DNA from: a bacterium
GTDB taxonomy: Bacteria > Verrucomicrobiota > Verrucomicrobiia > Verrucomicrobiales > Akkermansiaceae
Assembly: GCA_018222765.1 (NCBI GenBank)
Contig: JAAEZT010000016.1
Span: 1-64,000 of the forward strand
Length of the DNA: 64,000 nucleotides
Direction of reading: 5' to 3'
This document shows, one piece after another, positions 1 to 64,000 of this stretch. The notes below the pieces were generated by a model that saw only the letters and a list, made by a program, of their open reading frames with translations, had not been told where the DNA came from and did not search any database. The position numbers and the translations under genes were made by a program. Every line of letters begins with the position of its first letter. Positions within the stretch are counted from its first letter, which is position 1.

Positions 1-46
1 AGACAAGAGAATCTCTCGGGTATCGTCCGGAAAGAGGGCGTAACTT

Positions 47-2443
47 TTACTTGGACTTGCTTGCATCCGTCTTTTTTTCGGATTTTTTATTTTCGGCGGC
101 CTTCTTTTTTTCGGCTTCCCGGCGATTTTTTTCTTCGGCTCGTTTCTTTTCCTCAGCTTCTTTTTCCTTCTGGGCGGTGCGCATCGGATTGCCCCCGTCG
201 CTCTTTTGCTTGCGGTAGAGGGTATATGAATCTCGGTCAATTTGCGGTGGCCAGACATTGTTGTCGAGAACGGTGTCGGCGGTTTGTTTCCGGGGATCGA
301 GAACAACTTTTATGACTGGTTCTTTGGTCACAAAAAGTTTTGAGACCTCTTTGTGGTTCTTTTTCCAGATTTCTGCAGGGATGGTCCGGAGTTCCTTTCC
401 TCCGCCCTCGAAGTGGAGTTCGACGAGAAGGGGCATAATGACCCCTCCTTTGTTTTCAAAATTGACGATCGTGAAGCGCTTGTTTGTTTTCAAAAGCGAA
501 CGCTCATCAGGTTTGAGATTTTCGATTTGGTCGTGGAATTTTTTGCGGTCCTTTTCGCTCACCTTGAATTTCTTATACTTGTCGTAGAAATCGAAGAGGT
601 CGTTCTCGTCGACATACTTGGGGATGTCCCGGTTGTTTTCGGTTGTAATATTGGCCTTGCGGGTCTCTCGATGTTCTTTCTTTTGCTCGCTGGCTTTTTT
701 GTCAGGATCTCCGGTGTCGACCACATGCTGGGTGATTCCCGTCACCGCCATATCGACGTGATCGGTGGTGTAAAACCACGTTCGCCAGAACCAGTCGAGG
801 TCCATCCCCGAGGCGTCTTCCATGGTTCGGAAGAAGTCCGACGGTTCGGGGCTCTTGAACATCCAGCGGCGGCTGTATTTTTGAAAGGCATCGTCGAAGA
901 GTTTACGGCCCATGATGGTTTCACGAAGAATGTTTAAGCCGATAGCTGGTTTGGTGTAGGCATTGGCTCCGAATTGAAGAATCGACTCAGAGTTGGTCAT
1001 GATCGGTCTTTGGTTCGGGCTACTCATGTATCCCACAATTCCGCCTGGCCGGGAGGATGGATAGTGGGTTTGCCATTCTTGTTCGGCGACAATTTGCAGG
1101 AAGGAATTGAGTCCTTCGTCCATCCAGGTCCATTGGCGTTCGTCTGAGTTTACAATCATGGGGAACCAATTGTGTCCGACTTCGTGAATGATCACCGAGA
1201 TTAAGCGATGCTTGGTGTTTTCCGGGTAAGTTCCGTCTTTTTCCGGGCGCGGACCGTTGAAACAGATCATGGGATATTCCATGCCATAGACCGGTCCGTT
1301 GACGGAGATGGCAACAGGGTATGGGTAGTCGAAGGTGTATTTCGAATAGACGTTGAGAGTGTGAACGATGGAATGGGTTGAGTATTGCTCCCAAAGCGGA
1401 TTCCCTTCGTTGGGGTAGTAGGACATGGCCCAGACCTTCTTTTTGCTTTTGGGCAGTTCGTGATGAATGGCATCCCAGATGAATTTTCGAGAGCTGGCCC
1501 AGGCAAAGTCGCGCACGTTTTTGGCTTCGAAAATCCAAGTCTTGGTTTTTCGGGTGCCTTTTTCTTCGTTCTTCTTGGCTTCTTCCGGGGTGACAATGAG
1601 TATCGGCTTCTTGGATGTTTTGGCTTTGTTAAGTCTCTCGATCCACACGGGCTCGAGGCAGTCCTTTTGATTTTTCAGTTCACCGGTCGAGGCTACGATG
1701 TGGTCGGCCGGAGCGGTGATGGCGACGCGATAATCACCGAACTCAAGCGCAAATTCACCGCGCCCCTGAAAGGCTTTATTTTGCCATCCCCGGACGTCGG
1801 TATAGGCACACATCCGCGGGAACCATTGAGCTACCTCGTAGATTTTCCCGCCATTTTCAAATTTCTCAAAATTGCTTCGTCCCCAACTGGTACGGGAATC
1901 GGTGAGAGTGTAGTGCCAGGCGATTTTGAGGGTGAAGCTTTGATTTGGCTTCAGGGCTTTGGGGAGATCGACGCGCATCATGGTATCCACGATGCGCTTG
2001 TTGAGTTCGGCTCCAGTTTTGTCGACAAGGTCGGTGATATGGAATTGTCCGTCGAATTTCTCCTTGAGAAGAAGGCTCTCGAGGCTGTCGTAGGAAAGTT
2101 TACCCAGCTTGGGAGCGATGGACGATTGGTGGCCGAGAGAGCCCGGTGTGAATTTATTCCGATCCAGCTGCATCCAGAGGTATTCCAGAGTGTGCGGAGA
2201 CTTGTTGTGATAGACAATTTGGGCGGAGCCGGTGAGCTTGTTCTTCTTCTCGTCGAGCTTGATCTTGATGTCGTAGTCGGCCCGTTGCTGCCAGTATTTG
2301 GGGCCGGGTGCTCCAGAGGCGATTCTGTTTTCGGTCGGAGTGGGCCAAACTTCCTCCAATTGGCGAAATGGATCGTTGTGAAACTCGATGGGATGAGCCA
2401 GAGAATAGAGGAGGGTGCTGAGAAATATGAGAGCGATCTTCAT
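47..2443 (-). CDS. M1-family zinc metallopeptidase, exported
   Basis: Probable aminopeptidase that trims N-terminal residues from peptides outside the cytoplasm. About 798 residues from the chosen start. A signal peptide (MKIALIFLSTLLYSLAHP) opens the protein. The zinc site is HEVGH at residues 420-424 with the third ligand E443, exactly the HExxH-x18-E spacing of gluzincins, and GMEYP at 387-391 stands where M1 enzymes have GxMEN. The open frame continues upstream to 2779, but those 112 residues are basic and proline-rich without a domain, and the ATG at 2443 starts a clean signal peptide. The last roughly 45 residues are almost only K, E and A, an unusual charged tail that may be helical. 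It follows thiS on the same strand after a 229-base gap, so it is probably transcribed separately. Substrate unknown. Confidence 0.88.
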   Translation of the reverse strand: MKIALIFLSTLLYSLAHPIEFHNDPFRQLEEVWPTPTENRIASGAPGPKYWQQRADYDIKIKLDEKKNKLTGSAQIVYHNKSPHTLEYLWMQLDRNKFTPGSLGHQSSIAPKLGKLSYDSLESLLLKEKFDGQFHITDLVDKTGAELNKRIVDTMMRVDLPKALKPNQSFTLKIAWHYTLTDSRTSWGRSNFEKFENGGKIYEVAQWFPRMCAYTDVRGWQNKAFQGRGEFALEFGDYRVAITAPADHIVASTGELKNQKDCLEPVWIERLNKAKTSKKPILIVTPEEAKKNEEKGTRKTKTWIFEAKNVRDFAWASSRKFIWDAIHHELPKSKKKVWAMSYYPNEGNPLWEQYSTHSIVHTLNVYSKYTFDYPYPVAISVNGPVYGMEYPMICFNGPRPEKDGTYPENTKHRLISVIIHEVGHNWFPMIVNSDERQWTWMDEGLNSFLQIVAEQEWQTHYPSSRPGGIVGYMSSPNQRPIMTNSESILQFGANAYTKPAIGLNILRETIMGRKLFDDAFQKYSRRWMFKSPEPSDFFRTMEDASGMDLDWFWRTWFYTTDHVDMAVTGITQHVVDTGDPDKKASEQKKEHRETRKANITTENNRDIPKYVDENDLFDFYDKYKKFKVSEKDRKKFHDQIENLKPDERSLLKTNKRFTIVNFENKGGVIMPLLVELHFEGGGKELRTIPAEIWKKNHKEVSKLFVTKEPVIKVVLDPRKQTADTVLDNNVWPPQIDRDSYTLYRKQKSDGGNPMRTAQKEKEAEEKKRAEEKNRREAEKKKAAENKKSEKKTDASKSK

Positions 2444-2672
2444 GGAGAGATTCGGATTCGAATAGGGGAACGCTAGAGACTTGAATTTAGATGGCGAGAA
2501 ATATGCGGAGGATCTTTTGGTGGTCCGGCAACTGATGTTTTTAGAGCCTTTAGCGTGGGAAAACAGGTGATTTTGACACGGCCCGTGGTGCAGAGCGTCC
2601 TTGGGGCGAAGTCGCAGTGCTGGTTGCGGGGGTTGGGAATGTCTCGGGCCGGGAGAGAAGGAAGTGATTTTC

Positions 2673-2876
2673 TTATCCGCCAGCCGCGATGGTGATAATT
2701 TCGAGTTCGTCGCCCTTGTTGAGGGTTTTTTCTTCGAATTCGGAGGGAGAGAGAGCCTGACGATTGAGTTCAACAACAACGGGTTTTTCGCCCAGACCTA
2801 AATTGATCAAAAGTGATCTGAGGGAGAGTCCTTTTTCGACCTCTTGCTGTTCTCCGTTGATAGTGAGAGTGATCAT
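2673..2876 (-). CDS. thiS: Sulfur carrier protein ThiS
   Basis: Small ubiquitin-fold sulfur carrier of thiamine thiazole synthesis. It is 67 residues long, the family's usual size, and ends in the required Gly-Gly that is adenylated and converted to a thiocarboxylate. Its ATG overlaps the stop of thiH in an ATGA arrangement, so the two are translationally coupled, thiH first. The partners ThiG, ThiF and ThiE are not in this window and must be encoded elsewhere. Confidence 0.9.
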   Translation of the reverse strand: MITLTINGEQQEVEKGLSLRSLLINLGLGEKPVVVELNRQALSPSEFEEKTLNKGDELEIITIAAGG

Positions 2877-4006
2877 GGTGTCAGGATGGCTGAATCCCAG
2901 TCTTTCCAGACAGGGTCGAAGCCTTGTTGTTGAAGAAGGTGTGAAATGTCGGACACTGAGCGCTTGTCGTCGATTTCAAATTGCCCGGTGGCTCGGTCAC
3001 AGGAGGCGGGTTCGTCGAGTTCGACGCGACGGCCTTTGACGGTGAGATGAAGGTCGTCAGTTCCGGCACCAGTGTAGCCGCCGGGGTCGGTTTGGGAGCC
3101 GGCTGAAATGTGGGTCACTCCAAGTGGGAAGAGCGAATCGCGGAGTGGGGCGGGCTCGCGGGTGGAGAGGACGATGCCGACTTGTGGAAAACACATGCGG
3201 AAGGCGGTGATCAATTGGACGAGGTTGCGATCATCGAGAGAGAGTGCGGGATTGGGGGTATACTGATAATTGCCGGCGTGGGGACGCATGCGGGGAAAGG
3301 CGATAGTGAAGCTGGCTTTCCAGCAATGTTTCATGAGGTAGTCGAGATGGGTCGCGAGGGCGATGGCTTCGTATTTCCAATCGGCCAGGCCGAAGAGCGC
3401 GCCGATGCCGATGCGTCGAAATCCTCCGGCGTAGGCGCGTTCGGGGCAATCGAGTCGCCAGTGGAATTTTTTCTTGGGCCCGGCGGTGTGGAGGACTTCG
3501 TAGGTTTCCTGGTGGTAGGTTTCCTGATAAACAATGAGTCCTTCTGCTCCGTGTTCGACGAGTTCGCCATATTGGTCGTCTTCCATGGGGCCTACTTCAA
3601 TCCCGATGGTGGGGATGAGGTCCTTCAGGGCGTCGATGCATTTTTGAAGATAGCCGTCTGAGACGAATTTTGGGTGCTCCCCGGCTACGAGGAGGATATT
3701 GCGGAAGCCGAGATCGTGGAGGTGTTTGGCCTCCGCGACGACTTGTGGAATACTCAGAGTGGTTCTTAAAATTGGATTATCCCGGGAAAATCCGCAGTAT
3801 TGGCAGTTATTCACACACTCGTTGGAGAGGTAGAGTGGGGCGAAGAGGCGCATGGTTTTGCCGAAGTTGCGGCGGGTGAGAATTTGGCTCTGTTGGGCCA
3901 TTTTCTCCAGTTCTCCATCGCTTCGAGCTTCCAGCAGTTTCCGAAAGCGTCTCACGAGAGGAGTAGGGGCTTCCATGAGGGAAACGAACTGGTTAGCAAA
4001 ACTCAC
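2873..4006 (-). CDS. thiH: 2-iminoacetate synthase ThiH (radical SAM)
   Basis: Radical SAM enzyme that cleaves tyrosine to dehydroglycine and p-cresol, supplying the thiazole C2-N fragment in anaerobic-type thiamine synthesis. The CxxxCxxC cluster motif is CVNNCQYC, residues C64, C68 and C71 from the chosen start. The frame is open to 4126, but that would overlap the divergent bactofilin gene. A GTG at 4006 gives 377 residues, the length of the E. coli enzyme, and an ATG at 3976 is the other option. No Shine-Dalgarno sequence marks either. It is coupled to thiS by a 4-base overlap. Confidence 0.9.
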   Translation of the reverse strand: MSFANQFVSLMEAPTPLVRRFRKLLEARSDGELEKMAQQSQILTRRNFGKTMRLFAPLYLSNECVNNCQYCGFSRDNPILRTTLSIPQVVAEAKHLHDLGFRNILLVAGEHPKFVSDGYLQKCIDALKDLIPTIGIEVGPMEDDQYGELVEHGAEGLIVYQETYHQETYEVLHTAGPKKKFHWRLDCPERAYAGGFRRIGIGALFGLADWKYEAIALATHLDYLMKHCWKASFTIAFPRMRPHAGNYQYTPNPALSLDDRNLVQLITAFRMCFPQVGIVLSTREPAPLRDSLFPLGVTHISAGSQTDPGGYTGAGTDDLHLTVKGRRVELDEPASCDRATGQFEIDDKRSVSDISHLLQQQGFDPVWKDWDSAILTP

Positions 4007-4100
4007 GTCGGATTGGTCGTTGCTGGATGCGATTTTGTCAAAAGCTTTCCTAAAAATGGCATTGCCAGCCAAGTGGAAAGCTGCTGGAGTCACGTTTGTT

Positions 4101-4418
4101 ATGGCAAACGCAACGAACGTCCTCACTCAAGGGATCGAGATCAATGGATCGATCAGGTTTACAAACGACATGATCATCGATGGAAAGATCGAGGGAGAAA
4201 TCACCTCGGAGAAGGGGAAGGTTACTATTGCCGAGAATGCCACCATCAAAGGTGATGTGAAGGCTGGTGAAGTGAAGCTTTACGGAAAAGTTGAAGGAAC
4301 AATCAAGTCCGACCGCTGCGAGTTGAAAGGAAAGTCACATCTCAAGGGTGACATTACAACCAAGACTCTCAGTATGGAGGAAGGCGCTACCCTCGCGGGA
4401 AGCACTCATATCGGTTAA
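4101..4418 (+). CDS. Bactofilin-family cytoskeletal protein
   Basis: Polymer-forming protein (PF04519) of 105 residues. Bactofilins form short right-handed beta-helices that assemble into filaments and position cell-wall enzymes. The core shows the repeated 'G-x-I-x-G-x-I' pattern (DGKIEGEI, GDVKAGEV, GKVEGTI, GDITTKTL), and the short N-terminal tail is typical. The start is the ATG at 4101 (MANATNVLTQG); upstream in-frame sequence lies antisense to thiH and is not protein-like. It is monocistronic, with a strong terminator 28 bases after the stop. The family assignment rests on the repeat pattern and size. Confidence 0.85.
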   Translation: MANATNVLTQGIEINGSIRFTNDMIIDGKIEGEITSEKGKVTIAENATIKGDVKAGEVKLYGKVEGTIKSDRCELKGKSHLKGDITTKTLSMEEGATLAGSTHIG

Positions 4419-4445
4419 GTTGCGATTCTTATAATTTTCCTAGAG

Positions 4446-4474
4446 CGCCGCCTGATAGAAGGGCGGCGTTTTTT
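4446..4474 (+). terminator. Rho-independent terminator of the bactofilin gene
   Basis: CGCCGCC (4446-4452) and GGCGGCG (4462-4468) form a perfect 7-bp stem with a 9-base loop, followed by six T residues. Confidence 0.9.
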
Positions 4475-4703
4475 GTGGTTTCACAAGATCGGCTCAGGAA
4501 GTGAAACTTCGGTGGATCCGGCGGTGGCAGATGGGAAGTTTCGCGATCAAATCCCCGGGAGCCAGTTATCGTGTGGAATCGTCGCTCAATCTTGGCCTAT
4601 GGATCGGAGAACTGGGTGCTCCTTTTGTGGTGATCCTTCTCGAGTCAGTTCAGTGGCCGTTTCCCGTGCCGAGGAGATTCCGGGTGGTTCTTCTCCTTGG
4701 AGA

Positions 4704-5681
4704 TTAGTCCTTGGAAGCCTTTGGGTCGAGCGCGTCGCGGAGCCCGTCGCCCAAGAAATTAAAGGCGAAGAGGGTCAATGAAAAGAGAACTGCCGGAACG
4801 GCAAGAACGGTGATGTTTGTCTCGAGATAGTTGGCGCCTTCTTGAATAAGTTTTCCCCAGGATGAGTTGGGCGGTTCGATTCCCAGACCGATGTAAGAGA
4901 GGGTGGCTTCGTAGAGAATGAAACTTGGGATGGTGAGGGTGGCGTAGATGATGATCGGTCCGAGCATGTTGGGGAGAATATGGCGGAAGAGGATGCGTCG
5001 ATGGCTCAGACCGAGTGAGCGGGCCGCTTCGACGAATTCCTGTTGTGCCAAAGAGGCAGCGGAGGATCTCACAATGCGTCCCATGGAGAGCCAACCGAAA
5101 CCGGCGATCGCGAAGGTGAGCGGAATGAGGTTGGCAAAGCGGAGGACATCATTGTCGTTCCATCCCCAATCATCGATTAGGAAGCGGGCAATTTCATCCA
5201 CCTGACCGCTGATTACTTCTCTGAAAAGAATGACGATGATGAGGAAAGGCATCGCGAGGAGTCCATCGACAATCCGCATCATGGCATTGCCAATTCTTCC
5301 ACCAACATAACCGGCAATGCCCCCATAGATCACTCCGATGGTAACGGTGAGCATGGTGGCCATGATGGCAACCAGAAGGGAAATCTGTCCGCCCTGAAGA
5401 ACCCGCATGAGGAGGTCGCGGCCGAGTTGATCGGTGCCTAGGAGGTTTTTGGTGCTGGGGCCGGCGAATTTGTTGGCTAGGTCTTGCTCATTCCCATCGA
5501 ATCCCATCCAGGAGAGGATGGGGGCGATCACAAAGCAGGTTACTAAGATGGAGATGACAATTACCCCGCCGAGCATTGCGAGTTTGTTTTTCTTGAGGCG
5601 GACGTAGGCATCAGCCCAAAGACTTGAACCTTTTTCGACGTCTTTGAGACCAGTAGGGCGAGCTTTTATGGAAGTGCTCAT
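4704..5681 (-). CDS. oppC: Peptide ABC transporter permease, OppC/DppC type
   Basis: Inner-membrane subunit of an oligo- or dipeptide importer, 325 residues. It has a cytoplasmic N-terminus, one early membrane segment, then the BinPDT permease domain with five further segments. The EAA loop that docks the ATPase is present (EAARSLGLSHRRILFRHILP). It lies 5 bases after oppB and ends the three-gene importer operon. The ATPase genes oppD and oppF that normally follow are missing; the next gene is the divergent bactofilin. The permease therefore probably uses ATPases encoded elsewhere. Confidence 0.93.
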   Translation of the reverse strand: MSTSIKARPTGLKDVEKGSSLWADAYVRLKKNKLAMLGGVIVISILVTCFVIAPILSWMGFDGNEQDLANKFAGPSTKNLLGTDQLGRDLLMRVLQGGQISLLVAIMATMLTVTIGVIYGGIAGYVGGRIGNAMMRIVDGLLAMPFLIIVILFREVISGQVDEIARFLIDDWGWNDNDVLRFANLIPLTFAIAGFGWLSMGRIVRSSAASLAQQEFVEAARSLGLSHRRILFRHILPNMLGPIIIYATLTIPSFILYEATLSYIGLGIEPPNSSWGKLIQEGANYLETNITVLAVPAVLFSLTLFAFNFLGDGLRDALDPKASKD

Positions 5682-5686
5682 AGTGA

Positions 5687-6607
5687 TCAGGAATTACGTA
5701 GTTTGGGGTCCATGAAGATCAGGGCGAGATCGGACATCAAGTTGGCGATGCCCATGAGAATGCCGTAGAAAAGAACAAGCCCGAGAACCAGAGTGTAGTC
5801 TTGGTTTTGAATTCCCAGAACGAAGTACTGACCCATGCCGGGAATAAGGAAGATGCTTTCGACAACAAAGGAGCCGGTGATGATCGCTGCGAAGGCTGGT
5901 CCCAGGAAGGTGACGGCGGGGACGAGGGCGGGCCGGAGGGCGTGTTTGGTGATGATGTTGAGTTGGGAGACTCCTTTTGCTTTGGCTGAGCGGATGTAGT
6001 CTTGTGACAGGATGTCCAGCATACCTCCTCTGGTGAGGCGGGCAAGGTAAGCGGCGACCCCAAAGCACAGGGTGATGGCTGGTAGGATCACGTCAGAGGG
6101 GCGGCTCCAGCCGGCAACGTTTAACCAGCTGAGTGGTTTGGCAAATGAGAGCTGGAAAATCGGGCCGAGGACGAAGGTGACGATACAGATCCCGGCCATG
6201 GCGATAATCATGGCAGTATAATCCTGCCATTTATTGTGGAAGAGTGCGGCGATGATCCCGAGGGGGATCCCGAGGCTCATCGCTAGAAGGAGAGAGAGGA
6301 GTCCGAGTTTTAGGGAGATCGGGAAAGACTCGGCGATGAGGGTGGAGACCTTCCGGCCTTTCATTGAGAATGAGTCTCCGAAATCACCTTCGAGCAAGAC
6401 GTTTTTCCAGTAGTTGGCGTATTGAATGTGGAGTGGCTTGTCGAGACCGTAGAGGCGTTCCATGGCCGCTTTGTTTTCTTCGGTTAGGGCTTTTACGTCG
6501 GCAAATGGATTTCCCGGCATCATCCGGATGGCGAAAAAAGTGAAGGTGACCAAGAGAAAGACCACCACCAGTGTTTGGAGTAGTCGGGAGAGTATGATTC
6601 GAAGCAT
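5687..6607 (-). CDS. oppB: Peptide ABC transporter permease, OppB/DppB type
   Basis: Second permease of the importer, 306 residues, the usual length. The N-terminal segment MLRIILSRLLQTLVVVFLLV and the following RMMPGNPF are hallmarks of OppB/DppB proteins, and an EAA-like loop (SAKAKGVSQLNIITKHALRP) is present. It lies 13 bases downstream of the substrate-binding protein gene and 5 bases upstream of oppC, so all three should share one transcript. Oligopeptide rather than dipeptide or nickel transport is inferred from the binding protein. Confidence 0.93.
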   Translation of the reverse strand: MLRIILSRLLQTLVVVFLLVTFTFFAIRMMPGNPFADVKALTEENKAAMERLYGLDKPLHIQYANYWKNVLLEGDFGDSFSMKGRKVSTLIAESFPISLKLGLLSLLLAMSLGIPLGIIAALFHNKWQDYTAMIIAMAGICIVTFVLGPIFQLSFAKPLSWLNVAGWSRPSDVILPAITLCFGVAAYLARLTRGGMLDILSQDYIRSAKAKGVSQLNIITKHALRPALVPAVTFLGPAFAAIITGSFVVESIFLIPGMGQYFVLGIQNQDYTLVLGLVLFYGILMGIANLMSDLALIFMDPKLRNS

Positions 6608-6620
6608 GACCGGGAGGGGG

Positions 6621-8651
6621 TTAGTTTTTATCGATTTCGATAAACTTGAACGGGTGGTTATTGAGGAGGAGGGGATTCCAGTTTTTGACTTCAGGTCGGA
6701 TCAGATAGTTGGTCGTGTACCAGTAAATCGGAAGAACAGGGATGTCATTCATGATGGTCTCCTCGGCCTCCGAGAGAATGGCCATTCGGGTCGTGATGTC
6801 TGAGGTTTTTTCGGCCTTTCGAAGAAGGTCTTCGAAGGTTTTGGAGCTCCAAGCTGTATTATTATTGCCCCCGTCGGTGACCCAAAGTTCGAGGAAAGTG
6901 GTGGGGTCGAGATAGTCTCCAATCCAGCCTGCGACCGCGATGTCATAGTTGAAGTCATATTGATTTTGGAGATAGGTGGACCATTCCCGTTGTTGGATGC
7001 GGACCTTGATACCGAGGTGTTTCTGCCACATTGCCTGTAGGGCTTCGGCTTCGCGTAGGCCGGAGTCTGAGTTGGTGGTAAGAAGATCGATGTCGGGAAA
7101 GGAAGAGGTGGATTCATACCCTGATTCCTGAAGCAAGGCTTTGGCTTTTTCCGGGTCAAATTTGATGAGGCCAGGCGGCTTGTAATCGCCAAAAGGTGGG
7201 ACGATTCCGGAAGCGGGTGCCTGTCCTCCCTGCAAAATTTCCTCGCAGATCGATTTTTGGTCGATGGCGAGGGCGAATGCGCGGCGAACCTTGGGGTTGT
7301 CGAATGGGGAGTTGAGGGTGTTGACGCGGAGAAAGCGGGTGCCGATATACGATTCCTGCCGGAGTTCGGCAGCGTATTTTTCCTTGGCCATGGGGATGAG
7401 CTCGGATGGTACGGTGTAAGTGAGGTGCAATTGCTCGTCTCCAAACATTCGAGTCTCGGTATAGTAATTCCTGATGGGGAGGTAGCGGATGCCATCCAGT
7501 TTTACCTTTTCGGCATCCCAGTAGTGAGGGTTGCGCTCGACCTCGAGTAGGTGGTTGGTTCGCCAGGATTTGAGTTTGAATGGACCATTGGAGACGATGT
7601 TTCCAGGCTTGGTCCACGGGGAGGAGTAGGCGGTGTTAATTTCACCGTGCTTGAGGATGATATGCTTGGGGACCGGATACCAGGTATAGTGCTTGGCGAC
7701 TTCCAAGAGGTATGGGGTAGGGCCACGTAGCTTGAGCTTGAGAGTGGAGTCATTAATTGCAGAGACACCCACCTCGGCTTTGTCCCAGAGCTTGGGCTTC
7801 CCGGCATCGTGATGTGACAGGATTCGGGTGATTACTAGTTGCTTTACCTCAGTGGTAATATTGTCGGACCACTTTATCAGAGAGAGATTGTCCTTGAGAA
7901 GAAGGAGTTGTCTCCTGTTGAGCTTGTCGATGCCAATGGAGTTGAAGAGCACTTTCTTGTTTGCAGTCGAGAGGGATTCAAAATCCGATTCTGTTGAATT
8001 AAGCTCGTCAAAATCGGGGGTCTCCTCTCCGGTGAGATATGGTGAGAACTTTTTGCGGTCCTGTTCGTTGAGTTCACTGAATCTTTTGCCTTTAAACTTT
8101 TTTGGTTTGATTTTGCTGTCTCCTTCAAAATTGGCTTCCCTGAGCGTTTCCCAAACAAGCGGGAAGTCGGGGTCATTGCCGCAGAGAATGTGGCCGAGCT
8201 TGCTTCGATGGTAGGCTTCTCCGTTTTTAAGGAAGTAGAGCATCTCTGCATACTTGGCGGGCCAGTTGGGATCGGGCGAAAGAAGCCGCTTGTATGAAAA
8301 GACGAAGTCGTGGGCGGTGACGGTGACACCATCTGACCATTTGGCCTCGGGATTGAGGTGAAATGTCCACTCGGTGAAGTCTTCGGAGTGCTCAATTTGA
8401 TCTTTGAAGGCGACGCCATCGACGGAGTGGCTGTCTTGCGAAGGATGATCGACAACGAGACCTTCGAAGAGCGCCCGAATAATGTTCGATTCGAGGACCC
8501 CCGAGACGAGATGGGGGTCGAGGCCTTTGGGTTCGTTGCTATTGCCGACGATGAGAATGTTTTCCTCATTGGCAATTTCAATGTCAGATCTGTGTTCGCA
8601 GGAAACAGAGGCGAGCGCAGCGGTGGCAAGGAGTGGAATGATTCGGATCAC
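6621..8651 (-). CDS. Peptide ABC transporter substrate-binding lipoprotein, OppA-like, with a large insertion
   Basis: Extracytoplasmic SBP_bac_5 family receptor that delivers peptides to the OppBC permease. It opens with a lipoprotein signal peptide ending in the lipobox ASVSC (Cys18). The family core is clear: 'NEPKGLDPH' near residue 40, 'WSDGVTVTAHDFVFSYKRL' at 105-123, and the second lobe from about 300. At 676 residues it is some 130 longer than E. coli OppA. The excess is one block at about 152-292, between 'LKNGEAYHRS' and 'VGVSAINDSTLKL', rich in K, E and F and resembling no domain I recognise. It starts with GTG at 8651. It is the first gene of the importer operon. Confidence 0.88.
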   Translation of the reverse strand: MIRIIPLLATAALASVSCEHRSDIEIANEENILIVGNSNEPKGLDPHLVSGVLESNIIRALFEGLVVDHPSQDSHSVDGVAFKDQIEHSEDFTEWTFHLNPEAKWSDGVTVTAHDFVFSYKRLLSPDPNWPAKYAEMLYFLKNGEAYHRSKLGHILCGNDPDFPLVWETLREANFEGDSKIKPKKFKGKRFSELNEQDRKKFSPYLTGEETPDFDELNSTESDFESLSTANKKVLFNSIGIDKLNRRQLLLLKDNLSLIKWSDNITTEVKQLVITRILSHHDAGKPKLWDKAEVGVSAINDSTLKLKLRGPTPYLLEVAKHYTWYPVPKHIILKHGEINTAYSSPWTKPGNIVSNGPFKLKSWRTNHLLEVERNPHYWDAEKVKLDGIRYLPIRNYYTETRMFGDEQLHLTYTVPSELIPMAKEKYAAELRQESYIGTRFLRVNTLNSPFDNPKVRRAFALAIDQKSICEEILQGGQAPASGIVPPFGDYKPPGLIKFDPEKAKALLQESGYESTSSFPDIDLLTTNSDSGLREAEALQAMWQKHLGIKVRIQQREWSTYLQNQYDFNYDIAVAGWIGDYLDPTTFLELWVTDGGNNNTAWSSKTFEDLLRKAEKTSDITTRMAILSEAEETIMNDIPVLPIYWYTTNYLIRPEVKNWNPLLLNNHPFKFIEIDKN

Positions 8652-8718
8652 GACGGAATGATTGATGGGTGAAACTCGATGATGGGATCAATTATTCAAG
8701 CTCAGTCTCAAATCGTCG

Positions 8719-9327
8719 CTAGATCAGGGTGTCGACGCAGAACTTCGACCAGGTTTCCAAACTCCCGTGAAGTTCTCCTTTGAGATCTTCCTTTGTTTGG
8801 AAGGCTAGATTGGCGAGTGCGTCTTCTCCGGAACTCACCTTGTCGGTATCGAGATCAAAAATGTGGACAACGCCCAGATGGACTGCTCCCACCTCGTTGC
8901 TGTCATCATTGAGAAGTGCGACAATGCGATTGGTATGGCTGCCATTAATTTTGAGTTCTTCCTCAATTTCCCGTTCCACTCCTGCAAGGTAGGTTTCTCG
9001 ACCCAGCGGATCAGCCCGCTCGTCGATCGGGTTGATATGGCCTCCGATTCCCACCGAGCCCTGCGCGTGCAGACGGCTTTCACCGCCACTTTTCCCGCGG
9101 GTGTAGTGGAGGTAGCGCCCTTCGTGATGAAAAATTGCGTATGGGATGATTTGCTTGTGGCTGGGGTCTTCTTCGGCGTTGGCCCGGTCCATGAAGAAAT
9201 TGTTGGCTGGATCGAGAATGGCTTCGAGATACCGGACAACGTCGGTTTGGATTCCTTGAAAGGAACCAAGTTCGTCAAAGAGGGCTCTGGGGATAACGAG
9301 GATTTCTTCGCCGTTGTAGTTGCGCAT
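8719..9327 (-). CDS. NUDIX-like hydrolase
   Basis: About 202 residues with a recognisable but imperfect Nudix box: GGH at 95-97 and REIEEE at 119-124 match the G-x5-E-x7-REUxEE pattern, but the following x-G-U is replaced by LKI. Nudix proteins hydrolyse nucleoside diphosphates linked to another group, and the substrate here cannot be told. The ATG at 9327 is preferred over the in-frame TTG at 9375, which would overlap the upstream gene by 25 bases. It lies just downstream of the DUF5069 gene on the same strand, probably cotranscribed. Confidence 0.7.
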   Translation of the reverse strand: MRNYNGEEILVIPRALFDELGSFQGIQTDVVRYLEAILDPANNFFMDRANAEEDPSHKQIIPYAIFHHEGRYLHYTRGKSGGESRLHAQGSVGIGGHINPIDERADPLGRETYLAGVEREIEEELKINGSHTNRIVALLNDDSNEVGAVHLGVVHIFDLDTDKVSSGEDALANLAFQTKEDLKGELHGSLETWSKFCVDTLI

Positions 9328-9350
9328 GGGGGGAATCTGACAGAGGGATT

Positions 9351-9866
9351 CTAGCGTGTCGATCCTTTGAGCCAATCCACAATTTTCTGGTCATCGCCGT
9401 CGGATGCCCAGACTCGACGGAGAAAGTCTGCCGCGTGAATTTCACCCTGTTCCCGGAGGAATTTTCGATCACCACCGCAGCTGAACATAACGTCGGGGTG
9501 CAGCTCGCCGGCCAACTTGGCCCGGGCTTTGGTGAGGATGCGGGGGAGGTAGGCGATTCCGCCAATTTCCTCGCCAAATGAGGGAAGCTCGTCTCTGCCC
9601 ACTTCCAGATCACTTGGTTTGCCATTTTGCACCACCTCAAAATAATCCCGTCGAACTGCTGCGATCAGGAGGGCGGCACTCTCAGAGGGGGCGCCTTCGT
9701 CCACAAAATCCTCCACGAAGTCGAAAAGTTCCCGTGGTTTATATCCGATTGAGGCCAAAAAGGCCAAGTCGGCGTCGCGATAGTAGGAGTGGAAGTCGTG
9801 ATTGCCCTCGTGATAGATTGCAACACAGCGGCGGTATAATTCGAGGAATGATTCGTCCCAAGTCAT
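9351..9866 (-). CDS. DUF5069-like protein
   Basis: Cytoplasmic protein of about 171 residues with no signal peptide. The segment 'GGIAYLPRILTKARAKLAGE' matches the 'LPR-x-x-x-K-x-R-x-x-L-x-G' signature of DUF5069, a small family of unknown function common in Verrucomicrobiota. The first half (aspartate- and tyrosine-rich, 'HDFHSYYRDADLAFL') is not familiar. The ATG at 9866 is preferred over the TTG at 9887. Twelve bases upstream of that ATG is a perfect 6-bp inverted repeat (GCCTCT/AGAGGC, 9878-9894), preceded on the coding strand by TTGACA (9900-9895), perhaps a control site. Confidence 0.6.
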   Translation of the reverse strand: MTWDESFLELYRRCVAIYHEGNHDFHSYYRDADLAFLASIGYKPRELFDFVEDFVDEGAPSESAALLIAAVRRDYFEVVQNGKPSDLEVGRDELPSFGEEIGGIAYLPRILTKARAKLAGELHPDVMFSCGGDRKFLREQGEIHAADFLRRVWASDGDDQKIVDWLKGSTR

Positions 9867-9920
9867 GATCTCAATTTGCCTCTGCAAAAGAGGCTGTCAA
9901 TCATTCTGAGGCGCTTACTG

Positions 9921-9950
9921 TTGACCCTTCGCGGAATAAAAAACTAGAAT
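9921..9950 (+). promoter_or_regulatory. Sigma70-type promoter for the two-lipoprotein operon
   Basis: TTGACC at 9921-9926 and TAGAAT at 9945-9950 are separated by 18 bases, each one mismatch from consensus. The predicted transcription start, about 7 bases past the -10 box, falls only 2-4 bases before the ATG at 9960, so the message would be leaderless or nearly so. Confidence 0.65.
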
Positions 9951-9959
9951 AGGTTACAG

Positions 9960-10304
9960 ATGGAGAAAATAATCATCCCATTCTTCTCTCTTGGCATCGC
10001 AGTCATGGGGCTCAGCTCATGTGGGGAAAAAGAGACAGAGCTGGAGGTCAAGGAGTCCAAGCTGAGTGAGGAACTTGACCAAAAAAGAGAGAAGCTCAAC
10101 GAAATCGTGCGCGGCGTTGATGAACTGGAAACCGAAGATTACTCTGAAAAACTGGTTGAGGTGAACCTCAAGCTTGATGCGCTGACGCGGGCGCTTGAAT
10201 TTGAAAAAACGGAGCTGAAAAAATTATCGGCCGAGAAAAGGGGATTTGTGAAGAGGTTGGAGGATTATCGAAAGAAGTATTCGATGGGGGAGGATCAAGA
10301 CTAA
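9960..10304 (+). CDS. Small coiled-coil lipoprotein
   Basis: 114 residues. A lipoprotein signal peptide ends in LSSC (Cys21), so the mature protein is membrane-anchored. The rest (25-110) is a continuous heptad-like helix rich in E, K and L, with no catalytic motif. It shares this plan (lipobox, then coiled coil) with the next gene, 16 bases downstream, and the two look like an operon of related surface proteins. Function unknown. Confidence 0.75.
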   Translation: MEKIIIPFFSLGIAVMGLSSCGEKETELEVKESKLSEELDQKREKLNEIVRGVDELETEDYSEKLVEVNLKLDALTRALEFEKTELKKLSAEKRGFVKRLEDYRKKYSMGEDQD

Positions 10305-10320
10305 CGTCGTCACTACGAAA

Positions 10321-11247
10321 ATGAAAAACTTGACCTTTGAAAATATTGGAATGGTAGGGGCTCTTGGCCTAATGTCCTTCTTTTTGTGGTCTTGTGAAAA
10401 TGCGGACGATATCCAGAAGTTGGAAGAGTCAATTGATAGCATCAAAGAGTCCTTGGTCGATGTAGAATCCCGGCTGAAGGAAGAGGAAGAGAATCTGGCC
10501 AAGTTTAAAAAATGGAAAGGAGTCGAAGAGCGCTATCAAGCATCTTCCACCAAGTTTGAGGCTGTCGAAAGTGAGCTGAAGTTGGTAAAGGAAAAGACGA
10601 AGGAAGTTTCGATTGCTCTCAAGGCCGCGTCGCTGGATTTCTTTAAGTATCGTAACCGATATCGTAGCATGGTCCGGGCAAAGGCCAAGGGGACTTTGAT
10701 TGACCTGTCCTCTGTGAAAGGGGCGGAATACAAGAATGTTAGAATTAGCCGGATTACTCCATTGGAGTTGCGTGTTCTCCTGCCATCCGGTCCAAAGGGT
10801 GTTCCATACGCGCTTCTCCCTGAAGAACATCAACATCGATTTCAATTTAGTGATGAGGAAGCCAACGCTTATCGTCAAGCTGTGGCGAAGTTGCGAATTG
10901 CCCGGGCCAGGGCAAACAGGGTCATCGATGCCGATAAGGAAAATGAAGAGGCTATTTCCCAACTCACTGAGAATGCTGCTGCAATTGCTGATAAAAAATC
11001 CCAAATTGCGTCATTGACCCGCAGAATCAAGGCGAAGGAACTTGAGGCGGAACGATTGGAGTCCTTATCCCGGCAATGGCAGACAGAGGAAAATAATTCC
11101 AAAAGGAGGGGGAAGAAATATTCTGCGAATTCGCGGGCGACAAAAGCGAGTGATGAAGCCAATAAAATCCGGTTGGCTATCTTGAGAGCGAAAGAAATGG
11201 TTCTTCAACTCCGCTTTGAAATCGGGCAACTGTTGAAGGTGAATTAA
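10321..11247 (+). CDS. Coiled-coil lipoprotein with a central SH3-like domain
   Basis: 308 residues. Lipobox LWSC (Cys25), a first coiled coil (27-105), a small beta-rich domain (about 122-182) and a second coiled coil (185-300). The central part has the pattern 'Y-K-N-V-R-I-S-R-I-T-P' followed by 'V-P-Y-A-L-L-P-E-E-H-Q', the short module widespread in exported proteins of Verrucomicrobiota and Planctomycetota, where it follows the text 'YknV.V..v...gl.i.h..G...i.f..LP..lq'. Role unknown; a cell-envelope scaffold is an inference. Second gene of the operon started at 9960. Confidence 0.75.
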   Translation: MKNLTFENIGMVGALGLMSFFLWSCENADDIQKLEESIDSIKESLVDVESRLKEEEENLAKFKKWKGVEERYQASSTKFEAVESELKLVKEKTKEVSIALKAASLDFFKYRNRYRSMVRAKAKGTLIDLSSVKGAEYKNVRISRITPLELRVLLPSGPKGVPYALLPEEHQHRFQFSDEEANAYRQAVAKLRIARARANRVIDADKENEEAISQLTENAAAIADKKSQIASLTRRIKAKELEAERLESLSRQWQTEENNSKRRGKKYSANSRATKASDEANKIRLAILRAKEMVLQLRFEIGQLLKVN

Positions 11248-11255
11248 GCTTCTTT

Positions 11256-11963
11256 TTATTGGGAGTAGAGATCTTTGTTCGAAGCGGAAAATTCAACCTT
11301 TAGCTTGAGATCAAGTCCCGACAGGTCCACGAGTTGGGCTTTGCCGAATTTCCATTGACCATTGGTCCCGTCGTGTGGAAATCCCAGGAGGAGATGGAGG
11401 GCGTCTTCGGTAACCTTGGTGTTGTTACTTGTCGCTTCGTAGTAAAAAGTCCGCAGGCTGGATTGTTGGGAATCGCGCTGGAAGAGTTTGGGGTCGAGAT
11501 AGGCGACTGTTTGAGTCGGGAGATGTTCCACCCGGAGATCGGGATATCCGGACCGTTGTTGTTTTCCTGTCGAAGTCGGCGGAATCTGGCAGGAAAAATC
11601 AGGGAGAGCATCGAGCCCGGACTTTAAGGCGTTTTCGAAAAGTGCCGAAACTTCGTTGATGCGTCTTTTTTCATGGGCTGGTGAACCTTCCAGGCTCAGT
11701 TCTTCGCGGACTTGGGTCGATATTTTGGTGACTGCTTTCGAGATTGCCTGATGCGCGGGATTGCCGGAATCCAAGGGGATTACCCTGGTCCCGGTGGTCT
11801 GAGTCATGACCGTTTTCAATGGAATGCGCTTTCCTGAGTCGGTGGCGATATCGATCCAGGGAGTCGTGGATTCAGCCGCTGGAGATTTCCACAAGAAGTG
11901 CCCACCCAATCCACCAAGAGTGAGTGCTGCCAGAATAACAAGGAGTTGAGGAAAGCCGTTCAT
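11256..11963 (-). CDS. Exported or membrane-anchored protein of unknown function
   Basis: 235 residues. One N-terminal hydrophobic segment (residues 5-25, with a glycine-rich LGGLGGHFLW stretch) acts as signal or anchor; the remainder is hydrophilic and should lie outside the cytoplasm. I recognise no domain. It converges on the lipoprotein operon with only 8 bases between stops, and lies downstream of tal after a terminator, so it is probably transcribed alone. Confidence 0.65.
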   Translation of the reverse strand: MNGFPQLLVILAALTLGGLGGHFLWKSPAAESTTPWIDIATDSGKRIPLKTVMTQTTGTRVIPLDSGNPAHQAISKAVTKISTQVREELSLEGSPAHEKRRINEVSALFENALKSGLDALPDFSCQIPPTSTGKQQRSGYPDLRVEHLPTQTVAYLDPKLFQRDSQQSSLRTFYYEATSNNTKVTEDALHLLLGFPHDGTNGQWKFGKAQLVDLSGLDLKLKVEFSASNKDLYSQ

Positions 11964-12004
11964 TGAAGGCGTAAGTTAGTCGATTCATCCCTCCTGTGGA
12001 AAGT

Positions 12005-12034
12005 AAAAGGGACAAGCCGCAGCCTGTCCCTTTT
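12005..12034 (-). terminator. Terminator of tal
   Basis: A perfect 10-bp inverted repeat, AAAAGGGACA (12005-12014) and TGTCCCTTTT (12025-12034), with a 10-base loop. Read on the minus strand it begins 28 bases after the tal stop and ends in T residues. Confidence 0.8.
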
Positions 12035-12062
12035 GATGAGTCGGTTGAATGAAGAATCAACT

Positions 12063-13016
12063 CTAAACCATGGAAGCGATCAGTTGCTCCAGCTTGTCGA
12101 TGTCGGCCGAGAAGGCCCGGATTCCCTGGGCTGTCTTTTCAGTTGCCATGGCGTCTTCGTTGAATGCAAAGCGGAAGGCTTTTTCATCGAGTGAGACTTT
12201 TTCGAGGTCGCAATCGGGATTGTTGCCATTGAGTTTTTGCTCCAGAGGGCCGTCGCTGTTTTGCAGTTCCTCAAGGAGTCCCGGTGAGATGGTGAGGAGG
12301 TCGCATCCGGCCAGAGAAGTAATCTGCCCAATGTTACGGAAGGAGGCTCCCATGACTTCGGTTTTGTAGCCGAATTTTTTGTAGTAGTTGTAAATTTTGG
12401 ATACGGAAAGGACGCCGGGATCATTGTCGCCGGCATACTCTTCTCCGGTCTCCTTTTTGAACCAATCATAAATACGCCCAACAAAGGGTGAGATGAGTTG
12501 TACTCCGGCTTCGGCACAGGCCACAGCTTGGGCAAAGGCGAAAAGGAGAGTCAGGTTGCAGTGGATGCCTTCCTTTTCCAATTCCTCGGCGGCTTTAATA
12601 CCCTCCCAGGTGGAAGCGATTTTGATGAGAATACGGTCCTTGGAAATGCCTTCTTTTTCGTAGGCGGCGATGAGTTCCTTGGCTTTGGCGATGGTGCCGG
12701 CAGTGTCGAAAGAAAGACGGGCGTCGACTTCGGTGGAAACACGTCCAGGAACGATCTTAAGAATTTCCAGGCCAAAGAGAATGAGCACACGATCCATAAT
12801 CGCTTCGATCAGGGCATCACCGGAAAGACCGGAGTCCTTGTGCTCGGCAACCGCTTTTTCGACGATTGATTTGTATTCAGGCTTGCTGGCAGCTTGAAGG
12901 ATCAGAGAAGGGTTGGTGGTAGCGTCCTGAGGCTGATATTCCTGCATCGAGGCGAAATCACCAGTGTCGGCGACAACTGTGGTGAATTCTTTGAGGCTGT
13001 CGAGTTGAGATGACAT
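12063..13016 (-). CDS. tal: Transaldolase
   Basis: Transfers a dihydroxyacetone unit between sedoheptulose 7-phosphate and glyceraldehyde 3-phosphate in the non-oxidative pentose phosphate pathway. 317 residues from the ATG at 13016, exactly the length of E. coli TalB. The Schiff-base lysine is K132 in '[13 protein letters not shown]', and 'DATTNPSL' near residue 31 and 'NLTLLF' are family signatures. The frame is open to 13139, but the added residues are not conserved in the family. It complements gnd at 37 kb: both belong to the pentose phosphate pathway but are not linked. Confidence 0.97.
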
Positions 13017-13202
13017 AACGAGGTTTGAATGCCCACAATGACGGGGAGAGGCAAGCATTTCTTGAAATAGTCTCTTTTCCCACGTGTTCCATCTTCGGAC
13101 GGTTACCAAGAAAGCATCCTTGGTATTTGGGAGCGGCAACCGGAAGAGATGAGCTAAATTGAGCGGCTCAGGTGGTTGAATCTCTGGTTTCTCAAAGGAA
13201 TC

Positions 13203-13508
13203 TTACTCGATCTCTTTGGCTTCCATAGCCGCAGTGTACTGGCGCTCCTCGTCGTGCGAATGGATACGGAGGTTAACCTGCACTCCTTCACGCTCGGCGG
13301 CGGCTTTGATCATGCTGCGGATGGTAGAGGCAGTGAAACCCTGGCGTCCGATGAGTGTAGCGACATCCGGCTGGCTCAGAACGAGTCGGAAGTTCACTTT
13401 GTTTTCGCCTGAATTCCCAATCCGAAGTTCGGCGAGTTTGGGGTCTTTGATGAATTGTAGGGCGATATATTGGATGAAGTCCTTAATTTGTGCGGTGATC
13501 TGGTCCAT
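13203..13508 (-). CDS. khpA: KH-domain RNA-binding protein KhpA
   Basis: Small RNA chaperone-like protein, 101 residues, with one type II KH domain whose RNA-contact loop GxxG reads GRQG (54-57). KhpA proteins bind structured RNAs and in some bacteria affect division and cell size. It lies 126 bases downstream of ffh on the same strand. In many bacteria ffh, rpsP and khpA are adjacent; here rpsP is absent from the gap, and rimM and trmD do not follow. The C-terminal extension past the KH fold is acidic. Confidence 0.88.
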   Translation of the reverse strand: MDQITAQIKDFIQYIALQFIKDPKLAELRIGNSGENKVNFRLVLSQPDVATLIGRQGFTASTIRSMIKAAAEREGVQVNLRIHSHDEERQYTAAMEAKEIE

Positions 13509-13634
13509 AGTGAAAGGTTTTGCAGGAGTGTGAGATGTGCGAGAGAGAATGAACAGGAATATTTCCAGAGTAGACGGAAGGTCGAGCTTTTGGCTATTCC
13601 GGCGAGATGATGAAAGATGGCGCTTCTATTTACC

Positions 13635-15089
13635 TTAAAAAGGCATCTTAGGACCTTTGCCTTTTCCGCCGCCAAGGAGGTCTTCGAGGCCGTCCATGCC
13701 TTTCATGTCGGGCATCCCTTTTCCAGCTCCGCCACCCATTAGGCCGTCCATGCCTCCGCCGCCGCCCATACCGCCGAGTTGCTTCATCATATCCTTCATT
13801 TTGCCTTTGGACTTCATCATTTTCTGCATCTGGCCGAACTGCTTGAGGAGCTGGTTGACTTGCAGGAGAGTAGTGCCGGAGCCATTGGCGATGCGCTTGC
13901 GGCGGGGAGCCTTAATAATGATGGGTTTGGCGCGTTCTTTTTTGGTCATGGAAAGCACGATGGCTTCCATTTGCTTGATTCGTCCGTCGCTGAGGGCTCC
14001 GGTGGGGAGTTGCTTTTTGATTTTGTTGAAGCCGGGAAGCATGCCGAGGAGGCCTTCGAGTGGTCCCAGATTTTGGATCATTTTCATCTGATCGAGGAAA
14101 TCATTAAAGTCGAACTTCCCTGACTGAAGCCGCTTGGCGGACTTCATCGCTTCCTTTTCGTCGATCTTGTCGGCGACCTGCTCAACCATGGTGACCACGT
14201 CCCCCATGCCTAGGATGCGGTCGGCCATGCGGTTGGGATGGAATTCGGCGAGGTCGTCGATTTTTTCCCCTTCACCGATGTATTTGATTGGGCGTCCGGT
14301 CACGGCGCGCATTGAGAGGGCGGCACCGCCGCGGGCGTCACCGTCGAGTTTGGTCAGGATTAGGCCGGTGATGCCGATTTCCTGATCGAAAGTCTGGGCC
14401 ACCGAGACGGCCTGCTGACCGGTGGCAGAGTCGGCGACGAGGAGGGTTTCCCCGGGTTTCAGGAATTTGTGGAGCTTCTTGAGTTCGTCGAGAAGCTGCG
14501 TGTCGAGTTCCTGGCGGCCGGCGGTGTCGAAGATGACGACCGTGCCATTTTGGGTCTTACTCCACTTCAGCGCCTTCTTGGCGACTTTGACGAGATCTTT
14601 TTCGGTAGGATCGGGAGTGTAGCAGGGAACGTCGACCTGCTCGGCGAGTTTGGCCAGTTGGTCGATGGCCGCCGGTCGATAGAGGTCGAGCGCAACGAGA
14701 AGGGGACGACGGCCTTCTTTCTTGAGGCGGAGCGCGAGCTTGGCGGCGGTGGTGGTTTTACCGGCACCGTTGAGACCGCAAAGAAGGACGTATCCGGGGG
14801 CGTTGAGATTAATGGGGGCCTGGTCGCCACCGAGGAGGTTGGTGAGCTCGTCCTGGAAGATTTTGACGATCTGTTCTCCGGGTTTGACCGACTTAAGAAC
14901 GTCGGTTCCTTGGGCCTTGATGCTGACGTTGGCGATGAATTCCTTGACGACGCCGAGTTCGACATCCGCTTCGAGTAGGGCGAGACGAACTTCGCGCAGT
15001 GAGTCGGCGATATTCTTCTCCGAGATCTTTCCGACGCCACGCAGGTTACGGAATGATTTGTCGAGGCTTTCAGCGAGATTGGAAAACAT
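13635..15089 (-). CDS. ffh: Signal recognition particle GTPase Ffh
   Basis: Binds signal sequences of nascent membrane proteins and 4.5S RNA, and delivers them to FtsY. 484 residues from the ATG at 15089 (MFSNLAESLDKSF). N domain 1-95; G domain with P-loop GLNGAGKTT (105-113), DTAGRQ and TKLDGDARGGA; M domain with 'GSGTTLLQVNQLLKQF' as RNA-binding helix, then a long Gly-Met-rich tail ending in KGPKMPF. The second methionine is chosen because family alignments begin there. Upstream of khpA on the same strand. Confidence 0.97.
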   Translation of the reverse strand: MFSNLAESLDKSFRNLRGVGKISEKNIADSLREVRLALLEADVELGVVKEFIANVSIKAQGTDVLKSVKPGEQIVKIFQDELTNLLGGDQAPINLNAPGYVLLCGLNGAGKTTTAAKLALRLKKEGRRPLLVALDLYRPAAIDQLAKLAEQVDVPCYTPDPTEKDLVKVAKKALKWSKTQNGTVVIFDTAGRQELDTQLLDELKKLHKFLKPGETLLVADSATGQQAVSVAQTFDQEIGITGLILTKLDGDARGGAALSMRAVTGRPIKYIGEGEKIDDLAEFHPNRMADRILGMGDVVTMVEQVADKIDEKEAMKSAKRLQSGKFDFNDFLDQMKMIQNLGPLEGLLGMLPGFNKIKKQLPTGALSDGRIKQMEAIVLSMTKKERAKPIIIKAPRRKRIANGSGTTLLQVNQLLKQFGQMQKMMKSKGKMKDMMKQLGGMGGGGGMDGLMGGGAGKGMPDMKGMDGLEDLLGGGKGKGPKMPF

Positions 15090-15181
15090 GAGAGGGACCA
15101 TAGTCAGACCGGCCACAACTGCAAGCCGTAGGACGCAGGTCTTTGATTGATCTGCCGGGAATGCCTCGTAGACTCCAGACT

Positions 15182-15553
15182 ATGTTGAAAACACTCGCGA
15201 TTCTCGCCTTTGCCGCCCTGCCGTTGTCCGCTGATGTCTATGAACTCCGGACGTATACTGCCAATGAAGGAAAAATGGACGATCTTTTGACCCGCTTTCG
15301 CGATCACACCCTAGCGATCTTTGAAAGTCATGGGATGAAGAATATTGGCTACTGGTTGACGGAAGGGGACGACAAAAAGCTGGTTTACATCATCAGTCAC
15401 AAGGATCGTGATGCAGCCAAGGCCAGTTGGGCGGCTTTTCGAAAGGACCCCAAATGGCAGGCTGCTTTTAAGGCTTCAAAGGTCAGCGGCAAGTTAGTAA
15501 AAAAGGTTGAGAGCCAGTTTCTCACCGCGACCGATTTCTCGAAACTGAAGTAA
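15182..15553 (+). CDS. Exported NIPSNAP-family protein
   Basis: 123 residues. A signal peptide (MLKTLAILAFAALPLSA) precedes one NIPSNAP domain (PF07978): 'YELRTYTANEGKMDDLLTRF' at its start and a central W and HKD pattern are characteristic of this dimeric alpha/beta-barrel fold. Exported NIPSNAP proteins are common in Verrucomicrobiota and Planctomycetota; function unknown. The ATG at 15182 is chosen because it begins the signal peptide; an in-frame start at 15143 would put 13 residues in front of it. Divergent from ffh with a short shared promoter region. Confidence 0.85.
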   Translation: MLKTLAILAFAALPLSADVYELRTYTANEGKMDDLLTRFRDHTLAIFESHGMKNIGYWLTEGDDKKLVYIISHKDRDAAKASWAAFRKDPKWQAAFKASKVSGKLVKKVESQFLTATDFSKLK

Positions 15554-15630
15554 TTTATCTTGGTGGTGATAAAGCGACCCTCTTTTTGTAGTGGAAGCTG
15601 GATGATTCCGCCGTCATTCTTTTCATTGTT

Positions 15631-16254
15631 ATGAATACATCAATAATTGCCTCGCTTATGGGCGCTTTGGGAATAACCGGCCTCGTTATTCTGGGGGTTG
15701 TCGTGCTTATGGCCTTTTACGGAATTGGACAATACAACGGCCTGGTGAAGCTCCGGAATCGCTTTCGCAATGCCTTCGCGCAGATCGATGTGCAGTTGAA
15801 ACGTCGTCATGATTTGATTCCGAATCTGGTCGAAACCGCAAAAGCCTATCTTTCACACGAGAAGGACACGCTGGAAGCCGTGATCAAGGCCCGTAATGCT
15901 GCTGAGTCGGCTCGTGAAGGGCTAAGTCCGGATAATGCCGCTGGTATGGAGAAGCTGATGGCTGCTGAAGGTGGACTGGGATCTGTTATGGGACGTTTGT
16001 TCGCCCTGTCGGAATCCTACCCTGATCTCAAGGCTAACGAGAACATGAAGCAGCTCAGCGAAGAACTCACCAGCACCGAGAACAAGGTGGCATACGCCCG
16101 TCAGGGATACAATGACTCGGTGATGGTCTACAATACCAAGCGTGAAGTCTTTCCGAGCAACATCATTGCGGGAATGTTTAACTTCAACGCCGGGGTGCTC
16201 TTCGAGGTGACTGATGAGTCCGAGCGCGAGGTGGTTAAAGTTGACTTCAGCTAA
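15631..16254 (+). CDS. lemA: LemA family protein
   Basis: 207 residues. One N-terminal membrane segment (about 8-30) is followed by a long three-helix bundle with the LemA signature 'YNGLVKLRNRFRNAFAQIDV' and 'LKRRHDLIPNLVE'. The role is not settled in any organism. Its stop overlaps the next ATG (TAATG), and LemA next to an M48 protease is a widely conserved pair, which suggests a joint role at the membrane. Confidence 0.93.
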   Translation: MNTSIIASLMGALGITGLVILGVVVLMAFYGIGQYNGLVKLRNRFRNAFAQIDVQLKRRHDLIPNLVETAKAYLSHEKDTLEAVIKARNAAESAREGLSPDNAAGMEKLMAAEGGLGSVMGRLFALSESYPDLKANENMKQLSEELTSTENKVAYARQGYNDSVMVYNTKREVFPSNIIAGMFNFNAGVLFEVTDESEREVVKVDFS

Positions 16255-18149
16255 TGGACTTTTTTGAAGCTCAGGAGCAGGCACAGAAAAGGACGAAATG
16301 GCTCGTCCTCTGGTTTGCCTTGGCCGTGATCGCTGTGGTCGCGGCGGTTGATTTTCTATTCTATTTATTTCTGGGACAGGAGATGGGAGAGGATCTCGTG
16401 CCCTTTTTGGGAATGGTCTCCTTCTCGACCGCCGGAATTATTGTGATTGCCAGTCTTTTCAAGACAATGCAGCTCGGGCGTGGCGGGGAAGTGGTCGCGC
16501 ATGATTTGGGTGGGCGATTGGTGATGCCGGGCTCGACGGATTTTCAGGAAAAGCGTTTGCTGAATATCGTTGAGGAAATGGCTATCGCTTCGGGGATGCC
16601 GGTTCCGCAGGTCTTCCTGATGGATGAGGAGGAGAGTATCAATGCCTTTGCCGCTGGGACCGAGCCGTCGAATGCGGTGATCGGAGTGACGCGGGGATGC
16701 GTGCAGCGTTTGACCCGTGAGGAACTGGAGGGTGTGATTGCCCATGAATTCAGCCATATCCTCAATGGTGATATGCGTTTGAATATGCGCCTAATGGGGA
16801 TCGTTTTCGGGCTCCTGGTGATTTCGATTATTGGCCGGGGGATGGTGGAAATGCTGCGCTATCAAAGTTTGGGACGCCGCCGGAACAGCAAGGAGGGCGG
16901 AGGAGCGCTACTTGCGCTCTTTTTGATTGGGCTGGGTCTTTTGGTAATTGGTTCCTTGGGAGTTCTTTTTGGGCGCTTGATCCAAGCGGGAATTTCGCGA
17001 CAACGGGAGTTTTTGGCGGATGCCTCGGCGGTGCAGTTCACACGCAATCCGGGTGGGATTTCGGGCGCATTGAAAAAAATCGGGGGGCTTGCGGGCTTGA
17101 CGAAGATGAAATCAGCGAAGGCCAGCGAAGCGAGCCACATGTTTTTCTCAAACGGGGGAATGTTCAGTTTCGGACTGGCAACCCACCCGCCACTGGATGT
17201 GCGAATCAAGGCGATTGAGAAAAACTGGGATGGAGAATTTTCGGAATCGGAGCTGAAGCCAGTGGCATCCGAGAGGGTGGAAGAGAGGCGAGAGAGGAAA
17301 TCGCCGTTTGAAGCGATCCCCGGAGGTGCGGTGATCGGATTGGCTGGGGCGATTGGTCAGGAAGATCATCGGCAGGTGGAGACCGGGCATAAGATTCATC
17401 AGGGGCTTTCCGAGTCCTGGAAGCGGGCGGCCCATGATCGTGACGAGGCTCAGGCACTCATTTTTGGACTTTTGCTTGCTGAAGATCATCAGGTGCAGAA
17501 AGCGGAAGTATCTTATCTTAAGCAATCGGCGGGCAAAGATGCTACGGAATTGGCTCTGCAGTGGCAAAGAGAGGTGACGGGTCTGCATTCCGCTCGCAAA
17601 ATCGTCCTAATCGATCTCGCTTTACCGACTTTGAGAAGCCTTGGAACGCAGGAATCTCAGCGATTCATTGAGATTTCCCGTTGGTTGATTGCCAGTGATT
17701 CCCAGATCGATCTTTTTGAGTTCATGATTCAGCGTGTGATTGAGCGTCATTTGGTGAGCTATTTCGAGCAGCGGGGATTTGGCAAGATTCGCTACCGGAA
17801 ATTGAGTCAGTTATACGATGAGGCCAATGTCCTGGTGTCTACCATGGCCGGAATTGGGGCTGAAAACGAAACCGAGGCCAAGGCGGCCTACTCAGCAGCG
17901 ATTAAGAATTGGCAGGGAAGCTTTACCATGCATGACCGGTCCCGACTGGACCAACTGGATGACATACTGAAGAAAATCGATCAGGCTTCTCCGAGGGTGA
18001 AAAAAGCGGTTCTCATGGCGTGCGCGCGAGCGGCTGCCAGCGATGGGGATTTGACCAATCGAGAGGCGGAATTGTTGCGAGCAATCGCCGATGCCCTCGG
18101 ATGTCCGGTGCCGCCCTTGATTTCGAATCTACAAGAAACGGAGAATTAG
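16254..18149 (+). CDS. M48-family membrane metalloprotease, HtpX-like, with a long C-terminal extension
   Basis: 631 residues, about twice the size of HtpX. Two N-terminal membrane segments (about 18-38 and 45-66), a zinc motif HEFSH at 164-168, two further membrane segments near 185-205 and 225-250, and the third-ligand region 'REFLADASAVQFTRNP'. After about residue 340 comes a soluble cytoplasmic extension: 'RVKKAVLMACARAAASDGDL...EAELLRAIADALGCP' near 585-625 resembles a TerB-type helical domain with its D-G-x-x-x-x-x-E pattern. Quality control of membrane proteins is the family role. Translationally coupled to lemA. Confidence 0.9.
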   Translation: MDFFEAQEQAQKRTKWLVLWFALAVIAVVAAVDFLFYLFLGQEMGEDLVPFLGMVSFSTAGIIVIASLFKTMQLGRGGEVVAHDLGGRLVMPGSTDFQEKRLLNIVEEMAIASGMPVPQVFLMDEEESINAFAAGTEPSNAVIGVTRGCVQRLTREELEGVIAHEFSHILNGDMRLNMRLMGIVFGLLVISIIGRGMVEMLRYQSLGRRRNSKEGGGALLALFLIGLGLLVIGSLGVLFGRLIQAGISRQREFLADASAVQFTRNPGGISGALKKIGGLAGLTKMKSAKASEASHMFFSNGGMFSFGLATHPPLDVRIKAIEKNWDGEFSESELKPVASERVEERRERKSPFEAIPGGAVIGLAGAIGQEDHRQVETGHKIHQGLSESWKRAAHDRDEAQALIFGLLLAEDHQVQKAEVSYLKQSAGKDATELALQWQREVTGLHSARKIVLIDLALPTLRSLGTQESQRFIEISRWLIASDSQIDLFEFMIQRVIERHLVSYFEQRGFGKIRYRKLSQLYDEANVLVSTMAGIGAENETEAKAAYSAAIKNWQGSFTMHDRSRLDQLDDILKKIDQASPRVKKAVLMACARAAASDGDLTNREAELLRAIADALGCPVPPLISNLQETEN

Positions 18150-18204
18150 GAAGGCTTGGGCTTGCAATTCGACCTTCTTAGCTGAGTTTTATCCCCGTAA
18201 TTCA

Positions 18205-19056
18205 ATGGAGAAAGATCGTGCGCCGTGGTGGCTTTGGCCGAACTTGTTGAGCATCGATGCTCCGCTCGTTGCCATTGCGTGGGGTTGGATGTTTGCCAAG
18301 GCTTGGGGCGTGGTCAGTGTGCCGTGGCAGCTTTGGGCTACGCTGGGGCTGATGGTTTGGATGATTTATGTCTTGGATCGTCTTGTGGACGTGCGGCGGG
18401 AAGGTCCTGACGCGAACCTTGAGAAACGGCACTTTTTTCATTTTCAAAACCGTAAGTGGCTTTCCCCGTTGATGGCCGCAGTGACTCTTTGGTGTCTTTA
18501 CGTGGGTATGTTTGTCCTCTCCAGAACGGTGGTGATGTATGGGCTTTTTGTCATCGGCTTGGCGGTAGCTTATTTCGCCATGGCCATGACGCAATCGAGA
18601 GAGGAGCACACGGGGATTTTGAAAAATTCCGTTGCCGGGCTGACCTTTGCTTATGGCACCGCGGCGGGAATTCATGCCTATTCACCGGTGGTCTCCTTCG
18701 GGCAAATGATTTTCTCTTGGGAGGTTCTGCTGTTCGCAGGTCTCTGCGCCATTAATATGACGGCGATTGATTTTTGGGAGTTGGAGGGGGAGGACAAGGA
18801 GGATGCCTCGGCCCTACTGGGAATGGGAACCTTAATGGTGGGAGGGGCGGCGATGTTCTTCTCTCTCTGGGCTGATGATTTCAACAAGCCCTTCTTTTAC
18901 GCAATTTTGGTAGGAGCCGGTGGGCTTCATGTCTTGAATCGAATGCACGCGAAATTCGACAAACACGGGCGGCGGTTGTGGGTTGATTTGGTAATTATAG
19001 TGCCGGTGGCGGTTTATTGGGTCTGGGTGAGGTTTGATAATAGTGTTTTGACTTAA
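18205..19056 (+). CDS. Polytopic membrane protein, UbiA-prenyltransferase-like
   Basis: 283 residues with about eight hydrophobic segments. Two acidic patches face the membrane surface: 'YVLDRLVDVRREG' (about 54-66) and 'AIDFWELEGEDKED' (about 187-200). These sit where UbiA-superfamily enzymes have their two Asp-rich magnesium/diphosphate motifs, but neither is a perfect NDxxDxxxD, so the assignment is tentative and a catalytic role is unproven. It follows the M48 gene by 55 bases, and adk follows it by 44. Confidence 0.55.
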   Translation: MEKDRAPWWLWPNLLSIDAPLVAIAWGWMFAKAWGVVSVPWQLWATLGLMVWMIYVLDRLVDVRREGPDANLEKRHFFHFQNRKWLSPLMAAVTLWCLYVGMFVLSRTVVMYGLFVIGLAVAYFAMAMTQSREEHTGILKNSVAGLTFAYGTAAGIHAYSPVVSFGQMIFSWEVLLFAGLCAINMTAIDFWELEGEDKEDASALLGMGTLMVGGAAMFFSLWADDFNKPFFYAILVGAGGLHVLNRMHAKFDKHGRRLWVDLVIIVPVAVYWVWVRFDNSVLT

Positions 19057-19100
19057 TTGGGAGTTGAGCCCGGCCCTGAGATGGCAAAGGATGCGCCCGC

Positions 19101-19736
19101 ATGAGTGACGTCGAAAAAACTGACATTAAACCGGCCATTTTGATTCTGGGAGCTCCGGGCGCAGGTAAAGGAACGCAGGGGATTGTCCTTGGACAAATTC
19201 CTCGATTTTACCATTTCGCCTGTGGGGATGTTTTTCGGCAGTTGGACACCCGGACTGAGTTGGGGCAGAAGTTTGTGGAATTCTCCCGGAAGGGCGAATT
19301 GGTTCCCGACGAACTTACGATTCAGTTGTGGGCCGCTCACATGGATAGCCGGATTAATTCGCACCAGTATAAGCCGGATATTGATATTTTGGTGCTCGAT
19401 GGAATTCCCCGCAATGTCGAGCAGGCCCAGATCCTAGAGAATCATGTGAAGATCCATCACGTCTTTCATTTGAGTTGCCCGGATCGTGATGAGTTGGCTC
19501 GCCGGATGCGGAAACGTGCTCTGAAAGATAATCGGATGGATGACGCCTCGGAAGATGTGATTCAGCGACGAATCAAACTCTACGAGGACGAAACAAAACC
19601 CATTCTCGACTACTATCCAAATGAGATTTGTAGCGAGGTCGATGCGACTCAGTCTCCGGCCAAGGTTCTCTATGACATTCTTGCCCGCCTCCAGACCCTC
19701 GAGGTCTATCAGAAAATTGCCAAGTTGACGGTTTGA
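19101..19736 (+). CDS. adk: Adenylate kinase
   Basis: AMP + ATP to 2 ADP. 211 residues, P-loop GAPGAGKGT (17-25), 'ACGDVFRQL' and 'LDGIPRNVEQAQ' as AMP-binding signatures. The LID region is very short and lacks the Cys4 zinc site, so this is a short-form enzyme. The motif variants (GIPRN for GFPR-T, ACGDVFR for STGDMLR) leave some room for another nucleoside monophosphate kinase. Its TGA overlaps the ATG of fmt. Confidence 0.85.
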   Translation: MSDVEKTDIKPAILILGAPGAGKGTQGIVLGQIPRFYHFACGDVFRQLDTRTELGQKFVEFSRKGELVPDELTIQLWAAHMDSRINSHQYKPDIDILVLDGIPRNVEQAQILENHVKIHHVFHLSCPDRDELARRMRKRALKDNRMDDASEDVIQRRIKLYEDETKPILDYYPNEICSEVDATQSPAKVLYDILARLQTLEVYQKIAKLTV

Positions 19737-20662
19737 TGCGTATTGTCTTCATGGCAACCGGAGAGATTTCCGAAGCGACTTTCTCGGCTCTCTTGAATAG
19801 CGGTCACGAAGTGGCCGGACTGGTGACTCAACCGGATCGCCCGGTGGGCCGAAAGCAGGTCCTCACTGCGCCCGGAGTAAAAGAACTTGCGCAAGAAGAG
19901 GGGATTCCCGTGATACAGCCGGAGTCGGTTCGCGAGGAGGATGCTTTGCAGCAGATTCGAGATTGGGCTCCCGAGGTGATTGTGGTGATGGCCTACGGTC
20001 AAATCCTGTCTCAGGCGCTCATCGAGATCCCGTCGCGGGCGATTATTAATCTTCATGCTTCGCTCCTTCCAAAATACCGTGGAGCAGCGTGTATTCAGGG
20101 AGCATTGCTGAATGGCGACCAGGAAACGGGTTGGAGTGTGACCCACGTCGTGAAGAAGCTGGATTCCGGAAATATCATCTTGCAGCATCCTTTCGAGATC
20201 GCTCCGGAAGAAACGGGAGGCCAATTGCACGGCCGCCTAGCATTGGCCGGACCCGCGGCACTCGAAGACGCTTTGGAACTCTTTACGGAGGGAGATGTTC
20301 CCGGTATTCCGCAGGAAGAGTCGGAAGTGATTTATGTCCCTAAGCTGCTTCGTGAAGACGGGCGGATCGATTGGTCGAAACCAGCCACGGAAATCGAGCG
20401 GATGGTCAGAGCCTTTCATCCTTGGCCGGGGACATTTTCGGAGTTGGGAGGGAAGCGCTTGAAGATTTTTCCTCCCGTGCGGATTTCCGGAAAAAGCGGA
20501 GCTGCCGGAGAATTTCTCGGGCTTCTTGATGGTGGCGTCGAAATCGCCTGCGGGGTGGGAAGTCTCGTTCTGAGCGAGGTTCAACCCGAGGGAAGCCGGA
20601 GAATGTCGAGCGAAGAAGTGGCGCGAGGCCGTCGCGATGTCCTGAATGAAGGACTGAAATAG
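19736..20662 (+). CDS. fmt: Methionyl-tRNA formyltransferase
   Basis: Formylates initiator Met-tRNA from 10-formyltetrahydrofolate. 308 residues. The catalytic residues N105, H107 and D143 are all present in 'INLHASLLPKYRGAACIQG' and 'KKLDSGNI'. The N-terminal formyltransferase domain is followed by the beta-barrel tRNA-binding domain from about 205. A TTG sits directly before the ATG in frame; the ATG at 19736 is taken as the start because it forms the TGATG overlap with adk. Confidence 0.95.
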   Translation: MRIVFMATGEISEATFSALLNSGHEVAGLVTQPDRPVGRKQVLTAPGVKELAQEEGIPVIQPESVREEDALQQIRDWAPEVIVVMAYGQILSQALIEIPSRAIINLHASLLPKYRGAACIQGALLNGDQETGWSVTHVVKKLDSGNIILQHPFEIAPEETGGQLHGRLALAGPAALEDALELFTEGDVPGIPQEESEVIYVPKLLREDGRIDWSKPATEIERMVRAFHPWPGTFSELGGKRLKIFPPVRISGKSGAAGEFLGLLDGGVEIACGVGSLVLSEVQPEGSRRMSSEEVARGRRDVLNEGLK

Positions 20663-20698
20663 CTCGCAATCGGGCGAGACCTTGGACAGCCTTTTGGC

Positions 20699-21229
20699 AT
20701 GAAAACCGTTGTCTCTCTCTGGTTTGCCATGATCGTCGCCAGTCAGGCGATCACTTTGGAAATCTACAAGGTCTTTAGGCCGATTTCCTTGCACGGGACT
20801 GACGTGGCCGAGGAGTTTGAGGGCGAAATTATTCAGGCTAAAGTAATATCACAAACGATGGTGGTGACCGGGGCTCAACCCGAAGGGCTTCTGGCCGCGA
20901 TTTCCGCGCCGCACCGTTTGGTCGGATCTGGTTCGTATCAGCCAGAGGAGGACAACCTTTTGGTTCTCTGTAGCATCGGGATGACTTCAAAATCGGATGG
21001 AAGAAATTTCACCGTGAAGATCGATCTCGCGAAAATGAAGATCCCTACGGAAGTTGAAATTCCCGTGAGAACCGTGCTCAAGTTGGCCATTAGATCGGTC
21101 AAGGAGACGCTTAAGGGATTTCATACTCCCGAGGACGGTCCGATGAGGGTGAAGATTGAGATCGTCGGAACCAACAAGGGGACGGCTCCTTTGCTGGACC
21201 TGTCCGAGAAATTTCGCGTCGGTGAGTAG
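20699..21229 (+). CDS. Exported protein of unknown function
   Basis: 176 residues with a cleavable signal peptide (MKTVVSLWFAMIVASQA). The mature part is a mix of beta strands with a conserved-looking core 'ISAPHRLVGSGSYQPE' and 'NFTVKIDLAKMKIPTE', but I know no family for it. It sits between fmt and pyrH on the same strand, 36 and 50 bases away, so probably in one transcript with these translation and nucleotide genes; that gives no clear hint of its role. Confidence 0.65.
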   Translation: MKTVVSLWFAMIVASQAITLEIYKVFRPISLHGTDVAEEFEGEIIQAKVISQTMVVTGAQPEGLLAAISAPHRLVGSGSYQPEEDNLLVLCSIGMTSKSDGRNFTVKIDLAKMKIPTEVEIPVRTVLKLAIRSVKETLKGFHTPEDGPMRVKIEIVGTNKGTAPLLDLSEKFRVGE

Positions 21230-21279
21230 GGTTTTCCCTTTCCCCGTTGTGATCAGCCTGACAAGATCGGCCTCAGCAT

Positions 21280-22011
21280 ATGAGTGAGCTTAAATCGATC
21301 CGAAATTTCAAACGAGTCGTCCTGAAATTGAGCGGCGAGGCTCTTCGCGCTGCCGGGAGTCACGATAATATTTCTCCTGAGATCGTGGGGCGAATTGCCC
21401 GCGAAATTCACGAAGCTCGTGAGGCCTCCAATGTGGAGCTGGCAATCGTCGTGGGAGGCGGGAATTTTTGGCGTGGAGCAAGCGCTAGTGCGCGGGGCAT
21501 GGACCGGGCGACGGCTGATTACGTCGGGATGTTGGCAACTGTAATGAATGCCCTCGCTCTTCAGGCAGCGCTTGAGCAAGAAGGCGAGGAATGCATCGTT
21601 CATTCCGCCATTCACATGCAAAATGTCGCCGAGCCCTTCATTCGTCGGAAAGCCTCCCGACAGATGTCACGCGGTGCGATCGTCATTTTCGCAGCAGGAA
21701 CCGGCAGTCCTTTTTTCTCAACCGATACCACAGCGGCTCTTCGCGCGAACGAAATGAATGCCGATGTCATCTTCAAGGCAACGATGGTCGATGGTGTTTA
21801 CGATTCCGATCCCAAGAAGAATCCCGAAGCGAAACGCTTTGAAACGGTGAGCTTCCGTCAGTGTATCAGCGAGGAACTGGGAGTCATGGACACAACGGCT
21901 TTCAGCCTATGCATGGATAACGATATTCCCATCATCATCTTTGATCTCGGAAAAGAAGGGAATATCCAAATCGCACTTAATCACGGAGAGATCGGAACGA
22001 TCGTTCACTAA
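21280..22011 (+). CDS. pyrH: UMP kinase PyrH
   Basis: Phosphorylates UMP to UDP; the bacterial amino-acid-kinase-fold enzyme, a hexamer regulated by GTP and UTP. 243 residues. 'RVVLKLSGEAL' is the ATP-binding start, 'VGGGNFWRG' the glycine loop and 'ADVIFKATMVDGVYDSDP' the nucleotide site. It is followed 21 bases later by frr, the canonical pyrH-frr pair. tsf and rpsB, often next to it, are not here. Confidence 0.97.
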   Translation: MSELKSIRNFKRVVLKLSGEALRAAGSHDNISPEIVGRIAREIHEAREASNVELAIVVGGGNFWRGASASARGMDRATADYVGMLATVMNALALQAALEQEGEECIVHSAIHMQNVAEPFIRRKASRQMSRGAIVIFAAGTGSPFFSTDTTAALRANEMNADVIFKATMVDGVYDSDPKKNPEAKRFETVSFRQCISEELGVMDTTAFSLCMDNDIPIIIFDLGKEGNIQIALNHGEIGTIVH

Positions 22012-22032
22012 AAAATTCAAACCACCTATATT

Positions 22033-22590
22033 ATGGAAAACATCAACGATATCGAAGCGGCCATGAAGAAAGCCGTCGAACATACCAACAGCGAATTCAC
22101 CTCCATTCGAACCGGGAAAGCCTCCCCGGCTTTAGTGGAAAATCTCGATGTGCATGTCGCCAGTTACGGCAGCAATATGAAGCTCAAAGGTCTCGCCGTC
22201 ATTACCAGCCCCGAGCCCCGGATGTTGGTCGTGCAGCCCTTCGATCCTTCCACCACCGGAGATATCGACAAGGCCATTCGCGAGAGCAAGCTGGGGCTTA
22301 ATCCCGTCAATGACGGAAACCGTCTTCGTCTTCCGATTCCGGAATTGTCCGAAGAACGTCGTGTCGAATTGGTGAAATCAGTTAAGTCGATGGCCGAAGA
22401 AGGCCGCGTTCGAATTCGTGGTGTTCGCAAGGAAGGCATGGACCTTGGCAAGAAGCAGAAAGCCAACAATGAACTGACCGAAGATGGCCTCCATGACTTT
22501 GAAGGAGAGGTCCAGGATCTCACCAATAAGTATGTTAAAGAAATCGACGACTTGGTGGATGCCAAGGAGAAGGAAGTGATGACCGTTTAG
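22033..22590 (+). CDS. frr: Ribosome recycling factor
   Basis: Splits post-termination ribosomes together with EF-G. 185 residues, the family's usual length. Typical segments: 'FTSIRTGKASPALVENLDV', 'ITSPEPRMLVVQPFD', 'RLRLPIPELSEERRVELV' and 'VRIRGVRKEGMD'. A strong terminator begins 25 bases after the stop, so this ends the adk-to-frr transcript. Confidence 0.97.
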   Translation: MENINDIEAAMKKAVEHTNSEFTSIRTGKASPALVENLDVHVASYGSNMKLKGLAVITSPEPRMLVVQPFDPSTTGDIDKAIRESKLGLNPVNDGNRLRLPIPELSEERRVELVKSVKSMAEEGRVRIRGVRKEGMDLGKKQKANNELTEDGLHDFEGEVQDLTNKYVKEIDDLVDAKEKEVMTV

Positions 22591-22615
22591 GTTGTTGGTT
22601 TTTCGTATTTGAGGG

Positions 22616-22650
22616 AAGGTCTTGTTGAATTCAACAGGGCCTTTTCTATG
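22616..22650 (+). terminator. Rho-independent terminator of frr
   Basis: AAGGTCTTGTTG (22616-22627) pairs along all 12 positions, two of them G-T, with CAACAGGGCCTT (22632-22643) around an AATT loop, followed by a T-rich tail. Confidence 0.85.
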
Positions 22651-22740
22651 TTTTTTCCGTTCGAAACGGATCTCGACCAATTTGGTCTTGTCTGCGATGA
22701 AAAGTTGACCATGGGGAGCAGGAAAGGATAGCGTCAAGCA

Positions 22741-23598
22741 ATGATGAATGAAGCGTTATCAAATTTGAAGAAAGTCCGCCCCGCAATCGCTTTGGCCGCT
22801 CTGGTCGCCATGCCCCTTGCTTCGGCGCACGAGGATCTGTCTAAGCCGGAGATCAAGGTCGAAAAGAAGAAGGATGGGCTCTACATGTATATCGATGGAG
22901 TAAAAGTCCATGAGACGGATACCACGAAGCAACCTCTGCCAAAAGTGGTCACTCCGGGTGCTGCTGTTGGAGCTCCACCATCTGATGCGGTCGTTCTTTT
23001 CGATGGATCGGAGAAATCCTTCAAGGAAAATTGGAGCGATACCAAAGGAGGGGCGAGCAAGTGGAAGATTGTTGACGGTGCCATGGAGTCAGTTCGCGGT
23101 GCGGGCTATATTCAGAGCAAGGCCAAGTTTGGTTCATGTCAGCTTCACATCGAGTGGGCCTCTCCGGCTCAGGTAAAAGGAAACGGACAAGGACGTGGAA
23201 ACAGCGGTGTCTTTTTGATGGGAACCTACGAAGTTCAAGTTCTTGATAGCTTTAAAAACCAAACTTACGCCGACGGACAAGCCGGGGCGCTTTATGGGCG
23301 TTCCAAGCCACTCGTGAATGCTTCCCGGGGTCCAGGTGAATGGCAGAGCTACGATATTATCTTCCACCGTCCGCTTTTTGATAAAGATGGCAAGGTGACC
23401 CGCCGTGCGACATTCACCGTGCTTCACAATGGAATCCTCATTCAGGATCACACTGTCTTGAGCGGGGGGACCGGATGGCAGGGGCCCCATGCGGCTTCCG
23501 AATACAAGGCGCATGCTGATAAACTGCCCATCTCAATGCAGGACCACGGAAACCCGGTTCGATTCCGCAACGTTTGGGTGCGTGAATTGAAGGACTGA
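22741..23598 (+). CDS. Exported DUF1080 protein (3-keto-disaccharide hydrolase family)
   Basis: 285 residues. A signal peptide ends at about ASA (27-29), then a spacer and one DUF1080 domain (PF06439), a concanavalin-like jelly roll. The hallmarks 'DG(S)...W', 'GRGNSGVFLMGTYEVQVLDSF' (written in parts: GRGNSGVF, YEVQVLDS) and 'GPGEWQSYDI' are all present. Members act on 3-keto sugars or bind carbohydrate; they are greatly expanded in Verrucomicrobiota and Planctomycetota. Monocistronic: a terminator lies before it and a convergent tRNA follows. Confidence 0.9.
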   Translation: MMNEALSNLKKVRPAIALAALVAMPLASAHEDLSKPEIKVEKKKDGLYMYIDGVKVHETDTTKQPLPKVVTPGAAVGAPPSDAVVLFDGSEKSFKENWSDTKGGASKWKIVDGAMESVRGAGYIQSKAKFGSCQLHIEWASPAQVKGNGQGRGNSGVFLMGTYEVQVLDSFKNQTYADGQAGALYGRSKPLVNASRGPGEWQSYDIIFHRPLFDKDGKVTRRATFTVLHNGILIQDHTVLSGGTGWQGPHAASEYKAHADKLPISMQDHGNPVRFRNVWVRELKD

Positions 23599-23627
23599 TC
23601 TTCAAACGCCGATCTCTTAGCTGAAAG

Positions 23628-23702
23628 TGGCAGGCTCGCAGGGAGTCGAACCCCGATCTATGGTACCGGAAACCATTGTTCTATCCATTGAACTACGAGC
23701 CC
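23628..23702 (-). tRNA. tRNA-Arg(CCG)
   Basis: A full cloverleaf of 75 bases including an encoded CCA (complement of 23628-23630). Acceptor GGGCTCG/CGAGCCT with a G1-T72 wobble; D stem GTTC/GAAC; anticodon stem ATGGT/ACCAT around the loop TTCCGGT, giving anticodon CCG; T arm CGGGG-TTCGACT-CCCTG. It reads the CGG codon. It is convergent with the DUF1080 gene. Confidence 0.93.
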
Positions 23703-23841
23703 CGCTAAGGTGGACGGAATTTAGTCAGACGCCTAGCCAAGTCAAATCGCAAAGTTCGAGAATCTCACGTTGGATGACCGAGAGGGGAGAGCGTGCGATT
23801 GGGGGTTGCCAACACCGGAGCGATCAGGGAAGCTCTCTGTA

Positions 23842-24618
23842 ATGAGTGATCAGCCATTGAAGGGAAAGACAGCCGTTGTATTTGGAGTCGCTAACAAGCG
23901 AAGCATTGCCTGGGCCATTGCAAAGGCTTGGTCGGACGCGGGAGCAAAGTTGATTTTTAATTACCAGGGTGAGCGCCTGAAAGACAATGTGGAGCAATTG
24001 GCATCGACCTTCGGTGACGATGTGCCGCTTTATCCTTGTGATGTTACGAGCGACGAGGAGATTGATGCCTTTTTTGAAAAGGTGAAGGAACATACCGAGA
24101 CCGTGGACCTCGTATTGCACTCCGTGGCTTTCGCTCCCAAGGAGGCGCTTGAGGGCGATTTCCTTGGGACTAGCCGAGATGCCTTCAAAATCTCTCACGA
24201 TATTAGCGCTTATTCATTGGTGGCTCTTGCTCAGCGTGCAGTGCCAATGATGTCCAACGGGGGAAGTATCGTGGCAATGAGTTATTACGGTGCTGCCAAG
24301 GTGGTGCCCCACTATAACGTCATGGGCGTGGCCAAAGCGAGTTTGGAAGCGTCGACGCGTTACCTTGCGGCCGATCTGGGGTCGAAGAAGATTCGTGTGA
24401 ATTGTATCAGCGCCGGACCAGTGCAAACGCTGGCGGCACGTGGGATCGCCGGATTTGGCTCCATGATCAAGCACTACGAAGAGCACGCGCCGATTGGTCG
24501 CTCTTGCACCACGGACGAACTTGGAGCGACGGGAGTCTTTTTGGCTAGCGATGGTGCGGCCTCGATTACCGGCCAAGTACTCTATGTTGATGGTGGGTAT
24601 GAGATCATGGGAATGTAA
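23842..24618 (+). CDS. fabI: Enoyl-[acyl-carrier-protein] reductase FabI
   Basis: NADH-dependent last step of each fatty-acid elongation cycle. 258 residues from the ATG at 23842. Short-chain dehydrogenase fold with the FabI-type cofactor loop 'VFGVANKRSIAWAIAKA' and the catalytic Y-x6-K (Y158, K165 in 'YNVMGVAKA'), plus an upstream Tyr pair near 148-149. 'TLAARGIAGF' is the substrate-loop signature. An in-frame start at 23770 would overlap non-conserved sequence near the tRNA gene and is rejected. Likely the triclosan-sensitive class, by family knowledge only. Confidence 0.96.
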   Translation: MSDQPLKGKTAVVFGVANKRSIAWAIAKAWSDAGAKLIFNYQGERLKDNVEQLASTFGDDVPLYPCDVTSDEEIDAFFEKVKEHTETVDLVLHSVAFAPKEALEGDFLGTSRDAFKISHDISAYSLVALAQRAVPMMSNGGSIVAMSYYGAAKVVPHYNVMGVAKASLEASTRYLAADLGSKKIRVNCISAGPVQTLAARGIAGFGSMIKHYEEHAPIGRSCTTDELGATGVFLASDGAASITGQVLYVDGGYEIMGM

Positions 24619-24620
24619 AG

Positions 24621-25181
24621 ATGGCTGAGTGGTATTACGGCAAGGAGGGTCAGCAGTATGGTCCCATCGATGAGGCGGCTCTTCGTGCTCGAATCGCGAC
24701 CGGTGAAGTTTCCGGAAGTGATTTGATTTGGACGGAGGCGATGGCCGAGTGGACTCCGCTCAGCAAAGTTTCTCAATTTGGCGGCCCAGCTCCACAAGCC
24801 GGATCAAGTGAGCCCGCTGAGAAATACCTTACAGACGACCCGGCCTCGCCGTATGCTCCTCCGGCTGCGAATCCTGTGGCCCCGATAGTCGGGGGCGAGG
24901 TGCAATTGGCTCCTCCAACCAGTGGGCTGGCGATTGCCAGTATGGTGTGTGGGATTTTGAGTCTCTTTTTCTGCTTTTGCGGCGGGATGTTACTGGGAAT
25001 TCCCGCTGTGATTTGTGGTCATATGGCACTGAAGCAAACTGGTTCAGAGAGCCCGGGGATGCCGCCTCGAATGGGCGGTCGTGGAATGGCCATTGCCGGT
25101 TTAATCATGGGCTATATCGGAATTCTGCTGATCATCTTCGGAATAATCGTGAATGTGGCAGACCTTGCAATGACACGATGA
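24621..25181 (+). CDS. GYF_2 / DUF4190 membrane protein
   Basis: 186 residues. Residues 1-55 form a GYF_2 domain (DUF4339): 'WYYGKEGQQYGPIDEAAL' with the usual W-Y-Y-G-P and later 'W...M.EWTPLS'. A proline-rich linker follows, then a DUF4190 pair of membrane segments (about 104-135 and 155-180) with 'IPAVICGHMAL' between them. Such proteins are common in Verrucomicrobiota with no known role. It lies 2 bases after fabI and overlaps the next gene by ATGA. Confidence 0.88.
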   Translation: MAEWYYGKEGQQYGPIDEAALRARIATGEVSGSDLIWTEAMAEWTPLSKVSQFGGPAPQAGSSEPAEKYLTDDPASPYAPPAANPVAPIVGGEVQLAPPTSGLAIASMVCGILSLFFCFCGGMLLGIPAVICGHMALKQTGSESPGMPPRMGGRGMAIAGLIMGYIGILLIIFGIIVNVADLAMTR

Positions 25182-25606
25182 AAGGGAACGCGCCCCAAGG
25201 TTATTGGCCTCGTTGGGTGTTGGTGGTTCCGTTGATCCTGGTAGGGATGGTTTTGTTTCGCGGTTTTTTGCCACAAGCCAAGGCCATTTTTCCGGCTTGT
25301 TATTTATATACATCAATGGGGATCTATTGCCCAGGATGTGGAGGGACGAGAGCGGCAGAAGCTCTCGTGCACTTCAGATTGGGCGAGGCGATGCGTCAGA
25401 ATGCCTGGGCAGTTTCGGCTTTTTTTCTTGGAGTCCCATTCGTCGGCTTGGCCGCGCTCAGAGCTCGCTTTCCCGGAATGTCCGTCTTTGGCTTTTTTCG
25501 ATGGCGCCCTTGGATGGTCTGGTTCCTGGTGGCAACGATCGGACTTTTTTGGATGCTCCGGAATGTTGCGGCATTTGATTGGCTGGCACCGGTTATTCGC
25601 CCTTGA
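25178..25606 (+). CDS. DUF2752 membrane protein
   Basis: 142 residues with three to four hydrophobic segments and the DUF2752 signature 'YCPGCGGTRAAEALV' (Cys51 and Cys54), a CPxCGxTRA motif facing the membrane. Function unknown in the family. The ATG at 25178 overlaps the previous stop (ATGA). This ends the fabI operon; the next gene converges 4 bases away. Confidence 0.88.
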   Translation: MKGNAPQGYWPRWVLVVPLILVGMVLFRGFLPQAKAIFPACYLYTSMGIYCPGCGGTRAAEALVHFRLGEAMRQNAWAVSAFFLGVPFVGLAALRARFPGMSVFGFFRWRPWMVWFLVATIGLFWMLRNVAAFDWLAPVIRP

Positions 25607-25610
25607 GCGG

Positions 25611-26987
25611 CTACCACTCAAAATTTGAGCCGAAGCGATCGAGATCGGGATCCCAGACGTTGAATTCGATCTTGGAAAAGGCACTGGCATCGAAAGTCGC
25701 TTTGTCGAAGACTTGGGACGACCCATGGAGTGATTTGCCATCAAAAGTGAGGAGGTCCATGGTGATAAAGCCGCCTTCACGGAACCAGGCCCGGACATCT
25801 CCGGCACGCATTCGGGGTTCGGCTTTGGTTTCAAGATCGCCAAGACTGACGGAACTCATTCGCCTGACCGGAAGGTCAATCTCTCCGAGAGAGGTCTTGA
25901 GATACAGTTTGCCTTTTTCAATTTTATCAATGTTTCCTCTAATCGAATCCCCGTTGGCGAGGAGGATTGTTTGACCTTCCATGCCTTGAAAAAGATCTTC
26001 AGTAGCGCTTTTGCTTTTTTCGTCCTCCGCAACAGGGAGGGTTCCGTCCCATTGGGTGATGGAAATTTGGGAAACTTTGATGGGTTGTGAGTTTTGCGGG
26101 ACGAAGTGAAGCCAATCTCCAAAGCCCTTGGTGTCATCCAGATCGGTCCAGGTGCCGAGTAATTCGTTCTCGAGGAAGACGGCAGAAGTTCCCTCCTTGC
26201 GCCGGTCGAGGTAAATTCTAATCGTGGCTTTTTCCCGGTTCCTGAGATTGGTGGTTGTTTTATTGATGAGATCACTCCGTGTATTGTCAGGTCCAGTGCG
26301 GTAGAGTTGGACATACGAACGCCGAACATTCAGGGAATACCCGTTACGCAGGTAATTAGTGTCCGATTTACTCGATAGAAACATGATGTGAAAGTATGCC
26401 GAACTTTTCCACTCCACTTGACAAGAGATCATCGAACGGTCAGGGAGCTGAACTTCGCGGGCGATCCCATCCCGCGTTTTGGAGATCAGGGAGCGGTCGG
26501 CATAGCTCCAGTCCTCTTCAATATCGCCATTGGAGGAAACCCATCCGTCCAGTCCGTTTGGCCCGTCATAGAATGAAGGCGACTGTGGGTAGACGTCCAA
26601 TGCGGTCACCATGGAGCGTTTGAGAGTCAATTCGCCAGCATACCAGGTGTCCAGGGTGATACTCTCATCGTTAAGATTTACCAGTCGTCCCCGGATGGTG
26701 TCCTGACGTTTGCTGTTGAAGTGGTGATTGATGGTCGCGATGGCATAATGGTCGGATTCTGGGGAAGTGGATTCGCCATCGAGAGAGACTTCAATCAAGC
26801 GTTTGGTGTTTAAATTGATCTTCCCAATAAGTGCGGGTGAGGAAAGTTCGATTGTTTTCTGTTTTGAGTCGAAGGATGAGATCGAGCCGGTGATGTTGGT
26901 GCGATCGTCGAAGGTCAGGGTGCTCGATGTTTCGTCTCCAAAGAGAATTCCGGTGGCCAGGATGGCTGATAGGTAAAAATATTTCAC
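25611..26987 (-). CDS. Secreted '2 + jelly-roll + 2' paralogue A
   Basis: 458 residues; GTG start at 26987 and a signal peptide MKYFYLSAILATGILFG. Two short beta modules of about 40 residues (near 25-65 and 85-125), a central lectin/LamG-like domain (about 140-300; 'GPNGLDGW', then 'VEWKSSAYFHIMFLS' and 'IRIYLDRRKEG'), then two more modules ('LANGDSIRGNIDKI' near 340 and a degenerate last one). The modules follow 'L-x-N-G-D-x-I-x-G-x-I'. Clearly homologous to the next two genes, and the last of the operon. Surface carbohydrate or wall binding is an inference from the fold-like pattern. Confidence 0.75.
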   Translation of the reverse strand: MKYFYLSAILATGILFGDETSSTLTFDDRTNITGSISSFDSKQKTIELSSPALIGKINLNTKRLIEVSLDGESTSPESDHYAIATINHHFNSKRQDTIRGRLVNLNDESITLDTWYAGELTLKRSMVTALDVYPQSPSFYDGPNGLDGWVSSNGDIEEDWSYADRSLISKTRDGIAREVQLPDRSMISCQVEWKSSAYFHIMFLSSKSDTNYLRNGYSLNVRRSYVQLYRTGPDNTRSDLINKTTTNLRNREKATIRIYLDRRKEGTSAVFLENELLGTWTDLDDTKGFGDWLHFVPQNSQPIKVSQISITQWDGTLPVAEDEKSKSATEDLFQGMEGQTILLANGDSIRGNIDKIEKGKLYLKTSLGEIDLPVRRMSSVSLGDLETKAEPRMRAGDVRAWFREGGFITMDLLTFDGKSLHGSSQVFDKATFDASAFSKIEFNVWDPDLDRFGSNFEW

Positions 26988-27010
26988 GAGGTCAAATAGA
27001 GTTGGGAATC

Positions 27011-28372
27011 TTACTCCGGTTCACTGGTTTTTTTTTCTTCGGGCGCTTCTGTCTTCTCCGGTGCCACTTTGGAGTTCTCGTGGCGTGTGATTTCGCTGAG
27101 AATGCGTCGATCCAGATTTAATTCTCCTAATGAGGGGTGGGTTGCTGAGAGGGTGTCGTCGCCGAGAGTCACCGCGGAGAGGCTTAGTGCTCCTCCTGAA
27201 TGCATTGCCAATTTAAAGGGAGGTCTTTTTGAGAGGGCTTTATCTTTTTCCGAGAAATAGAGAACAGCGCAATGCTCTGTTGGAACTGCGAGAGTTTCAC
27301 TGAGTAATGGTGAACTCACCGAGAAGTGCCCCTGATTGTCAATGATCTCAAACCCGGTGACGCTTCCGCTAAAACGGTCACCATCCCCTGTGGCGAGAGT
27401 GTCGCTTTGTTTGTCTGCTCTTGACTCGCGACGAAGTTTTTGGGTTACGGTGTCCCACTCTTTGACGATGATTTTTTTGATGTAAAGGTCCCCACTGTTG
27501 GAACTGGAGCTTTTATAGATGAGGCAGGTGCCCATGGGGGGAGTCTTGGGGTCGATTCCCTGTTTGATATACTCGCCATCGAGATACAGGTGGATGATTC
27601 CTTCCCGGCGATTGATTCTGAGTTCGACGGTAAGCTCTTTATTTCCTGATTTGAAGCTGTCGAGGTTGAGTTTCGATGAAATGAGGGAGTGATATCGACT
27701 TCCTTGAACTTCTTTGCTGAGTTGGCGCCGCACCTCCAAACCGCTGGAATTAACGGTGAGAAGGTAGTTGTTGGATCCAAGTTCCGGGTCAATAGAGGTT
27801 TTGTCGCTACAGACGAAGACCTGTAGTTTTGGAGAACTGTTCCAGGTAAAGGTGGTCGACAAAATAAAGTCCTCGGGAAGATTCATCTCCCGTCCGATGG
27901 AGCCCGCCTTGCTGGCACGCAGGGAATTGTTGTAATAATCCCAATCGTTTTCGTGTTCCCAGCCATCGATTCCCTTTGGTCCCTGGAAGATGGCTTTCTG
28001 GGGAGTGACGCTGAAAAAGACGGAGTCGACATCAGCCCGGGAAGCTTCCAGAGGTCCGGCAAACCAAGTGTCGAATGAGAGGGTCGAATCGTTCAAGCCG
28101 GTGATGCGTCCTGGGAGGGAGTCACCGTTCTTCAGATTGATTAACTGGGAATGAGTCGGGTTGCCGGTAAGGTCGCCATTGTCGAAGCGAATATGTCGTA
28201 GCTCGTCGCCGATGATCTGGAGTGGCGCTGTGCTGTGGGGAGAGTTGAGGGTTATAGTGTTGTCTGCCAAACCATGGACTTTACCCTCAAAGGTGTTCCC
28301 GTTGTTAAGGGTCACCAGGTCAGTAGCTGGGGCACTTAGGCAGAGAAAGCTCGCTAGAAGAAATCGAAGCAT
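27011..28372 (-). CDS. Secreted '2 + jelly-roll + 2' paralogue B
   Basis: 453 residues from the ATG at 28372, where a signal peptide (MLRFLLASFLCLSAPA) begins; the frame is open to 28498, but that would run into the upstream gene. Same plan as its neighbours: modules 'LNNGNTFEGKVHGL' and 'LKNGDSLPGRITGL', a jelly-roll-like centre with 'GPKGIDGWEHENDWDYY', modules 'DRFSGSVTGF' and 'HPSLGELNLD', and an acidic-basic tail. Thirteen bases downstream of paralogue C. Confidence 0.75.
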   Translation of the reverse strand: MLRFLLASFLCLSAPATDLVTLNNGNTFEGKVHGLADNTITLNSPHSTAPLQIIGDELRHIRFDNGDLTGNPTHSQLINLKNGDSLPGRITGLNDSTLSFDTWFAGPLEASRADVDSVFFSVTPQKAIFQGPKGIDGWEHENDWDYYNNSLRASKAGSIGREMNLPEDFILSTTFTWNSSPKLQVFVCSDKTSIDPELGSNNYLLTVNSSGLEVRRQLSKEVQGSRYHSLISSKLNLDSFKSGNKELTVELRINRREGIIHLYLDGEYIKQGIDPKTPPMGTCLIYKSSSSNSGDLYIKKIIVKEWDTVTQKLRRESRADKQSDTLATGDGDRFSGSVTGFEIIDNQGHFSVSSPLLSETLAVPTEHCAVLYFSEKDKALSKRPPFKLAMHSGGALSLSAVTLGDDTLSATHPSLGELNLDRRILSEITRHENSKVAPEKTEAPEEKKTSEPE

Positions 28373-28385
28373 GGAGTCAGGTATC

Positions 28386-30110
28386 TTATAAATCGTTGAA
28401 CCAGTCAGTGACGTCGAATGATTCGTCATTGAAGCGGAGAAGAGTAGCGGAATCCAGATTGACTTTGAGGTTTCCCAAGAAAGGGGAGTGGCCTTCAAGG
28501 GTCTTATCGGTGGAACCTTTGGGTGTCAGGCTCAGTCTGCCGAGAGGTTTAAAAAGGAGAATCGACGGAGAATCATCCTCCCAGAGATACTTCTCATTGT
28601 CGGCATCTCCCATCGTGGATTTTTTCAATTCAAGGGATGAGATTTCTGAAACAGGAATGGTCATTTCTGCGTAGGCCGTTTTCAGATGAGCAGTGCCTTG
28701 GTCAATTTTGGTGAGGCTTCCTGAGAAGCGGTCTGTGCCATTGATCAGGAGGGCGACGTCCCGCTCTTCGTGCTCCATGCTGAGGGCTGTGTCCCGCAGG
28801 CCGTTCCATGAGGTGACGTAGATATTTGAAAGTCGGACTTTACAATTTCCGCTGGAAGAGAAACCCATCGATTTACCTTGTCCCTCAAAGGCTTGGGGAT
28901 CGGTCCACTGGGCAGCGTAGTTTCCGTTGATATAGAGGATGAAGAATTTCTTCTTGCGATCAAAGCGAAGGTCGACGGTGGCAGTTCCCGTTTCTGATAA
29001 GCTTTGTGAAACTCTGGGTCCGTCGAGTCTCACGATCTGGGCTTTGCCATTATCGTCGAATTCGCAACGGTAAAGGCTCGAGTAGCTGCTCAGGTTGAGG
29101 ACGTAGGAGGATCCAAAGGTATAGGAATGACCGGTGTTGTCGCGCTGAAGCCATGGAATGGATTGCAGGGCATTTCCCTCCTTGAGATCCCAGAGAATTT
29201 CGTGTTTCGGGGCTGGAGGTCCGGAGTCGTCCTCCTCGGTCTTCTTCTCTTCATCTTTCTTTTTCTCTGGAGACTTATCATCGTCTTCAGCGGGCGCGGC
29301 TTCTTCTCCTTCCTCATCCTCCTCCTGGCGGATTTCCGGGATAATGGGACGGGTGAAATCCGCGTGGACAGCGATGTTGAGATTCAGGCGGCCTTTCCAG
29401 CTGACTTCGAATTGCAAGCGTCCGGTATCGGGAAGGTCGGTTTTGCGAACAAGTGGAGCCTGGTCTCTTGCGTTAAAAAAAGCGGCTCCGGAGTAGACCC
29501 AATTGGGGAGTTTTGCTTCGGCCTCCTCTTCGTTTTGATCAATTTCTTCCTTCTGCTCTTCGTCCTTCTTCTTTTCGACTTCTGGATAGGTCAAGAGAAC
29601 CCAATTATCGCTGGTAAATGGTCCCGCGTAAGTGAGTTTGCCATTGAAAGGATTTGGGCTGAGCGATTTCAATTGCTCCCGGGGGATTTTGAGTTCTCCG
29701 AGAACAGGGCTGTCGAGAATGAGGTGCTTGTCAGTGAGGGATTTTATTTCCCCAGGAATTTGATCACCGTTAATGAGCGAGACATGGGAGGTCTTGCTAC
29801 TATGAATCCCGGGGCGGCCACCATTAAAGACGATCTGTCGGATTCCGTCTCTTTTTACCCGCAGTGGTCGATCGATGTCCGGGCGTTTCCAAACTACTCT
29901 GTCGTTGAGCCCACCAAATTTTCCGTGGATCAGGTCGCCGTTATCAAAGCGCATAATGTCCGTTCCGGTCGGATCGGATTTGGGGATTTTCAGGGTACCT
30001 GCTTTTTTTTCAGTTCTGGCTCCGAATGGGTTCCGGCCCTGGAGAAGTTCCAGTCCCGCAGACGTTCCACTGATGAGTGCTGTGAGGCAGAGAATGGTGC
30101 GGGCGATCAT
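28386..30110 (-). CDS. Secreted '2 + jelly-roll + 2' paralogue C, with charged insertions
   Basis: 574 residues, signal peptide MIARTILCLTALISGTSA. Modules 'FDNGDLIHGKFGGL' and 'LINGDQIPGEIKSL', a central domain, then modules 'RFSGSLTKI' and 'SPFLGNLKVNLD', ending in FDVTDWFNDL. It is longer than A and B because of two very acidic/basic insertions (about 180-205 and 265-305, nearly all E, D and K). The central domain keeps 'DLRFDRKKKFFILYINGNYA', aligning with A's 'IRIYLDRRKEG' and B's 'ELRINRREG'. Its ATG overlaps the stop of the upstream gene. Confidence 0.75.
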   Translation of the reverse strand: MIARTILCLTALISGTSAGLELLQGRNPFGARTEKKAGTLKIPKSDPTGTDIMRFDNGDLIHGKFGGLNDRVVWKRPDIDRPLRVKRDGIRQIVFNGGRPGIHSSKTSHVSLINGDQIPGEIKSLTDKHLILDSPVLGELKIPREQLKSLSPNPFNGKLTYAGPFTSDNWVLLTYPEVEKKKDEEQKEEIDQNEEEAEAKLPNWVYSGAAFFNARDQAPLVRKTDLPDTGRLQFEVSWKGRLNLNIAVHADFTRPIIPEIRQEEDEEGEEAAPAEDDDKSPEKKKDEEKKTEEDDSGPPAPKHEILWDLKEGNALQSIPWLQRDNTGHSYTFGSSYVLNLSSYSSLYRCEFDDNGKAQIVRLDGPRVSQSLSETGTATVDLRFDRKKKFFILYINGNYAAQWTDPQAFEGQGKSMGFSSSGNCKVRLSNIYVTSWNGLRDTALSMEHEERDVALLINGTDRFSGSLTKIDQGTAHLKTAYAEMTIPVSEISSLELKKSTMGDADNEKYLWEDDSPSILLFKPLGRLSLTPKGSTDKTLEGHSPFLGNLKVNLDSATLLRFNDESFDVTDWFNDL

Positions 30111-31093
30111 TTTTCGTAGATGGGGAGAAAGCGATAATTAAGAGCCAGGGAGAGTAGAGCGCCGGCGGTGGAAAAGGCCTGCCCTTTGTTTCCTGGAAAA
30201 GAACCGTTGGGAGATTGAATTGTTGAGAGATAACGAATGTTTTTCGAGTTCCACTCGTTCCAGACATTTTCGTCGGCATGAAAAAGGGCCTGGGACATGT
30301 AGTATTCAAAATAATAGGGGTAGTAGCGATCCCGGAAGTTGAGCTTCTTTGAGAGATACTTTGTGCTGGCCTTGAAGGTTTTGGTTCCGTGCTTTTTACC
30401 CAAGGCTTCGCAAAGGAGTCCGATTGCGGTAAGAGTGGGCTTGTCACCAATTCCGGAGGTGTAGCCGAAGCCACCGTCGCTGCCCCGGCATTTTGCCATG
30501 TATTTGGCTGCTTTGGCGAAGGCGGTATCAGGGACTGGGATGCCGGCATTCCGGGCCGCATAAAGTGCGACAATCTGACAACCGGAAACAGTACTGTCGG
30601 CATCGGAGCTATCCGGTGTGTAGCGCCAGGCTCCTCGCGAATTGCGCTTCTGCGCGGAGAGAATGAGGTCGACAGCTTTTTTGAGAGCAGGAGCGATTTT
30701 TTCATCTTGAAACATCCCATAGCATTCGGCCAGCGCGAGGGTGGCGAAACCATGGCTATACATGCTCGTTCCAATGTAGCCGTTACTTTCCTTTTGATTC
30801 TCGATGATGAAGTTGACGGCCTTTTGAATGTTTTGGGAATACGGTCCGTGATTGGGGTCCTCTCCGTGGGCGAGGAAGGCCATGATGCAGAGTCCAACGA
30901 CTCCGGGTTCGCTGCCATAGTGTCCCCCTTCCCAGGCGCCCTCGGCATTTTGATTTTGGGAAAGCCACTTCAGGCCCCGCTTGTAAACGGTTTCGACTTG
31001 AGCGGGAATTGGGTCGGCTTCGCGGCGGGGCAAAGTCTGTCCCATCGAAGAAAGTCCCAAGGACAGGGAAAGAGTAAGTATCAGCAGGCGCAT
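30107..31093 (-). CDS. Exported prenyltransferase/squalene-cyclase-repeat protein
   Basis: 328 residues; signal peptide MRLLILTLSLSLGLSSMG. The rest is an alpha/alpha toroid of repeated units: 'GLKWLSQNQNAEGAWEGG', 'AVDLILSAQKRNSRGAWRY', 'AKYMAKCRGSDGGFGYTS' and 'IRYLSTIQSPNGSFPG', each with the QW-like 'Q-x-x-x-G-x-F/W' ending of the terpene-cyclase superfamily. No catalytic DxDD is present and the protein is exported, so it is a binding scaffold rather than a cyclase (inference). Coupled by ATGA to paralogue C. Confidence 0.85.
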   Translation of the reverse strand: MRLLILTLSLSLGLSSMGQTLPRREADPIPAQVETVYKRGLKWLSQNQNAEGAWEGGHYGSEPGVVGLCIMAFLAHGEDPNHGPYSQNIQKAVNFIIENQKESNGYIGTSMYSHGFATLALAECYGMFQDEKIAPALKKAVDLILSAQKRNSRGAWRYTPDSSDADSTVSGCQIVALYAARNAGIPVPDTAFAKAAKYMAKCRGSDGGFGYTSGIGDKPTLTAIGLLCEALGKKHGTKTFKASTKYLSKKLNFRDRYYPYYFEYYMSQALFHADENVWNEWNSKNIRYLSTIQSPNGSFPGNKGQAFSTAGALLSLALNYRFLPIYEK

Positions 31094-31174
31094 GGGATTG
31101 GTGTGATTGTCGCTTAGGTTAGCCCTGCTCCGAGCGACAGAGTGGAGTCAGGGCGCTTTTAAAAAGCGAAGAAA

Positions 31175-31426
31175 CTACTTCTTCGTTTTGTTATAGGCGT
31201 CGAGAGCCTTTTGGAATTCGGGGGGGAGGGAAGATCCGGGGCTTCCGGCCGCTTTTGGAATGCGGCGTTCGGATTTTGCTCCTTTGCCAACACCATTATT
31301 GGCTTCGTTTGCGGAGTCGGAGTCTCCTTTTTGGCCTTCTCCGCCTTTGTCACCCTTGCCGGGTTTCTGGCCTGGCTTTTCGCCCTTGCCCATCATTTCC
31401 TGCATCATCTGAAGCATGGCACCCAT
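31175..31426 (-). CDS. Possible second half of a split exported protein
   Basis: 83 residues, Met-rich at the start (MGAMLQMMQEMMGKGE), then a long low-complexity Gly-Lys-Pro part, ending PPEFQKALDAYNKTKK. It is in the same frame as the preceding gene, separated from it only by a TGA and six sense codons. It may be a read-through extension of that gene or be translated from its own ATG, which has GAAGGA 6 bases upstream, one of the few Shine-Dalgarno sequences in this window. It has no signal peptide of its own, so as a separate product it would stay cytoplasmic. Confidence 0.5.
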   Translation of the reverse strand: MGAMLQMMQEMMGKGEKPGQKPGKGDKGGEGQKGDSDSANEANNGVGKGAKSERRIPKAAGSPGSSLPPEFQKALDAYNKTKK

Positions 31427-31444
31427 GCTTTGTCCTTCGCCCTG

Positions 31445-31807
31445 TCATGGGCTGCCTTTGGCCTTTTGTTTGGCGGCCTCGTAGATCTTTTCGACAATTT
31501 CAGTTTCGATGGCAATGGTTTCTCCCCCGGTTTCCTGATCCTCCAGGCGCTCGGTGGTTTCGGCCATGAGCATTTCAACTGCAGTAAGCAGTTCGATGAC
31601 TTTGGCGTTGGTTTGCTCGTCTATTAATTCCTGAACATCGGCTGACAGGCTGTCTTGCTTATCGGCGAGGTCATCGGATTTTTCTGCGTGGTTTTTTAAG
31701 GCCTCTACCCTAGCGCTTTCTGTAGGCTTTGCTGCCTTTTCCGGGTCGGCGTAGGCCGAGGAAAAGAGCCCGAGACCGATTAGAGTTGGGAGTATGGTTT
31801 GTTTCAT
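31445..31807 (-). CDS. Small exported helical protein, ends at an in-frame TGA
   Basis: 120 residues from the ATG at 31807, where a signal peptide (MKQTILPTLIGLGLFSSAYA) begins; earlier in-frame sequence overlaps the DUF4175 gene. The mature part is helical and acidic, 'LTAVEMLMAETTERLEDQE' and 'EIVEKIYEAAKQ', like the small proteins that follow DUF4175 genes elsewhere. The stop is TGA followed by C, a weak termination context, and the frame stays open beyond it. Seven bases after the DUF4175 stop. Confidence 0.7.
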   Translation of the reverse strand: MKQTILPTLIGLGLFSSAYADPEKAAKPTESARVEALKNHAEKSDDLADKQDSLSADVQELIDEQTNAKVIELLTAVEMLMAETTERLEDQETGGETIAIETEIVEKIYEAAKQKAKGSP

Positions 31808-31814
31808 CGCTTTT

Positions 31815-34547
31815 TTAGTTTGGTTGTTTCCGGAGGTTGAGTGAGCGGAGCATTTGCTCCAGTGATCTGGTGCGGGATCGGATGTCTTGTTCGGTTTGAA
31901 CCATCCGCATGACTTTGAGCATAAATTCGAAATCTTTTTCTTCCTGGCTGCCGCCTCCATCACCTTCGCCGCCTCCGCCACCGCCATCTTTATCGCCCTC
32001 CAGTTTTTTGGCCCATTCGCGAAGTTTTTCAGCCAGTTGTTTTGATCTCACTGCTGAAGTGAAGCTTTGATTCTTGCCGATTTCCTGACGAAGGGTTTCG
32101 AGTATGGTGTCGATGTTGTAATCCTTCATGTCATCGATTAGTTCCTTGTGGATGTCTTTTTGGGTCCGGGCGTGGAAATGTCCCAAATCCTCTTGAATCC
32201 AGCGAATATCTCCAGTGGTCCGCTTTTGTTGCAGATCAAGTTCTCCAATCAATCGCCCATGGATAGGGTCGAGCTTATCGGGGGTGGCTCCAGTGATTCT
32301 AGATTCGGCCTTTTTGTTTTCACCCCGCATGGCCGAGCCAAATGCTGAAGCAATGCCGTCCTGCTCGGAAGCTGCGCGCTTGAGTCGATTGATGAATGTC
32401 GAGGCTTCGAAATTTTGGTTGGCTTCATTGGCCTTTTTAACGGTTTCCTGCATCTTTTTAAGAGCCTCTTTTTGCTTTTCGATGGCTTTCTTGAGATCCT
32501 TCTCGGTTTTCTCCGGAGTGGATTTTTGATTTTGGGCTTCACCAAGCTTCTTTTCAATTTCGGGAAGGTCTTCTTTGGCGAGTTCCTTCATGCTGTCGAG
32601 AGCCTCGGCCATTTTCTTCATGGTGTCGGTGTCGAGGTCACCATTACGACTGGCGTCCTTGAAAAGCTTTTCCATCTTTTTGGCGATGTCTTCCATTTTC
32701 TCGGCATTTTGTTGCTCGGCGTCTTGGCTCTTGGTGAGCTTGCGTTGGGCGTCCTCTTCTTGCAGCTCTTCGGGAGTTTTCTGTTGGTCGAGACGTTCGT
32801 TTGCGTCGAGGTTGTTCATCTCGCGTCGGGTGGCGTCTTCCAACTCTCCGATGATTCGGTCGAACTTGTTTTTGAGAAGCTGGGCATGTTCGTCACGAGT
32901 CAGGATATAGACAACGATGGGTTCGGAATAGATACGCCCTCGTCCCGGTTTATAATCTTCGGCGTAGGCCGAAAGCATCAGCTTCTGTGGGGTGATTTTG
33001 TAGGTGGCCGGAGAGAAGATGGCGAGCTCGCTGAGTCGGGTTGTTGAGGGGCCTCCAGCTTTAAGAGTCATTGATCCCTCGGCGGGCTTTTCGCTGGAGG
33101 GCGCGGTGAATTCACCTTTCCAAGCGAGACCGATTTCCTTGAGGCCGAAGTCGTCTTCGCAAAGAACTTCGAATTCGAGCACTTCCTCGGCCAAGATGAC
33201 GATCTGTCGTTCGATGCCTTGCATGTAGGAAACCGGGGCCGAGTCTTCCGACGGTTGGATTTTCAAATTAAAGGTTGCGGAACCTGCGAGGCCGTATGAG
33301 TCGGTCCAGTTGAGGGGAATGGAGGCTGGGTGATCAGTTAGACTGAAGGGTTCGATCGAGAGAGTTGAGTCCTTGATGGAGAGTTTTAAGGCTTTGGGTT
33401 TCGGAACGGAAGGGGCGATGATTTCATCGTCTTCGATCAATTCCTTGAGGTTTTCTTCAGGGACGATGTCATCAGGTTCAGCGGTAGAATCGATGATCTT
33501 CTCTTCAGGAATGAGAGTGGCCTGGGCGGTGGAGAGTTCACGGGAAAAGTCACCGAGAAGAGTGATCTTGCTCCCCTCGAGTGCAGTGAGAATTCCGGTG
33601 CGGATGTCGATTTGTTGGGGCTCCAGTTGAAGATATTCCGGAAGATCGACCATTGCTTTTAGATTGGTTAACTCGGGCCGAAGTTCGGGTTGCACTTTGA
33701 TTCGAATAGAAGCGTCTCCGGCTTCCAGGGAAATGAACCCCGTGTCCTGCTGGCCCGGGAAGTCAAATTTGTAAGAGCCATCTTCGGCGAGATCGCTCTC
33801 GAGCCATTCCTGTCCGTTGAAGCTGGCGCGGGCTTTCGCTGGTTTTTGATCGCTGTTCTTTTTTAGAGGAGCAACAAAAGCAAAGGTTTCTCCTTTTGCC
33901 ACTACGAGGGGATTTGGAATTTCGGAGGTGTCGAACTGGGTAAAGGTATAGTGCTCGGTTTCCGAGAAGGGAAGAGCCCAGCGAACGAGGGCGTTTGTGC
34001 CGGCCTTGGGAGCAACAACGAATCCAATGATTGCGAGGAAGACCGCAACGATGACGCCAATGGCGAGTTTGCGATGGCGGGAATTCGGGAGAGCCTCGGT
34101 CATGTCGCGCTTCGCGGCTTGGCGGGCAACGTGCTCCATGGCGGCCGCGCGGAGTTCGGGCGAGAGGGTCTCGCGTGATTCGCTTTGGTCCTGAAGCTCG
34201 ACGATGCCTAGGAGGCGGTCACCGAGTTTGGGGAACTTTTTGGAGATGAGCTTGGCGAGCTGATCCTCTCGGCGATGTCCGAAGACCCAACGGCGCACCA
34301 TGAGCGGTGCGAAAACCGCACTCAACGAGGTGCCGGCGATGAGGATGCTAAATCGAGCTAGGGGAGGGATTGGGAAGATCCGCTCCAGCAGGAAGACGAC
34401 AAGGAAAGAGATGATGAGACCGAAGATTCCCGCGAGAACAGCTTCGGTGACTTTGACTCTCCAGAGACGTTTTTGAAATTCAGCGAGCTGTTTTTGTAGC
34501 TCCTTAGGAATAGGGGCCTGCGGGGCGGATGGAGAGGTCTCGGGCAT
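31815..34547 (-). CDS. DUF4175-type membrane protein
   Basis: 910 residues. Three N-terminal membrane segments (about 36-56, 60-82 and 160-182) are followed by a large extracytoplasmic region: beta-rich, Ig-like to about 570, then a long charged coiled coil (about 580-740, many K, E, Q), and a Gly-rich stretch (GGGGGEGDGGG) before a conserved tail 'FMLKVMRMVQTEQDIRSRT'. This layout fits DUF4175 proteins of Verrucomicrobiota and Planctomycetota, usually near MoxR and DUF58 genes; those are absent here. First gene of a seven-ORF operon of exported proteins. Envelope function is inferred. Confidence 0.85.
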   Translation of the reverse strand: MPETSPSAPQAPIPKELQKQLAEFQKRLWRVKVTEAVLAGIFGLIISFLVVFLLERIFPIPPLARFSILIAGTSLSAVFAPLMVRRWVFGHRREDQLAKLISKKFPKLGDRLLGIVELQDQSESRETLSPELRAAAMEHVARQAAKRDMTEALPNSRHRKLAIGVIVAVFLAIIGFVVAPKAGTNALVRWALPFSETEHYTFTQFDTSEIPNPLVVAKGETFAFVAPLKKNSDQKPAKARASFNGQEWLESDLAEDGSYKFDFPGQQDTGFISLEAGDASIRIKVQPELRPELTNLKAMVDLPEYLQLEPQQIDIRTGILTALEGSKITLLGDFSRELSTAQATLIPEEKIIDSTAEPDDIVPEENLKELIEDDEIIAPSVPKPKALKLSIKDSTLSIEPFSLTDHPASIPLNWTDSYGLAGSATFNLKIQPSEDSAPVSYMQGIERQIVILAEEVLEFEVLCEDDFGLKEIGLAWKGEFTAPSSEKPAEGSMTLKAGGPSTTRLSELAIFSPATYKITPQKLMLSAYAEDYKPGRGRIYSEPIVVYILTRDEHAQLLKNKFDRIIGELEDATRREMNNLDANERLDQQKTPEELQEEDAQRKLTKSQDAEQQNAEKMEDIAKKMEKLFKDASRNGDLDTDTMKKMAEALDSMKELAKEDLPEIEKKLGEAQNQKSTPEKTEKDLKKAIEKQKEALKKMQETVKKANEANQNFEASTFINRLKRAASEQDGIASAFGSAMRGENKKAESRITGATPDKLDPIHGRLIGELDLQQKRTTGDIRWIQEDLGHFHARTQKDIHKELIDDMKDYNIDTILETLRQEIGKNQSFTSAVRSKQLAEKLREWAKKLEGDKDGGGGGGEGDGGGSQEEKDFEFMLKVMRMVQTEQDIRSRTRSLEQMLRSLNLRKQPN

Positions 34548-34850
34548 TGGAATTCTGTGGGAAGGAAGTTAACCTGCCGCTATCAGGTGTAGCCTCGCAG
34601 ACATGTGATGATCCTGCCAGCGGGAATTTCTGATATTGCTCCTTATAAAACGTCACAAAGAGCTAGGTTTTTCCGTAGTTTGAGAGGGAATAGTTAAATT
34701 TCTGGAAATGATTTTGGGGCCCAAATCGGGGTCATTTTTGAAATTGGACGAAATTAGCACGAAAAGGAGGATTTTAAGGCCCTCTTTCTAAGGATTTCGC
34801 TGGTGACAGGTGGAGGCAATTGGTAAAGATGTCTTAAGTTTTTTCCTGTT
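34548..34850. other. Divergent intergenic region between the DUF4175 operon and ftsZ
   Basis: 303 bases without a supportable ORF. It must carry promoters for both directions, but I find no pair of good -35/-10 boxes with proper spacing on either strand. The half near ftsZ is T- and A-rich and ends TTTTTTCCTGTT directly before the ATG, without a Shine-Dalgarno sequence. Confidence 0.6.
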
Positions 34851-36311
34851 ATGATTGAATTTCCTCGAGATCGCCAACAAACCATCCCTGAAAGTGCAGT
34901 AAAAATTATCGGTTTGGGAGGTGCCGGAGCCAATATGCTCGATCGCATTGCTCTGGACGGAATCGAAGGAGCTGAGCTGCTTGCATTGAATACTGATGTG
35001 CGGACCCTGAAGAGTTCGGTGGCAGGCGAAAAAATCCAGTTGGGCCCCAATCTGACCAAAGGCCTCGGGGCCGGTGGCGATCCAGAGATCGGTGAAAAGG
35101 CGATTTTAGAGTCAGAGGATGAGATTCGCGACGTATTGCGGGATCGCAAGATAGTCTTCATCTGCGTGGGCCTCGGTGGCGGAACGGGATCTGGAGCGGC
35201 ACCGATTGCGGTGCGCTTGGCCAGAGAAGCGGGGGCTTTTGTGGTGGTCTTTGCGACCATGCCTTTTGCCTTCGAGGGGAATCGTCGACGTATTCAAGCT
35301 GAAGAGTCATTGAACCAACTGGCGGTTCTGACCAATGCCTTGGTCACTTTTGATAATACTCGCATGGGTGAGCTGGTGCTGCCAAAGCAGGGTGTTCACG
35401 AGGCATTCTCTGCTGCCGACCGAATGATTTCCGACAGTATTACTGCAGTTGCGCGATTGGTTCTGCGTCCCGGTTTGATCAATGTGGGTCTCGATGAACT
35501 GATGACAGCCTTGAAGACGACCCGCTCACGCTGTCTCTTCGGTTCCGGATTGGGGCGTGGAGATAATCGTGCGCAAATCGCGCTCAAGGCCGCGTTGGGA
35601 AGCCCACTTCTGGATAGTGGATCCTTGCTCGAAGATGCCACTACGGTTCTCGTGCATATTTGTGGGGGAGAGGATATGACTCTTTTTGAAATCGAGCTTC
35701 TCATGGAAGGTCTGACCAAGCACATCCCAGACAATGCCCATTTGTTATTCGGAGCCGCGACGGACAAGGCGATGGGGAAAGCCCTGAGTGTTACGATCAT
35801 CAGCGCGCTGCCCGAGGAACGATTGCAGTCGGCCCAAGTATTCGCGGCATCGGAAGAGGTCGAGGTGATTGAGATCGAAGGACTCGAGGAGGAGTTAGCG
35901 GAAGAGTCGGTTGAGGAAGAAGTTTCCGATGCCGAGCCGGAAGGTTTGGAGGACGAGGAGATTGTGGAAGAAGACGAGATCGTCGAGGAAGAGGATATTG
36001 TCGAAGCTGAAGAGGACGATGAAATTCCTGAACTCGATGACGAAGGACATGATTTCGAATCACCGGAACTCCGCATTATGGACGAAGAGGAGCCTGAGGC
36101 CATCGTGGAAGTCGAAGAAACTCCCGAGGAAGAACCCGAGCCCGTTGTCGAAGAATCCCAAGCCGAGAACCCTAAGAAGGGTGCCGGGCAGGCAGAGCTT
36201 CTTCTCGAAGGTGGGCCGAAAGGCCGTTTTCAGGGAGAGCAGCCTAACGTCATTGAAGGCGAGGATCTTGACGTCCCGCCTTATCTCCGAAAGAAACGTC
36301 GAAATCGCTAG
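34851..36311 (+). CDS. ftsZ: Cell division protein FtsZ with an acidic linker and variant T7 loop
   Basis: Tubulin-like GTPase that forms the division ring. 486 residues. The GTP-binding domain has 'NTDVRTL' (47-53) and the tubulin signature GGGTGSG (109-115). The T7 loop, which completes the active site of the neighbouring subunit, reads NVGLDEL (211-217) where E. coli has NVDFADV, so the first Asp is Gly and the second is Glu, with a new Asp between. A strikingly acidic disordered linker (about 335-455) ends in the conserved tail 'DVPPYLRKKRR', which docks FtsA/ZipA-type partners. No ftsA or ftsQ is adjacent; ribF follows. Confidence 0.95.
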   Translation: MIEFPRDRQQTIPESAVKIIGLGGAGANMLDRIALDGIEGAELLALNTDVRTLKSSVAGEKIQLGPNLTKGLGAGGDPEIGEKAILESEDEIRDVLRDRKIVFICVGLGGGTGSGAAPIAVRLAREAGAFVVVFATMPFAFEGNRRRIQAEESLNQLAVLTNALVTFDNTRMGELVLPKQGVHEAFSAADRMISDSITAVARLVLRPGLINVGLDELMTALKTTRSRCLFGSGLGRGDNRAQIALKAALGSPLLDSGSLLEDATTVLVHICGGEDMTLFEIELLMEGLTKHIPDNAHLLFGAATDKAMGKALSVTIISALPEERLQSAQVFAASEEVEVIEIEGLEEELAEESVEEEVSDAEPEGLEDEEIVEEDEIVEEEDIVEAEEDDEIPELDDEGHDFESPELRIMDEEEPEAIVEVEETPEEEPEPVVEESQAENPKKGAGQAELLLEGGPKGRFQGEQPNVIEGEDLDVPPYLRKKRRNR

Positions 36312-36348
36312 GCTTGTAGTTCGGCGGGATTGAGCCTTCATTCTCCTC

Positions 36349-37248
36349 GTGCAGGTCTATCATAGTCTCGCAGAACTCGGAGCCGCCGAATCAGATTTTG
36401 GTTTGGCTCTTGGCGTATTCGATGGGGTTCATCTTGGGCACCGCTTCGTAATCGATGCCGCGCGGGGATGTCGACGCACCGGAGTGCTCACTTTTGAACC
36501 GCATCCCGTGCAGGTTCTCGCGCCGGATCGCGCGCCCCGCAGGATCCTCGCGACGATGGAGCACAAAATGCAAATCCTTGATACGCTTGGCGTTGATTTT
36601 CTGGTTGTTATTGAATTTACGATGGAGCTTGCCTCGGGCGAAGCCCGTGTCTTTGCCGATGAATTGTTTGGGAGCGGAGTCAGGCGTCTGGCTGCTGGTG
36701 AGGATTGGAATTTCGGCAAAGGCCGCAAAGGAAATATGAAATACCTGGCGGATTGGGGCGATGAAGTCGGGGTCGCAGTTCATGCGGTGTCAGCAGTGAT
36801 GCAAAAAGGGGAACGCATTAGTAGTACGCGAATTCGTCAGGCCTTGCGGGACGAAAACCTTGTCGCTGCCGAGGAAATGTTAGGACGCCCTTATTCCGTG
36901 ATGGGCGAAGTTGTCCAAGGACGCCAGCTCGGACGCCAGCTTGGATTTCCGACGGCCAATGTCGCTGTCTCAGACGAGCAACTTCCGCCGAATGGAGTCT
37001 ATGTCGTTGAAGGACGCTGGGAGGGTCAATGGATCAGAGGAGTGGCAAATATCGGAACGCGACCAACAGTCGACAAAAGCATGGCGCGGTCATTGGAGGT
37101 GAATCTCTTTTCCGACCAAGTGCCGGATGCATATGGTTGGACTCTTGAAGTGGCATTTTTGCGGAAGATTCGTGAGGAGAGGAGATTTGAGTCAATTGAG
37201 GCTCTCAAGGAGCAAATTTCCCGCGATGTTGAGGAGGCTAAACGTTGA
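36349..37248 (+). CDS. ribF: Bifunctional riboflavin kinase/FAD synthetase RibF
   Basis: Makes FMN and FAD from riboflavin. 299 residues, GTG start. The adenylyltransferase half has 'LGVFDGVHLGHR' (HxGH) near residue 21 and 'ISSTRIRQAL' near 157; the kinase half has 'GRQLGRQLGFPTANV', the PTAN flavin-binding motif, and 'GVANIGTRPTV'. It lies 37 bases after ftsZ on the same strand and could be cotranscribed. Confidence 0.96.
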   Translation: MQVYHSLAELGAAESDFGLALGVFDGVHLGHRFVIDAARGCRRTGVLTFEPHPVQVLAPDRAPRRILATMEHKMQILDTLGVDFLVVIEFTMELASGEARVFADELFGSGVRRLAAGEDWNFGKGRKGNMKYLADWGDEVGVAVHAVSAVMQKGERISSTRIRQALRDENLVAAEEMLGRPYSVMGEVVQGRQLGRQLGFPTANVAVSDEQLPPNGVYVVEGRWEGQWIRGVANIGTRPTVDKSMARSLEVNLFSDQVPDAYGWTLEVAFLRKIREERRFESIEALKEQISRDVEEAKR

Positions 37249-37311
37249 GTTTTCAATCAGTGGGACTCATGGGGGACGTTAGGGTCTCGAAAATTTGTCT
37301 TATAGATTGCC

Positions 37312-37344
37312 ATTGCCTTTTTCTGAAGGTGTCGTTAAGGCAAT
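37312..37344 (+). promoter_or_regulatory. Inverted repeat in the gnd leader
   Basis: ATTGCCTT (37312-37319) and AAGGCAAT (37337-37344) form an 8-bp stem. A second ATTGCC just before it (37306-37311) could pair with the same right arm, and a third ATTGCC lies directly before the gnd ATG. Whether this is regulatory cannot be told. Confidence 0.25.
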
Positions 37345-37371
37345 CGCCCCTGCCAAGAGCAGGACATTGCC

Positions 37372-38805
37372 ATGGAAAAGAAAAGTGACTTCGGATTAAT
37401 TGGTTTGGCCGTGATGGGCCAGAATCTTGTGCTTAATGTGGAAAGCCGCGGCTTTCAGGTTTCGGTTTATAACCGGACCACCGCCACGATGACCAAGTTC
37501 ATCGAAGAAAATCCCGACAAGAACCTCGTCGGATGCGAAAGCCTCGAAGACTTTGTTCAGTCTCTCGCTTCTCCGCGCAAGATCCAGATCATGGTGCAGG
37601 CCGGTGGTCCTGTCGATGCGGTCATCGCTTCACTCATTCCCCTCCTCGATCAAGGTGACATCATCATTGACGGGGGGAACTCACTCTACACCGACACCGA
37701 ACGCCGCGACAAGTACTGCGCGGAAGCCGGAATGCGTTTCATCGGAGCCGGTGTTTCCGGTGGTGAAGAAGGCGCTCTCAAAGGACCTTCCATCATGCCC
37801 GGCGGACCTGCTTCCACTTGGGAAGTCATGAAGCCGATCTTCGAAAGCATTTCTGCCAAGGTCGATGGCGAGCCTTGCGTGGTGCACATCGGAGAAGGTG
37901 GCGCCGGTCACTTCGTGAAAATGGTGCATAACGGCATCGAGTATGGTGACATGCAGCTTATCTGTGAGGCCTACAATATTTTCAAAGCAGCTGGTTTCTC
38001 CAACGAAGAACTCGCCGATATTTTCGCCGATTGGAACGACGGTGACCTCGAGTCTTTCCTCATCGAAATCACCGCCAACATTTTTAAGCAGAAAGATCCT
38101 GAAACTGGTAAAGATATCGTTGACCTCGTCGTCGATAAAGCCGGCCAAAAAGGTACCGGACGTTGGACCGTCATGGGCTCTGTTGAGCAAGCCGTGCCTT
38201 TCTCAACCATCGCCGGTTCGGTCGAAGCGCGTATTCTCTCCTCCATGCGCGACCAGCGTAAGGTAGCTTCTGGAATCCTTCAGGGACCAAGTAACTGGGA
38301 CTTCAATCTTGAGATGAGTAAGGAAGATCTTGTGAAGAAAGTTCGCAACGCGCTCTACGCTTCCAAGATTGTGTCCTACGCCCAGGGACTTGATCTCATC
38401 ACCAAGGTCGGTGTTGAAAAAGGCTGGAATCTTCAGCTTGGCGAGATTGCCAAGATCTGGCGTGGCGGTTGCATCATCCGTGCCCGCTTCCTCAACCGCA
38501 TCACGGAGGCTTACCAGAGCGAGACTCCTCCAACCAATCTCATGCTCAGCCCCTTCTTCACTGAGATCCTCAACGAAGGACAAAGCGACTGGCGCGAAGT
38601 CGTGGCTCTCGCCGCGACTAATGGTATCCCGGTTCCAAGCTTCGGAGGTTCTCTCAGCTACTACGACGCCTACCGTGCCGAGCGCACCCCGGCAAACTTG
38701 CTGCAAGCCCAGCGTGACTTCTTCGGAGCGCACACCTACGAGCGCACCGATAAGCCCGAGGGCGAGTTTTTCCACACCGAAGATTGGCCCGATCTCATCA
38801 GCTAA
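37372..38805 (+). CDS. gnd: 6-phosphogluconate dehydrogenase, decarboxylating
   Basis: Oxidises 6-phosphogluconate to ribulose 5-phosphate with NADPH and CO2. 477 residues. Rossmann start 'FGLIGLAVMGQNLVLNVESR' with GLAVMG, NADP-type Asn-Arg after the second strand ('YNRTTATM'), and the catalytic lysine region 'GHFVKMVHNGIEYGDMQ'. The C-terminal 'FFTEILNEGQ' and the tail are standard. Codon use is visibly more C-ending than its neighbours, suggesting high expression. AGGA sits 8 bases before the ATG. Followed by tandem terminators. Confidence 0.97.
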   Translation: MEKKSDFGLIGLAVMGQNLVLNVESRGFQVSVYNRTTATMTKFIEENPDKNLVGCESLEDFVQSLASPRKIQIMVQAGGPVDAVIASLIPLLDQGDIIIDGGNSLYTDTERRDKYCAEAGMRFIGAGVSGGEEGALKGPSIMPGGPASTWEVMKPIFESISAKVDGEPCVVHIGEGGAGHFVKMVHNGIEYGDMQLICEAYNIFKAAGFSNEELADIFADWNDGDLESFLIEITANIFKQKDPETGKDIVDLVVDKAGQKGTGRWTVMGSVEQAVPFSTIAGSVEARILSSMRDQRKVASGILQGPSNWDFNLEMSKEDLVKKVRNALYASKIVSYAQGLDLITKVGVEKGWNLQLGEIAKIWRGGCIIRARFLNRITEAYQSETPPTNLMLSPFFTEILNEGQSDWREVVALAATNGIPVPSFGGSLSYYDAYRAERTPANLLQAQRDFFGAHTYERTDKPEGEFFHTEDWPDLIS

Positions 38806-38806
38806 G

Positions 38807-38827
38807 CTTTCGCTCAGCGAAGTTTTT
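38807..38827 (+). terminator. Weak terminator directly after gnd
   Basis: CTTTCGC/GCGAAG (38807-38822), six base pairs with one bulged T and a TCA loop, followed by five T residues. It lies two bases after the stop. Confidence 0.4.
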
Positions 38828-38831
38828 CCAA

Positions 38832-38864
38832 ACGGCGTCTCCTGAGAGGGAGGCGCCGTTTTTT
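38832..38864 (+). terminator. Strong terminator of gnd
   Basis: ACGGCGTCTCC (38832-38842) pairs with GGAGGCGCCGT (38849-38859) over 11 positions, one of them a G-T pair, around a 6-base loop, followed by a run of T residues to 38864. Confidence 0.92.
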
Positions 38865-38952
38865 ATCTCTACCGTAAGCTGGGTGCTCCGCTCCAAAGGG
38901 GCAACCCATTGTAGCGAACGGTAGAGGGAGGAGCGGCCGCCGCTCTTTTTTT
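38865..38952 (+). ncRNA. Candidate structured RNA ending in its own terminator
   Basis: After the gnd terminator comes an element that folds completely. Outer stem CTCTACCGT (38867-38875) with ACGGTAGAG (38918-38926), 9 bp perfect; inner stem TGGGTGCTCC (38880-38889) with GGGGC-A-ACCCA (38898-38908), one bulge; then GAGCGG-CCG-CCGCTC (38931-38945) and seven T residues. The loop segment CCGCTCC (38888-38894) is also perfectly complementary to GGAGCGG (38930-38936), the left arm of the terminator. No promoter was recognised, so it could be a small RNA, a 3'-end-derived RNA or a palindromic repeat. No known RNA family was recognised. Confidence 0.4.
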
Positions 38953-39029
38953 GCATTGGCCGAATTAGATCGACCCTTCGGGCCTGCCGATTCTTCGAAT
39001 ATGGGCCCCGGGTGATTTCTGGATGGGCT

Positions 39030-40919
39030 CTACTTAGTGACTTCGATTGCAGAAAAGTCACTGCTGGTCGCTTTGGAATAGAGACCGATATAGCTTACTT
39101 TCTCAATGTCTGCGGGGAGCTTCTGTTCTAGGCGTGTCTTGTCGACTTCAAGGATAACGACACGTTTGGCGAGATCGATAATGATGTGGGCGGTGAATTT
39201 TTGTTTGGTGTCGAACTTGGCTCTCTTCGCAGTGCCGCGGCCGACATTGATCCAGCCACCTTGGAAGATCTCGTGGGTGCCTTTGCCAATAGCAGTGCCG
39301 ACTTTAATGAGGCTGTTGTTGTCGGGTTTGTCGCCGAAGCAAAAAAAGGCGTTTTTGGTGACGGAGTCGACGGCGGTTTGGTAGTCGATTTTGAAGGCTG
39401 CGCGGTCGGTTCCGGAGAGTGGCTTGTCGAGTTTTCGGAGGGCCACGGTCTCGCCTTTTGAAGTGAGGCGGTAAGCGAAATCTGATTTGGTGACGGTTCC
39501 ACCGAGGACGATGGGCCAGTCGCCGGTTTTGTCTTTGCCTTCGCTGAGCTCGGCTGATTTTTTGGGTTTTCTGCTGCTTGTTTTGGTGGGTTCACCTTCC
39601 CACCATTCACGAGGGCCTTCGGCCTCGATGCCTTTCCAGACTTCCATGAACTTCTTTTTCATTTCGGCCAGTTTCTCCGGCTTTTCCTTGGCGAGGTTGG
39701 TGGTCTCCTGCCAGTCCTTCTCGATTTCGTAGAGCTGGAATTCGGTGAGCGTTTCGTCGGCGATGATTTTCCAATCATCAATACGCATCGCGGCGCGGCT
39801 TTTCTCGGGAGCGATGTGAGTGCGCCAGAAGAGCGGGACTTTGCGTTGCACGGCCTCGCCTATGAAAGCCGGGCGGATGTCGGCTCCATCGATGGTGCGA
39901 TCCTTCGGGGTGTCGATGCCCACGATGCCGAGCACGGTGGTGAAGATGTCCGATCCGATGACGGGAGTTTTGCTCACCGTGCCTGGAGGGATTTGGCCTG
40001 GCCAACGAACGAGGCCCGCGACGCGGATGCCGCCCTCGTGGCTGTCGCGCTTTCGACCGCGAAGTCCTCCGGTTGAGCCCTGGGTGCGGCCGGTTTGTTT
40101 TCGGCCTTCGGGGCCGTTGTCGGAGGTGAAGAAGACGATGGTGTTGTCACGCAATCCGAGATCATCAAGGCCCTTCATCACGATGCCGAAGGCGTCGTCG
40201 AGTTGGGTGATGTTGCCGTGATGTTGGCGGATCCCTTCGTCAGCGATATGCGCGTAGGGCTTCATGTATTTTTCAGCTGATTCGATGGGGAGGTGTGGCT
40301 CGTGGGTCCAAACTGAGAGAAGAAAGGGTTTTTCCTTGTCGCGGTCTTCCTTGAGCCAACGAATTCCTTCTGTCGCAACAAGAGGAGCGGAGAACCCTTC
40401 GAGTAGCCCCATTTCCTTGCCATTGAGAACGAAGTTTTTGGGATTCTTATGGTTGGGCGTAGCGTTGTTTTGAGTCGCCATCCAGTGGTCGTATCCGTGG
40501 TCGTTGGGTTGCGGTTGCTTGTCGCTATTGAAATGTCCGTTGAGATGCCACTTGCCGACGTGGCAGGTGGCGTAGCCATTTTCTTTGAGAAGTTCGGGGA
40601 GAGTGATTTCACTTTCCCGAAGGTGAGTGCTGTGTCCTCCCGGGATCCAACGCCAGACGCCGTTGCGGTAGGGAGTGCGTCCGGTAAGAATGGCAGCGCG
40701 TGACGGAGAGCAAACTCCGCAGGCCGAGTAGCATTGCGTGAAGCGAACTCCCTCGGTCGCGAACTTATCGAGGTGGGGAGACTTAATGATTTTGTTGCCG
40801 TAGCAAGCGAGATCGCCCCATCCCATGTCATCAACGAGGAAGACGACGATGTTCGGTTTCTTGGCGAAGGCTGAGTTGCCTTGCATAAGGAATACGAGGG
40901 CGAGAACTGCGAATCTCAT
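39030..40919 (-). CDS. Exported arylsulfatase-family sulfatase
   Basis: Removes sulfate esters, probably from sulfated polysaccharides. 629 residues, signal peptide MRFAVLALVFLMQGNSAFA. The active-site motif is C70-S-P-S-R in 'VCSPSRAAILTGR', where the Cys is converted to formylglycine; the metal-binding start 'VFLVDDMGWGDLACYGN' and 'CHVGKWHL' are intact. A C-terminal domain of about 150 residues (from about 480) follows the sulfatase fold; it looks beta-sandwich-like and may bind substrate. No anaerobic maturase gene is in the window. Not in an operon: the downstream neighbour converges, and the upstream gene is 183 bases away. Confidence 0.95.
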   Translation of the reverse strand: MRFAVLALVFLMQGNSAFAKKPNIVVFLVDDMGWGDLACYGNKIIKSPHLDKFATEGVRFTQCYSACGVCSPSRAAILTGRTPYRNGVWRWIPGGHSTHLRESEITLPELLKENGYATCHVGKWHLNGHFNSDKQPQPNDHGYDHWMATQNNATPNHKNPKNFVLNGKEMGLLEGFSAPLVATEGIRWLKEDRDKEKPFLLSVWTHEPHLPIESAEKYMKPYAHIADEGIRQHHGNITQLDDAFGIVMKGLDDLGLRDNTIVFFTSDNGPEGRKQTGRTQGSTGGLRGRKRDSHEGGIRVAGLVRWPGQIPPGTVSKTPVIGSDIFTTVLGIVGIDTPKDRTIDGADIRPAFIGEAVQRKVPLFWRTHIAPEKSRAAMRIDDWKIIADETLTEFQLYEIEKDWQETTNLAKEKPEKLAEMKKKFMEVWKGIEAEGPREWWEGEPTKTSSRKPKKSAELSEGKDKTGDWPIVLGGTVTKSDFAYRLTSKGETVALRKLDKPLSGTDRAAFKIDYQTAVDSVTKNAFFCFGDKPDNNSLIKVGTAIGKGTHEIFQGGWINVGRGTAKRAKFDTKQKFTAHIIIDLAKRVVILEVDKTRLEQKLPADIEKVSYIGLYSKATSSDFSAIEVTK

Positions 40920-41066
40920 GAGAGAGAGTTACGCTGTTTTGTTCCTGCTGAACAAGGGTAGAGTCGCCGTTAGCTTTGTTTTTAGTGTGGAGGTGAGCGG
41001 CAGCTCTCTGAGTTTTCGATTATCCGGGAGTGCGGAACTGTCTAGTCTATTGCGGATGGAGATTCT

Positions 41067-41087
41067 GGAGAACAATTCTCCTTTTTT
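41067..41087 (+). terminator. Orphan terminator-like hairpin
   Basis: GGAGAA (41067-41072) and TTCTCC (41076-41081) with a CAA loop, followed by six T residues. The T run is on the plus strand, yet all flanking genes are on the minus strand. It may end an antisense or small transcript started in the 40920-41066 gap. Confidence 0.45.
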
Positions 41088-41102
41088 CGCGGCTACTTGG
41101 TA

Positions 41103-42110
41103 TTAAAAGTCTACAAATCCGAACTCTTGGGCGAGTTCGAGGCATTGGTTGGTGGGGATGAGTCCAAGCGAGGGACTGGGATCTTTTAGAGAGGCGGCAG
41201 CGGTGCAGACGGCAAGTTGGAGGCGGTCCGGGGTGGAGAGGTTATCGTGGAGTCCGTGGAGGAGTCCGGCGGCGAAAGCGTCGCCGGCACCGGTTGCTCC
41301 TTTACTGAAATTTTCGGGGAGTTTGAGTGAAGCTTGAGTGAAGGTGTTGCCGGTTTTGAGCGCGCAAACCGCTCCGTGCTCGGTGTGGATGGTGACTGTT
41401 TTTTGCACGCCGAGTTCGAGAAGTTCCTGTGCAGCTCTTAAGAGCGCCTGGGAATTGTCAGCGGAGAGGCTTGTTCTGAGAATATGGGAGGCTTCGAGTT
41501 CGTTGATGATGAAGTGATCGGTGAAAGGGAAGGCGCTGAGGGCAATTTCTCGAAATTGTGGATGTTCGCCGCTGACCATATCGACGCTTGTTTCGAGTTC
41601 GTTTTCTTTGGCTTTTTGGAGGGCGAGAGCAGCGCGGGTTTGCTTTCCGTTGAAGGAATCAAGCGCGTCGAGGAGCGTGAGATAACCAAGGTGGAGAATG
41701 CGGGCTTTTGTTTTGGTGAAGTCGAGATGCTCGACGTCGAATAGGCTATTCGCTCCGCGTTGGTGAAAGAAGGTGCGTCGTCCAGTGCCGAAGACCGACA
41801 TGGCGTCGGTGTAGGAAGTTGAGCGTTCGGAGGTTCTGTGGAGTTGGGTGGTGTCGATGCCGTTGCTTTGGCAGTCGCCGAGAATCCAGCGTCCGTAATC
41901 ATCATTGCCGATTAGGCCGCAGGCTTCGAGCGGATAGCCCACTTGCATCGAGGCGAGATCCTTGAGGACGTTGTAAGGACCACCGCCGTTGGATTTGGAT
42001 TCGCTAAGGATGTTCGCCAAGGTGTCTTGCTCGGGGTAGGCGTCGATGATCTTGACCTGATCAACGATGAAGTTTCCTGCTGCGAGAATACCGTGGCGTT
42101 GGGTGTCCAT
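41103..42110 (-). CDS. PfkB-family carbohydrate kinase
   Basis: Ribokinase-fold kinase, 335 residues. N-terminal 'AAGNFIVDQVKIIDAYPEQD' and the 'GGGPYNVLKDLASM' glycine motif; C-terminal signature 'GATGAGDAFAAGLLHG' with the catalytic Asp. Substrate unknown; by context it phosphorylates the sugar acid or keto sugar that the aldolase then cleaves. Last gene of a five-gene operon (46105 to 41103), 2 bases after the Gfo/Idh gene. Confidence 0.88.
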   Translation of the reverse strand: MDTQRHGILAAGNFIVDQVKIIDAYPEQDTLANILSESKSNGGGPYNVLKDLASMQVGYPLEACGLIGNDDYGRWILGDCQSNGIDTTQLHRTSERSTSYTDAMSVFGTGRRTFFHQRGANSLFDVEHLDFTKTKARILHLGYLTLLDALDSFNGKQTRAALALQKAKENELETSVDMVSGEHPQFREIALSAFPFTDHFIINELEASHILRTSLSADNSQALLRAAQELLELGVQKTVTIHTEHGAVCALKTGNTFTQASLKLPENFSKGATGAGDAFAAGLLHGLHDNLSTPDRLQLAVCTAAASLKDPSPSLGLIPTNQCLELAQEFGFVDF

Positions 42111-42112
42111 GA

Positions 42113-43234
42113 CTAGAGTGGGACGACTGTTCCGCTTTGCTGGGATTCAAGCGCGGCTGCGAAAATTTCGTGAGTGGCGACGGCTTCTTCGGGGGTTGCG
42201 CAGCCGAAGCGATCTTCTAACAATCCTTCGCGTTCCATGAGAAAGGCCGCCCACATTTGTTGGATCACATCGGGGAAGCCCGGTTCAAAGATTCCACCGG
42301 TGACGGCTTTGAATGGAGTGCCGAAGCCGAGGTCGGTTCGTTTCCAGTATTGTTCTTTTCCTCGCTCGAAAAGGTGGAGCGTTTTTGGTTCCGCGGTGCT
42401 GAAGCGGACGCCGCCGTCGGTGCCGAGGATCTCGATGAACCAGGTGTTGGTAGCGCCGGGAGCAAGGCGTTTCATTTCAAGACGCAGGGGGACTTCTTCG
42501 GCGTCGATATTGGTCCAGGTGTTGAGGTGGGCATTGTCCCAGGTGTCGCAGGGAGTGGTGCCGCCTTTTCCATCGGGGCGCAAGGGATAGCCCTTTTGAA
42601 GTTGGGCGAAGAGCCGGGTCGGTTTCCAACCGAGGCGGAGGGGAAGGTGGCAAGCGTGCATGCCGAGGTCGTTGAGAACACCGCCTTGGCCGCAGGTCGC
42701 GTTGAGTCTTTTCCAGTTGGCTGCTTTGGTGGGATCGAGATCGCTGCTGTGATGGAATCCGGAGACGACTTCAAGAACGCGGCCGACTTCGCCGGAGCGC
42801 GCTACTTCGAGGGCGCGTTGCGCACCGGGGAAGAATGGCATTTCCGAACTGCAACGCACGAAGCATCCGCTTTCGTTGATCTTTTCGACAATGCGTTGGG
42901 CAGTGGGCAAATCGATGCCAAATGGTTTTTCTGCGAAGAGGTCTTTGCCGGCGTTCAGGACGTCGAGGTAAATTTTCTCGTGGAGATTGTGCGGAACGGC
43001 GGCGTAGACGACATCGATCTCCGGATTGGCGAGCAGTGCGTGGTAGTCGGTGACCTTCTGAGTGCAGCTGGGGATGATGTCGAACCAGGATAAGACGTCC
43101 GGATTCAAATCGGCGACCGCGACGAGCTCGGGCTGAACTGAAACATCGGTAAGGGCGCACCAGCGGGCAAAGGCGCTCGCCATTTCTCGGCCCATGAGAC
43201 CTCCTCCGATAATGCCGATGTTGATCGTTTTCAT
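42113..43234 (-). CDS. Gfo/Idh/MocA-family oxidoreductase
   Basis: NAD(P)-dependent sugar dehydrogenase type. 373 residues from the ATG at 43234 (MKTINIGIIGGGLMG); the frame extends to 43270 but that would overlap the aldolase stop. Rossmann motif GIIGGGLMG at 8-16, and 'FAEKPFGIDLPTAQRIVEKI' carries the family EKP catalytic Lys motif. The C-terminal alpha/beta domain is complete. Fourth gene of the sugar operon, 5 bases downstream of the aldolase gene. Confidence 0.9.
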   Translation of the reverse strand: MKTINIGIIGGGLMGREMASAFARWCALTDVSVQPELVAVADLNPDVLSWFDIIPSCTQKVTDYHALLANPEIDVVYAAVPHNLHEKIYLDVLNAGKDLFAEKPFGIDLPTAQRIVEKINESGCFVRCSSEMPFFPGAQRALEVARSGEVGRVLEVVSGFHHSSDLDPTKAANWKRLNATCGQGGVLNDLGMHACHLPLRLGWKPTRLFAQLQKGYPLRPDGKGGTTPCDTWDNAHLNTWTNIDAEEVPLRLEMKRLAPGATNTWFIEILGTDGGVRFSTAEPKTLHLFERGKEQYWKRTDLGFGTPFKAVTGGIFEPGFPDVIQQMWAAFLMEREGLLEDRFGCATPEEAVATHEIFAAALESQQSGTVVPL

Positions 43235-43239
43235 GGGTA

Positions 43240-44067
43240 TTAAATCATCTCCAGAGCGGACTCGATGCAAGCCTCGTCGTGGACCATGGCCATGAGGGCT
43301 TGGGTGATCCCGCGTGGATTGGGGTGTTGGATGACATTGCGACCGTAAACGATTCCGGCGGCTCCTTGTTGCAGGAGTCCCTGGGTGCGTTCGAGGATTT
43401 CGCGATCGCTGACGCGACCTCCGCCACGAACGAGGACGGGAATGCCGCCGGCGGTTTCGACGACTTTGTGATAGAGGCTCACGTCGTCGGTCGGATCGGC
43501 TTTGATGATGTCTGCCCCGAGTTCGACGGCTTGGCGGACAAGGTGGGAAATCTCGGTGAGGTCGCCATTAACCATGTAACCGCCGGCCTCGGCGTTGGGT
43601 TGGAAAACGAGGGGCTCGACCATCATGGGCATGCCGTAGTAGTCGGCCTGCGGTTTAAGCTTTAGAATGTTCTCCACGCATTGCTCGTGCACTTCAGGAG
43701 CACCTGGAATTTGGAAGAGATTGACGCAGACGCAAGCTGCGTCGAGACGTACGGCCTGAAGCATAGTTTCCTCGATGATGAGGCTGAAGCGAGAGGAGGG
43801 AAGTTCCTTGCCGTAAATGTTGGCCACATCAGTTCGGAGGACGAGGCTGGGCTTTAAGCGTCCGCGAACTTCCTGGAGGTGCTTGGCCTGCCCAACGGTC
43901 AGCTGGATCGCGTCTGGTGCGGCGTCGACGAGGGTCTCGATGACTTGCGGCATGCTTTCGATGCCTTGGAGAAATCCTGGTTGATTAAAGAAGCCGTGAT
44001 CAACCGCGACATCGAAACATCGGTTGGAATTGGTATTGAAAAGGCGGTTGAGACGATACTGTTTCAT
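43240..44067 (-). CDS. Class I aldolase, FbaB/LacD-like
   Basis: 275 residues, a TIM barrel that splits a phosphorylated sugar by Schiff-base chemistry. The Schiff-base lysine is K189 in 'GADIIKADPTDD', the position it holds in DeoC/FbaB aldolases, and 'CFDVAVDHGFFNQPGF' and 'VLVRGGGRVSDREI' fit the same family. Product and substrate cannot be read from sequence; expected products are a three-carbon phosphate and an aldehyde. It shares the operon with a PfkB kinase, which would make the phosphorylated substrate. Confidence 0.85.
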   Translation of the reverse strand: MKQYRLNRLFNTNSNRCFDVAVDHGFFNQPGFLQGIESMPQVIETLVDAAPDAIQLTVGQAKHLQEVRGRLKPSLVLRTDVANIYGKELPSSRFSLIIEETMLQAVRLDAACVCVNLFQIPGAPEVHEQCVENILKLKPQADYYGMPMMVEPLVFQPNAEAGGYMVNGDLTEISHLVRQAVELGADIIKADPTDDVSLYHKVVETAGGIPVLVRGGGRVSDREILERTQGLLQQGAAGIVYGRNVIQHPNPRGITQALMAMVHDEACIESALEMI

Positions 44068-44073
44068 GTTGAT

Positions 44074-44973
44074 TTAGCGGTAAACTTTTTGGAGGTAATC
44101 CATAGAGGTCTTGGCGATCTCGGTAGGCGACGGGTCGTAGCGGAAGACCTCGACAGAGATCCAGCCTTGATATTCGACTTCGCGAAGAGCATCGGCGACC
44201 GGTTCATGATTGACCTCGCCCATACCGGGGCCTAGGAGGTTGGGGTCGTTGGCATGGAAGTGTGCGATGTGTTCGTGGAAGTCGCGAACGATGTCGGCCA
44301 TGTGATTGTCAATTTCCTCGCGAGAGGGTGCGGAGCCTTCGGGTGTTGGTGAGCCGGGATTCTTGGCGTCAAGTTCGTGCGACATTGCTTTGACATCGAG
44401 GTGAAGCTTGCAATTGGGATGGTCGACTTTCTTGAGGAGTGCGACCGTTTCTCTCGCTGAATTGAGGAAGTTGGTCTCTGGGTGTCCGAGGGGTTCCATT
44501 GCGATGGTGACACCGAGAGAAGCGCAATGCTCGGCGGCATGGCGGAGGACTTCGGCGGCACGTTGGGTGGCATCTTTATGATCCCATCCGGGTTCCAGAC
44601 TACGTTGATGTGGAGAACCCCAGACCATGACTTTTCCTCCCATGGAATGGCAAAGGTCGGCGAGGTGGCGCGAGTAGTCCACGGTGGTTGCGCGGAGGGC
44701 GTCATCGGGGCTAGTGAGGTGGAAGCCGCGTCCGCCGTTGAGTTCTTCGGTTTTGGCGAGGAGCCAGTGGAGTCCGATGATCTCGAGTCCGTGATCGCGA
44801 GCAATTTTCAGGTGTTGTTCGCCTTCCGCGAGACTGAGTCGGCTGGCGTCGAATTCAGGTGCGATCGTGAAAGGAGCAACTTCGAGCCCGGTATAGCCGA
44901 GCTTCGCAGTAGCGGCGCATTGTTCGACGAATGGACGGTCTTGGAAGGTTTCGTTGCAGAGAGCAAATTTCAT
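44074..44973 (-). CDS. Sugar isomerase/epimerase, TIM-barrel type (PF01261)
   Basis: 299 residues. 'MKFALCNETFQDRPFVEQCAATAKLGYTGLEV' pattern at the start, and metal-site acidic residues in 'AMEPLGHPETNF', 'HLDVKAMSHE' and 'EYQGWISVEVFRYDP' fit the xylose-isomerase-like barrel family. It probably interconverts aldo and keto (or epimeric) sugars. Second gene of the operon, 16 bases after the mutarotase and 6 before the aldolase. Confidence 0.85.
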   Translation of the reverse strand: MKFALCNETFQDRPFVEQCAATAKLGYTGLEVAPFTIAPEFDASRLSLAEGEQHLKIARDHGLEIIGLHWLLAKTEELNGGRGFHLTSPDDALRATTVDYSRHLADLCHSMGGKVMVWGSPHQRSLEPGWDHKDATQRAAEVLRHAAEHCASLGVTIAMEPLGHPETNFLNSARETVALLKKVDHPNCKLHLDVKAMSHELDAKNPGSPTPEGSAPSREEIDNHMADIVRDFHEHIAHFHANDPNLLGPGMGEVNHEPVADALREVEYQGWISVEVFRYDPSPTEIAKTSMDYLQKVYR

Positions 44974-44989
44974 CGAGCGAAGTGATGGC

Positions 44990-46105
44990 TTACTTGGAGG
45001 TGCTCAATTTGTAGATTGTGGTCTGCGTGTAGGTTTCGCCGGGGCGAAGGACAGGTGAGGGGAAGGCCTTTTGGTTGGGTGAATCGGGGAAGGTCTGGGA
45101 TTCCAGGCAGAGCGCGGAACGGTGAGGATACTCTTTCCCGTCTTTGCCTATAGGGCCGTCTAGGAAGTTGCCGGAGTAGAACTGAATACCAGGCTCAGTG
45201 GTTGAAACGGTTAAAACGCGACCGCTGTCGGGTTCGGTAACGATCGCGGCAACGGCGAGTTCGCCATCGCGCTTGTCCTTGAGGACGTAGTTGTGATCAT
45301 AACCGATTCCGTTTTTGAGTTGCTCATCTTTTTGCTCGATGCGGTCACCAATTCGGGTGGACTTGTTGAAGTCGAAGGGGGTGCCTTTGACGGGTGCAAT
45401 ACCGGTTGGGATGGAGGTTGCGTCGATGGGGTTGTAGCGGTCAGCGTTAATTTGAAGATTGTGATCGAGAACGGTCTTGCTACCTGCACCTGCGAGATTG
45501 AAGTAACTGTGATTGGTCAGATTAAGGACGGTGGGCTTGTCGGTAGTCGCTTTGTAGCGAATGCGAAGGGCGTTTTTTTGGGTCCAGGTATAAGTCACGG
45601 TAGTAGAGAGTGCGCCGGGGTATCCTTCTTCACCATCCGGACTGGTGTAGGTAAGTGTGAGGCTTGGTGTGTCGCCTCGGTTTCCAATGCGGGCTTTCCA
45701 AATTTTCTTATCGAAGCCCTTGAGGCCGCCGTGGAGGTGGTTGGGTTCGTTGTTGGTGGCGACGGTGTATTCCTTGCCATCAATTTTAAATTTTCCTTTT
45801 GCGATACGGTTTGCGTAGCGTCCGGTGATGCAGCCAAAGTAGGGGCTTTTCTCGACGTATTCCGCGACTGTGTCGAAGCCGAGAACGACGTCGCCTAATT
45901 TGCCGTGTTGATCGGGAACGATGAGTGAAGTCACCGTGCCGCCATAATTAGTGATTGAAACGCTGGCTCCAGATTCATTGGTGAAGGTGTAAAGCTCAAC
46001 GGGTTTCCCATCGACTTCGCCGAAGGGTTTCGAACTGACGGAATACTTGGCAGCATTAGACATGAGAGTGAGAAGGGCGGTAAACGCAAGGATTGGGGTT
46101 TTCAT
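44990..46105 (-). CDS. Exported galactose mutarotase-like aldose 1-epimerase
   Basis: Interconverts alpha and beta anomers of an aldose. 371 residues, start ATG at 46105 chosen because it begins a signal peptide (MKTPILAFTALLTLMSNA); the longer frame to 46282 overlaps the divergent beta-helix gene. Catalytic His in 'HLHGGLKGF', His in 'NHSYFNLAG' and Glu in 'ALCLESQTFPDSPN' are present. First gene of the sugar operon, so the sugar probably enters as an aldose that mutarotates outside the cytoplasm. On its strand TTGTCT and AAGAAT 16 bases apart form a weak promoter about 14 bases before the ATG. Confidence 0.9.
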   Translation of the reverse strand: MKTPILAFTALLTLMSNAAKYSVSSKPFGEVDGKPVELYTFTNESGASVSITNYGGTVTSLIVPDQHGKLGDVVLGFDTVAEYVEKSPYFGCITGRYANRIAKGKFKIDGKEYTVATNNEPNHLHGGLKGFDKKIWKARIGNRGDTPSLTLTYTSPDGEEGYPGALSTTVTYTWTQKNALRIRYKATTDKPTVLNLTNHSYFNLAGAGSKTVLDHNLQINADRYNPIDATSIPTGIAPVKGTPFDFNKSTRIGDRIEQKDEQLKNGIGYDHNYVLKDKRDGELAVAAIVTEPDSGRVLTVSTTEPGIQFYSGNFLDGPIGKDGKEYPHRSALCLESQTFPDSPNQKAFPSPVLRPGETYTQTTIYKLSTSK

Positions 46106-46230
46106 TTGTGGTGGTATTCTTAAATTTTTGGGTAAGGAGACAAGAAGGAAGATTTTATTGAGCTGACCATGTAGCTTTTGCTCCGAGAGCGAGATTGACA
46201 ATGAGGCTTTTGGGGGGCGGGATGGAAGTG

Positions 46231-47649
46231 ATGAAAACAGGTTTTGTTTGTTTGTATTGCATGATTTCGGTGATGTCGGCAAAGATTATTCAAGTCCCCG
46301 GCGATTTTAAGACCATTCAGGAGGGGATTAATGCCTCTGAGTCAGGCGATATCGTTCTGGTTGCGCCGGGAACGTATTCCGAGAGGATTAAGTTGAAGGC
46401 TGGGATCCGGGTGAGAAGCTTTGGGGAGAAGTCTAAAGGTGGACTTGATGACAAGCGGGCGGAGAAGACAATTATCGATGGGAGTAAGGTTTCAGAAGAG
46501 AGTCCGGGAGTGATGATGGCAGCTGGTGCTACTCTTGATGGTTTCTCGGTGACGGGTGTAGGGAAGTATGACGAGGAGAGGTGGCGGAGGAGCTGGGTTA
46601 ATCAGGGGGCTGACCAGGCGCATGAACATATCGGGGTATTTGGGGTCCCAGGGATTGCGATTGAAGGAGTAGATTGTTCGGTGGTTAACAACATCGTGCA
46701 TCACATTGGAGATACCGGGATTGCGATTCGGGGAACAGAAGGGGCCAAGTGCGCACCTTTGGTTCGGGGGAATATTTGTTACCGGAATATGGGTGGGGGT
46801 ATTGGCTCGCTGGATGGCTCGGCTGCCATCATTGACTCTAATACCTGTTATGAGAATTTCTACGCCGGAATCGGTCACAAAAATGCTTCGCCAATCGTGA
46901 CCCGGAACACGTGTTACCGAAATATCCGTGCAGGGATTGGAGTGAGTGAGGGGGCTTGTCCTATCGTGCGGGGGAATAATTGCTATGAAAATCGTAAGGC
47001 TGGAATAGGGATTCGCACGGGCAGTGAAACTAGTCCGATTGTTGAGAATAATGACTGCTATAAAAACGAGATGGCTGGGATTGGCGTCGACGACAAGGCT
47101 ACGCCGATCATTCTTGGGAATCGGTGTAAGAAAAACGGTCTCGCGGGGATCGGATGTCGTGATGGGGCGTCTGCGATAATTAGAGGGAATTTTTGCGAAT
47201 CAAATAAAGAGGCCGGGATTGGGGTGGAGTCGGCCTCGGCTGAAATTCTGAGGAATCAAATCAATCTAAACGAGAAGGCTGGGATTGGAATCAGTGGGCG
47301 ATCGTTTGCGACTCTGGTAAATAATATTTGTTTGGACAATAAGCTCGTGGGGCTTGGCATTCCCGGGGAGGCCAAGGTGGTGGTGGCAGGTAACTCGTTC
47401 TCTCGCCATGGAGGTATGCCGCCGATGGTGATGGTTGGAACGAAAGCCAAGGTTACAATGACCGGCAATACGATTCAGGGAGGCGGAATCGCTGGAGTGA
47501 TGTTGATGGGGAGGTTGACAGCAATCGACAATCGCATTGAAGGAGCCAACGGCGGAAGCGGGATCTGGGTGAGGGAAGGTGCTGCGTTGACTCGAAAGGG
47601 AAATGAAATCAAAGGCTACAAAGCTCCGGTGCGGGGAGAGAAACCGTAG
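46231..47649 (+). CDS. Exported right-handed parallel beta-helix protein with a cysteine ladder
   Basis: About 472 residues, signal peptide MKTGFVCLYCMISVMSA. Residues 20-140 resemble pectin-lyase/NosD starts ('IQVPGDFKTIQEGINASESGD', 'GDIVLVAPGTY'). From about 150 on, roughly ten coils of 22-24 residues follow the pattern N-x-C-Y-x-N-x-x-A-G-I-G-V...(P)-I; seven coils in a row keep the Cys (CYRN, CYEN, CYRN, CYEN, CYKN, CKKN, CESN), so cysteines stack in a line. No catalytic residues were recognised. Divergent from the mutarotase gene. Starts at 46201 or 46222 are also possible; 46231 gives the most regular signal peptide. Confidence 0.85.
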   Translation: MKTGFVCLYCMISVMSAKIIQVPGDFKTIQEGINASESGDIVLVAPGTYSERIKLKAGIRVRSFGEKSKGGLDDKRAEKTIIDGSKVSEESPGVMMAAGATLDGFSVTGVGKYDEERWRRSWVNQGADQAHEHIGVFGVPGIAIEGVDCSVVNNIVHHIGDTGIAIRGTEGAKCAPLVRGNICYRNMGGGIGSLDGSAAIIDSNTCYENFYAGIGHKNASPIVTRNTCYRNIRAGIGVSEGACPIVRGNNCYENRKAGIGIRTGSETSPIVENNDCYKNEMAGIGVDDKATPIILGNRCKKNGLAGIGCRDGASAIIRGNFCESNKEAGIGVESASAEILRNQINLNEKAGIGISGRSFATLVNNICLDNKLVGLGIPGEAKVVVAGNSFSRHGGMPPMVMVGTKAKVTMTGNTIQGGGIAGVMLMGRLTAIDNRIEGANGGSGIWVREGAALTRKGNEIKGYKAPVRGEKP

Positions 47650-47954
47650 AAGCTGTCTCTCTTTAATTTTGAGACGGAAGAACTCGTGCATGCCGTTATC
47701 GGGAGCGGTGAGGATATGACTTGGCGAATCGGGGTTGCGTGAGACCCCCTCGCATCGGCTTGGAACAAGTTTCAGCTTGATGTGAACCCCAACGAATAAG
47801 CAACTGCGATTCGAACTCGCACCAATTTTTATGTTGGTAGAGGTTATATTACGACCTGCTTAATTCCTGCCGATGGAAGTTTCTCCCGGGTTAATTTGCC
47901 CTGTAAGTAAATCTCGTTTTCTCGAGACAATTTGCAGAGCTTCGCATGTTAATC
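47650..47954. other. Intergenic region between two convergent genes
   Basis: 305 bases without a supportable ORF. It holds a short T-arm-like palindrome (TGCGA-TTCGAAC-TCGCA, about 47811-47827) that is not part of a complete tRNA, and a weak hairpin TCTCG/CGAGA (about 47912-47926) that on the minus strand ends in a short T-rich run, possibly a terminator for the gene at 47955. Confidence 0.5.
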
Positions 47955-48431
47955 CTACAAAGCTTTTTTTGAAAATGCCGAGAGAAGAATACGCGCGGCC
48001 TGCACCAAAGTGGCGGTGATAACAAGAGCCACGCTAAATTTGAGACCGAGAATGAGTTGATCGCCTGCTGGTAGAATCTTCACCAGTTTTTCGAGATCAG
48101 GAATTTTTCCCTCCATTTCGGCAAGGTCTCTAATATCCCGTCCCTCCTTGAGTCCGATCATAGCCAGCCCGCCCATGATGAGCCCGGAGAAGTAGAAGGA
48201 GAGTCTGATTGGGAAGAGGACGGCTGCGATGATCGTGGTAATAGTGGCATACTTAAGGAAAATACCGCCCCATTCGTTGACCTCTTTGATGGACCATGCT
48301 CCGAATCCTTCGATTTCGAAGAGTTGCTTCCCGAGTGCTGAAAGAATAAGAATGTGGGCGCTGATGAAGAGGATTCGGAAAACGATTTCCCAGCCGGTGG
48401 CCCAAGGATGTTTCTTTAAGCAGGCTAACAT
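47955..48431 (-). CDS. Small membrane protein of unknown function
   Basis: 158 residues with three to four hydrophobic segments (about 15-38, 58-78, 78-95 and 128-150) and a charged cytoplasmic loop 'LKEGRDIRDLAEMEGKIPDLEK'. No family recognised. Its ATG lies two bases after the stop of the HTH regulator, so the pair is translationally close and cotranscribed; it may be controlled by, or act with, that regulator. Confidence 0.65.
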   Translation of the reverse strand: MLACLKKHPWATGWEIVFRILFISAHILILSALGKQLFEIEGFGAWSIKEVNEWGGIFLKYATITTIIAAVLFPIRLSFYFSGLIMGGLAMIGLKEGRDIRDLAEMEGKIPDLEKLVKILPAGDQLILGLKFSVALVITATLVQAARILLSAFSKKAL

Positions 48432-48433
48432 TA

Positions 48434-48928
48434 TTAGTAGAGCGTTCTTCGAGGGGCTTCCTCTTCGATGGTTTCCGCCATCTTTTCAAAATCGCCTTCC
48501 TCGCAGCAGCGAACAAAGCCTTCGCCGTAGCACTTCAAGCGATCCCACTGCAGGCGGATTTCCTGGGCTTCATCTTGGGTAATTGAGTTGTCCCGTGCAG
48601 CTTGGGAGATTCGAGAAAGCAGGCTGGAAAACTGGGCCACGATCTCGTTTGTAGCGGGCAGGACTTCGAACCCTTTTTGGCAGTTGCTTTCCGGATTTCT
48701 AACAAAATAGCCGTCGTTGTGTTCACAGAGCCACTCGATGATTCGTTCTTCCTTCGTGAGGCGAATGATTTCGAGTAGGCGATCCAAGGGATTGCGCGAA
48801 CCACTTCCAGTTTCCGATTGCTCCTGTGCCCACTTGTAAACGAGGGAAAGTGAGACCCCCAGTTCACTCGCAACTTCCTTTGGACTCGAATTTTTAAAGG
48901 CTTCTTTGAAGATCTCGTAACTTTCCAT
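48434..48928 (-). CDS. CII-like helix-turn-helix regulator
   Basis: 164 residues from the ATG at 48928; the frame is open to 48964. 'SPKEVASELGVSLSLVYKWAQE' (here in parts: SPKEVASELG, SLSLVYKWAQ) is a clear helix-turn-helix, followed by 'NPLDRLLEIIRLT' and 'EWLCEHNDGYFVRNPES', the arrangement seen in CII-like (PF06892) proteins, which in Verrucomicrobiota and Planctomycetota are chromosomal. The C-terminal half is helical and Cys-containing (CYGEGFVRCCEEGD). No phage genes surround it, so it is taken as a host regulator. Target unknown. Confidence 0.65.
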   Translation of the reverse strand: MESYEIFKEAFKNSSPKEVASELGVSLSLVYKWAQEQSETGSGSRNPLDRLLEIIRLTKEERIIEWLCEHNDGYFVRNPESNCQKGFEVLPATNEIVAQFSSLLSRISQAARDNSITQDEAQEIRLQWDRLKCYGEGFVRCCEEGDFEKMAETIEEEAPRRTLY

Positions 48929-48969
48929 TGAAGTTAGGCTACGGAGAATCGGGTGAGGGTGCAAGCTCG

Positions 48970-49896
48970 CTAGTCACGCGGGATGTAGATCTGGGATCCA
49001 CTTTTGATCATTTGATCGGGAGCGAGCTCGATGTTGTTGAGCCGGTTTAAGGTTGCTACGTCGGTGAGAAAGCGGTTGGCAATATCAGTTAGTCTACTGT
49101 TTTCGTCGATGACGATGAGCTCGGTTGTTTCGGGATCGAGAAGATTTGGTTCGGGTTCGATAGGCTTTTTGGTCTTCTCAGGGTTTTCGGCAAAGGAGGG
49201 AGAAGCCGTTCCTTCTTCGACGGCAATTGGTGGGATTTCCGGATCAGGAGCAAGGACAGGGGGCGTTGGAAGGGGCTCGGGGTTGGAAGGTGAGGGAAGT
49301 TCCTCGATAGGCTCAATTGGCCGGGAAAGTGGAGCGCTCTCAATCGGTGGTTTTACAGGAGGTATCCTGGATGGAATACTGAGAATCTGCCCGATTTGCA
49401 TTCTTCGTGGATCAAATTTTGGATTGTTGGAAACAAGTTGTTTCAGAGAGATCCCATGTCGTAGGGCAATGTGTCCCAGGGTATCACCTTTTTTGACGGT
49501 ATAACTGGATCGGGAAAATACAGTTGGAGCTGGCGACGCCAAATTGTTCGAACTTGAATCAGGAAGATTGATGTGCTCCCCAATAGGAAGTCTTTTGGCG
49601 CTAATTCCGGGATTGGCATTGCCGAGAGCACTCACGGAGACGCCGTATTTTCGGGCAATACACCAGTAGGTGTCCCCGGTTCGGACGAGATGAGTGGGGT
49701 TTACCGGCTTTGCAGGAATCTCAGGTTTCGTCCGTGAGGGAGTGGAAAATCCTTTTTCTATTTTGGCGCTGAGCTGTCTGACGATGAAGCTCAATTCGGA
49801 GATATCGCGTTCCACCCGGTCAAGCCGTGACGAATCATTTGCATGGGCAAGGCACGAGGAGAGCGCAAAAAGGAGGCTGATATTTTGAGTTTTCAT
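48970..49896 (-). CDS. Exported protein with three LysM domains
   Basis: 308 residues from the ATG at 49896. Signal peptide MKTQNISLLFALSSCLAHA, a short coiled coil (about 20-45), LysM 1 (about 70-112, 'VRTGDTYWCIARKYGVSVSAL'), LysM 2 (about 128-172, 'VKKGDTLGHIALRHGI'), a Pro-rich linker (175-255) and a divergent LysM 3 (about 260-305, ending IKSGSQIYIPRD). LysM modules bind peptidoglycan. No enzymatic domain is present, so a wall-anchored scaffold is likely. Confidence 0.88.
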   Translation of the reverse strand: MKTQNISLLFALSSCLAHANDSSRLDRVERDISELSFIVRQLSAKIEKGFSTPSRTKPEIPAKPVNPTHLVRTGDTYWCIARKYGVSVSALGNANPGISAKRLPIGEHINLPDSSSNNLASPAPTVFSRSSYTVKKGDTLGHIALRHGISLKQLVSNNPKFDPRRMQIGQILSIPSRIPPVKPPIESAPLSRPIEPIEELPSPSNPEPLPTPPVLAPDPEIPPIAVEEGTASPSFAENPEKTKKPIEPEPNLLDPETTELIVIDENSRLTDIANRFLTDVATLNRLNNIELAPDQMIKSGSQIYIPRD

Positions 49897-49974
49897 GCGA
49901 GAGCCCACAAAATATCACGGAAATCCTAACTATTCAATCTTCTTTATTTTAAAAAATATCGAGACATTCGTCGT

Positions 49975-50961
49975 TTATTCACAGTCGCTTAGCAGATGTG
50001 AGTTAGCGGCGATGGCTTCGACATCGGCAACAGAGATGACCTGGCAGAGTTGCTTGCGAAGTGCCTTGGCTCCGGGGAATCCTTTGCAGTAGGTCATTAA
50101 GCGGGATCTCATCGCCTGCATGGTATGCTTTTCTTCGCCGTATCGGTCCGATTGTACGGCGAGCCGACAATGGCGGAGGACAAAACTCCAGCGTTCATCG
50201 ATGGAGGGTTTGGGCGGCAGTTCGCCGTGTTCGAGATAGTGTTTTGCCTCGGAGAAAATCCAGGGGTTTTGCATGGCGGCCCGCCCGATCATGACTCCGG
50301 AGACGGCGGTGGTCTCCTTTCGTTTTTTGAGAATCTCGGCTGAATCGATGTCGCCGTTTCCGATAATCGGGATCGTGACATGGCGGGCGCATTCATCGAT
50401 GACGTCCCAGTCGGCTTCGCCCCGATAGGATTGAGCGCGGGTGCGTCCATGTATAGCGACAGCTTGAATCCCACAATCTTCGAGGAGGTGGCAGACTTTG
50501 GTGGCATTGATAGATTGTTGGTCCCATCCGATACGGATTTTTCCGGTAACGGGGACCTGGTCGCCGACAGCCTTGACGATTTTACTCGCGGTATCCGAGA
50601 GAAGAGAGCAGTCCCTGAGGAGAGAGGAACCGCCATTTCTGGAGACAACTTTGTTGACTGGGCAGCCGAAGTTGAGATCGATGAAGTCTGGCTTTTTCCA
50701 ATCGATGATTTTCTTGGCGGCTTCTCCCATCCTCTCACCATTGGCACCAAACAATTGGATGCCCACAGGGCGTTGTTCGTCGGTAAAGGTGGTATATCGA
50801 CGGGTTCGGTGATCCGCTTGAAGAATGCCTTCGGCTGAGACGAATTCGGTCACCATGACATCGGCTCCGAGTTCCTTGCAGAGGGTGCGGAAGGTGACAT
50901 CGGTCACGCCTGCCATCGGAGCCAGGTACACCGGAAATTGGTTTTTAAACCAAGGGAGCAT
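49975..50961 (-). CDS. tRNA-dihydrouridine synthase
   Basis: FMN- and NADPH-dependent reduction of uridines in tRNA. 328 residues. 'YLAPMAGVTDVTFRTLC' begins the FMN-binding barrel, the catalytic Cys is C100 in 'DLNFGCPVNKV', and 'AVAIHGRTRAQSYRGEADW' is family-typical. Which Dus subgroup is uncertain; DusB-like length and motifs fit. Its ATG follows the previous gene's stop directly (TAAATG). Confidence 0.94.
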   Translation of the reverse strand: MLPWFKNQFPVYLAPMAGVTDVTFRTLCKELGADVMVTEFVSAEGILQADHRTRRYTTFTDEQRPVGIQLFGANGERMGEAAKKIIDWKKPDFIDLNFGCPVNKVVSRNGGSSLLRDCSLLSDTASKIVKAVGDQVPVTGKIRIGWDQQSINATKVCHLLEDCGIQAVAIHGRTRAQSYRGEADWDVIDECARHVTIPIIGNGDIDSAEILKKRKETTAVSGVMIGRAAMQNPWIFSEAKHYLEHGELPPKPSIDERWSFVLRHCRLAVQSDRYGEEKHTMQAMRSRLMTYCKGFPGAKALRKQLCQVISVADVEAIAANSHLLSDCE

Positions 50962-51687
50962 TTATTTCTCTTTTAATGGAGCGGATTCATCCTCTTCACT
51001 GTCCGACTCGTCTTCAGTGGAATTATCATCAGAGGTTTTTACTTCTGACTGGGTAGTTCCCTCTGTCTCCGGGTTCTCGTCAGAACCTGCTTCCGAAGTT
51101 TCTTCTGGTTCTGATGGAGTATCGGGTTCGCCGTTTTCTCTCAAAGAAGTTTCACTTTCTGTCTCCTCTCCGGGTTTCGGTTCAGGCTGAGGGTCGAGCA
51201 GTGCGCGGACTTCTTCCTGCACCTTGTCGACGTCGGAGAGGGGAATCTGCGGATCCTTAATGATGTAGATGTCGCCGCTTTTTCGTTGTTCGTAGACACG
51301 TAGTTTTCCGGTGGGAAGCTCCTGGGTGTCTGTTTCACGGAGAAGTTTTTTCCGCTCAAGCATGACGGCGAGGATGTATCGGGCGTTCTCGGTATGGGCT
51401 TCGTCTTCCTCGATCAGTTTCCCCAGAAGAGTTTCGGGATCATCCTGGACGACCGCTTCGGGTTTTTCCTCGATGACGGGAGGCGTGTAGGTGGTAAGCC
51501 AAGTCGAGAAGGGAGCTTCATTGTCTTCACTCTCTTCCCATGCTTCAACTTTGTAGTCCTTCCGCAGATAACCTGATGATTCGGGGTCGGGGAAGATAGC
51601 GGCCCGAATTTTTTCGCCATCTTCAAATGCTTCTTCCGAGGCGGCACAGGTTTTTGATCGGGTTTTAATGCTCCAGGGTTCTTTCAT
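50962..51687 (-). CDS. Conserved protein with an acidic disordered tail
   Basis: 241 residues. An N-terminal region with a probable partial zinc-ribbon-like start ('WSIKTRSKTCAASEEAFEDGEK', in parts WSIKTRSKTC, FEDGEK), 'YKVEAWEES', then a helical block 'IEEDEAHTENARYILAVMLERKKLL', followed by a tail of about 80 residues nearly all E, D, S, T and P. I have seen this layout in Verrucomicrobiota and Planctomycetota but know no function. The gene abuts dus (no bases between stop and ATG) and follows the LptF-type gene by 9 bases. Confidence 0.65.
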   Translation of the reverse strand: MKEPWSIKTRSKTCAASEEAFEDGEKIRAAIFPDPESSGYLRKDYKVEAWEESEDNEAPFSTWLTTYTPPVIEEKPEAVVQDDPETLLGKLIEEDEAHTENARYILAVMLERKKLLRETDTQELPTGKLRVYEQRKSGDIYIIKDPQIPLSDVDKVQEEVRALLDPQPEPKPGEETESETSLRENGEPDTPSEPEETSEAGSDENPETEGTTQSEVKTSDDNSTEDESDSEEDESAPLKEK

Positions 51688-51696
51688 GGACAGTGA

Positions 51697-53106
51697 TTAG
51701 TTAGGAAGGAGTTTTTTGAGGGTTTGGAAAATTGGTCGTCCGACAAGTCGCCGTTGAATCAGAATGATGGCAATAAGGAAAGCGCAGAGGTTTGTTCCCC
51801 AGGCGGCCCAAATGGGAGAGATTTTATTGGATTCTCCCAAGCTCAGGAAGACGGTGGATGAGAACATCATCCCGGCGCTGAGAAAGATGGCCAGGACAAC
51901 TCCGCCTCCACCTCCTCTTCGGCTGAATGAAATCCCCAAGGGGGCGGCGAGAAGGACGATGGCGAGACAAATTGCCGGTTGAGCCCAGCGGTAATGCCAT
52001 TGGGTCAGGAAGCGCTCTTTGTTGATCCACTCGGTATTTTGGTTGCTGAGGATCCAGCTGTAGAGGTCGGGGATTCCTAAATGTTCGGCTTCGAGTCCGG
52101 GTTTGATGAGGCGCCAAGGGGTTTCAGGCCAATCTTTAAAGACAACGGGGTCGTCCGGGTTCTCATACCTTGGTAATAAGGGACCGTCTGATGAGATGGT
52201 CTCATCGAGATGGGTGATCTTGACTCCATGGAATGTCCACTCACCTGAATCGCGATTCCAGTGCGCTTCTTGCGCTTCAAGTCGCCATTTGGGCATGTGC
52301 TCTTCGTTTGATGTTCGAATGACGATGTTTCGGAGAGGCTCTCCCATGTTGTAGTTGTAGGGAAAAACTCCTACCAGCCAGAAGCGTCCGCTTTTCTTAT
52401 GGAAGAAGGGAACATTCTCCGCCTTGTTGGAGGCCTCTGAGTCAGCCTCATCGATTAAGGTATCCTTGTATTCCAGTGCCCAAGGAGCCCACTGGTAGTT
52501 GAAGCCAAGGCAGGCCAGACTGGCGAAGAGTCCAATCACAGCGAGGGGCAGAATGAGTCGGGCGATGCCGCGACCGGTTTGGATCATTGAGACCACTTCG
52601 TGGGCTTTGGAAAGTTTTCCAAGGGAATGAAGGAGGGCCAGAAGCAGGCCAAAGGGAGCCATTTGCACGAATATCGGTGCAAAGGTGACGAGATAGTAAC
52701 GTCCCGCCAGGCCCCATGGATCGGCGCTTTTTTGAAATTCCGAAATGTTCTCGGTTAGGTCGAGGATTCCCCAGACTCCGTATAGTCCGCCGAAGCAGAG
52801 GGCGAAGGATATGAGGAACTGCCTGATCAGGTAGCGGTCCAAGGCTCTGACCAGAGAGTAATATAAGGCGATCATCGCGGGGATGAAGCACATTGCAGAA
52901 AGAACAGCTGGTCGCAAATAGTGTGCGAGCGCATGGGAATCGGGGAATCCAGCCAGGTGGTCTAAGACGGCGCTCTTCTCATGCGGAGCCAAAACTCCGG
53001 ACGCTGCTGCTCCGGCCAAGGCCAGAAGAACGGTAGGAAGGAAACGGCGTATGACTGAAGAGTGATCCAAGGGCGGCAGCCTAGACTGTTCTCTCCGGTA
53101 AGCCAA
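51697..53106 (-). CDS. LptF/LptG-family permease with an N-terminal extension
   Basis: 469 residues. The canonical YjgP/YjgQ core begins at 'LDRYLIRQFLISFALCFGGL' (about 87) with the usual 'GLLLALLHSLGKLSKAHEVVSM', a beta-jellyroll periplasmic middle and the C-terminal 'WAQPAICLAIVLLAAPLGISF'. Such subunits extract lipopolysaccharide with LptB. Before the core there are about 85 extra residues with two hydrophobic stretches (about 21-40 and 66-84). The start is uncertain: no ATG precedes residue 72, so TTG at 53106 or an in-frame TTG twelve codons later is used. The lptB partner is not in the window. Confidence 0.85.
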   Translation of the reverse strand: MAYRREQSRLPPLDHSSVIRRFLPTVLLALAGAAASGVLAPHEKSAVLDHLAGFPDSHALAHYLRPAVLSAMCFIPAMIALYYSLVRALDRYLIRQFLISFALCFGGLYGVWGILDLTENISEFQKSADPWGLAGRYYLVTFAPIFVQMAPFGLLLALLHSLGKLSKAHEVVSMIQTGRGIARLILPLAVIGLFASLACLGFNYQWAPWALEYKDTLIDEADSEASNKAENVPFFHKKSGRFWLVGVFPYNYNMGEPLRNIVIRTSNEEHMPKWRLEAQEAHWNRDSGEWTFHGVKITHLDETISSDGPLLPRYENPDDPVVFKDWPETPWRLIKPGLEAEHLGIPDLYSWILSNQNTEWINKERFLTQWHYRWAQPAICLAIVLLAAPLGISFSRRGGGGGVVLAIFLSAGMMFSSTVFLSLGESNKISPIWAAWGTNLCAFLIAIILIQRRLVGRPIFQTLKKLLPN

Positions 53107-53182
53107 CTACTAGAGTGTTAATATTTTAGGTATCTGAAAGTTATTAACATTTGGGTCCGTAAGTTTTCGCGCTCTCGGAACA

Positions 53183-55060
53183 ATGAATACCAGCCAATTA
53201 TCTCTCAAGGTCGATGTTCTTATGACCATGGCTACGGCCTTGGTGGTGGGGCTTGTTCTATTGATTGTTGCGTCAAGCGATGATGGTCTCGATGATGGTA
53301 TTTCCGTCGGTGAAGCAAGTGCTCGAATCCGTGTGATTGGCGAACGAGACGCAGAGGAAGGGGGAGCTGATTTGGCTGAATTGGTTGCGAATCAGGCCCG
53401 TCAGGATGCCCCCACCCCTCGTGTCGATGTTTCGGATCAGGCAATTTTGGGCAAGAGTCCGGTGGATTCCCCCAAGTCCCTGATGTCCGATGATGTGGAA
53501 GCCTCCTCGCTTACGAAGGAGCCCGGTGGGAAAATGACGGGGATTCGTCGTCGGCTCCTTTTGGAAGCGGCTGAGAAAGCTCTTTTTTCGAAAACCCCCT
53601 GGTCGGATCTTTCGGTCATTGCGCTGGCTTTCAAGCGGGCGGGCGATGAGGAGGCTGCGAGATATTGGTTTTTGAGGGCGGCCCGACTTGCTCAGGACCC
53701 GGACAACCAAGTCGAAGCATCCATGGCGATGAGAGAGGTCGTGAAGTATTTGGTCGCGGCGAATTTTCTTAATTCGTCCAGAAAGTTGGTTGCGCGGATT
53801 CCGGTCGAGAGCCAGCGTGATCGGGCAAAGGCTGAATTGGTGAGAGCGTTTTCCAGCCTCAAGAGATTCGAAGAAGCTCGTGAAATTGCCAGCAGTCTGC
53901 AGGACTCCAAGGCTCAAGGTCTGGCTTACAGTAGTATTGCAGAGGCTGAGGCCCACCTCCTTGAGCTTCCGGAAGTGATGGAAACTTTGTCAATGATCAG
54001 CGAGACCTCTGATCGATATACTGCTTTCAGCAAAGTGGCTTCGATTTTAGCGAGTCGTGGTGATTCGGGCGGAGCAATTTCCTTGATCAATCGTATTAAT
54101 GATACCCGCCTTAGAGATGTTGCCTTGGCCCGCCTTGTTAGTGTAAAAAAGGGAGCTGCTTTTTCTTTTGACTCCCTGGTGTCAATGATCAGAGATCCTT
54201 TTGTTAAGGACCAAGCGGTGATTAGCATGATTTCCAACGAGGCTGACCGTCGTCGTATTAATCTGGTGAACTCGAGTGTTGAGCGGATTCAATCGCCTGC
54301 GGAGAAGGAGAAAGCCTACGAAGCATTGGTGAGTCTGCAAATTCGTCATGGCGATTTGATGAGTGCGCTAGATCGAGCTCAATCAATCGGTGCGGAGAAT
54401 GTTAGGAATCGGGCTTTGCAGGCGGTTGCTCTGGCCGAGGTCAGAAAAGGCGGTATAGAAGCCGCCAGAAAAGTTGCCAACTTGATCAATGATCTCGAAG
54501 CCCGTGAAACAACCTACCGCAAGCTCGCCCAACAAGCAGCGGTCTCCGGTCAGAGTGCCGGGGCAGTGGATACTGTGAGTTATATTGATGATCCCTCGGA
54601 AAGGGCCTTGGCCTTTGCTTCTCTTGCTTTGACTCGGGCGCGCTACGGCGATGATGGTGGTGCTCGTGAATTGGTGCAGGATGCCAGTCGAGAACTTAAT
54701 CATGTGTCCAGTGCCCGGGATCAAGCCCAGACCGCCGGTATGGTAGCCGAGGTTTTTGCGCAAACGGGAGATTCGGTATCTGCGTTTGATACGGCGGCAT
54801 CCATCTCTAACGCTGGACTTCGAGATCAGACTTATCAGCGACTCGCGGTAAGTTTTGCGAATTCCCAGGAGGCGGAATTGGCTGAGCAGAGTGCTTATTT
54901 GATCGAAAGGGAAACTATACGCGAGCGGGCGTTAGATTCGGTGGCCTTGACTCTGGCTAAACGTGTTCCCTTCACGGATGCCTTGGACTATGCGGGGCAG
55001 CTCGGGGGAAGTCGTCAGCAAGTCCGTTTCTTGGTCGGAGTGGCAGGGCGCAAGTCATAG
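53183..55060 (+). CDS. Membrane-anchored alpha-helical repeat protein
   Basis: 625 residues. One N-terminal membrane segment (about 12-32), a low-complexity acidic linker to about 110, then about eleven tandem helical repeats of 34-38 residues with the pattern 'A...I.D...R..A...la....a..G....A..la..I'. The repeats are TPR/HEAT-like but fit neither exactly. The repeated R-D/R-x-x-A in the second helix ('RDVALARLV', 'RNRALQAVA', 'RERALDSVA') is striking. No catalytic motif. Probably a protein-binding scaffold at the membrane. Confidence 0.75.
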   Translation: MNTSQLSLKVDVLMTMATALVVGLVLLIVASSDDGLDDGISVGEASARIRVIGERDAEEGGADLAELVANQARQDAPTPRVDVSDQAILGKSPVDSPKSLMSDDVEASSLTKEPGGKMTGIRRRLLLEAAEKALFSKTPWSDLSVIALAFKRAGDEEAARYWFLRAARLAQDPDNQVEASMAMREVVKYLVAANFLNSSRKLVARIPVESQRDRAKAELVRAFSSLKRFEEAREIASSLQDSKAQGLAYSSIAEAEAHLLELPEVMETLSMISETSDRYTAFSKVASILASRGDSGGAISLINRINDTRLRDVALARLVSVKKGAAFSFDSLVSMIRDPFVKDQAVISMISNEADRRRINLVNSSVERIQSPAEKEKAYEALVSLQIRHGDLMSALDRAQSIGAENVRNRALQAVALAEVRKGGIEAARKVANLINDLEARETTYRKLAQQAAVSGQSAGAVDTVSYIDDPSERALAFASLALTRARYGDDGGARELVQDASRELNHVSSARDQAQTAGMVAEVFAQTGDSVSAFDTAASISNAGLRDQTYQRLAVSFANSQEAELAEQSAYLIERETIRERALDSVALTLAKRVPFTDALDYAGQLGGSRQQVRFLVGVAGRKS

Positions 55061-55096
55061 CTGGCCAAGTCTGATTTCGTTCCATAGCGTTGCGGA

Positions 55097-56437
55097 GTGA
55101 AAAACAAACCACATTGGCAGATCCTCCTTTCTCTTGTTCTCGCGACTGCAACGGCGATCGTCTTTCGTCAGCTGGCAGTCACCCAGGAAGCAACGGCAGG
55201 GTTCATCGGTAATGTAATGCTGACCTGTGAGTTTGTTGGTAAGCTCTTCATGAATCTTCTGAAGATGATCATCGTTCCCTTGGTGGTTTCGTCAGTGGTC
55301 GCGGGGATTGCCAGTCTGCATGGGATGAAGGGTTTTGGTCGCTTGCTTGGAAAAACTGCGGGCTTTTATGCTATGACCAGCTTGATGGCGATTACTCTTG
55401 GGCTGGTCCTCGTAAATACTATTCAGCCAGGCTTGAGTAATGGCGAGCCAAGTGCCGTTGTTAAGGAAGCGTTTGATAATCACGAGGCGAGTGAGTCGGC
55501 AAAGTCGAAAGTGGAGAGCGCAAAAGCAGAGAGTGGGGAGCAGGAGGGGTTCTTTGCGCAGTTGACGGGATTCTTTTTAAGAATGGTTCCGGTGAATATT
55601 TTTGGAGCTGCTTCTGAAAATGGGCAGATGCTGGGTCTGATCTTTTTTAGTATTTGTTTCGCGGTGGCGATGACCCGATTGCCCAAAGAAAACGTTTCTA
55701 CCTTAAAAGATGCTTTTGTCGGATTGAATGAGGTCATGATCGTGATGACCCGAGGAATCATGGCTTTGGCTCCCATTGGGGTTTACGCTTTGATCGTACC
55801 GGTAGTATACCAAACCGGAGGGGAATTATATGGGGCTCTTGGAAAATATTTCATCACGGTGCTTTTAGCTTTGGGCATTCATCTCTTTGTCATCATGCCA
55901 TTGACGATTTCTATTTTCGCCAAGGTTAGTCCCTGGGCACACTTTAAGGCTATGCGAACAGCCTTGCTGACGGCTTTTTCAACAGCGTCTTCTTCATCAA
56001 CTCTTCCGGTGACGATGCGTTGTATTCAGGAAAATGCCGGAGTGTCTAAGAAGACCGCGAGCTTCACCCTGCCACTTGGAGCGACCGTGAATATGGATGG
56101 AACCGCGCTTTATGAATGTGTCGCGGTGATGTTTGTGGCGCAGGTCATGGGAATTGAGATGACGTTTGCAGCGCAATTTATGGTTGTTCTGGCCGCCCTG
56201 CTGACCAGTGTAGGTGTTGCTGGAATTCCTTCAGCTTCTTTGGTGGCGATCTTTATCATTCTTACTAATTCAGGAATCCCGGGAGCTGAAAAGGCAGTGG
56301 TTGTCCTGCTGGCGGTAGATCGCTTGTTGGATATGACCCGCACAGCGGTTAATGTCTTTGGTGACAGTTGCTGTGCATTGGTAATCGCCAAGAGTGAAGG
56401 GGAGAACGTCTTGGCAGATATTCCTCGAAAGGCATAA
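55097..56437 (+). CDS. Dicarboxylate/amino acid:cation symporter (SLC1/GltP-like)
   Basis: 446 residues, GTG start, about eight transmembrane helices. Signatures: 'MIIVPLVVSSVVAGIASL' early, the serine-rich hairpin 'AFSTASSSSTLPVTMRC' and the NMDG motif in 'LGATVNMDGTALYE'. 'MTRTAVNVFGDSCCALVIAK' carries the substrate-binding D and N residues. A hydrophilic loop of about 35 residues (S, E, K and A rich, around 130-160) separates the early helices. Substrate is glutamate, aspartate or a C4 acid; not decidable here. Confidence 0.92.
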   Translation: MKNKPHWQILLSLVLATATAIVFRQLAVTQEATAGFIGNVMLTCEFVGKLFMNLLKMIIVPLVVSSVVAGIASLHGMKGFGRLLGKTAGFYAMTSLMAITLGLVLVNTIQPGLSNGEPSAVVKEAFDNHEASESAKSKVESAKAESGEQEGFFAQLTGFFLRMVPVNIFGAASENGQMLGLIFFSICFAVAMTRLPKENVSTLKDAFVGLNEVMIVMTRGIMALAPIGVYALIVPVVYQTGGELYGALGKYFITVLLALGIHLFVIMPLTISIFAKVSPWAHFKAMRTALLTAFSTASSSSTLPVTMRCIQENAGVSKKTASFTLPLGATVNMDGTALYECVAVMFVAQVMGIEMTFAAQFMVVLAALLTSVGVAGIPSASLVAIFIILTNSGIPGAEKAVVVLLAVDRLLDMTRTAVNVFGDSCCALVIAKSEGENVLADIPRKA

Positions 56438-56489
56438 AAAGGACTGGTGATGGCCGGCCTTCTTTTAAAGGAGGTGAATCACCGAAACT

Positions 56490-57938
56490 CTAGGCTGCTT
56501 GCAGCAGCCAGAGGATGGGTTGTGGAAAGAAGCCGAAAATGATCAGCAGGGATGTCAGCGTGATCAGGGCGTAGAAGGAAAGCGGGCAAACCTTGATTGG
56601 TGACTCGTCGAGTGACTTGCGCCAATACATCGCCCGGATAATTTGGAAATAATAGTAAAATCCTGCGGCGACTCCAATGAAGCCGATTGAAATGGGAACC
56701 CAAAGATTGGCTTGAACGGCGGCTTCGAAGGAGAAAAATTTCCCGTAGAATCCAGCAGTCAAGGGAACCCCGGCCATTGCAGCCATTACGATGGTCGTCA
56801 TGAGGGCGAGGAATGGATTGCGGGTGCCCAGTCCTTCGAAGGCGGAGATTTCTTCGGACCCAGTATTACGGTGAATCGTGCTGAGGATGAAAAACGCCGC
56901 GAAGGTCATGATGAGGTAGATCGCGAGGTAGAATCCCACGATTTGGGCGCTGGTGAGATCGCTTCCTTTATCCCAGGCCGCTACCGCAAGCAGGATGAAT
57001 CCGGCATTCGCGATGGACGAGTAGGCGAGAAGTCGCTTGAAGTTTGTTTGAGGAATCGCGGCGAGGTTTCCGACGAGGATGGTTGCTCCGGCAAGAATGG
57101 AAAGAATGGCGACTGTTTTGTCGTGTGTGACCGGGTTGTTGAGAAAGGGCTCAAGCACGCGAAGAGAGATGGCAAATCCTGATGCCTTTGAAGCGATGGA
57201 AAGGAAGGACGTTGTTGGAGTTGGGGAACCTTGATAGACGTCGGGAATCCAAAGATGAAGAGGAACGGCGCCGACTTTAAAGGCGAGCGAGATAAGAATT
57301 AGGGCGAGGCCGAAGAGGAGATAGGTGGAATTGGCTTCAGTGATGCTGGCTCCAATTGCGCTGAGCTCGGTGGAGCCACTGGCGCCGTAGAGCCAGGAGA
57401 TTCCGTAAACTAGGAATCCGGTGGAGAGCGCGCCGAGGATGAGGAATTTCACTCCGGCTTCCAGCGATCCCACATTGCGGCGCATATAGGCGACGAGGAT
57501 GTAAAACGTAATAGTGGAAAGTTCCAGTGAGACAAACAGGGAGACGAGGTCTTTGGCTGAAGCCATCCACATCATGCCTGCCGTGGCGAAAAGAATCAGG
57601 CAATAGTATTCTCCGGTGCCATCTTCTGAATCGGGATTGGCAGTAAATTTGGAGAGGGTCTTGCGATAGTCGAGGCCAAGAAAAATGGTTAAAATTCCGG
57701 CTAGGAGGGTAAATCCTTTGAAGAATTTAGCAGATGCGTCCCAGGCGTAGAAACGGGCCATTTCCGTGTTGGCGGGATCGGGATCCTTGACGAGAAAGAG
57801 TAAGACCAAGGCAAAGACAAGAGCTCCAATGGAACCAATGGCAATGAGCGTCTTGTGACGGGACGGAATGAAAGCCTCCAACAGGAGGAGGACTATCCCT
57901 GAGATGAGGACGAAAGCTTCTAACCAATATGCAGGCAT
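56490..57938 (-). CDS. nuoN: NADH-quinone oxidoreductase subunit N
   Basis: Antiporter-like proton-pumping subunit of complex I. 482 residues with about fourteen hydrophobic helices. The conserved 'YQGSPTPTTSFLSIASKASGFA' region (here YQGSPTPTTSFLS) and 'AYSSIANAGFILLA' are typical, and a Lys in 'KVGAVPLHLWIPD' marks the channel. Last gene of the nuo operon, 24 bases after nuoM. Confidence 0.96.
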   Translation of the reverse strand: MPAYWLEAFVLISGIVLLLLEAFIPSRHKTLIAIGSIGALVFALVLLFLVKDPDPANTEMARFYAWDASAKFFKGFTLLAGILTIFLGLDYRKTLSKFTANPDSEDGTGEYYCLILFATAGMMWMASAKDLVSLFVSLELSTITFYILVAYMRRNVGSLEAGVKFLILGALSTGFLVYGISWLYGASGSTELSAIGASITEANSTYLLFGLALILISLAFKVGAVPLHLWIPDVYQGSPTPTTSFLSIASKASGFAISLRVLEPFLNNPVTHDKTVAILSILAGATILVGNLAAIPQTNFKRLLAYSSIANAGFILLAVAAWDKGSDLTSAQIVGFYLAIYLIMTFAAFFILSTIHRNTGSEEISAFEGLGTRNPFLALMTTIVMAAMAGVPLTAGFYGKFFSFEAAVQANLWVPISIGFIGVAAGFYYYFQIIRAMYWRKSLDESPIKVCPLSFYALITLTSLLIIFGFFPQPILWLLQAA

Positions 57939-57962
57939 GAGTATCTGGAGTCGGAAGTGAAA

Positions 57963-59450
57963 TTATTGCTCGGCTTGCTCGGTGTTCTGGTCGCATCCGG
58001 AACAGCAAGGCGGTTTCTTGAGAAGAGATAGAAGGCTGTTGGGGTAGAGTCCCACGACGAGAAGTGCGGTGGCCAGAATGATGGCTGGAATTTGGTCGGA
58101 GAGCTTGAGGTCTTTGGCTGACTCGGTGACTGAACTTGCAGGGCCCTGGAAGGTTTGGCGGTAAGCTCGGAGCATGTAAACGGCGCTGATGACGACACCC
58201 CAGAGAGCGAGGATGGTCGCAACTTGCACGCAGCCGAAGCCTTCGCCTTTGTAGTTTTCGAATCCGGAAAGGAAGACGAGGACTTCACCCGAGAAGTTTG
58301 CCAGACCGGGAAGACCAATCGAGGCCATGCCGGCAAGTCCGAAGAGGAAGGCGAGGCGTGGTGTTGATTTGGCAAGGCCACCGAGTTCGGCGAGTTCAAC
58401 GGTGCCGGCCTTCTGTCGAACGACGTCGGTGAGAAGGAAAAGTAGGGCGATGCTGATTCCGTGGGCGAACATCAGAACGACGGCGCCGGGAATAGCGATT
58501 GGGTTTGCTTCAGCTCCGCCAGCTTGGATGAGTGCGGCAAAAGCCAGGAAGATGTAGCCCATGTGCATTACCGAGGAGTTACCGAGCATCATGTCGAGAC
58601 GCTTCTGGTTGATGGTGACGAATCCAACCCAGAGGATATTGCAGAGAAGCAGCACGATGAGCCAACCGAGCCAGTCCTGCATTCCCGAGGGAACCATCGG
58701 GTAGAGGCGGATAAGACCAAAGAGACCGAATTTCTTCAAGACTCCGGCGTGAAGCATGGCAACCGGAGCAGGTGCGGCGGCGTAGGCTGGTGCAGCCCAG
58801 GAATGGAATGGAAAGAGTGAAATGAGAACACCAAAGCCGACGATGAGGAGGGCGGCGATTCCGCTCTGGGCATTGGGATCAATATTTGAGGCCAAGAGAT
58901 CTCTGAAGAGCCAAGTATCCGATCCGCTGGCAGAAACGAGCCAGATTAATCCGGCGAGGAGAATGATAGAACCAAGTGCTAGGTAGATGGTGATCTTCCA
59001 AGCTGCTTCCTTGCGTTCACCGGTTCCGAGCATTCCGATCATGAGGAAGGTTGGGATGAGAGCCAGCTCGTGGAAGGCGTAGAAGAAAAAGAGGTCGGTG
59101 GAAAGGAAGGCTCCGAGTCCACCGGCTCCGATGAGGAGGATGGAGCTGTAATAGAGCTTTGCACGTCCCTCCGGGGCTTTGCCAGCGAAGACCGCGGTGA
59201 AGAGAACCAAGACGCTGAGCAGAACCATTATCAGGCTCATGCCATCGTAGAATCCCATTGCGAGATGAATGCTGGGCTTGGAAAGGACCTGAAGAGTCAC
59301 TGACCAGACGTCCGCTTTCCAGCAGAAGACGCTACCAAGTCCGAGAATCAGCGTGAGCCCGGAAGCGATGAGCGCAGTGAGACGGGCCTTGCATCCGCAG
59401 AGGATGGCAATGGCGGCGAGGATCGGAATGAGGACGAAGATTATGCTCAT
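57963..59450 (-). CDS. nuoM: NADH-quinone oxidoreductase subunit M
   Basis: Antiporter-like membrane subunit of complex I, 495 residues. 'FHSWAAPAYAAAPAPVAMLHAGVLKKFGLFG' contains the proton-channel residues (here FHSWAAPAYAAAPAPVAMLH). Glu in the helix near 'FYAFHELALIPTF' is the conserved essential acid. The C-terminus is unusual: 'KKPPCCSGCDQNTEQAEQ' adds three cysteines after the last helix. Its ATG overlaps the nuoL stop (ATGA). Confidence 0.95.
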   Translation of the reverse strand: MSIIFVLIPILAAIAILCGCKARLTALIASGLTLILGLGSVFCWKADVWSVTLQVLSKPSIHLAMGFYDGMSLIMVLLSVLVLFTAVFAGKAPEGRAKLYYSSILLIGAGGLGAFLSTDLFFFYAFHELALIPTFLMIGMLGTGERKEAAWKITIYLALGSIILLAGLIWLVSASGSDTWLFRDLLASNIDPNAQSGIAALLIVGFGVLISLFPFHSWAAPAYAAAPAPVAMLHAGVLKKFGLFGLIRLYPMVPSGMQDWLGWLIVLLLCNILWVGFVTINQKRLDMMLGNSSVMHMGYIFLAFAALIQAGGAEANPIAIPGAVVLMFAHGISIALLFLLTDVVRQKAGTVELAELGGLAKSTPRLAFLFGLAGMASIGLPGLANFSGEVLVFLSGFENYKGEGFGCVQVATILALWGVVISAVYMLRAYRQTFQGPASSVTESAKDLKLSDQIPAIILATALLVVGLYPNSLLSLLKKPPCCSGCDQNTEQAEQ

Positions 59451-61282
59451 GAAACGAAGACCGTGAGATAGATGACAAGAATGACGCCCAGACCGAAGAG
59501 GGCGGCATAGCCCTGGAGGTTACCTGATTGGAGACGTCCGAAAATACGGCCGATTCCACCCGCTGCGCGAGAGAAGCCGCCGACGATGAGGCCGTTGATG
59601 ACTAGCTCGTCGATGAAGTGAATAATGGCGGCAACAGTGTCCTGTGCGTAGCCGACGAGCTTGGCGTAGAGTTCGTCGATGTAGAACTTGTTGCGGAAGA
59701 TCTTAAAGAGGCCATTGTTGGCGAGAGGGTCGCTCCCGGCGTTGAAGTAGAGTTTCCAGGAGAGGAGGCCGCCGATCACAAGTGCCGAAATAGAGGCGAT
59801 AAACGGAGCTCCTACGTGGAATCCTTCGTGATTGTAGAGAGGAGATAGATTATCTGCCAGGAATTGGTAACCGGAGAGCAAGGCAAGAACGGCCAGGATG
59901 ACAAGAGGGACAAACATCAGCGGTCCGACTTCCTTGGCATGGTTGGCCTTATCGCTTCTGTTCTTTCCAAGGAACGCAATGAAGAAGAGGCGGAGCATGT
60001 AGAAGGTCGTGAGGCAGGCAACAAGTGCAGCGACTGCGAAGAGTCCCCATTGTTTGCTGTGAGCGGCTGACTCCAGGATTTGCTCTTTTGAAAAGAAACC
60101 AGCAGTGAATGGGAATCCGCAAAGGGCGAGGGTTCCTATGCCAAATGTCAGGAATGTGATAGGCATTTTTTTCTGAAGTCCGCCCATCTTCCAGATGTTC
60201 TGTTCGTGATGGCAGGCATAGATGACGGCACCGGACCCGAGGAACAGGAGCGCCTTGAACCAAGCATGCGTGAAGAGGTGGAACATTCCGGCTTCGGGAT
60301 CAAGCAGTCCAACAGCCATGACCATGTATCCGAGTTGGGAGAGAGTGGAGTAGGCGAGGATTTTTTTAATATCGTCCTGTTGGGTCGCCATGAGGGCGGC
60401 GAGGAGGGAGGTGATGCCTCCGATCCAAGCAATGGTGTTCATTCCCCAGAGATGGCCGATCGTGTCTACTCCAATCGAGGTGTAGAGACGGGCCATCATG
60501 AATACACCGGCTGCGACCATGGTAGCGGCGTGAATGAGAGCTGAAACGGGAGTCGGGCCTTCCATGGCGTCAGGAAGCCAGACGTGAAGCGGAGCCTGCG
60601 CAGATTTACCCATCGCTCCCATGAAAATGAGAAGAATGGAAACTGAGAGGATTGTTATTGAAGGAACGAGAACTTTTGGGTGGGCGCCATCGAAGAACTC
60701 GCTGAGACCGTCAAAGGTGAAGGTTCCGGTAATGCCCCAGAGCATCAGGATGCCGATCATGAATCCGAAGTCACCGATGCGGTTGGTGAGGAAGGCTTTC
60801 TTTGCCGCGTCGGCGGCGGAGTCCTTTTCATACCAATGGCCGATGAGGAGGTAGGAACTGAGTCCGACTAATTCCCAGAACATGAACATCATGAGGAAAT
60901 TCGAGGCCAGCACGATGCCGGTCATGGAGAACATGAAGAGCGAAAGCCCGCAGAAGTAGCGTTCTTTCGCGCTGTCGTCCCTCATATAGGCGAGGGAGAA
61001 GAGGTGGACGAGGAAGCCAACTCCGGTCACTACGATCATCATGCCTTTGGCGAATGAATCGAGTTGGAGCCCGATCTCAATTTTCAGGTCGCCGATTGTT
61101 GCCCATTCGAATGCGCGATTTTCGGTTTCCGGCCCAAGAATAATCAGAGCCAGCACAAGAGTGATAAACGCCGAGCCAGTGGCGAGATAGGCTGAAAGGT
61201 TCTTCGATGACTTCAGTCCCAAATGAATGGTTGCTGCCGACAGAAGCGGGAGACCGAGGATGATCCAAGCGAGGGTTTCCAT
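59447..61282 (-). CDS. nuoL: NADH-quinone oxidoreductase subunit L
   Basis: Largest antiporter-like subunit, 611 residues, with the long lateral helix that couples the pumps in its C-terminal third. 'WLPDAMEGPTPVSALIHAAT' is the signature segment and 'FMFWELVGLSSYLLIGHWYE' carries the conserved Glu. Translationally coupled to nuoM by ATGA. It follows nuoK by 20 bases. Confidence 0.96.
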   Translation of the reverse strand: METLAWIILGLPLLSAATIHLGLKSSKNLSAYLATGSAFITLVLALIILGPETENRAFEWATIGDLKIEIGLQLDSFAKGMMIVVTGVGFLVHLFSLAYMRDDSAKERYFCGLSLFMFSMTGIVLASNFLMMFMFWELVGLSSYLLIGHWYEKDSAADAAKKAFLTNRIGDFGFMIGILMLWGITGTFTFDGLSEFFDGAHPKVLVPSITILSVSILLIFMGAMGKSAQAPLHVWLPDAMEGPTPVSALIHAATMVAAGVFMMARLYTSIGVDTIGHLWGMNTIAWIGGITSLLAALMATQQDDIKKILAYSTLSQLGYMVMAVGLLDPEAGMFHLFTHAWFKALLFLGSGAVIYACHHEQNIWKMGGLQKKMPITFLTFGIGTLALCGFPFTAGFFSKEQILESAAHSKQWGLFAVAALVACLTTFYMLRLFFIAFLGKNRSDKANHAKEVGPLMFVPLVILAVLALLSGYQFLADNLSPLYNHEGFHVGAPFIASISALVIGGLLSWKLYFNAGSDPLANNGLFKIFRNKFYIDELYAKLVGYAQDTVAAIIHFIDELVINGLIVGGFSRAAGGIGRIFGRLQSGNLQGYAALFGLGVILVIYLTVFVS

Positions 61283-61302
61283 AAATTAATAAGGGGAAGG
61301 AG

Positions 61303-61623
61303 TTAGCCGCGCATTGAGTTGAGATCTTCGACATTAATAGTCTGTCGAGCACGGTAGAGAGCCACGATGATCGCCAATCCAACGGCGACCTCGGCTGCAG
61401 CCACGGTGATGATGAAGAAGACGAAGACCTGACCGTTATAGTCGGGCAGTCCGTTGTCGGTGACGTGGTAGCGCGAGAAAGCAACCAGAGTGAGGCTGGC
61501 CGCAGCGAGCATCAATTCCAGCGACATGAAGATGACGATGATGTTACGGCGAATGATCACGCCGGCCAATCCGATTGCGAAAAGCAAACCGGAGACAAAA
61601 AGAAATTCGTTGAGCGAAGCCAT
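61303..61623 (-). CDS. nuoK: NADH-quinone oxidoreductase subunit K
   Basis: Small membrane subunit, 106 residues, three helices. '[20 protein letters not shown]' includes the conserved Glu of helix 2, and '[18 protein letters not shown]' that of helix 3. The ATG at 61623 gives the family's usual length; an in-frame start at 61707 lies inside nuoJ and adds non-conserved residues. Confidence 0.95.
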
Positions 61624-61642
61624 GGGTCCGGGGAGTAAGAGA

Positions 61643-62233
61643 TCAGGAATCAGTTGGGCGGGTTTTCGCGGTGCGTTTGGAGAGAACGACAACACCGATG
61701 GTAGCAACGAGGAGTAGGGCTCCGATGACTTGCAGCGGGAAGTTGTAGTGCGTGAAGATTTGTTGGCCGATCAAGTTGGTGTCGGGAAGCTTGGGCGTCT
61801 TTTCGTGAGCAAGGCTCTTGTGAATGGCGCCGTCTTCAGGAAATGACTCGGCGGCGGTGGCAAGAGTTTCTTCCGTGATGGGTTGAAATTCCTTGGTGTC
61901 CTGTGACTGAATCACACCGAGGATTTGTAAGGCCAGGCAGAGTGGAATGATGATTCCGAGAACGACAGTCGAGGAGCGGAATCTCACCTTCTCCTCGTTG
62001 TTGAGATCGAGGAGCATGATGATGAAGACAAAGAGAACCATAATGGCCCCTGCGTAGACGAGGATTTGAACGATGCCGACAAAGTAGGCATTCAGTCCGA
62101 TGAACAATCCGGCCAATCCGACAAAGGAAAGCACCATCGAGAGGGCGCTTGAGACGGGGTTGCGAAAAGCAACGAGAAGAATTCCGCCGGCAACGGCAAG
62201 GAAACTAAAAAGGTAGAAGAGAAGTGAGTGCAT
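61643..62233 (-). CDS. nuoJ: NADH-quinone oxidoreductase subunit J
   Basis: Membrane subunit near the quinone channel, 196 residues, five helices. '[21 protein letters not shown]' ([20 protein letters not shown]) is the core signature, with the Tyr important for coupling. A longer loop (about 108-160) lies before the last helix. Four bases from nuoI and 19 from nuoK. Confidence 0.95.
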
Positions 62234-62237
62234 GGTC

Positions 62238-62804
62238 TTATTTCAGCTCATTCCATTTGTTCACGAGTCCGACGCGCTTGCCGCCGATTTCGTAGAGGCG
62301 ATCTTTGTCGTGCACCATTTCCTTGCGACTGGTGCCGGTGACGATGTAGTCGGGCCGGAGATAAATGGCCTGCTCGGGGCAGACTTCCTCGCACATGCCG
62401 CAGTAGATGCAGCGGATCATGTCGATATCAAATTCTTGCGGGCGTTTCTCGACCTTGGCCCATTCATCATTGCTGGGGATTTCACCCGGCGTGATTTTGA
62501 TGGCCTTGGGCGGGCAAATAAATTCGCAAAGCTGGCAGGAAACGCACCGCTCGCGATCAAGTTCGTCGGTGACGAGGGCGGGCGTGCCACGGTAGTATTC
62601 CGGAAGCTCGTCATCCCACTTTTGCTCGGGATACTGCATCGTGATGCCGAGGCCGGAGGAGTTGAGTTCGTCGGCACCACGCGATTTCCCCATGACGGAT
62701 TTGAAGGCGTGGCGCAGGGTGACAATCATTCCCTTGAAGATGGAGCCGAAGTAAACCTTCTCTCCAACGGAGAGTTTGGGACGTGTGACTTTGATGGTGG
62801 CCAT
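62238..62804 (-). CDS. nuoI: NADH-quinone oxidoreductase subunit I
   Basis: Iron-sulfur protein that carries clusters N6a and N6b from the peripheral arm towards quinone. 188 residues. Two 4Fe-4S motifs: CVSCQLCEFICP (C87, C90, C93, C97) and CIYCGMCEEVCP (C132, C135, C138, C142). Between nuoH and nuoJ in the canonical order. Confidence 0.97.
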   Translation of the reverse strand: MATIKVTRPKLSVGEKVYFGSIFKGMIVTLRHAFKSVMGKSRGADELNSSGLGITMQYPEQKWDDELPEYYRGTPALVTDELDRERCVSCQLCEFICPPKAIKITPGEIPSNDEWAKVEKRPQEFDIDMIRCIYCGMCEEVCPEQAIYLRPDYIVTGTSRKEMVHDKDRLYEIGGKRVGLVNKWNELK

Positions 62805-62828
62805 GAGAATCGGGAAAGAATGAAGAAA

Positions 62829-64000
62829 TTAAATAGTGCCCTCCTTGGGCGCGTGGATGGCTGACTTGGCAATTGCGAAGAGAAGCCCTGTGATCACGAG
62901 AAGGATCGCAAGGCAAACTCCGAAAGCAAGGTAGCCGATGTGAGGAACAGCGAGGATGAGGGCGGCGATGAAGACGTTGATGAGAGCGGCTTCGAAGAAG
63001 ACGATCCATCCAAGGTTCATTAACTGGTCGTAGCGAAAGCGAGGAACTGTCCAACGAACGAGAATGAAGAAGAGGATGAAGACGGTAACTTTCGTCAGGA
63101 AGCAACCGATGTGCAGCAGGCTGACCCACCAGGCTCCGGTTGGGAGCAGGCCGTCGATGCCGAAGCCGATCGACCAACCACCGAAGAAAAGAGTCACAAT
63201 GAGCGCCGACCCAATGATCATGGCGGCGTATTCTCCAAGGAAGAAAAGGGCGAACTTCATCGAGGAGTATTCAGTGTGGTAACCGCCGACAAGCTCGGTT
63301 TCACATTCGGGAAGATCGAAAGGAGTTCGGTTGGTTTCCGCGAAGATCGAGGTGGTGAAGATAAAAAAGGAAACGACCAGAGGGATCAGCATCCACCAGC
63401 GTTCGGCGGTGAGGCCTTCGCCCCAGAAGGGAAGGAGCAGCCAACCATTGTTCGCTTGATATTCAACGATATGGCCGAGGTTTAAGGTTCCGAACATCAT
63501 GAGAACGGGGATGACTGAAAGTCCGAGTGCGATCTCGTAGGAGATCATTTGTGCACACGAGCGAACGCCACCGAAGAAAGGATATTTCGAGTTGGAAGAC
63601 CAACCGGCGAGAGTGATGCCGTAGACCGAGAGAGAAGCGATAGCGAAGATGAAGAGTGGTCCGACGTTGAGATCAGCCACGGCCATGGGAATGACAAGAT
63701 TGCCGAACTCAATTGGGCTGCCGAATGGAACGACGGCCATTGTAACGAGAGCCGGAACCATTGTCATGCAGGGCGCCAGCCAGAAGAAGGCTTTCCGCAC
63801 GTAAGAAGGAGTGAAGTCTTCCTTGAGAATGAACTTCAATCCATCGGCCATGGGTTGGGTGAGTCCGCCGATGGGAAGAGCGAGATCCTTTTTGAATCCC
63901 AGAATACTCAGGGGGATCATGGTCCGATTCGGGCCCACCCGGTCCTGAATGATTGCGGAGAAGCGACGTTCGAAAATGACGCAGACACTGACAAGAGTCA
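62829..64000 (-). CDS. nuoH: NADH-quinone oxidoreductase subunit H (5' end outside the window)
   Basis: Membrane subunit that forms the quinone chamber. Truncated by the right edge: the visible frame continues to the last base as ...CVIFERRFSAIIQDRVGPNR, the well-known cytoplasmic loop after the first helix, so only the first helix or so is missing (about 390 residues visible). 'TPFDLPECETELVGGYHTEY' is the other classical segment. Upstream genes nuoA to nuoG, if in the same operon, lie beyond the edge. Confidence 0.96.
   Translation of the reverse strand, partial: TLVSVCVIFERRFSAIIQDRVGPNRTMIPLSILGFKKDLALPIGGLTQPMADGLKFILKEDFTPSYVRKAFFWLAPCMTMVPALVTMAVVPFGSPIEFGNLVIPMAVADLNVGPLFIFAIASLSVYGITLAGWSSNSKYPFFGGVRSCAQMISYEIALGLSVIPVLMMFGTLNLGHIVEYQANNGWLLLPFWGEGLTAERWWMLIPLVVSFFIFTTSIFAETNRTPFDLPECETELVGGYHTEYSSMKFALFFLGEYAAMIIGSALIVTLFFGGWSIGFGIDGLLPTGAWWVSLLHIGCFLTKVTVFILFFILVRWTVPRFRYDQLMNLGWIVFFEAALINVFIAALILAVPHIGYLAFGVCLAILLVITGLLFAIAKSAIHAPKEGTI

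What the first reader, a model, noticed from the sequence alone, without database searches (positions are those of the whole stretch)
25611..34547. A seven-ORF operon of exported proteins led by DUF4175, without MoxR or DUF58
Seen: DUF4175 membrane protein, small exported helical protein with its split tail, alpha/alpha-toroid protein and the three paralogues all read the same way with gaps of at most 82 bases and two ATGA or near overlaps. Established: DUF4175 genes in related phyla commonly sit with MoxR AAA+ ATPase, DUF58 and vWA genes. Here these are replaced by the toroid and jelly-roll proteins. Inference: all members act together in the envelope, with the toroid as scaffold. This is the strongest candidate in the window for an undescribed system.
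Basis: partly seen in the sequence, partly recalled or inferred. Interest (0 to 1): 0.72.

Follow-up and report, generated by a model that had tools for sequence, protein, structure and literature searches.

The report
A hidden selenoprotein in envelope operon
One of the operon's exported proteins, which looks like two broken reading frames, appears to be a single selenium-containing protein of a kind I found nowhere described, made by reading a stop codon (UGA) as selenocysteine in marine relatives of Akkermansia.

Summary
The operon is real and conserved: DUF4175-like membrane protein, small exported protein, toroid, three lectin-fold paralogues. It is six genes, not seven: the "split tail" is the same frame interrupted by an in-frame TGA. 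Of 80 named relatives, 39 carry TGA there (51 codons, no TAA or TAG) and 41 are one unbroken gene. TGA carriers share a hairpin with its loop 22 nt after the last UGA in 34 of 39; 36 of 39 fit the published bacterial SECIS model, against 15 of 131 ordinary TGA stops. The tail is under purifying selection. The genome has SelA, SelB, tRNA-Sec and a UGA-containing SelD. SelB is in 36 of 39 TGA carriers and 7 of 41 others; this is clade-structured, so not independent. Best reading: a selenoprotein family that I did not find described, with one or two Sec in a linker and mostly no cysteine counterpart. Pfam DUF4175 is not met. The operon's function is unknown; Sec insertion is not shown experimentally.

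The parts
31815..34547 (-). DUF4175-like membrane protein (910 aa): N-terminal hydrophobic helices, Ig-like beta domains (about 200-549), long C-terminal helices
   Evidence: ORF; matches in 33 of 38 relatives, in some only a distant paralogue or a contig fragment; AlphaFold pLDDT 83.9; Ig-like matches, best Z 9.8 with rmsd 8.8; no PF13779 match. Membrane helices judged by eye, no predictor run
31175..31807 (-). candidate selenoprotein gene (209 sense codons plus one in-frame UGA): signal peptide (by eye), helical domain, UGA-containing linker, Met-rich segment, low-complexity part, conserved C-terminal motif
   Evidence: same frame through TGA; alignment A1; unbroken in 41 of 80 relatives; tail median dN/dS 0.166
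31445..31447 (-). in-frame UGA read as selenocysteine (aligned with the second of the two UGAs present in many relatives)
   Evidence: internal stops are TGA only in 39 of 39 TGA-bearing named loci
31412..31430 (-). SECIS-like hairpin: 8-bp stem AAGCAUGG/CCAUGCUU, loop GUG, loop 22 nt after UGA
   Evidence: same stem length and loop type as the hairpin after the UGA of SelD in the own genome (8 bp, loop GUC, but 33 nt after UGA)
30107..31093 (-). alpha/alpha toroid (squalene-hopene-cyclase-like repeat protein, 328 aa), with a signal peptide by eye
   Evidence: PF13243 35.7 bits and PF00432 34.8 bits, both over cut-off; family alignment A5
28386..30110 (-). JR1, paralogue 1 (574 aa)
27011..28372 (-). 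JR2, paralogue 2 (453 aa from the ATG at 28372): small beta barrels flanking a ConA-like jelly roll
   Evidence: AlphaFold pLDDT 88.3; residues 122-310 L-type-lectin fold, Z up to 17.9; start codon
25611..26987 (-). JR3, paralogue 3 (458 aa, GTG start)

Best explanation
The second and third ORFs are one gene for an exported selenoprotein. The ribosome makes the signal peptide and helical domain, meets UGA, and SelB with Sec-tRNA(UCA), held by the hairpin whose loop lies 22 nt downstream, inserts selenocysteine, so that the Met-rich segment and conserved C-terminus are also made. Without that, only the N-terminal half appears. Shown by sequence comparison: one reading frame, UGA-only interruption, a conserved hairpin at a nearly fixed distance, purifying selection on the tail, complete Sec machinery in the genome. 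Inferred: that Sec is really inserted, that the protein is exported and acts with the DUF4175-like membrane protein, the toroid and the lectin-fold paralogues in the envelope, and that Sec serves redox or metal chemistry, or selenium-dependent control, there.
For: UGA-only: 39 of 80 named loci have internal TGA (51 codons, none TAA/TAG); the other 41 are one unbroken ORF of 205 or more codons. In the genus 21 of 23 genomes with a match have TGA, 2 have no stop. Hairpin: 36 of 39 meet the published bacterial SECIS model (3-9 nt loop, 4-16 bp stem, G in the first two loop positions, 16-37 nt, at most -7.5 kcal/mol; passages of PMC13188914) by my own implementation, against 15 of 131 true TGA stops of neighbouring genes and 116 of 645 random codons; under a stricter cut (at most -10, stem 7 or more) 34 of 39 against 10 of 645. 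The Gly codon in the hairpin is GGT in 39 of 39, though GGT is 20% of Gly codons in the neighbouring DUF4175-like and toroid genes. Last TGA to AGCATGG (GGCATGG in L182, L207) is 15 nt in 34 of 39. Outer pair G-C 11, A-U 5, broken 1 of 17 genus sequences. Tail median dN/dS 0.166, N-part 0.136. Machinery in the own genome: tRNA-Sec with anticodon UCA, SelB 272 bits, SelA 488 bits, SelD with in-frame TGA and a like hairpin. SelB in 36 of 39 TGA+ and 7 of 41 TGA- genomes.
Against: No protein or RNA data. The SelB association is clade-structured: the independent-pairs test had too few informative pairs. The window's hairpin is no more stable than dinucleotide shuffles (z 0.21), so the case rests on comparison. 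In one search three of five covariation measures exceed all 500 shuffles, but two do not (pairs changed on both sides 155 of 500, further pair types 491 of 500), seven of eight stem pairs never vary, and the protein sequence explains part of that. No Rfam SECIS family matched in the stretches scanned (L107 and four relatives, not the window itself). 3 of 39 (first-UGA-only loci L147, L159, L163) fail the model at any hairpin, the shared loop being about 40 nt away. 35 of 41 TGA-free members lack Cys from the helix domain on; only L179 and L198 have one in the linker, so a conserved chemical role of Sec is not shown. 3 TGA carriers have no SelB over cut-off (L137, L139, L193: MAGs 80% and 88% complete and one of 2.0 Mb).
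Confidence: 0.9

Rival explanations
1. Two separate genes: UGA is an ordinary stop, and the tail starts at the ATG at 31424-31426 by reinitiation.
For: An ATG lies 18 nt after the stop and is in frame. Purine-rich stretches precede it in the window (AAGGA) and in many relatives; I did not test them as ribosome sites.
Against: The protein is a single chain in all 41 TGA-free named loci. The ATG lies inside the conserved stem. The stop is TGA only, never TAA/TAG. A tail started there would have no signal peptide (inference). Hairpin position and loop fit SECIS.
Confidence: 0.04
2. UGA is read through by a near-cognate tRNA, helped by the hairpin, without selenium.
For: The UGA codons are mostly followed by C, a context recalled (from no call) as leaky; in TGA-free relatives the linker is rich in Ser, Gly, Gln and Lys, rarely Cys.
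Against: The hairpin meets bacterial SECIS constraints and resembles the hairpin after the SelD UGA in the same genome. TGA carriers are found in clades that have SelB, and a clade of 25 SelB-free rows has no TGA.
Confidence: 0.05
3. Sequencing error or decaying gene.
For: Most of the genomes are draft MAGs.
Against: TGA at this place occurs in 39 species-level genomes of several genera; no TAA/TAG; tail dN/dS about 0.17.
Confidence: 0.005
4. One reading: DUF4175 operon in which toroid and jelly-roll proteins replaced MoxR/DUF58, with the toroid as scaffold.
For: Order conserved; no MoxR or DUF58 among 19 ORFs around the operon.
Against: Toroid and JR-like genes occur together with DUF58 in 4 of 10 other-family genomes, and the own genome pairs a toroid with a vWA/BatA/DUF4175 cluster. 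Nothing here tests a scaffold role.
Confidence: 0.1

Closest known systems
Bacterial selenoproteins (SelB / bSECIS decoding), e.g. SelD, FdhF
   Same: In-frame UGA, hairpin just downstream inside the coding region, loop beginning with G then U, SelA/SelB/SelD/tRNA-Sec in the genome. SelD of the same genome has an 8-bp stem with loop GUC.
   Different: The full-length window protein has no NCBIfam match and only a sub-threshold Pfam hit (DUF3450, 14 bits, cut-off 32.6); among 21 family members only scattered weak hits. Known selenoprotein families were not searched one by one. Sec lies in a low-complexity linker, in 12 of 39 loci as two Sec; mostly no Cys counterpart.
Pfam DUF4175 (PF13779) and A. 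baumannii AdvA
   Same: Large membrane protein with periplasmic and helical parts; AdvA carries a DUF4175 domain and is described as a critical division protein (PMC7481262, two passages seen). In 16 of 66 named loci, all of the window's genus, the operon is divergent from ftsZ.
   Different: The window protein does not reach PF13779; 2 of 37 family members match, best E 1.6e-4. ftsZ is not the neighbour in the other 50 loci, so a division role is only a lead.
MoxR/DUF58/vWA (Bat-like) clusters
   Same: Relatives of this operon's first gene, toroid and JR protein lie near DUF58 in other families, with BatA in one.
   Different: None of these lies among the 19 ORFs scanned around the window's operon; four of the six DUF58 matches of this genome are listed, on contigs C12, C14, C21 and C49, and the other two were not printed.

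Membership tests
Bacterial selenoprotein | In-frame UGA followed by conserved coding sequence in the same frame | tested here: met
   tail median dN/dS 0.166 over 59 usable of 91 pairs (14 sequences)
Bacterial selenoprotein | Interrupting codon is UGA only | tested here: met
   51 TGA, 0 TAA/TAG inside the gene in 80 named loci
Bacterial selenoprotein | bSECIS hairpin downstream (published constraints) | tested here: met
   Window: 8-bp stem, loop GUG, 22 nt, -11.8 kcal/mol; 36 of 39 relatives. Own implementation; energy alone not exceptional
Bacterial selenoprotein | SelA, SelB, SelD, tRNA-Sec in the genome | tested here: met
Bacterial selenoprotein | Cys-containing homologues at the Sec site (usual, not defining) | tested here: inconclusive
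   2 of 41 TGA-free members have Cys in the linker; 35 of 41 have none from the helix domain on
Bacterial selenoprotein | Selenium found in the purified protein | not testable with these tools
   needs 75Se labelling or mass spectrometry
Pfam DUF4175 (PF13779) | Score over the curated cut-off (27.3 bits) | tested here: not met
   No match for the window protein at E 1; 2 of 37 family members match, best E 1.6e-4, bits not shown. A protein of another cluster in the same genome does reach it, 31.8 bits; BLASTP between the two gives E 0.17
MoxR/DUF58 cluster | DUF58 or MoxR gene in the same operon | tested here: not met
   None among 19 ORFs between 19733 and 40919
Squalene-cyclase-like alpha/alpha toroid (PF13243, PF00432) | Score over curated cut-off | tested here: met
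   35.7 and 34.8 bits
ConA-like / L-type lectin fold (JR2) | Structural match of the central domain | tested here: met
   Model residues 122-310, Z up to 17.9, rmsd 2.5, 175 aligned; fold only, no binding shown; JR1 and JR3 not modelled
SelL and other two-Sec selenoprotein families | Sequence similarity to those families | not tested
   family recalled; no profile for it was run

The most novel reading that the evidence does not exclude
The UGA and its hairpin act as a selenium gate: when selenium is scarce the cell exports only the N-terminal half, when it is plentiful the full chain, so the envelope complex built by this operon changes with selenium supply. Sec would matter mainly as a translational switch, which would explain why the site lies in a linker, has one or two UGAs, and is filled by unrelated residues in relatives without SelB.
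Probability: 0.25. Interest if true: 0.78.

Novelty: new member of a known kind. Interest (0 to 1): 0.66.

Why it matters
It adds a widespread, apparently undescribed selenoprotein family to Verrucomicrobiota (39 of 80 named loci), in a place (an exported protein, in a linker, mostly without Cys counterpart) that homology-based selenoprotein finders tend to discard: the deep-Sep authors write that selenoproteins lacking Cys-containing homologues may be filtered out (PMC12013277, passages). Standard gene calling cuts the protein in half, as the ORF list here does. It also gives a direct handle on an otherwise mute conserved operon: growing a cultured relative with and without selenium should change one of its components.

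Tried and rejected
Pfam and NCBIfam scans gave no name for JR1-3, the first protein or the small protein beyond sub-threshold hits (the small protein full length and 20 relatives); PHROGs gave nothing for three of the proteins. A profile of the small family matched no PDB chain at E 1. Rfam scan of L107 and four relatives gave tRNA-Sec and one chance-level hit. Energy z-scores of single hairpins are not decisive (window 0.21, L141 -3.17, L153 -1.58, L207 -0.12); the fifth sequence of that call, from TGA-free L154, was taken from the wrong stretch and is no control. tRNA-Sec model hits alone are not specific (hits in all 14 control genomes, over the cut-off in 5), hence ARAGORN and SelB. The independent-pairs test of TGA against SelB was uninformative. 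Reinitiation, readthrough without selenium and decay were considered and judged unlikely. A division role through ftsZ was considered: neighbour in 16 of 66 loci only. The top Foldseek rows for JR2 are receptor-binding domains of clostridial neurotoxins, their partner proteins and sialidases, with whole-chain rmsd of 16-23 A and TM at most 0.32 for the first sixteen; I take this as the shared jelly-roll fold, not kinship, and fetched none. One Foldseek job for the DUF4175-like model was not collected; its VIA-align look was. One search's last part (codon table around the hairpin) crashed; one search gave codon counts instead. A search for the SelD site found nothing because of my pattern; one search found it. 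Whole-genome search with PF13779 found nothing although one search finds a match in the same genome. Literature searches: (listings with abstract starts); none listed a selenoprotein of this kind. Passages only were read of PMC7481262, PMC13188914, PMC12013277, PMC9312934, PMC2398784; in PMC5029168 my terms did not occur. The library is open-licence PMC only.
Full report
What is there. On the minus strand from 34547 to 25611 the window has a DUF4175-like membrane protein (910 aa), a small exported protein, a toroid (328 aa) and three paralogues (JR1-3). Signal peptides and membrane helices were judged by eye. The 'split tail' ORF (31175-31426) is in the same frame as the small protein and is separated from it by a single TGA at 31445-31447. 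So there are six genes.

Conservation of the operon. The first protein has matches in 33 of 38 relatives, in some only a distant paralogue or fragment, the toroid in 38 of 38, paralogues included, JR2 in 25 of 38. In 80 loci from named assemblies (Akkermansiaceae, Roseibacillus, Rubritalea, Haloferula and others; 80 kept of 93), DUF4175-like lies upstream of the small gene in 76 of 76 loci with enough flank, the toroid downstream in 70 of 77, and three JR genes in 64 of 71. The seven loci without a toroid there are L175, L191, L192, L199, L202, L204 and L210. ftsZ lies next door in 16 of 66, all in the window's genus.

The TGA. Among 27 genomes of the genus, 23 have a match to the small family; 21 carry one or two in-frame TGA and 2 (G010, G011) none; the TAG listed for G039 is its terminal stop. 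In the 80 named loci, 39 carry internal TGA, 51 codons in all, and none has an internal TAA or TAG; the other 41 are one unbroken gene of 205 or more codons. L187's contig ends soon after its TGAs. Twelve of the 39 have two TGAs, six codons apart in 11 and three apart in L180; the window has only the one that aligns with the second. In L147, L159 and L163 only the first remains, and the second site is Ser (TCA, TCT, TCA).

The hairpin. All 39 share [A/G]GCATGGGT[G/T/C]CCATGCT. It begins 15 nt after the last TGA in 34, 21 nt in L144 and L146, and 33 nt in L147, L159 and L163. In 17 genus sequences seven of eight pairs are invariant and the outer pair covaries (G-C 11, A-U 5, broken 1). A second helix, between the two TGAs, is paired in 87.9% of cells with two pairs changing on both sides. 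Three of the five covariation measures exceed all 500 shuffles and two do not; relatedness is not controlled there. Part of the conservation follows from the protein sequence, but Gly is GGT in 39 of 39 against 20% use in neighbouring genes. By my implementation of the published bacterial SECIS constraints (PMC13188914, passages) 36 of 39 pass at the last UGA, as does the window. Controls: 15 of 131 real TGA stops of neighbouring genes and 116 of 645 random codons pass; at the stricter cut 34 of 39 against 10 of 645. The window hairpin is not unusually stable against shuffles (z 0.21).

The tail is translated. Over 14 genus sequences the median dN/dS is 0.136 before the TGA (66 usable of 91 pairs) and 0.166 after it (59 usable; the rest saturated).

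The machinery. The own genome has tRNA-Sec with anticodon UCA, SelB at 272 bits (cut-off 242), SelA at 488 bits and a SelD that itself contains an in-frame TGA (that this is SelD's usual Sec site is recalled), followed 33 nt on by the loop GUC of an 8-bp stem, much like the window's hairpin (8 bp, GUG, 22 nt). SelB over cut-off is present in 36 of 39 genomes with TGA and 7 of 41 without. Fisher's test gives 2.5e-12, but the rows are related: on a toroid tree of 71 rows TGA needs 8 changes and SelB 6, in most pairs that differ in TGA the SelB state does not differ, and the independent-pairs test could not reach significance. What stands is that TGA occurs in separate clades that have SelB and in none of the 25 rows of the large SelB-free clade.

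Structure and roles. JR2 is modelled well (pLDDT 88.3) as small beta barrels around a ConA-like jelly roll. The first protein is modelled (pLDDT 83.9) with N-terminal helices, Ig-like domains and long helices. The toroid is a squalene-cyclase-like repeat protein. None of this gives a function; a role in the envelope is inferred.

Ten genomes of other families carry this gene set (G024-G028, G031-G033, G035, G036; in G027 and G035 it is split over contigs). DUF58 lies within about 7 kb of the DUF4175-like gene in G025, G026, G036 and, divergent, G027, and also in a second locus of G001; one search's list was cut, so this is a lower bound. Those loci have toroid and JR-like genes too (for G001's second locus an AhpC/TSA-domain protein in place of JR). 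So the toroid and paralogues did not replace DUF58; this lineage has the operon apart from it. The own genome has another vWA/BatA-DUF4175-toroid cluster, whose DUF4175 protein does reach PF13779 (31.8 bits).

Verdict. The operon itself is a conserved but ordinary-looking gene set of unknown function. The finding of value is that its second gene is very probably a selenoprotein of a family that I did not find in print (searches; open-licence PMC only).

Noticed in passing
L085 (own genome G000:C2:10000-27673): Another cluster in the same genome: vWA/BatA-like, vWA/GATase-like, a 1525-aa protein over the PF13779 cut-off, and a toroid. The whole-genome search with PF13779 missed it, so that search can give false negatives.
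   Followed up: partly
G000:C60:58831-59760 (L218): SelD of this genome is itself a UGA-containing selenoprotein; of the 27 genomes with SelD, 25 show a TGA in the full-length match, G014's split match also has one, and G024 has none.
   Followed up: partly
L141:5358-5389 and homologues: In two-UGA members the second UGA often sits in the loop or stem of a hairpin that follows the first UGA, so decoding of the two may be coupled.
   Followed up: no
L175, L191, L192, L199, L202, L204, L210: Seven loci (five from MAGs labelled Akkermansia muciniphila) keep the DUF4175-like and small genes but have no toroid downstream; the six with enough flank have no JR genes either.
   Followed up: no
[quoted passage not shown]
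   Followed up: partly
window 34851-36311: ftsZ is divergent from the operon in most of the window's genus and encodes a long acidic C-terminal tail.
   Followed up: no
L207: Carries two toroid genes in a row and a diverged UGA region.
   Followed up: no
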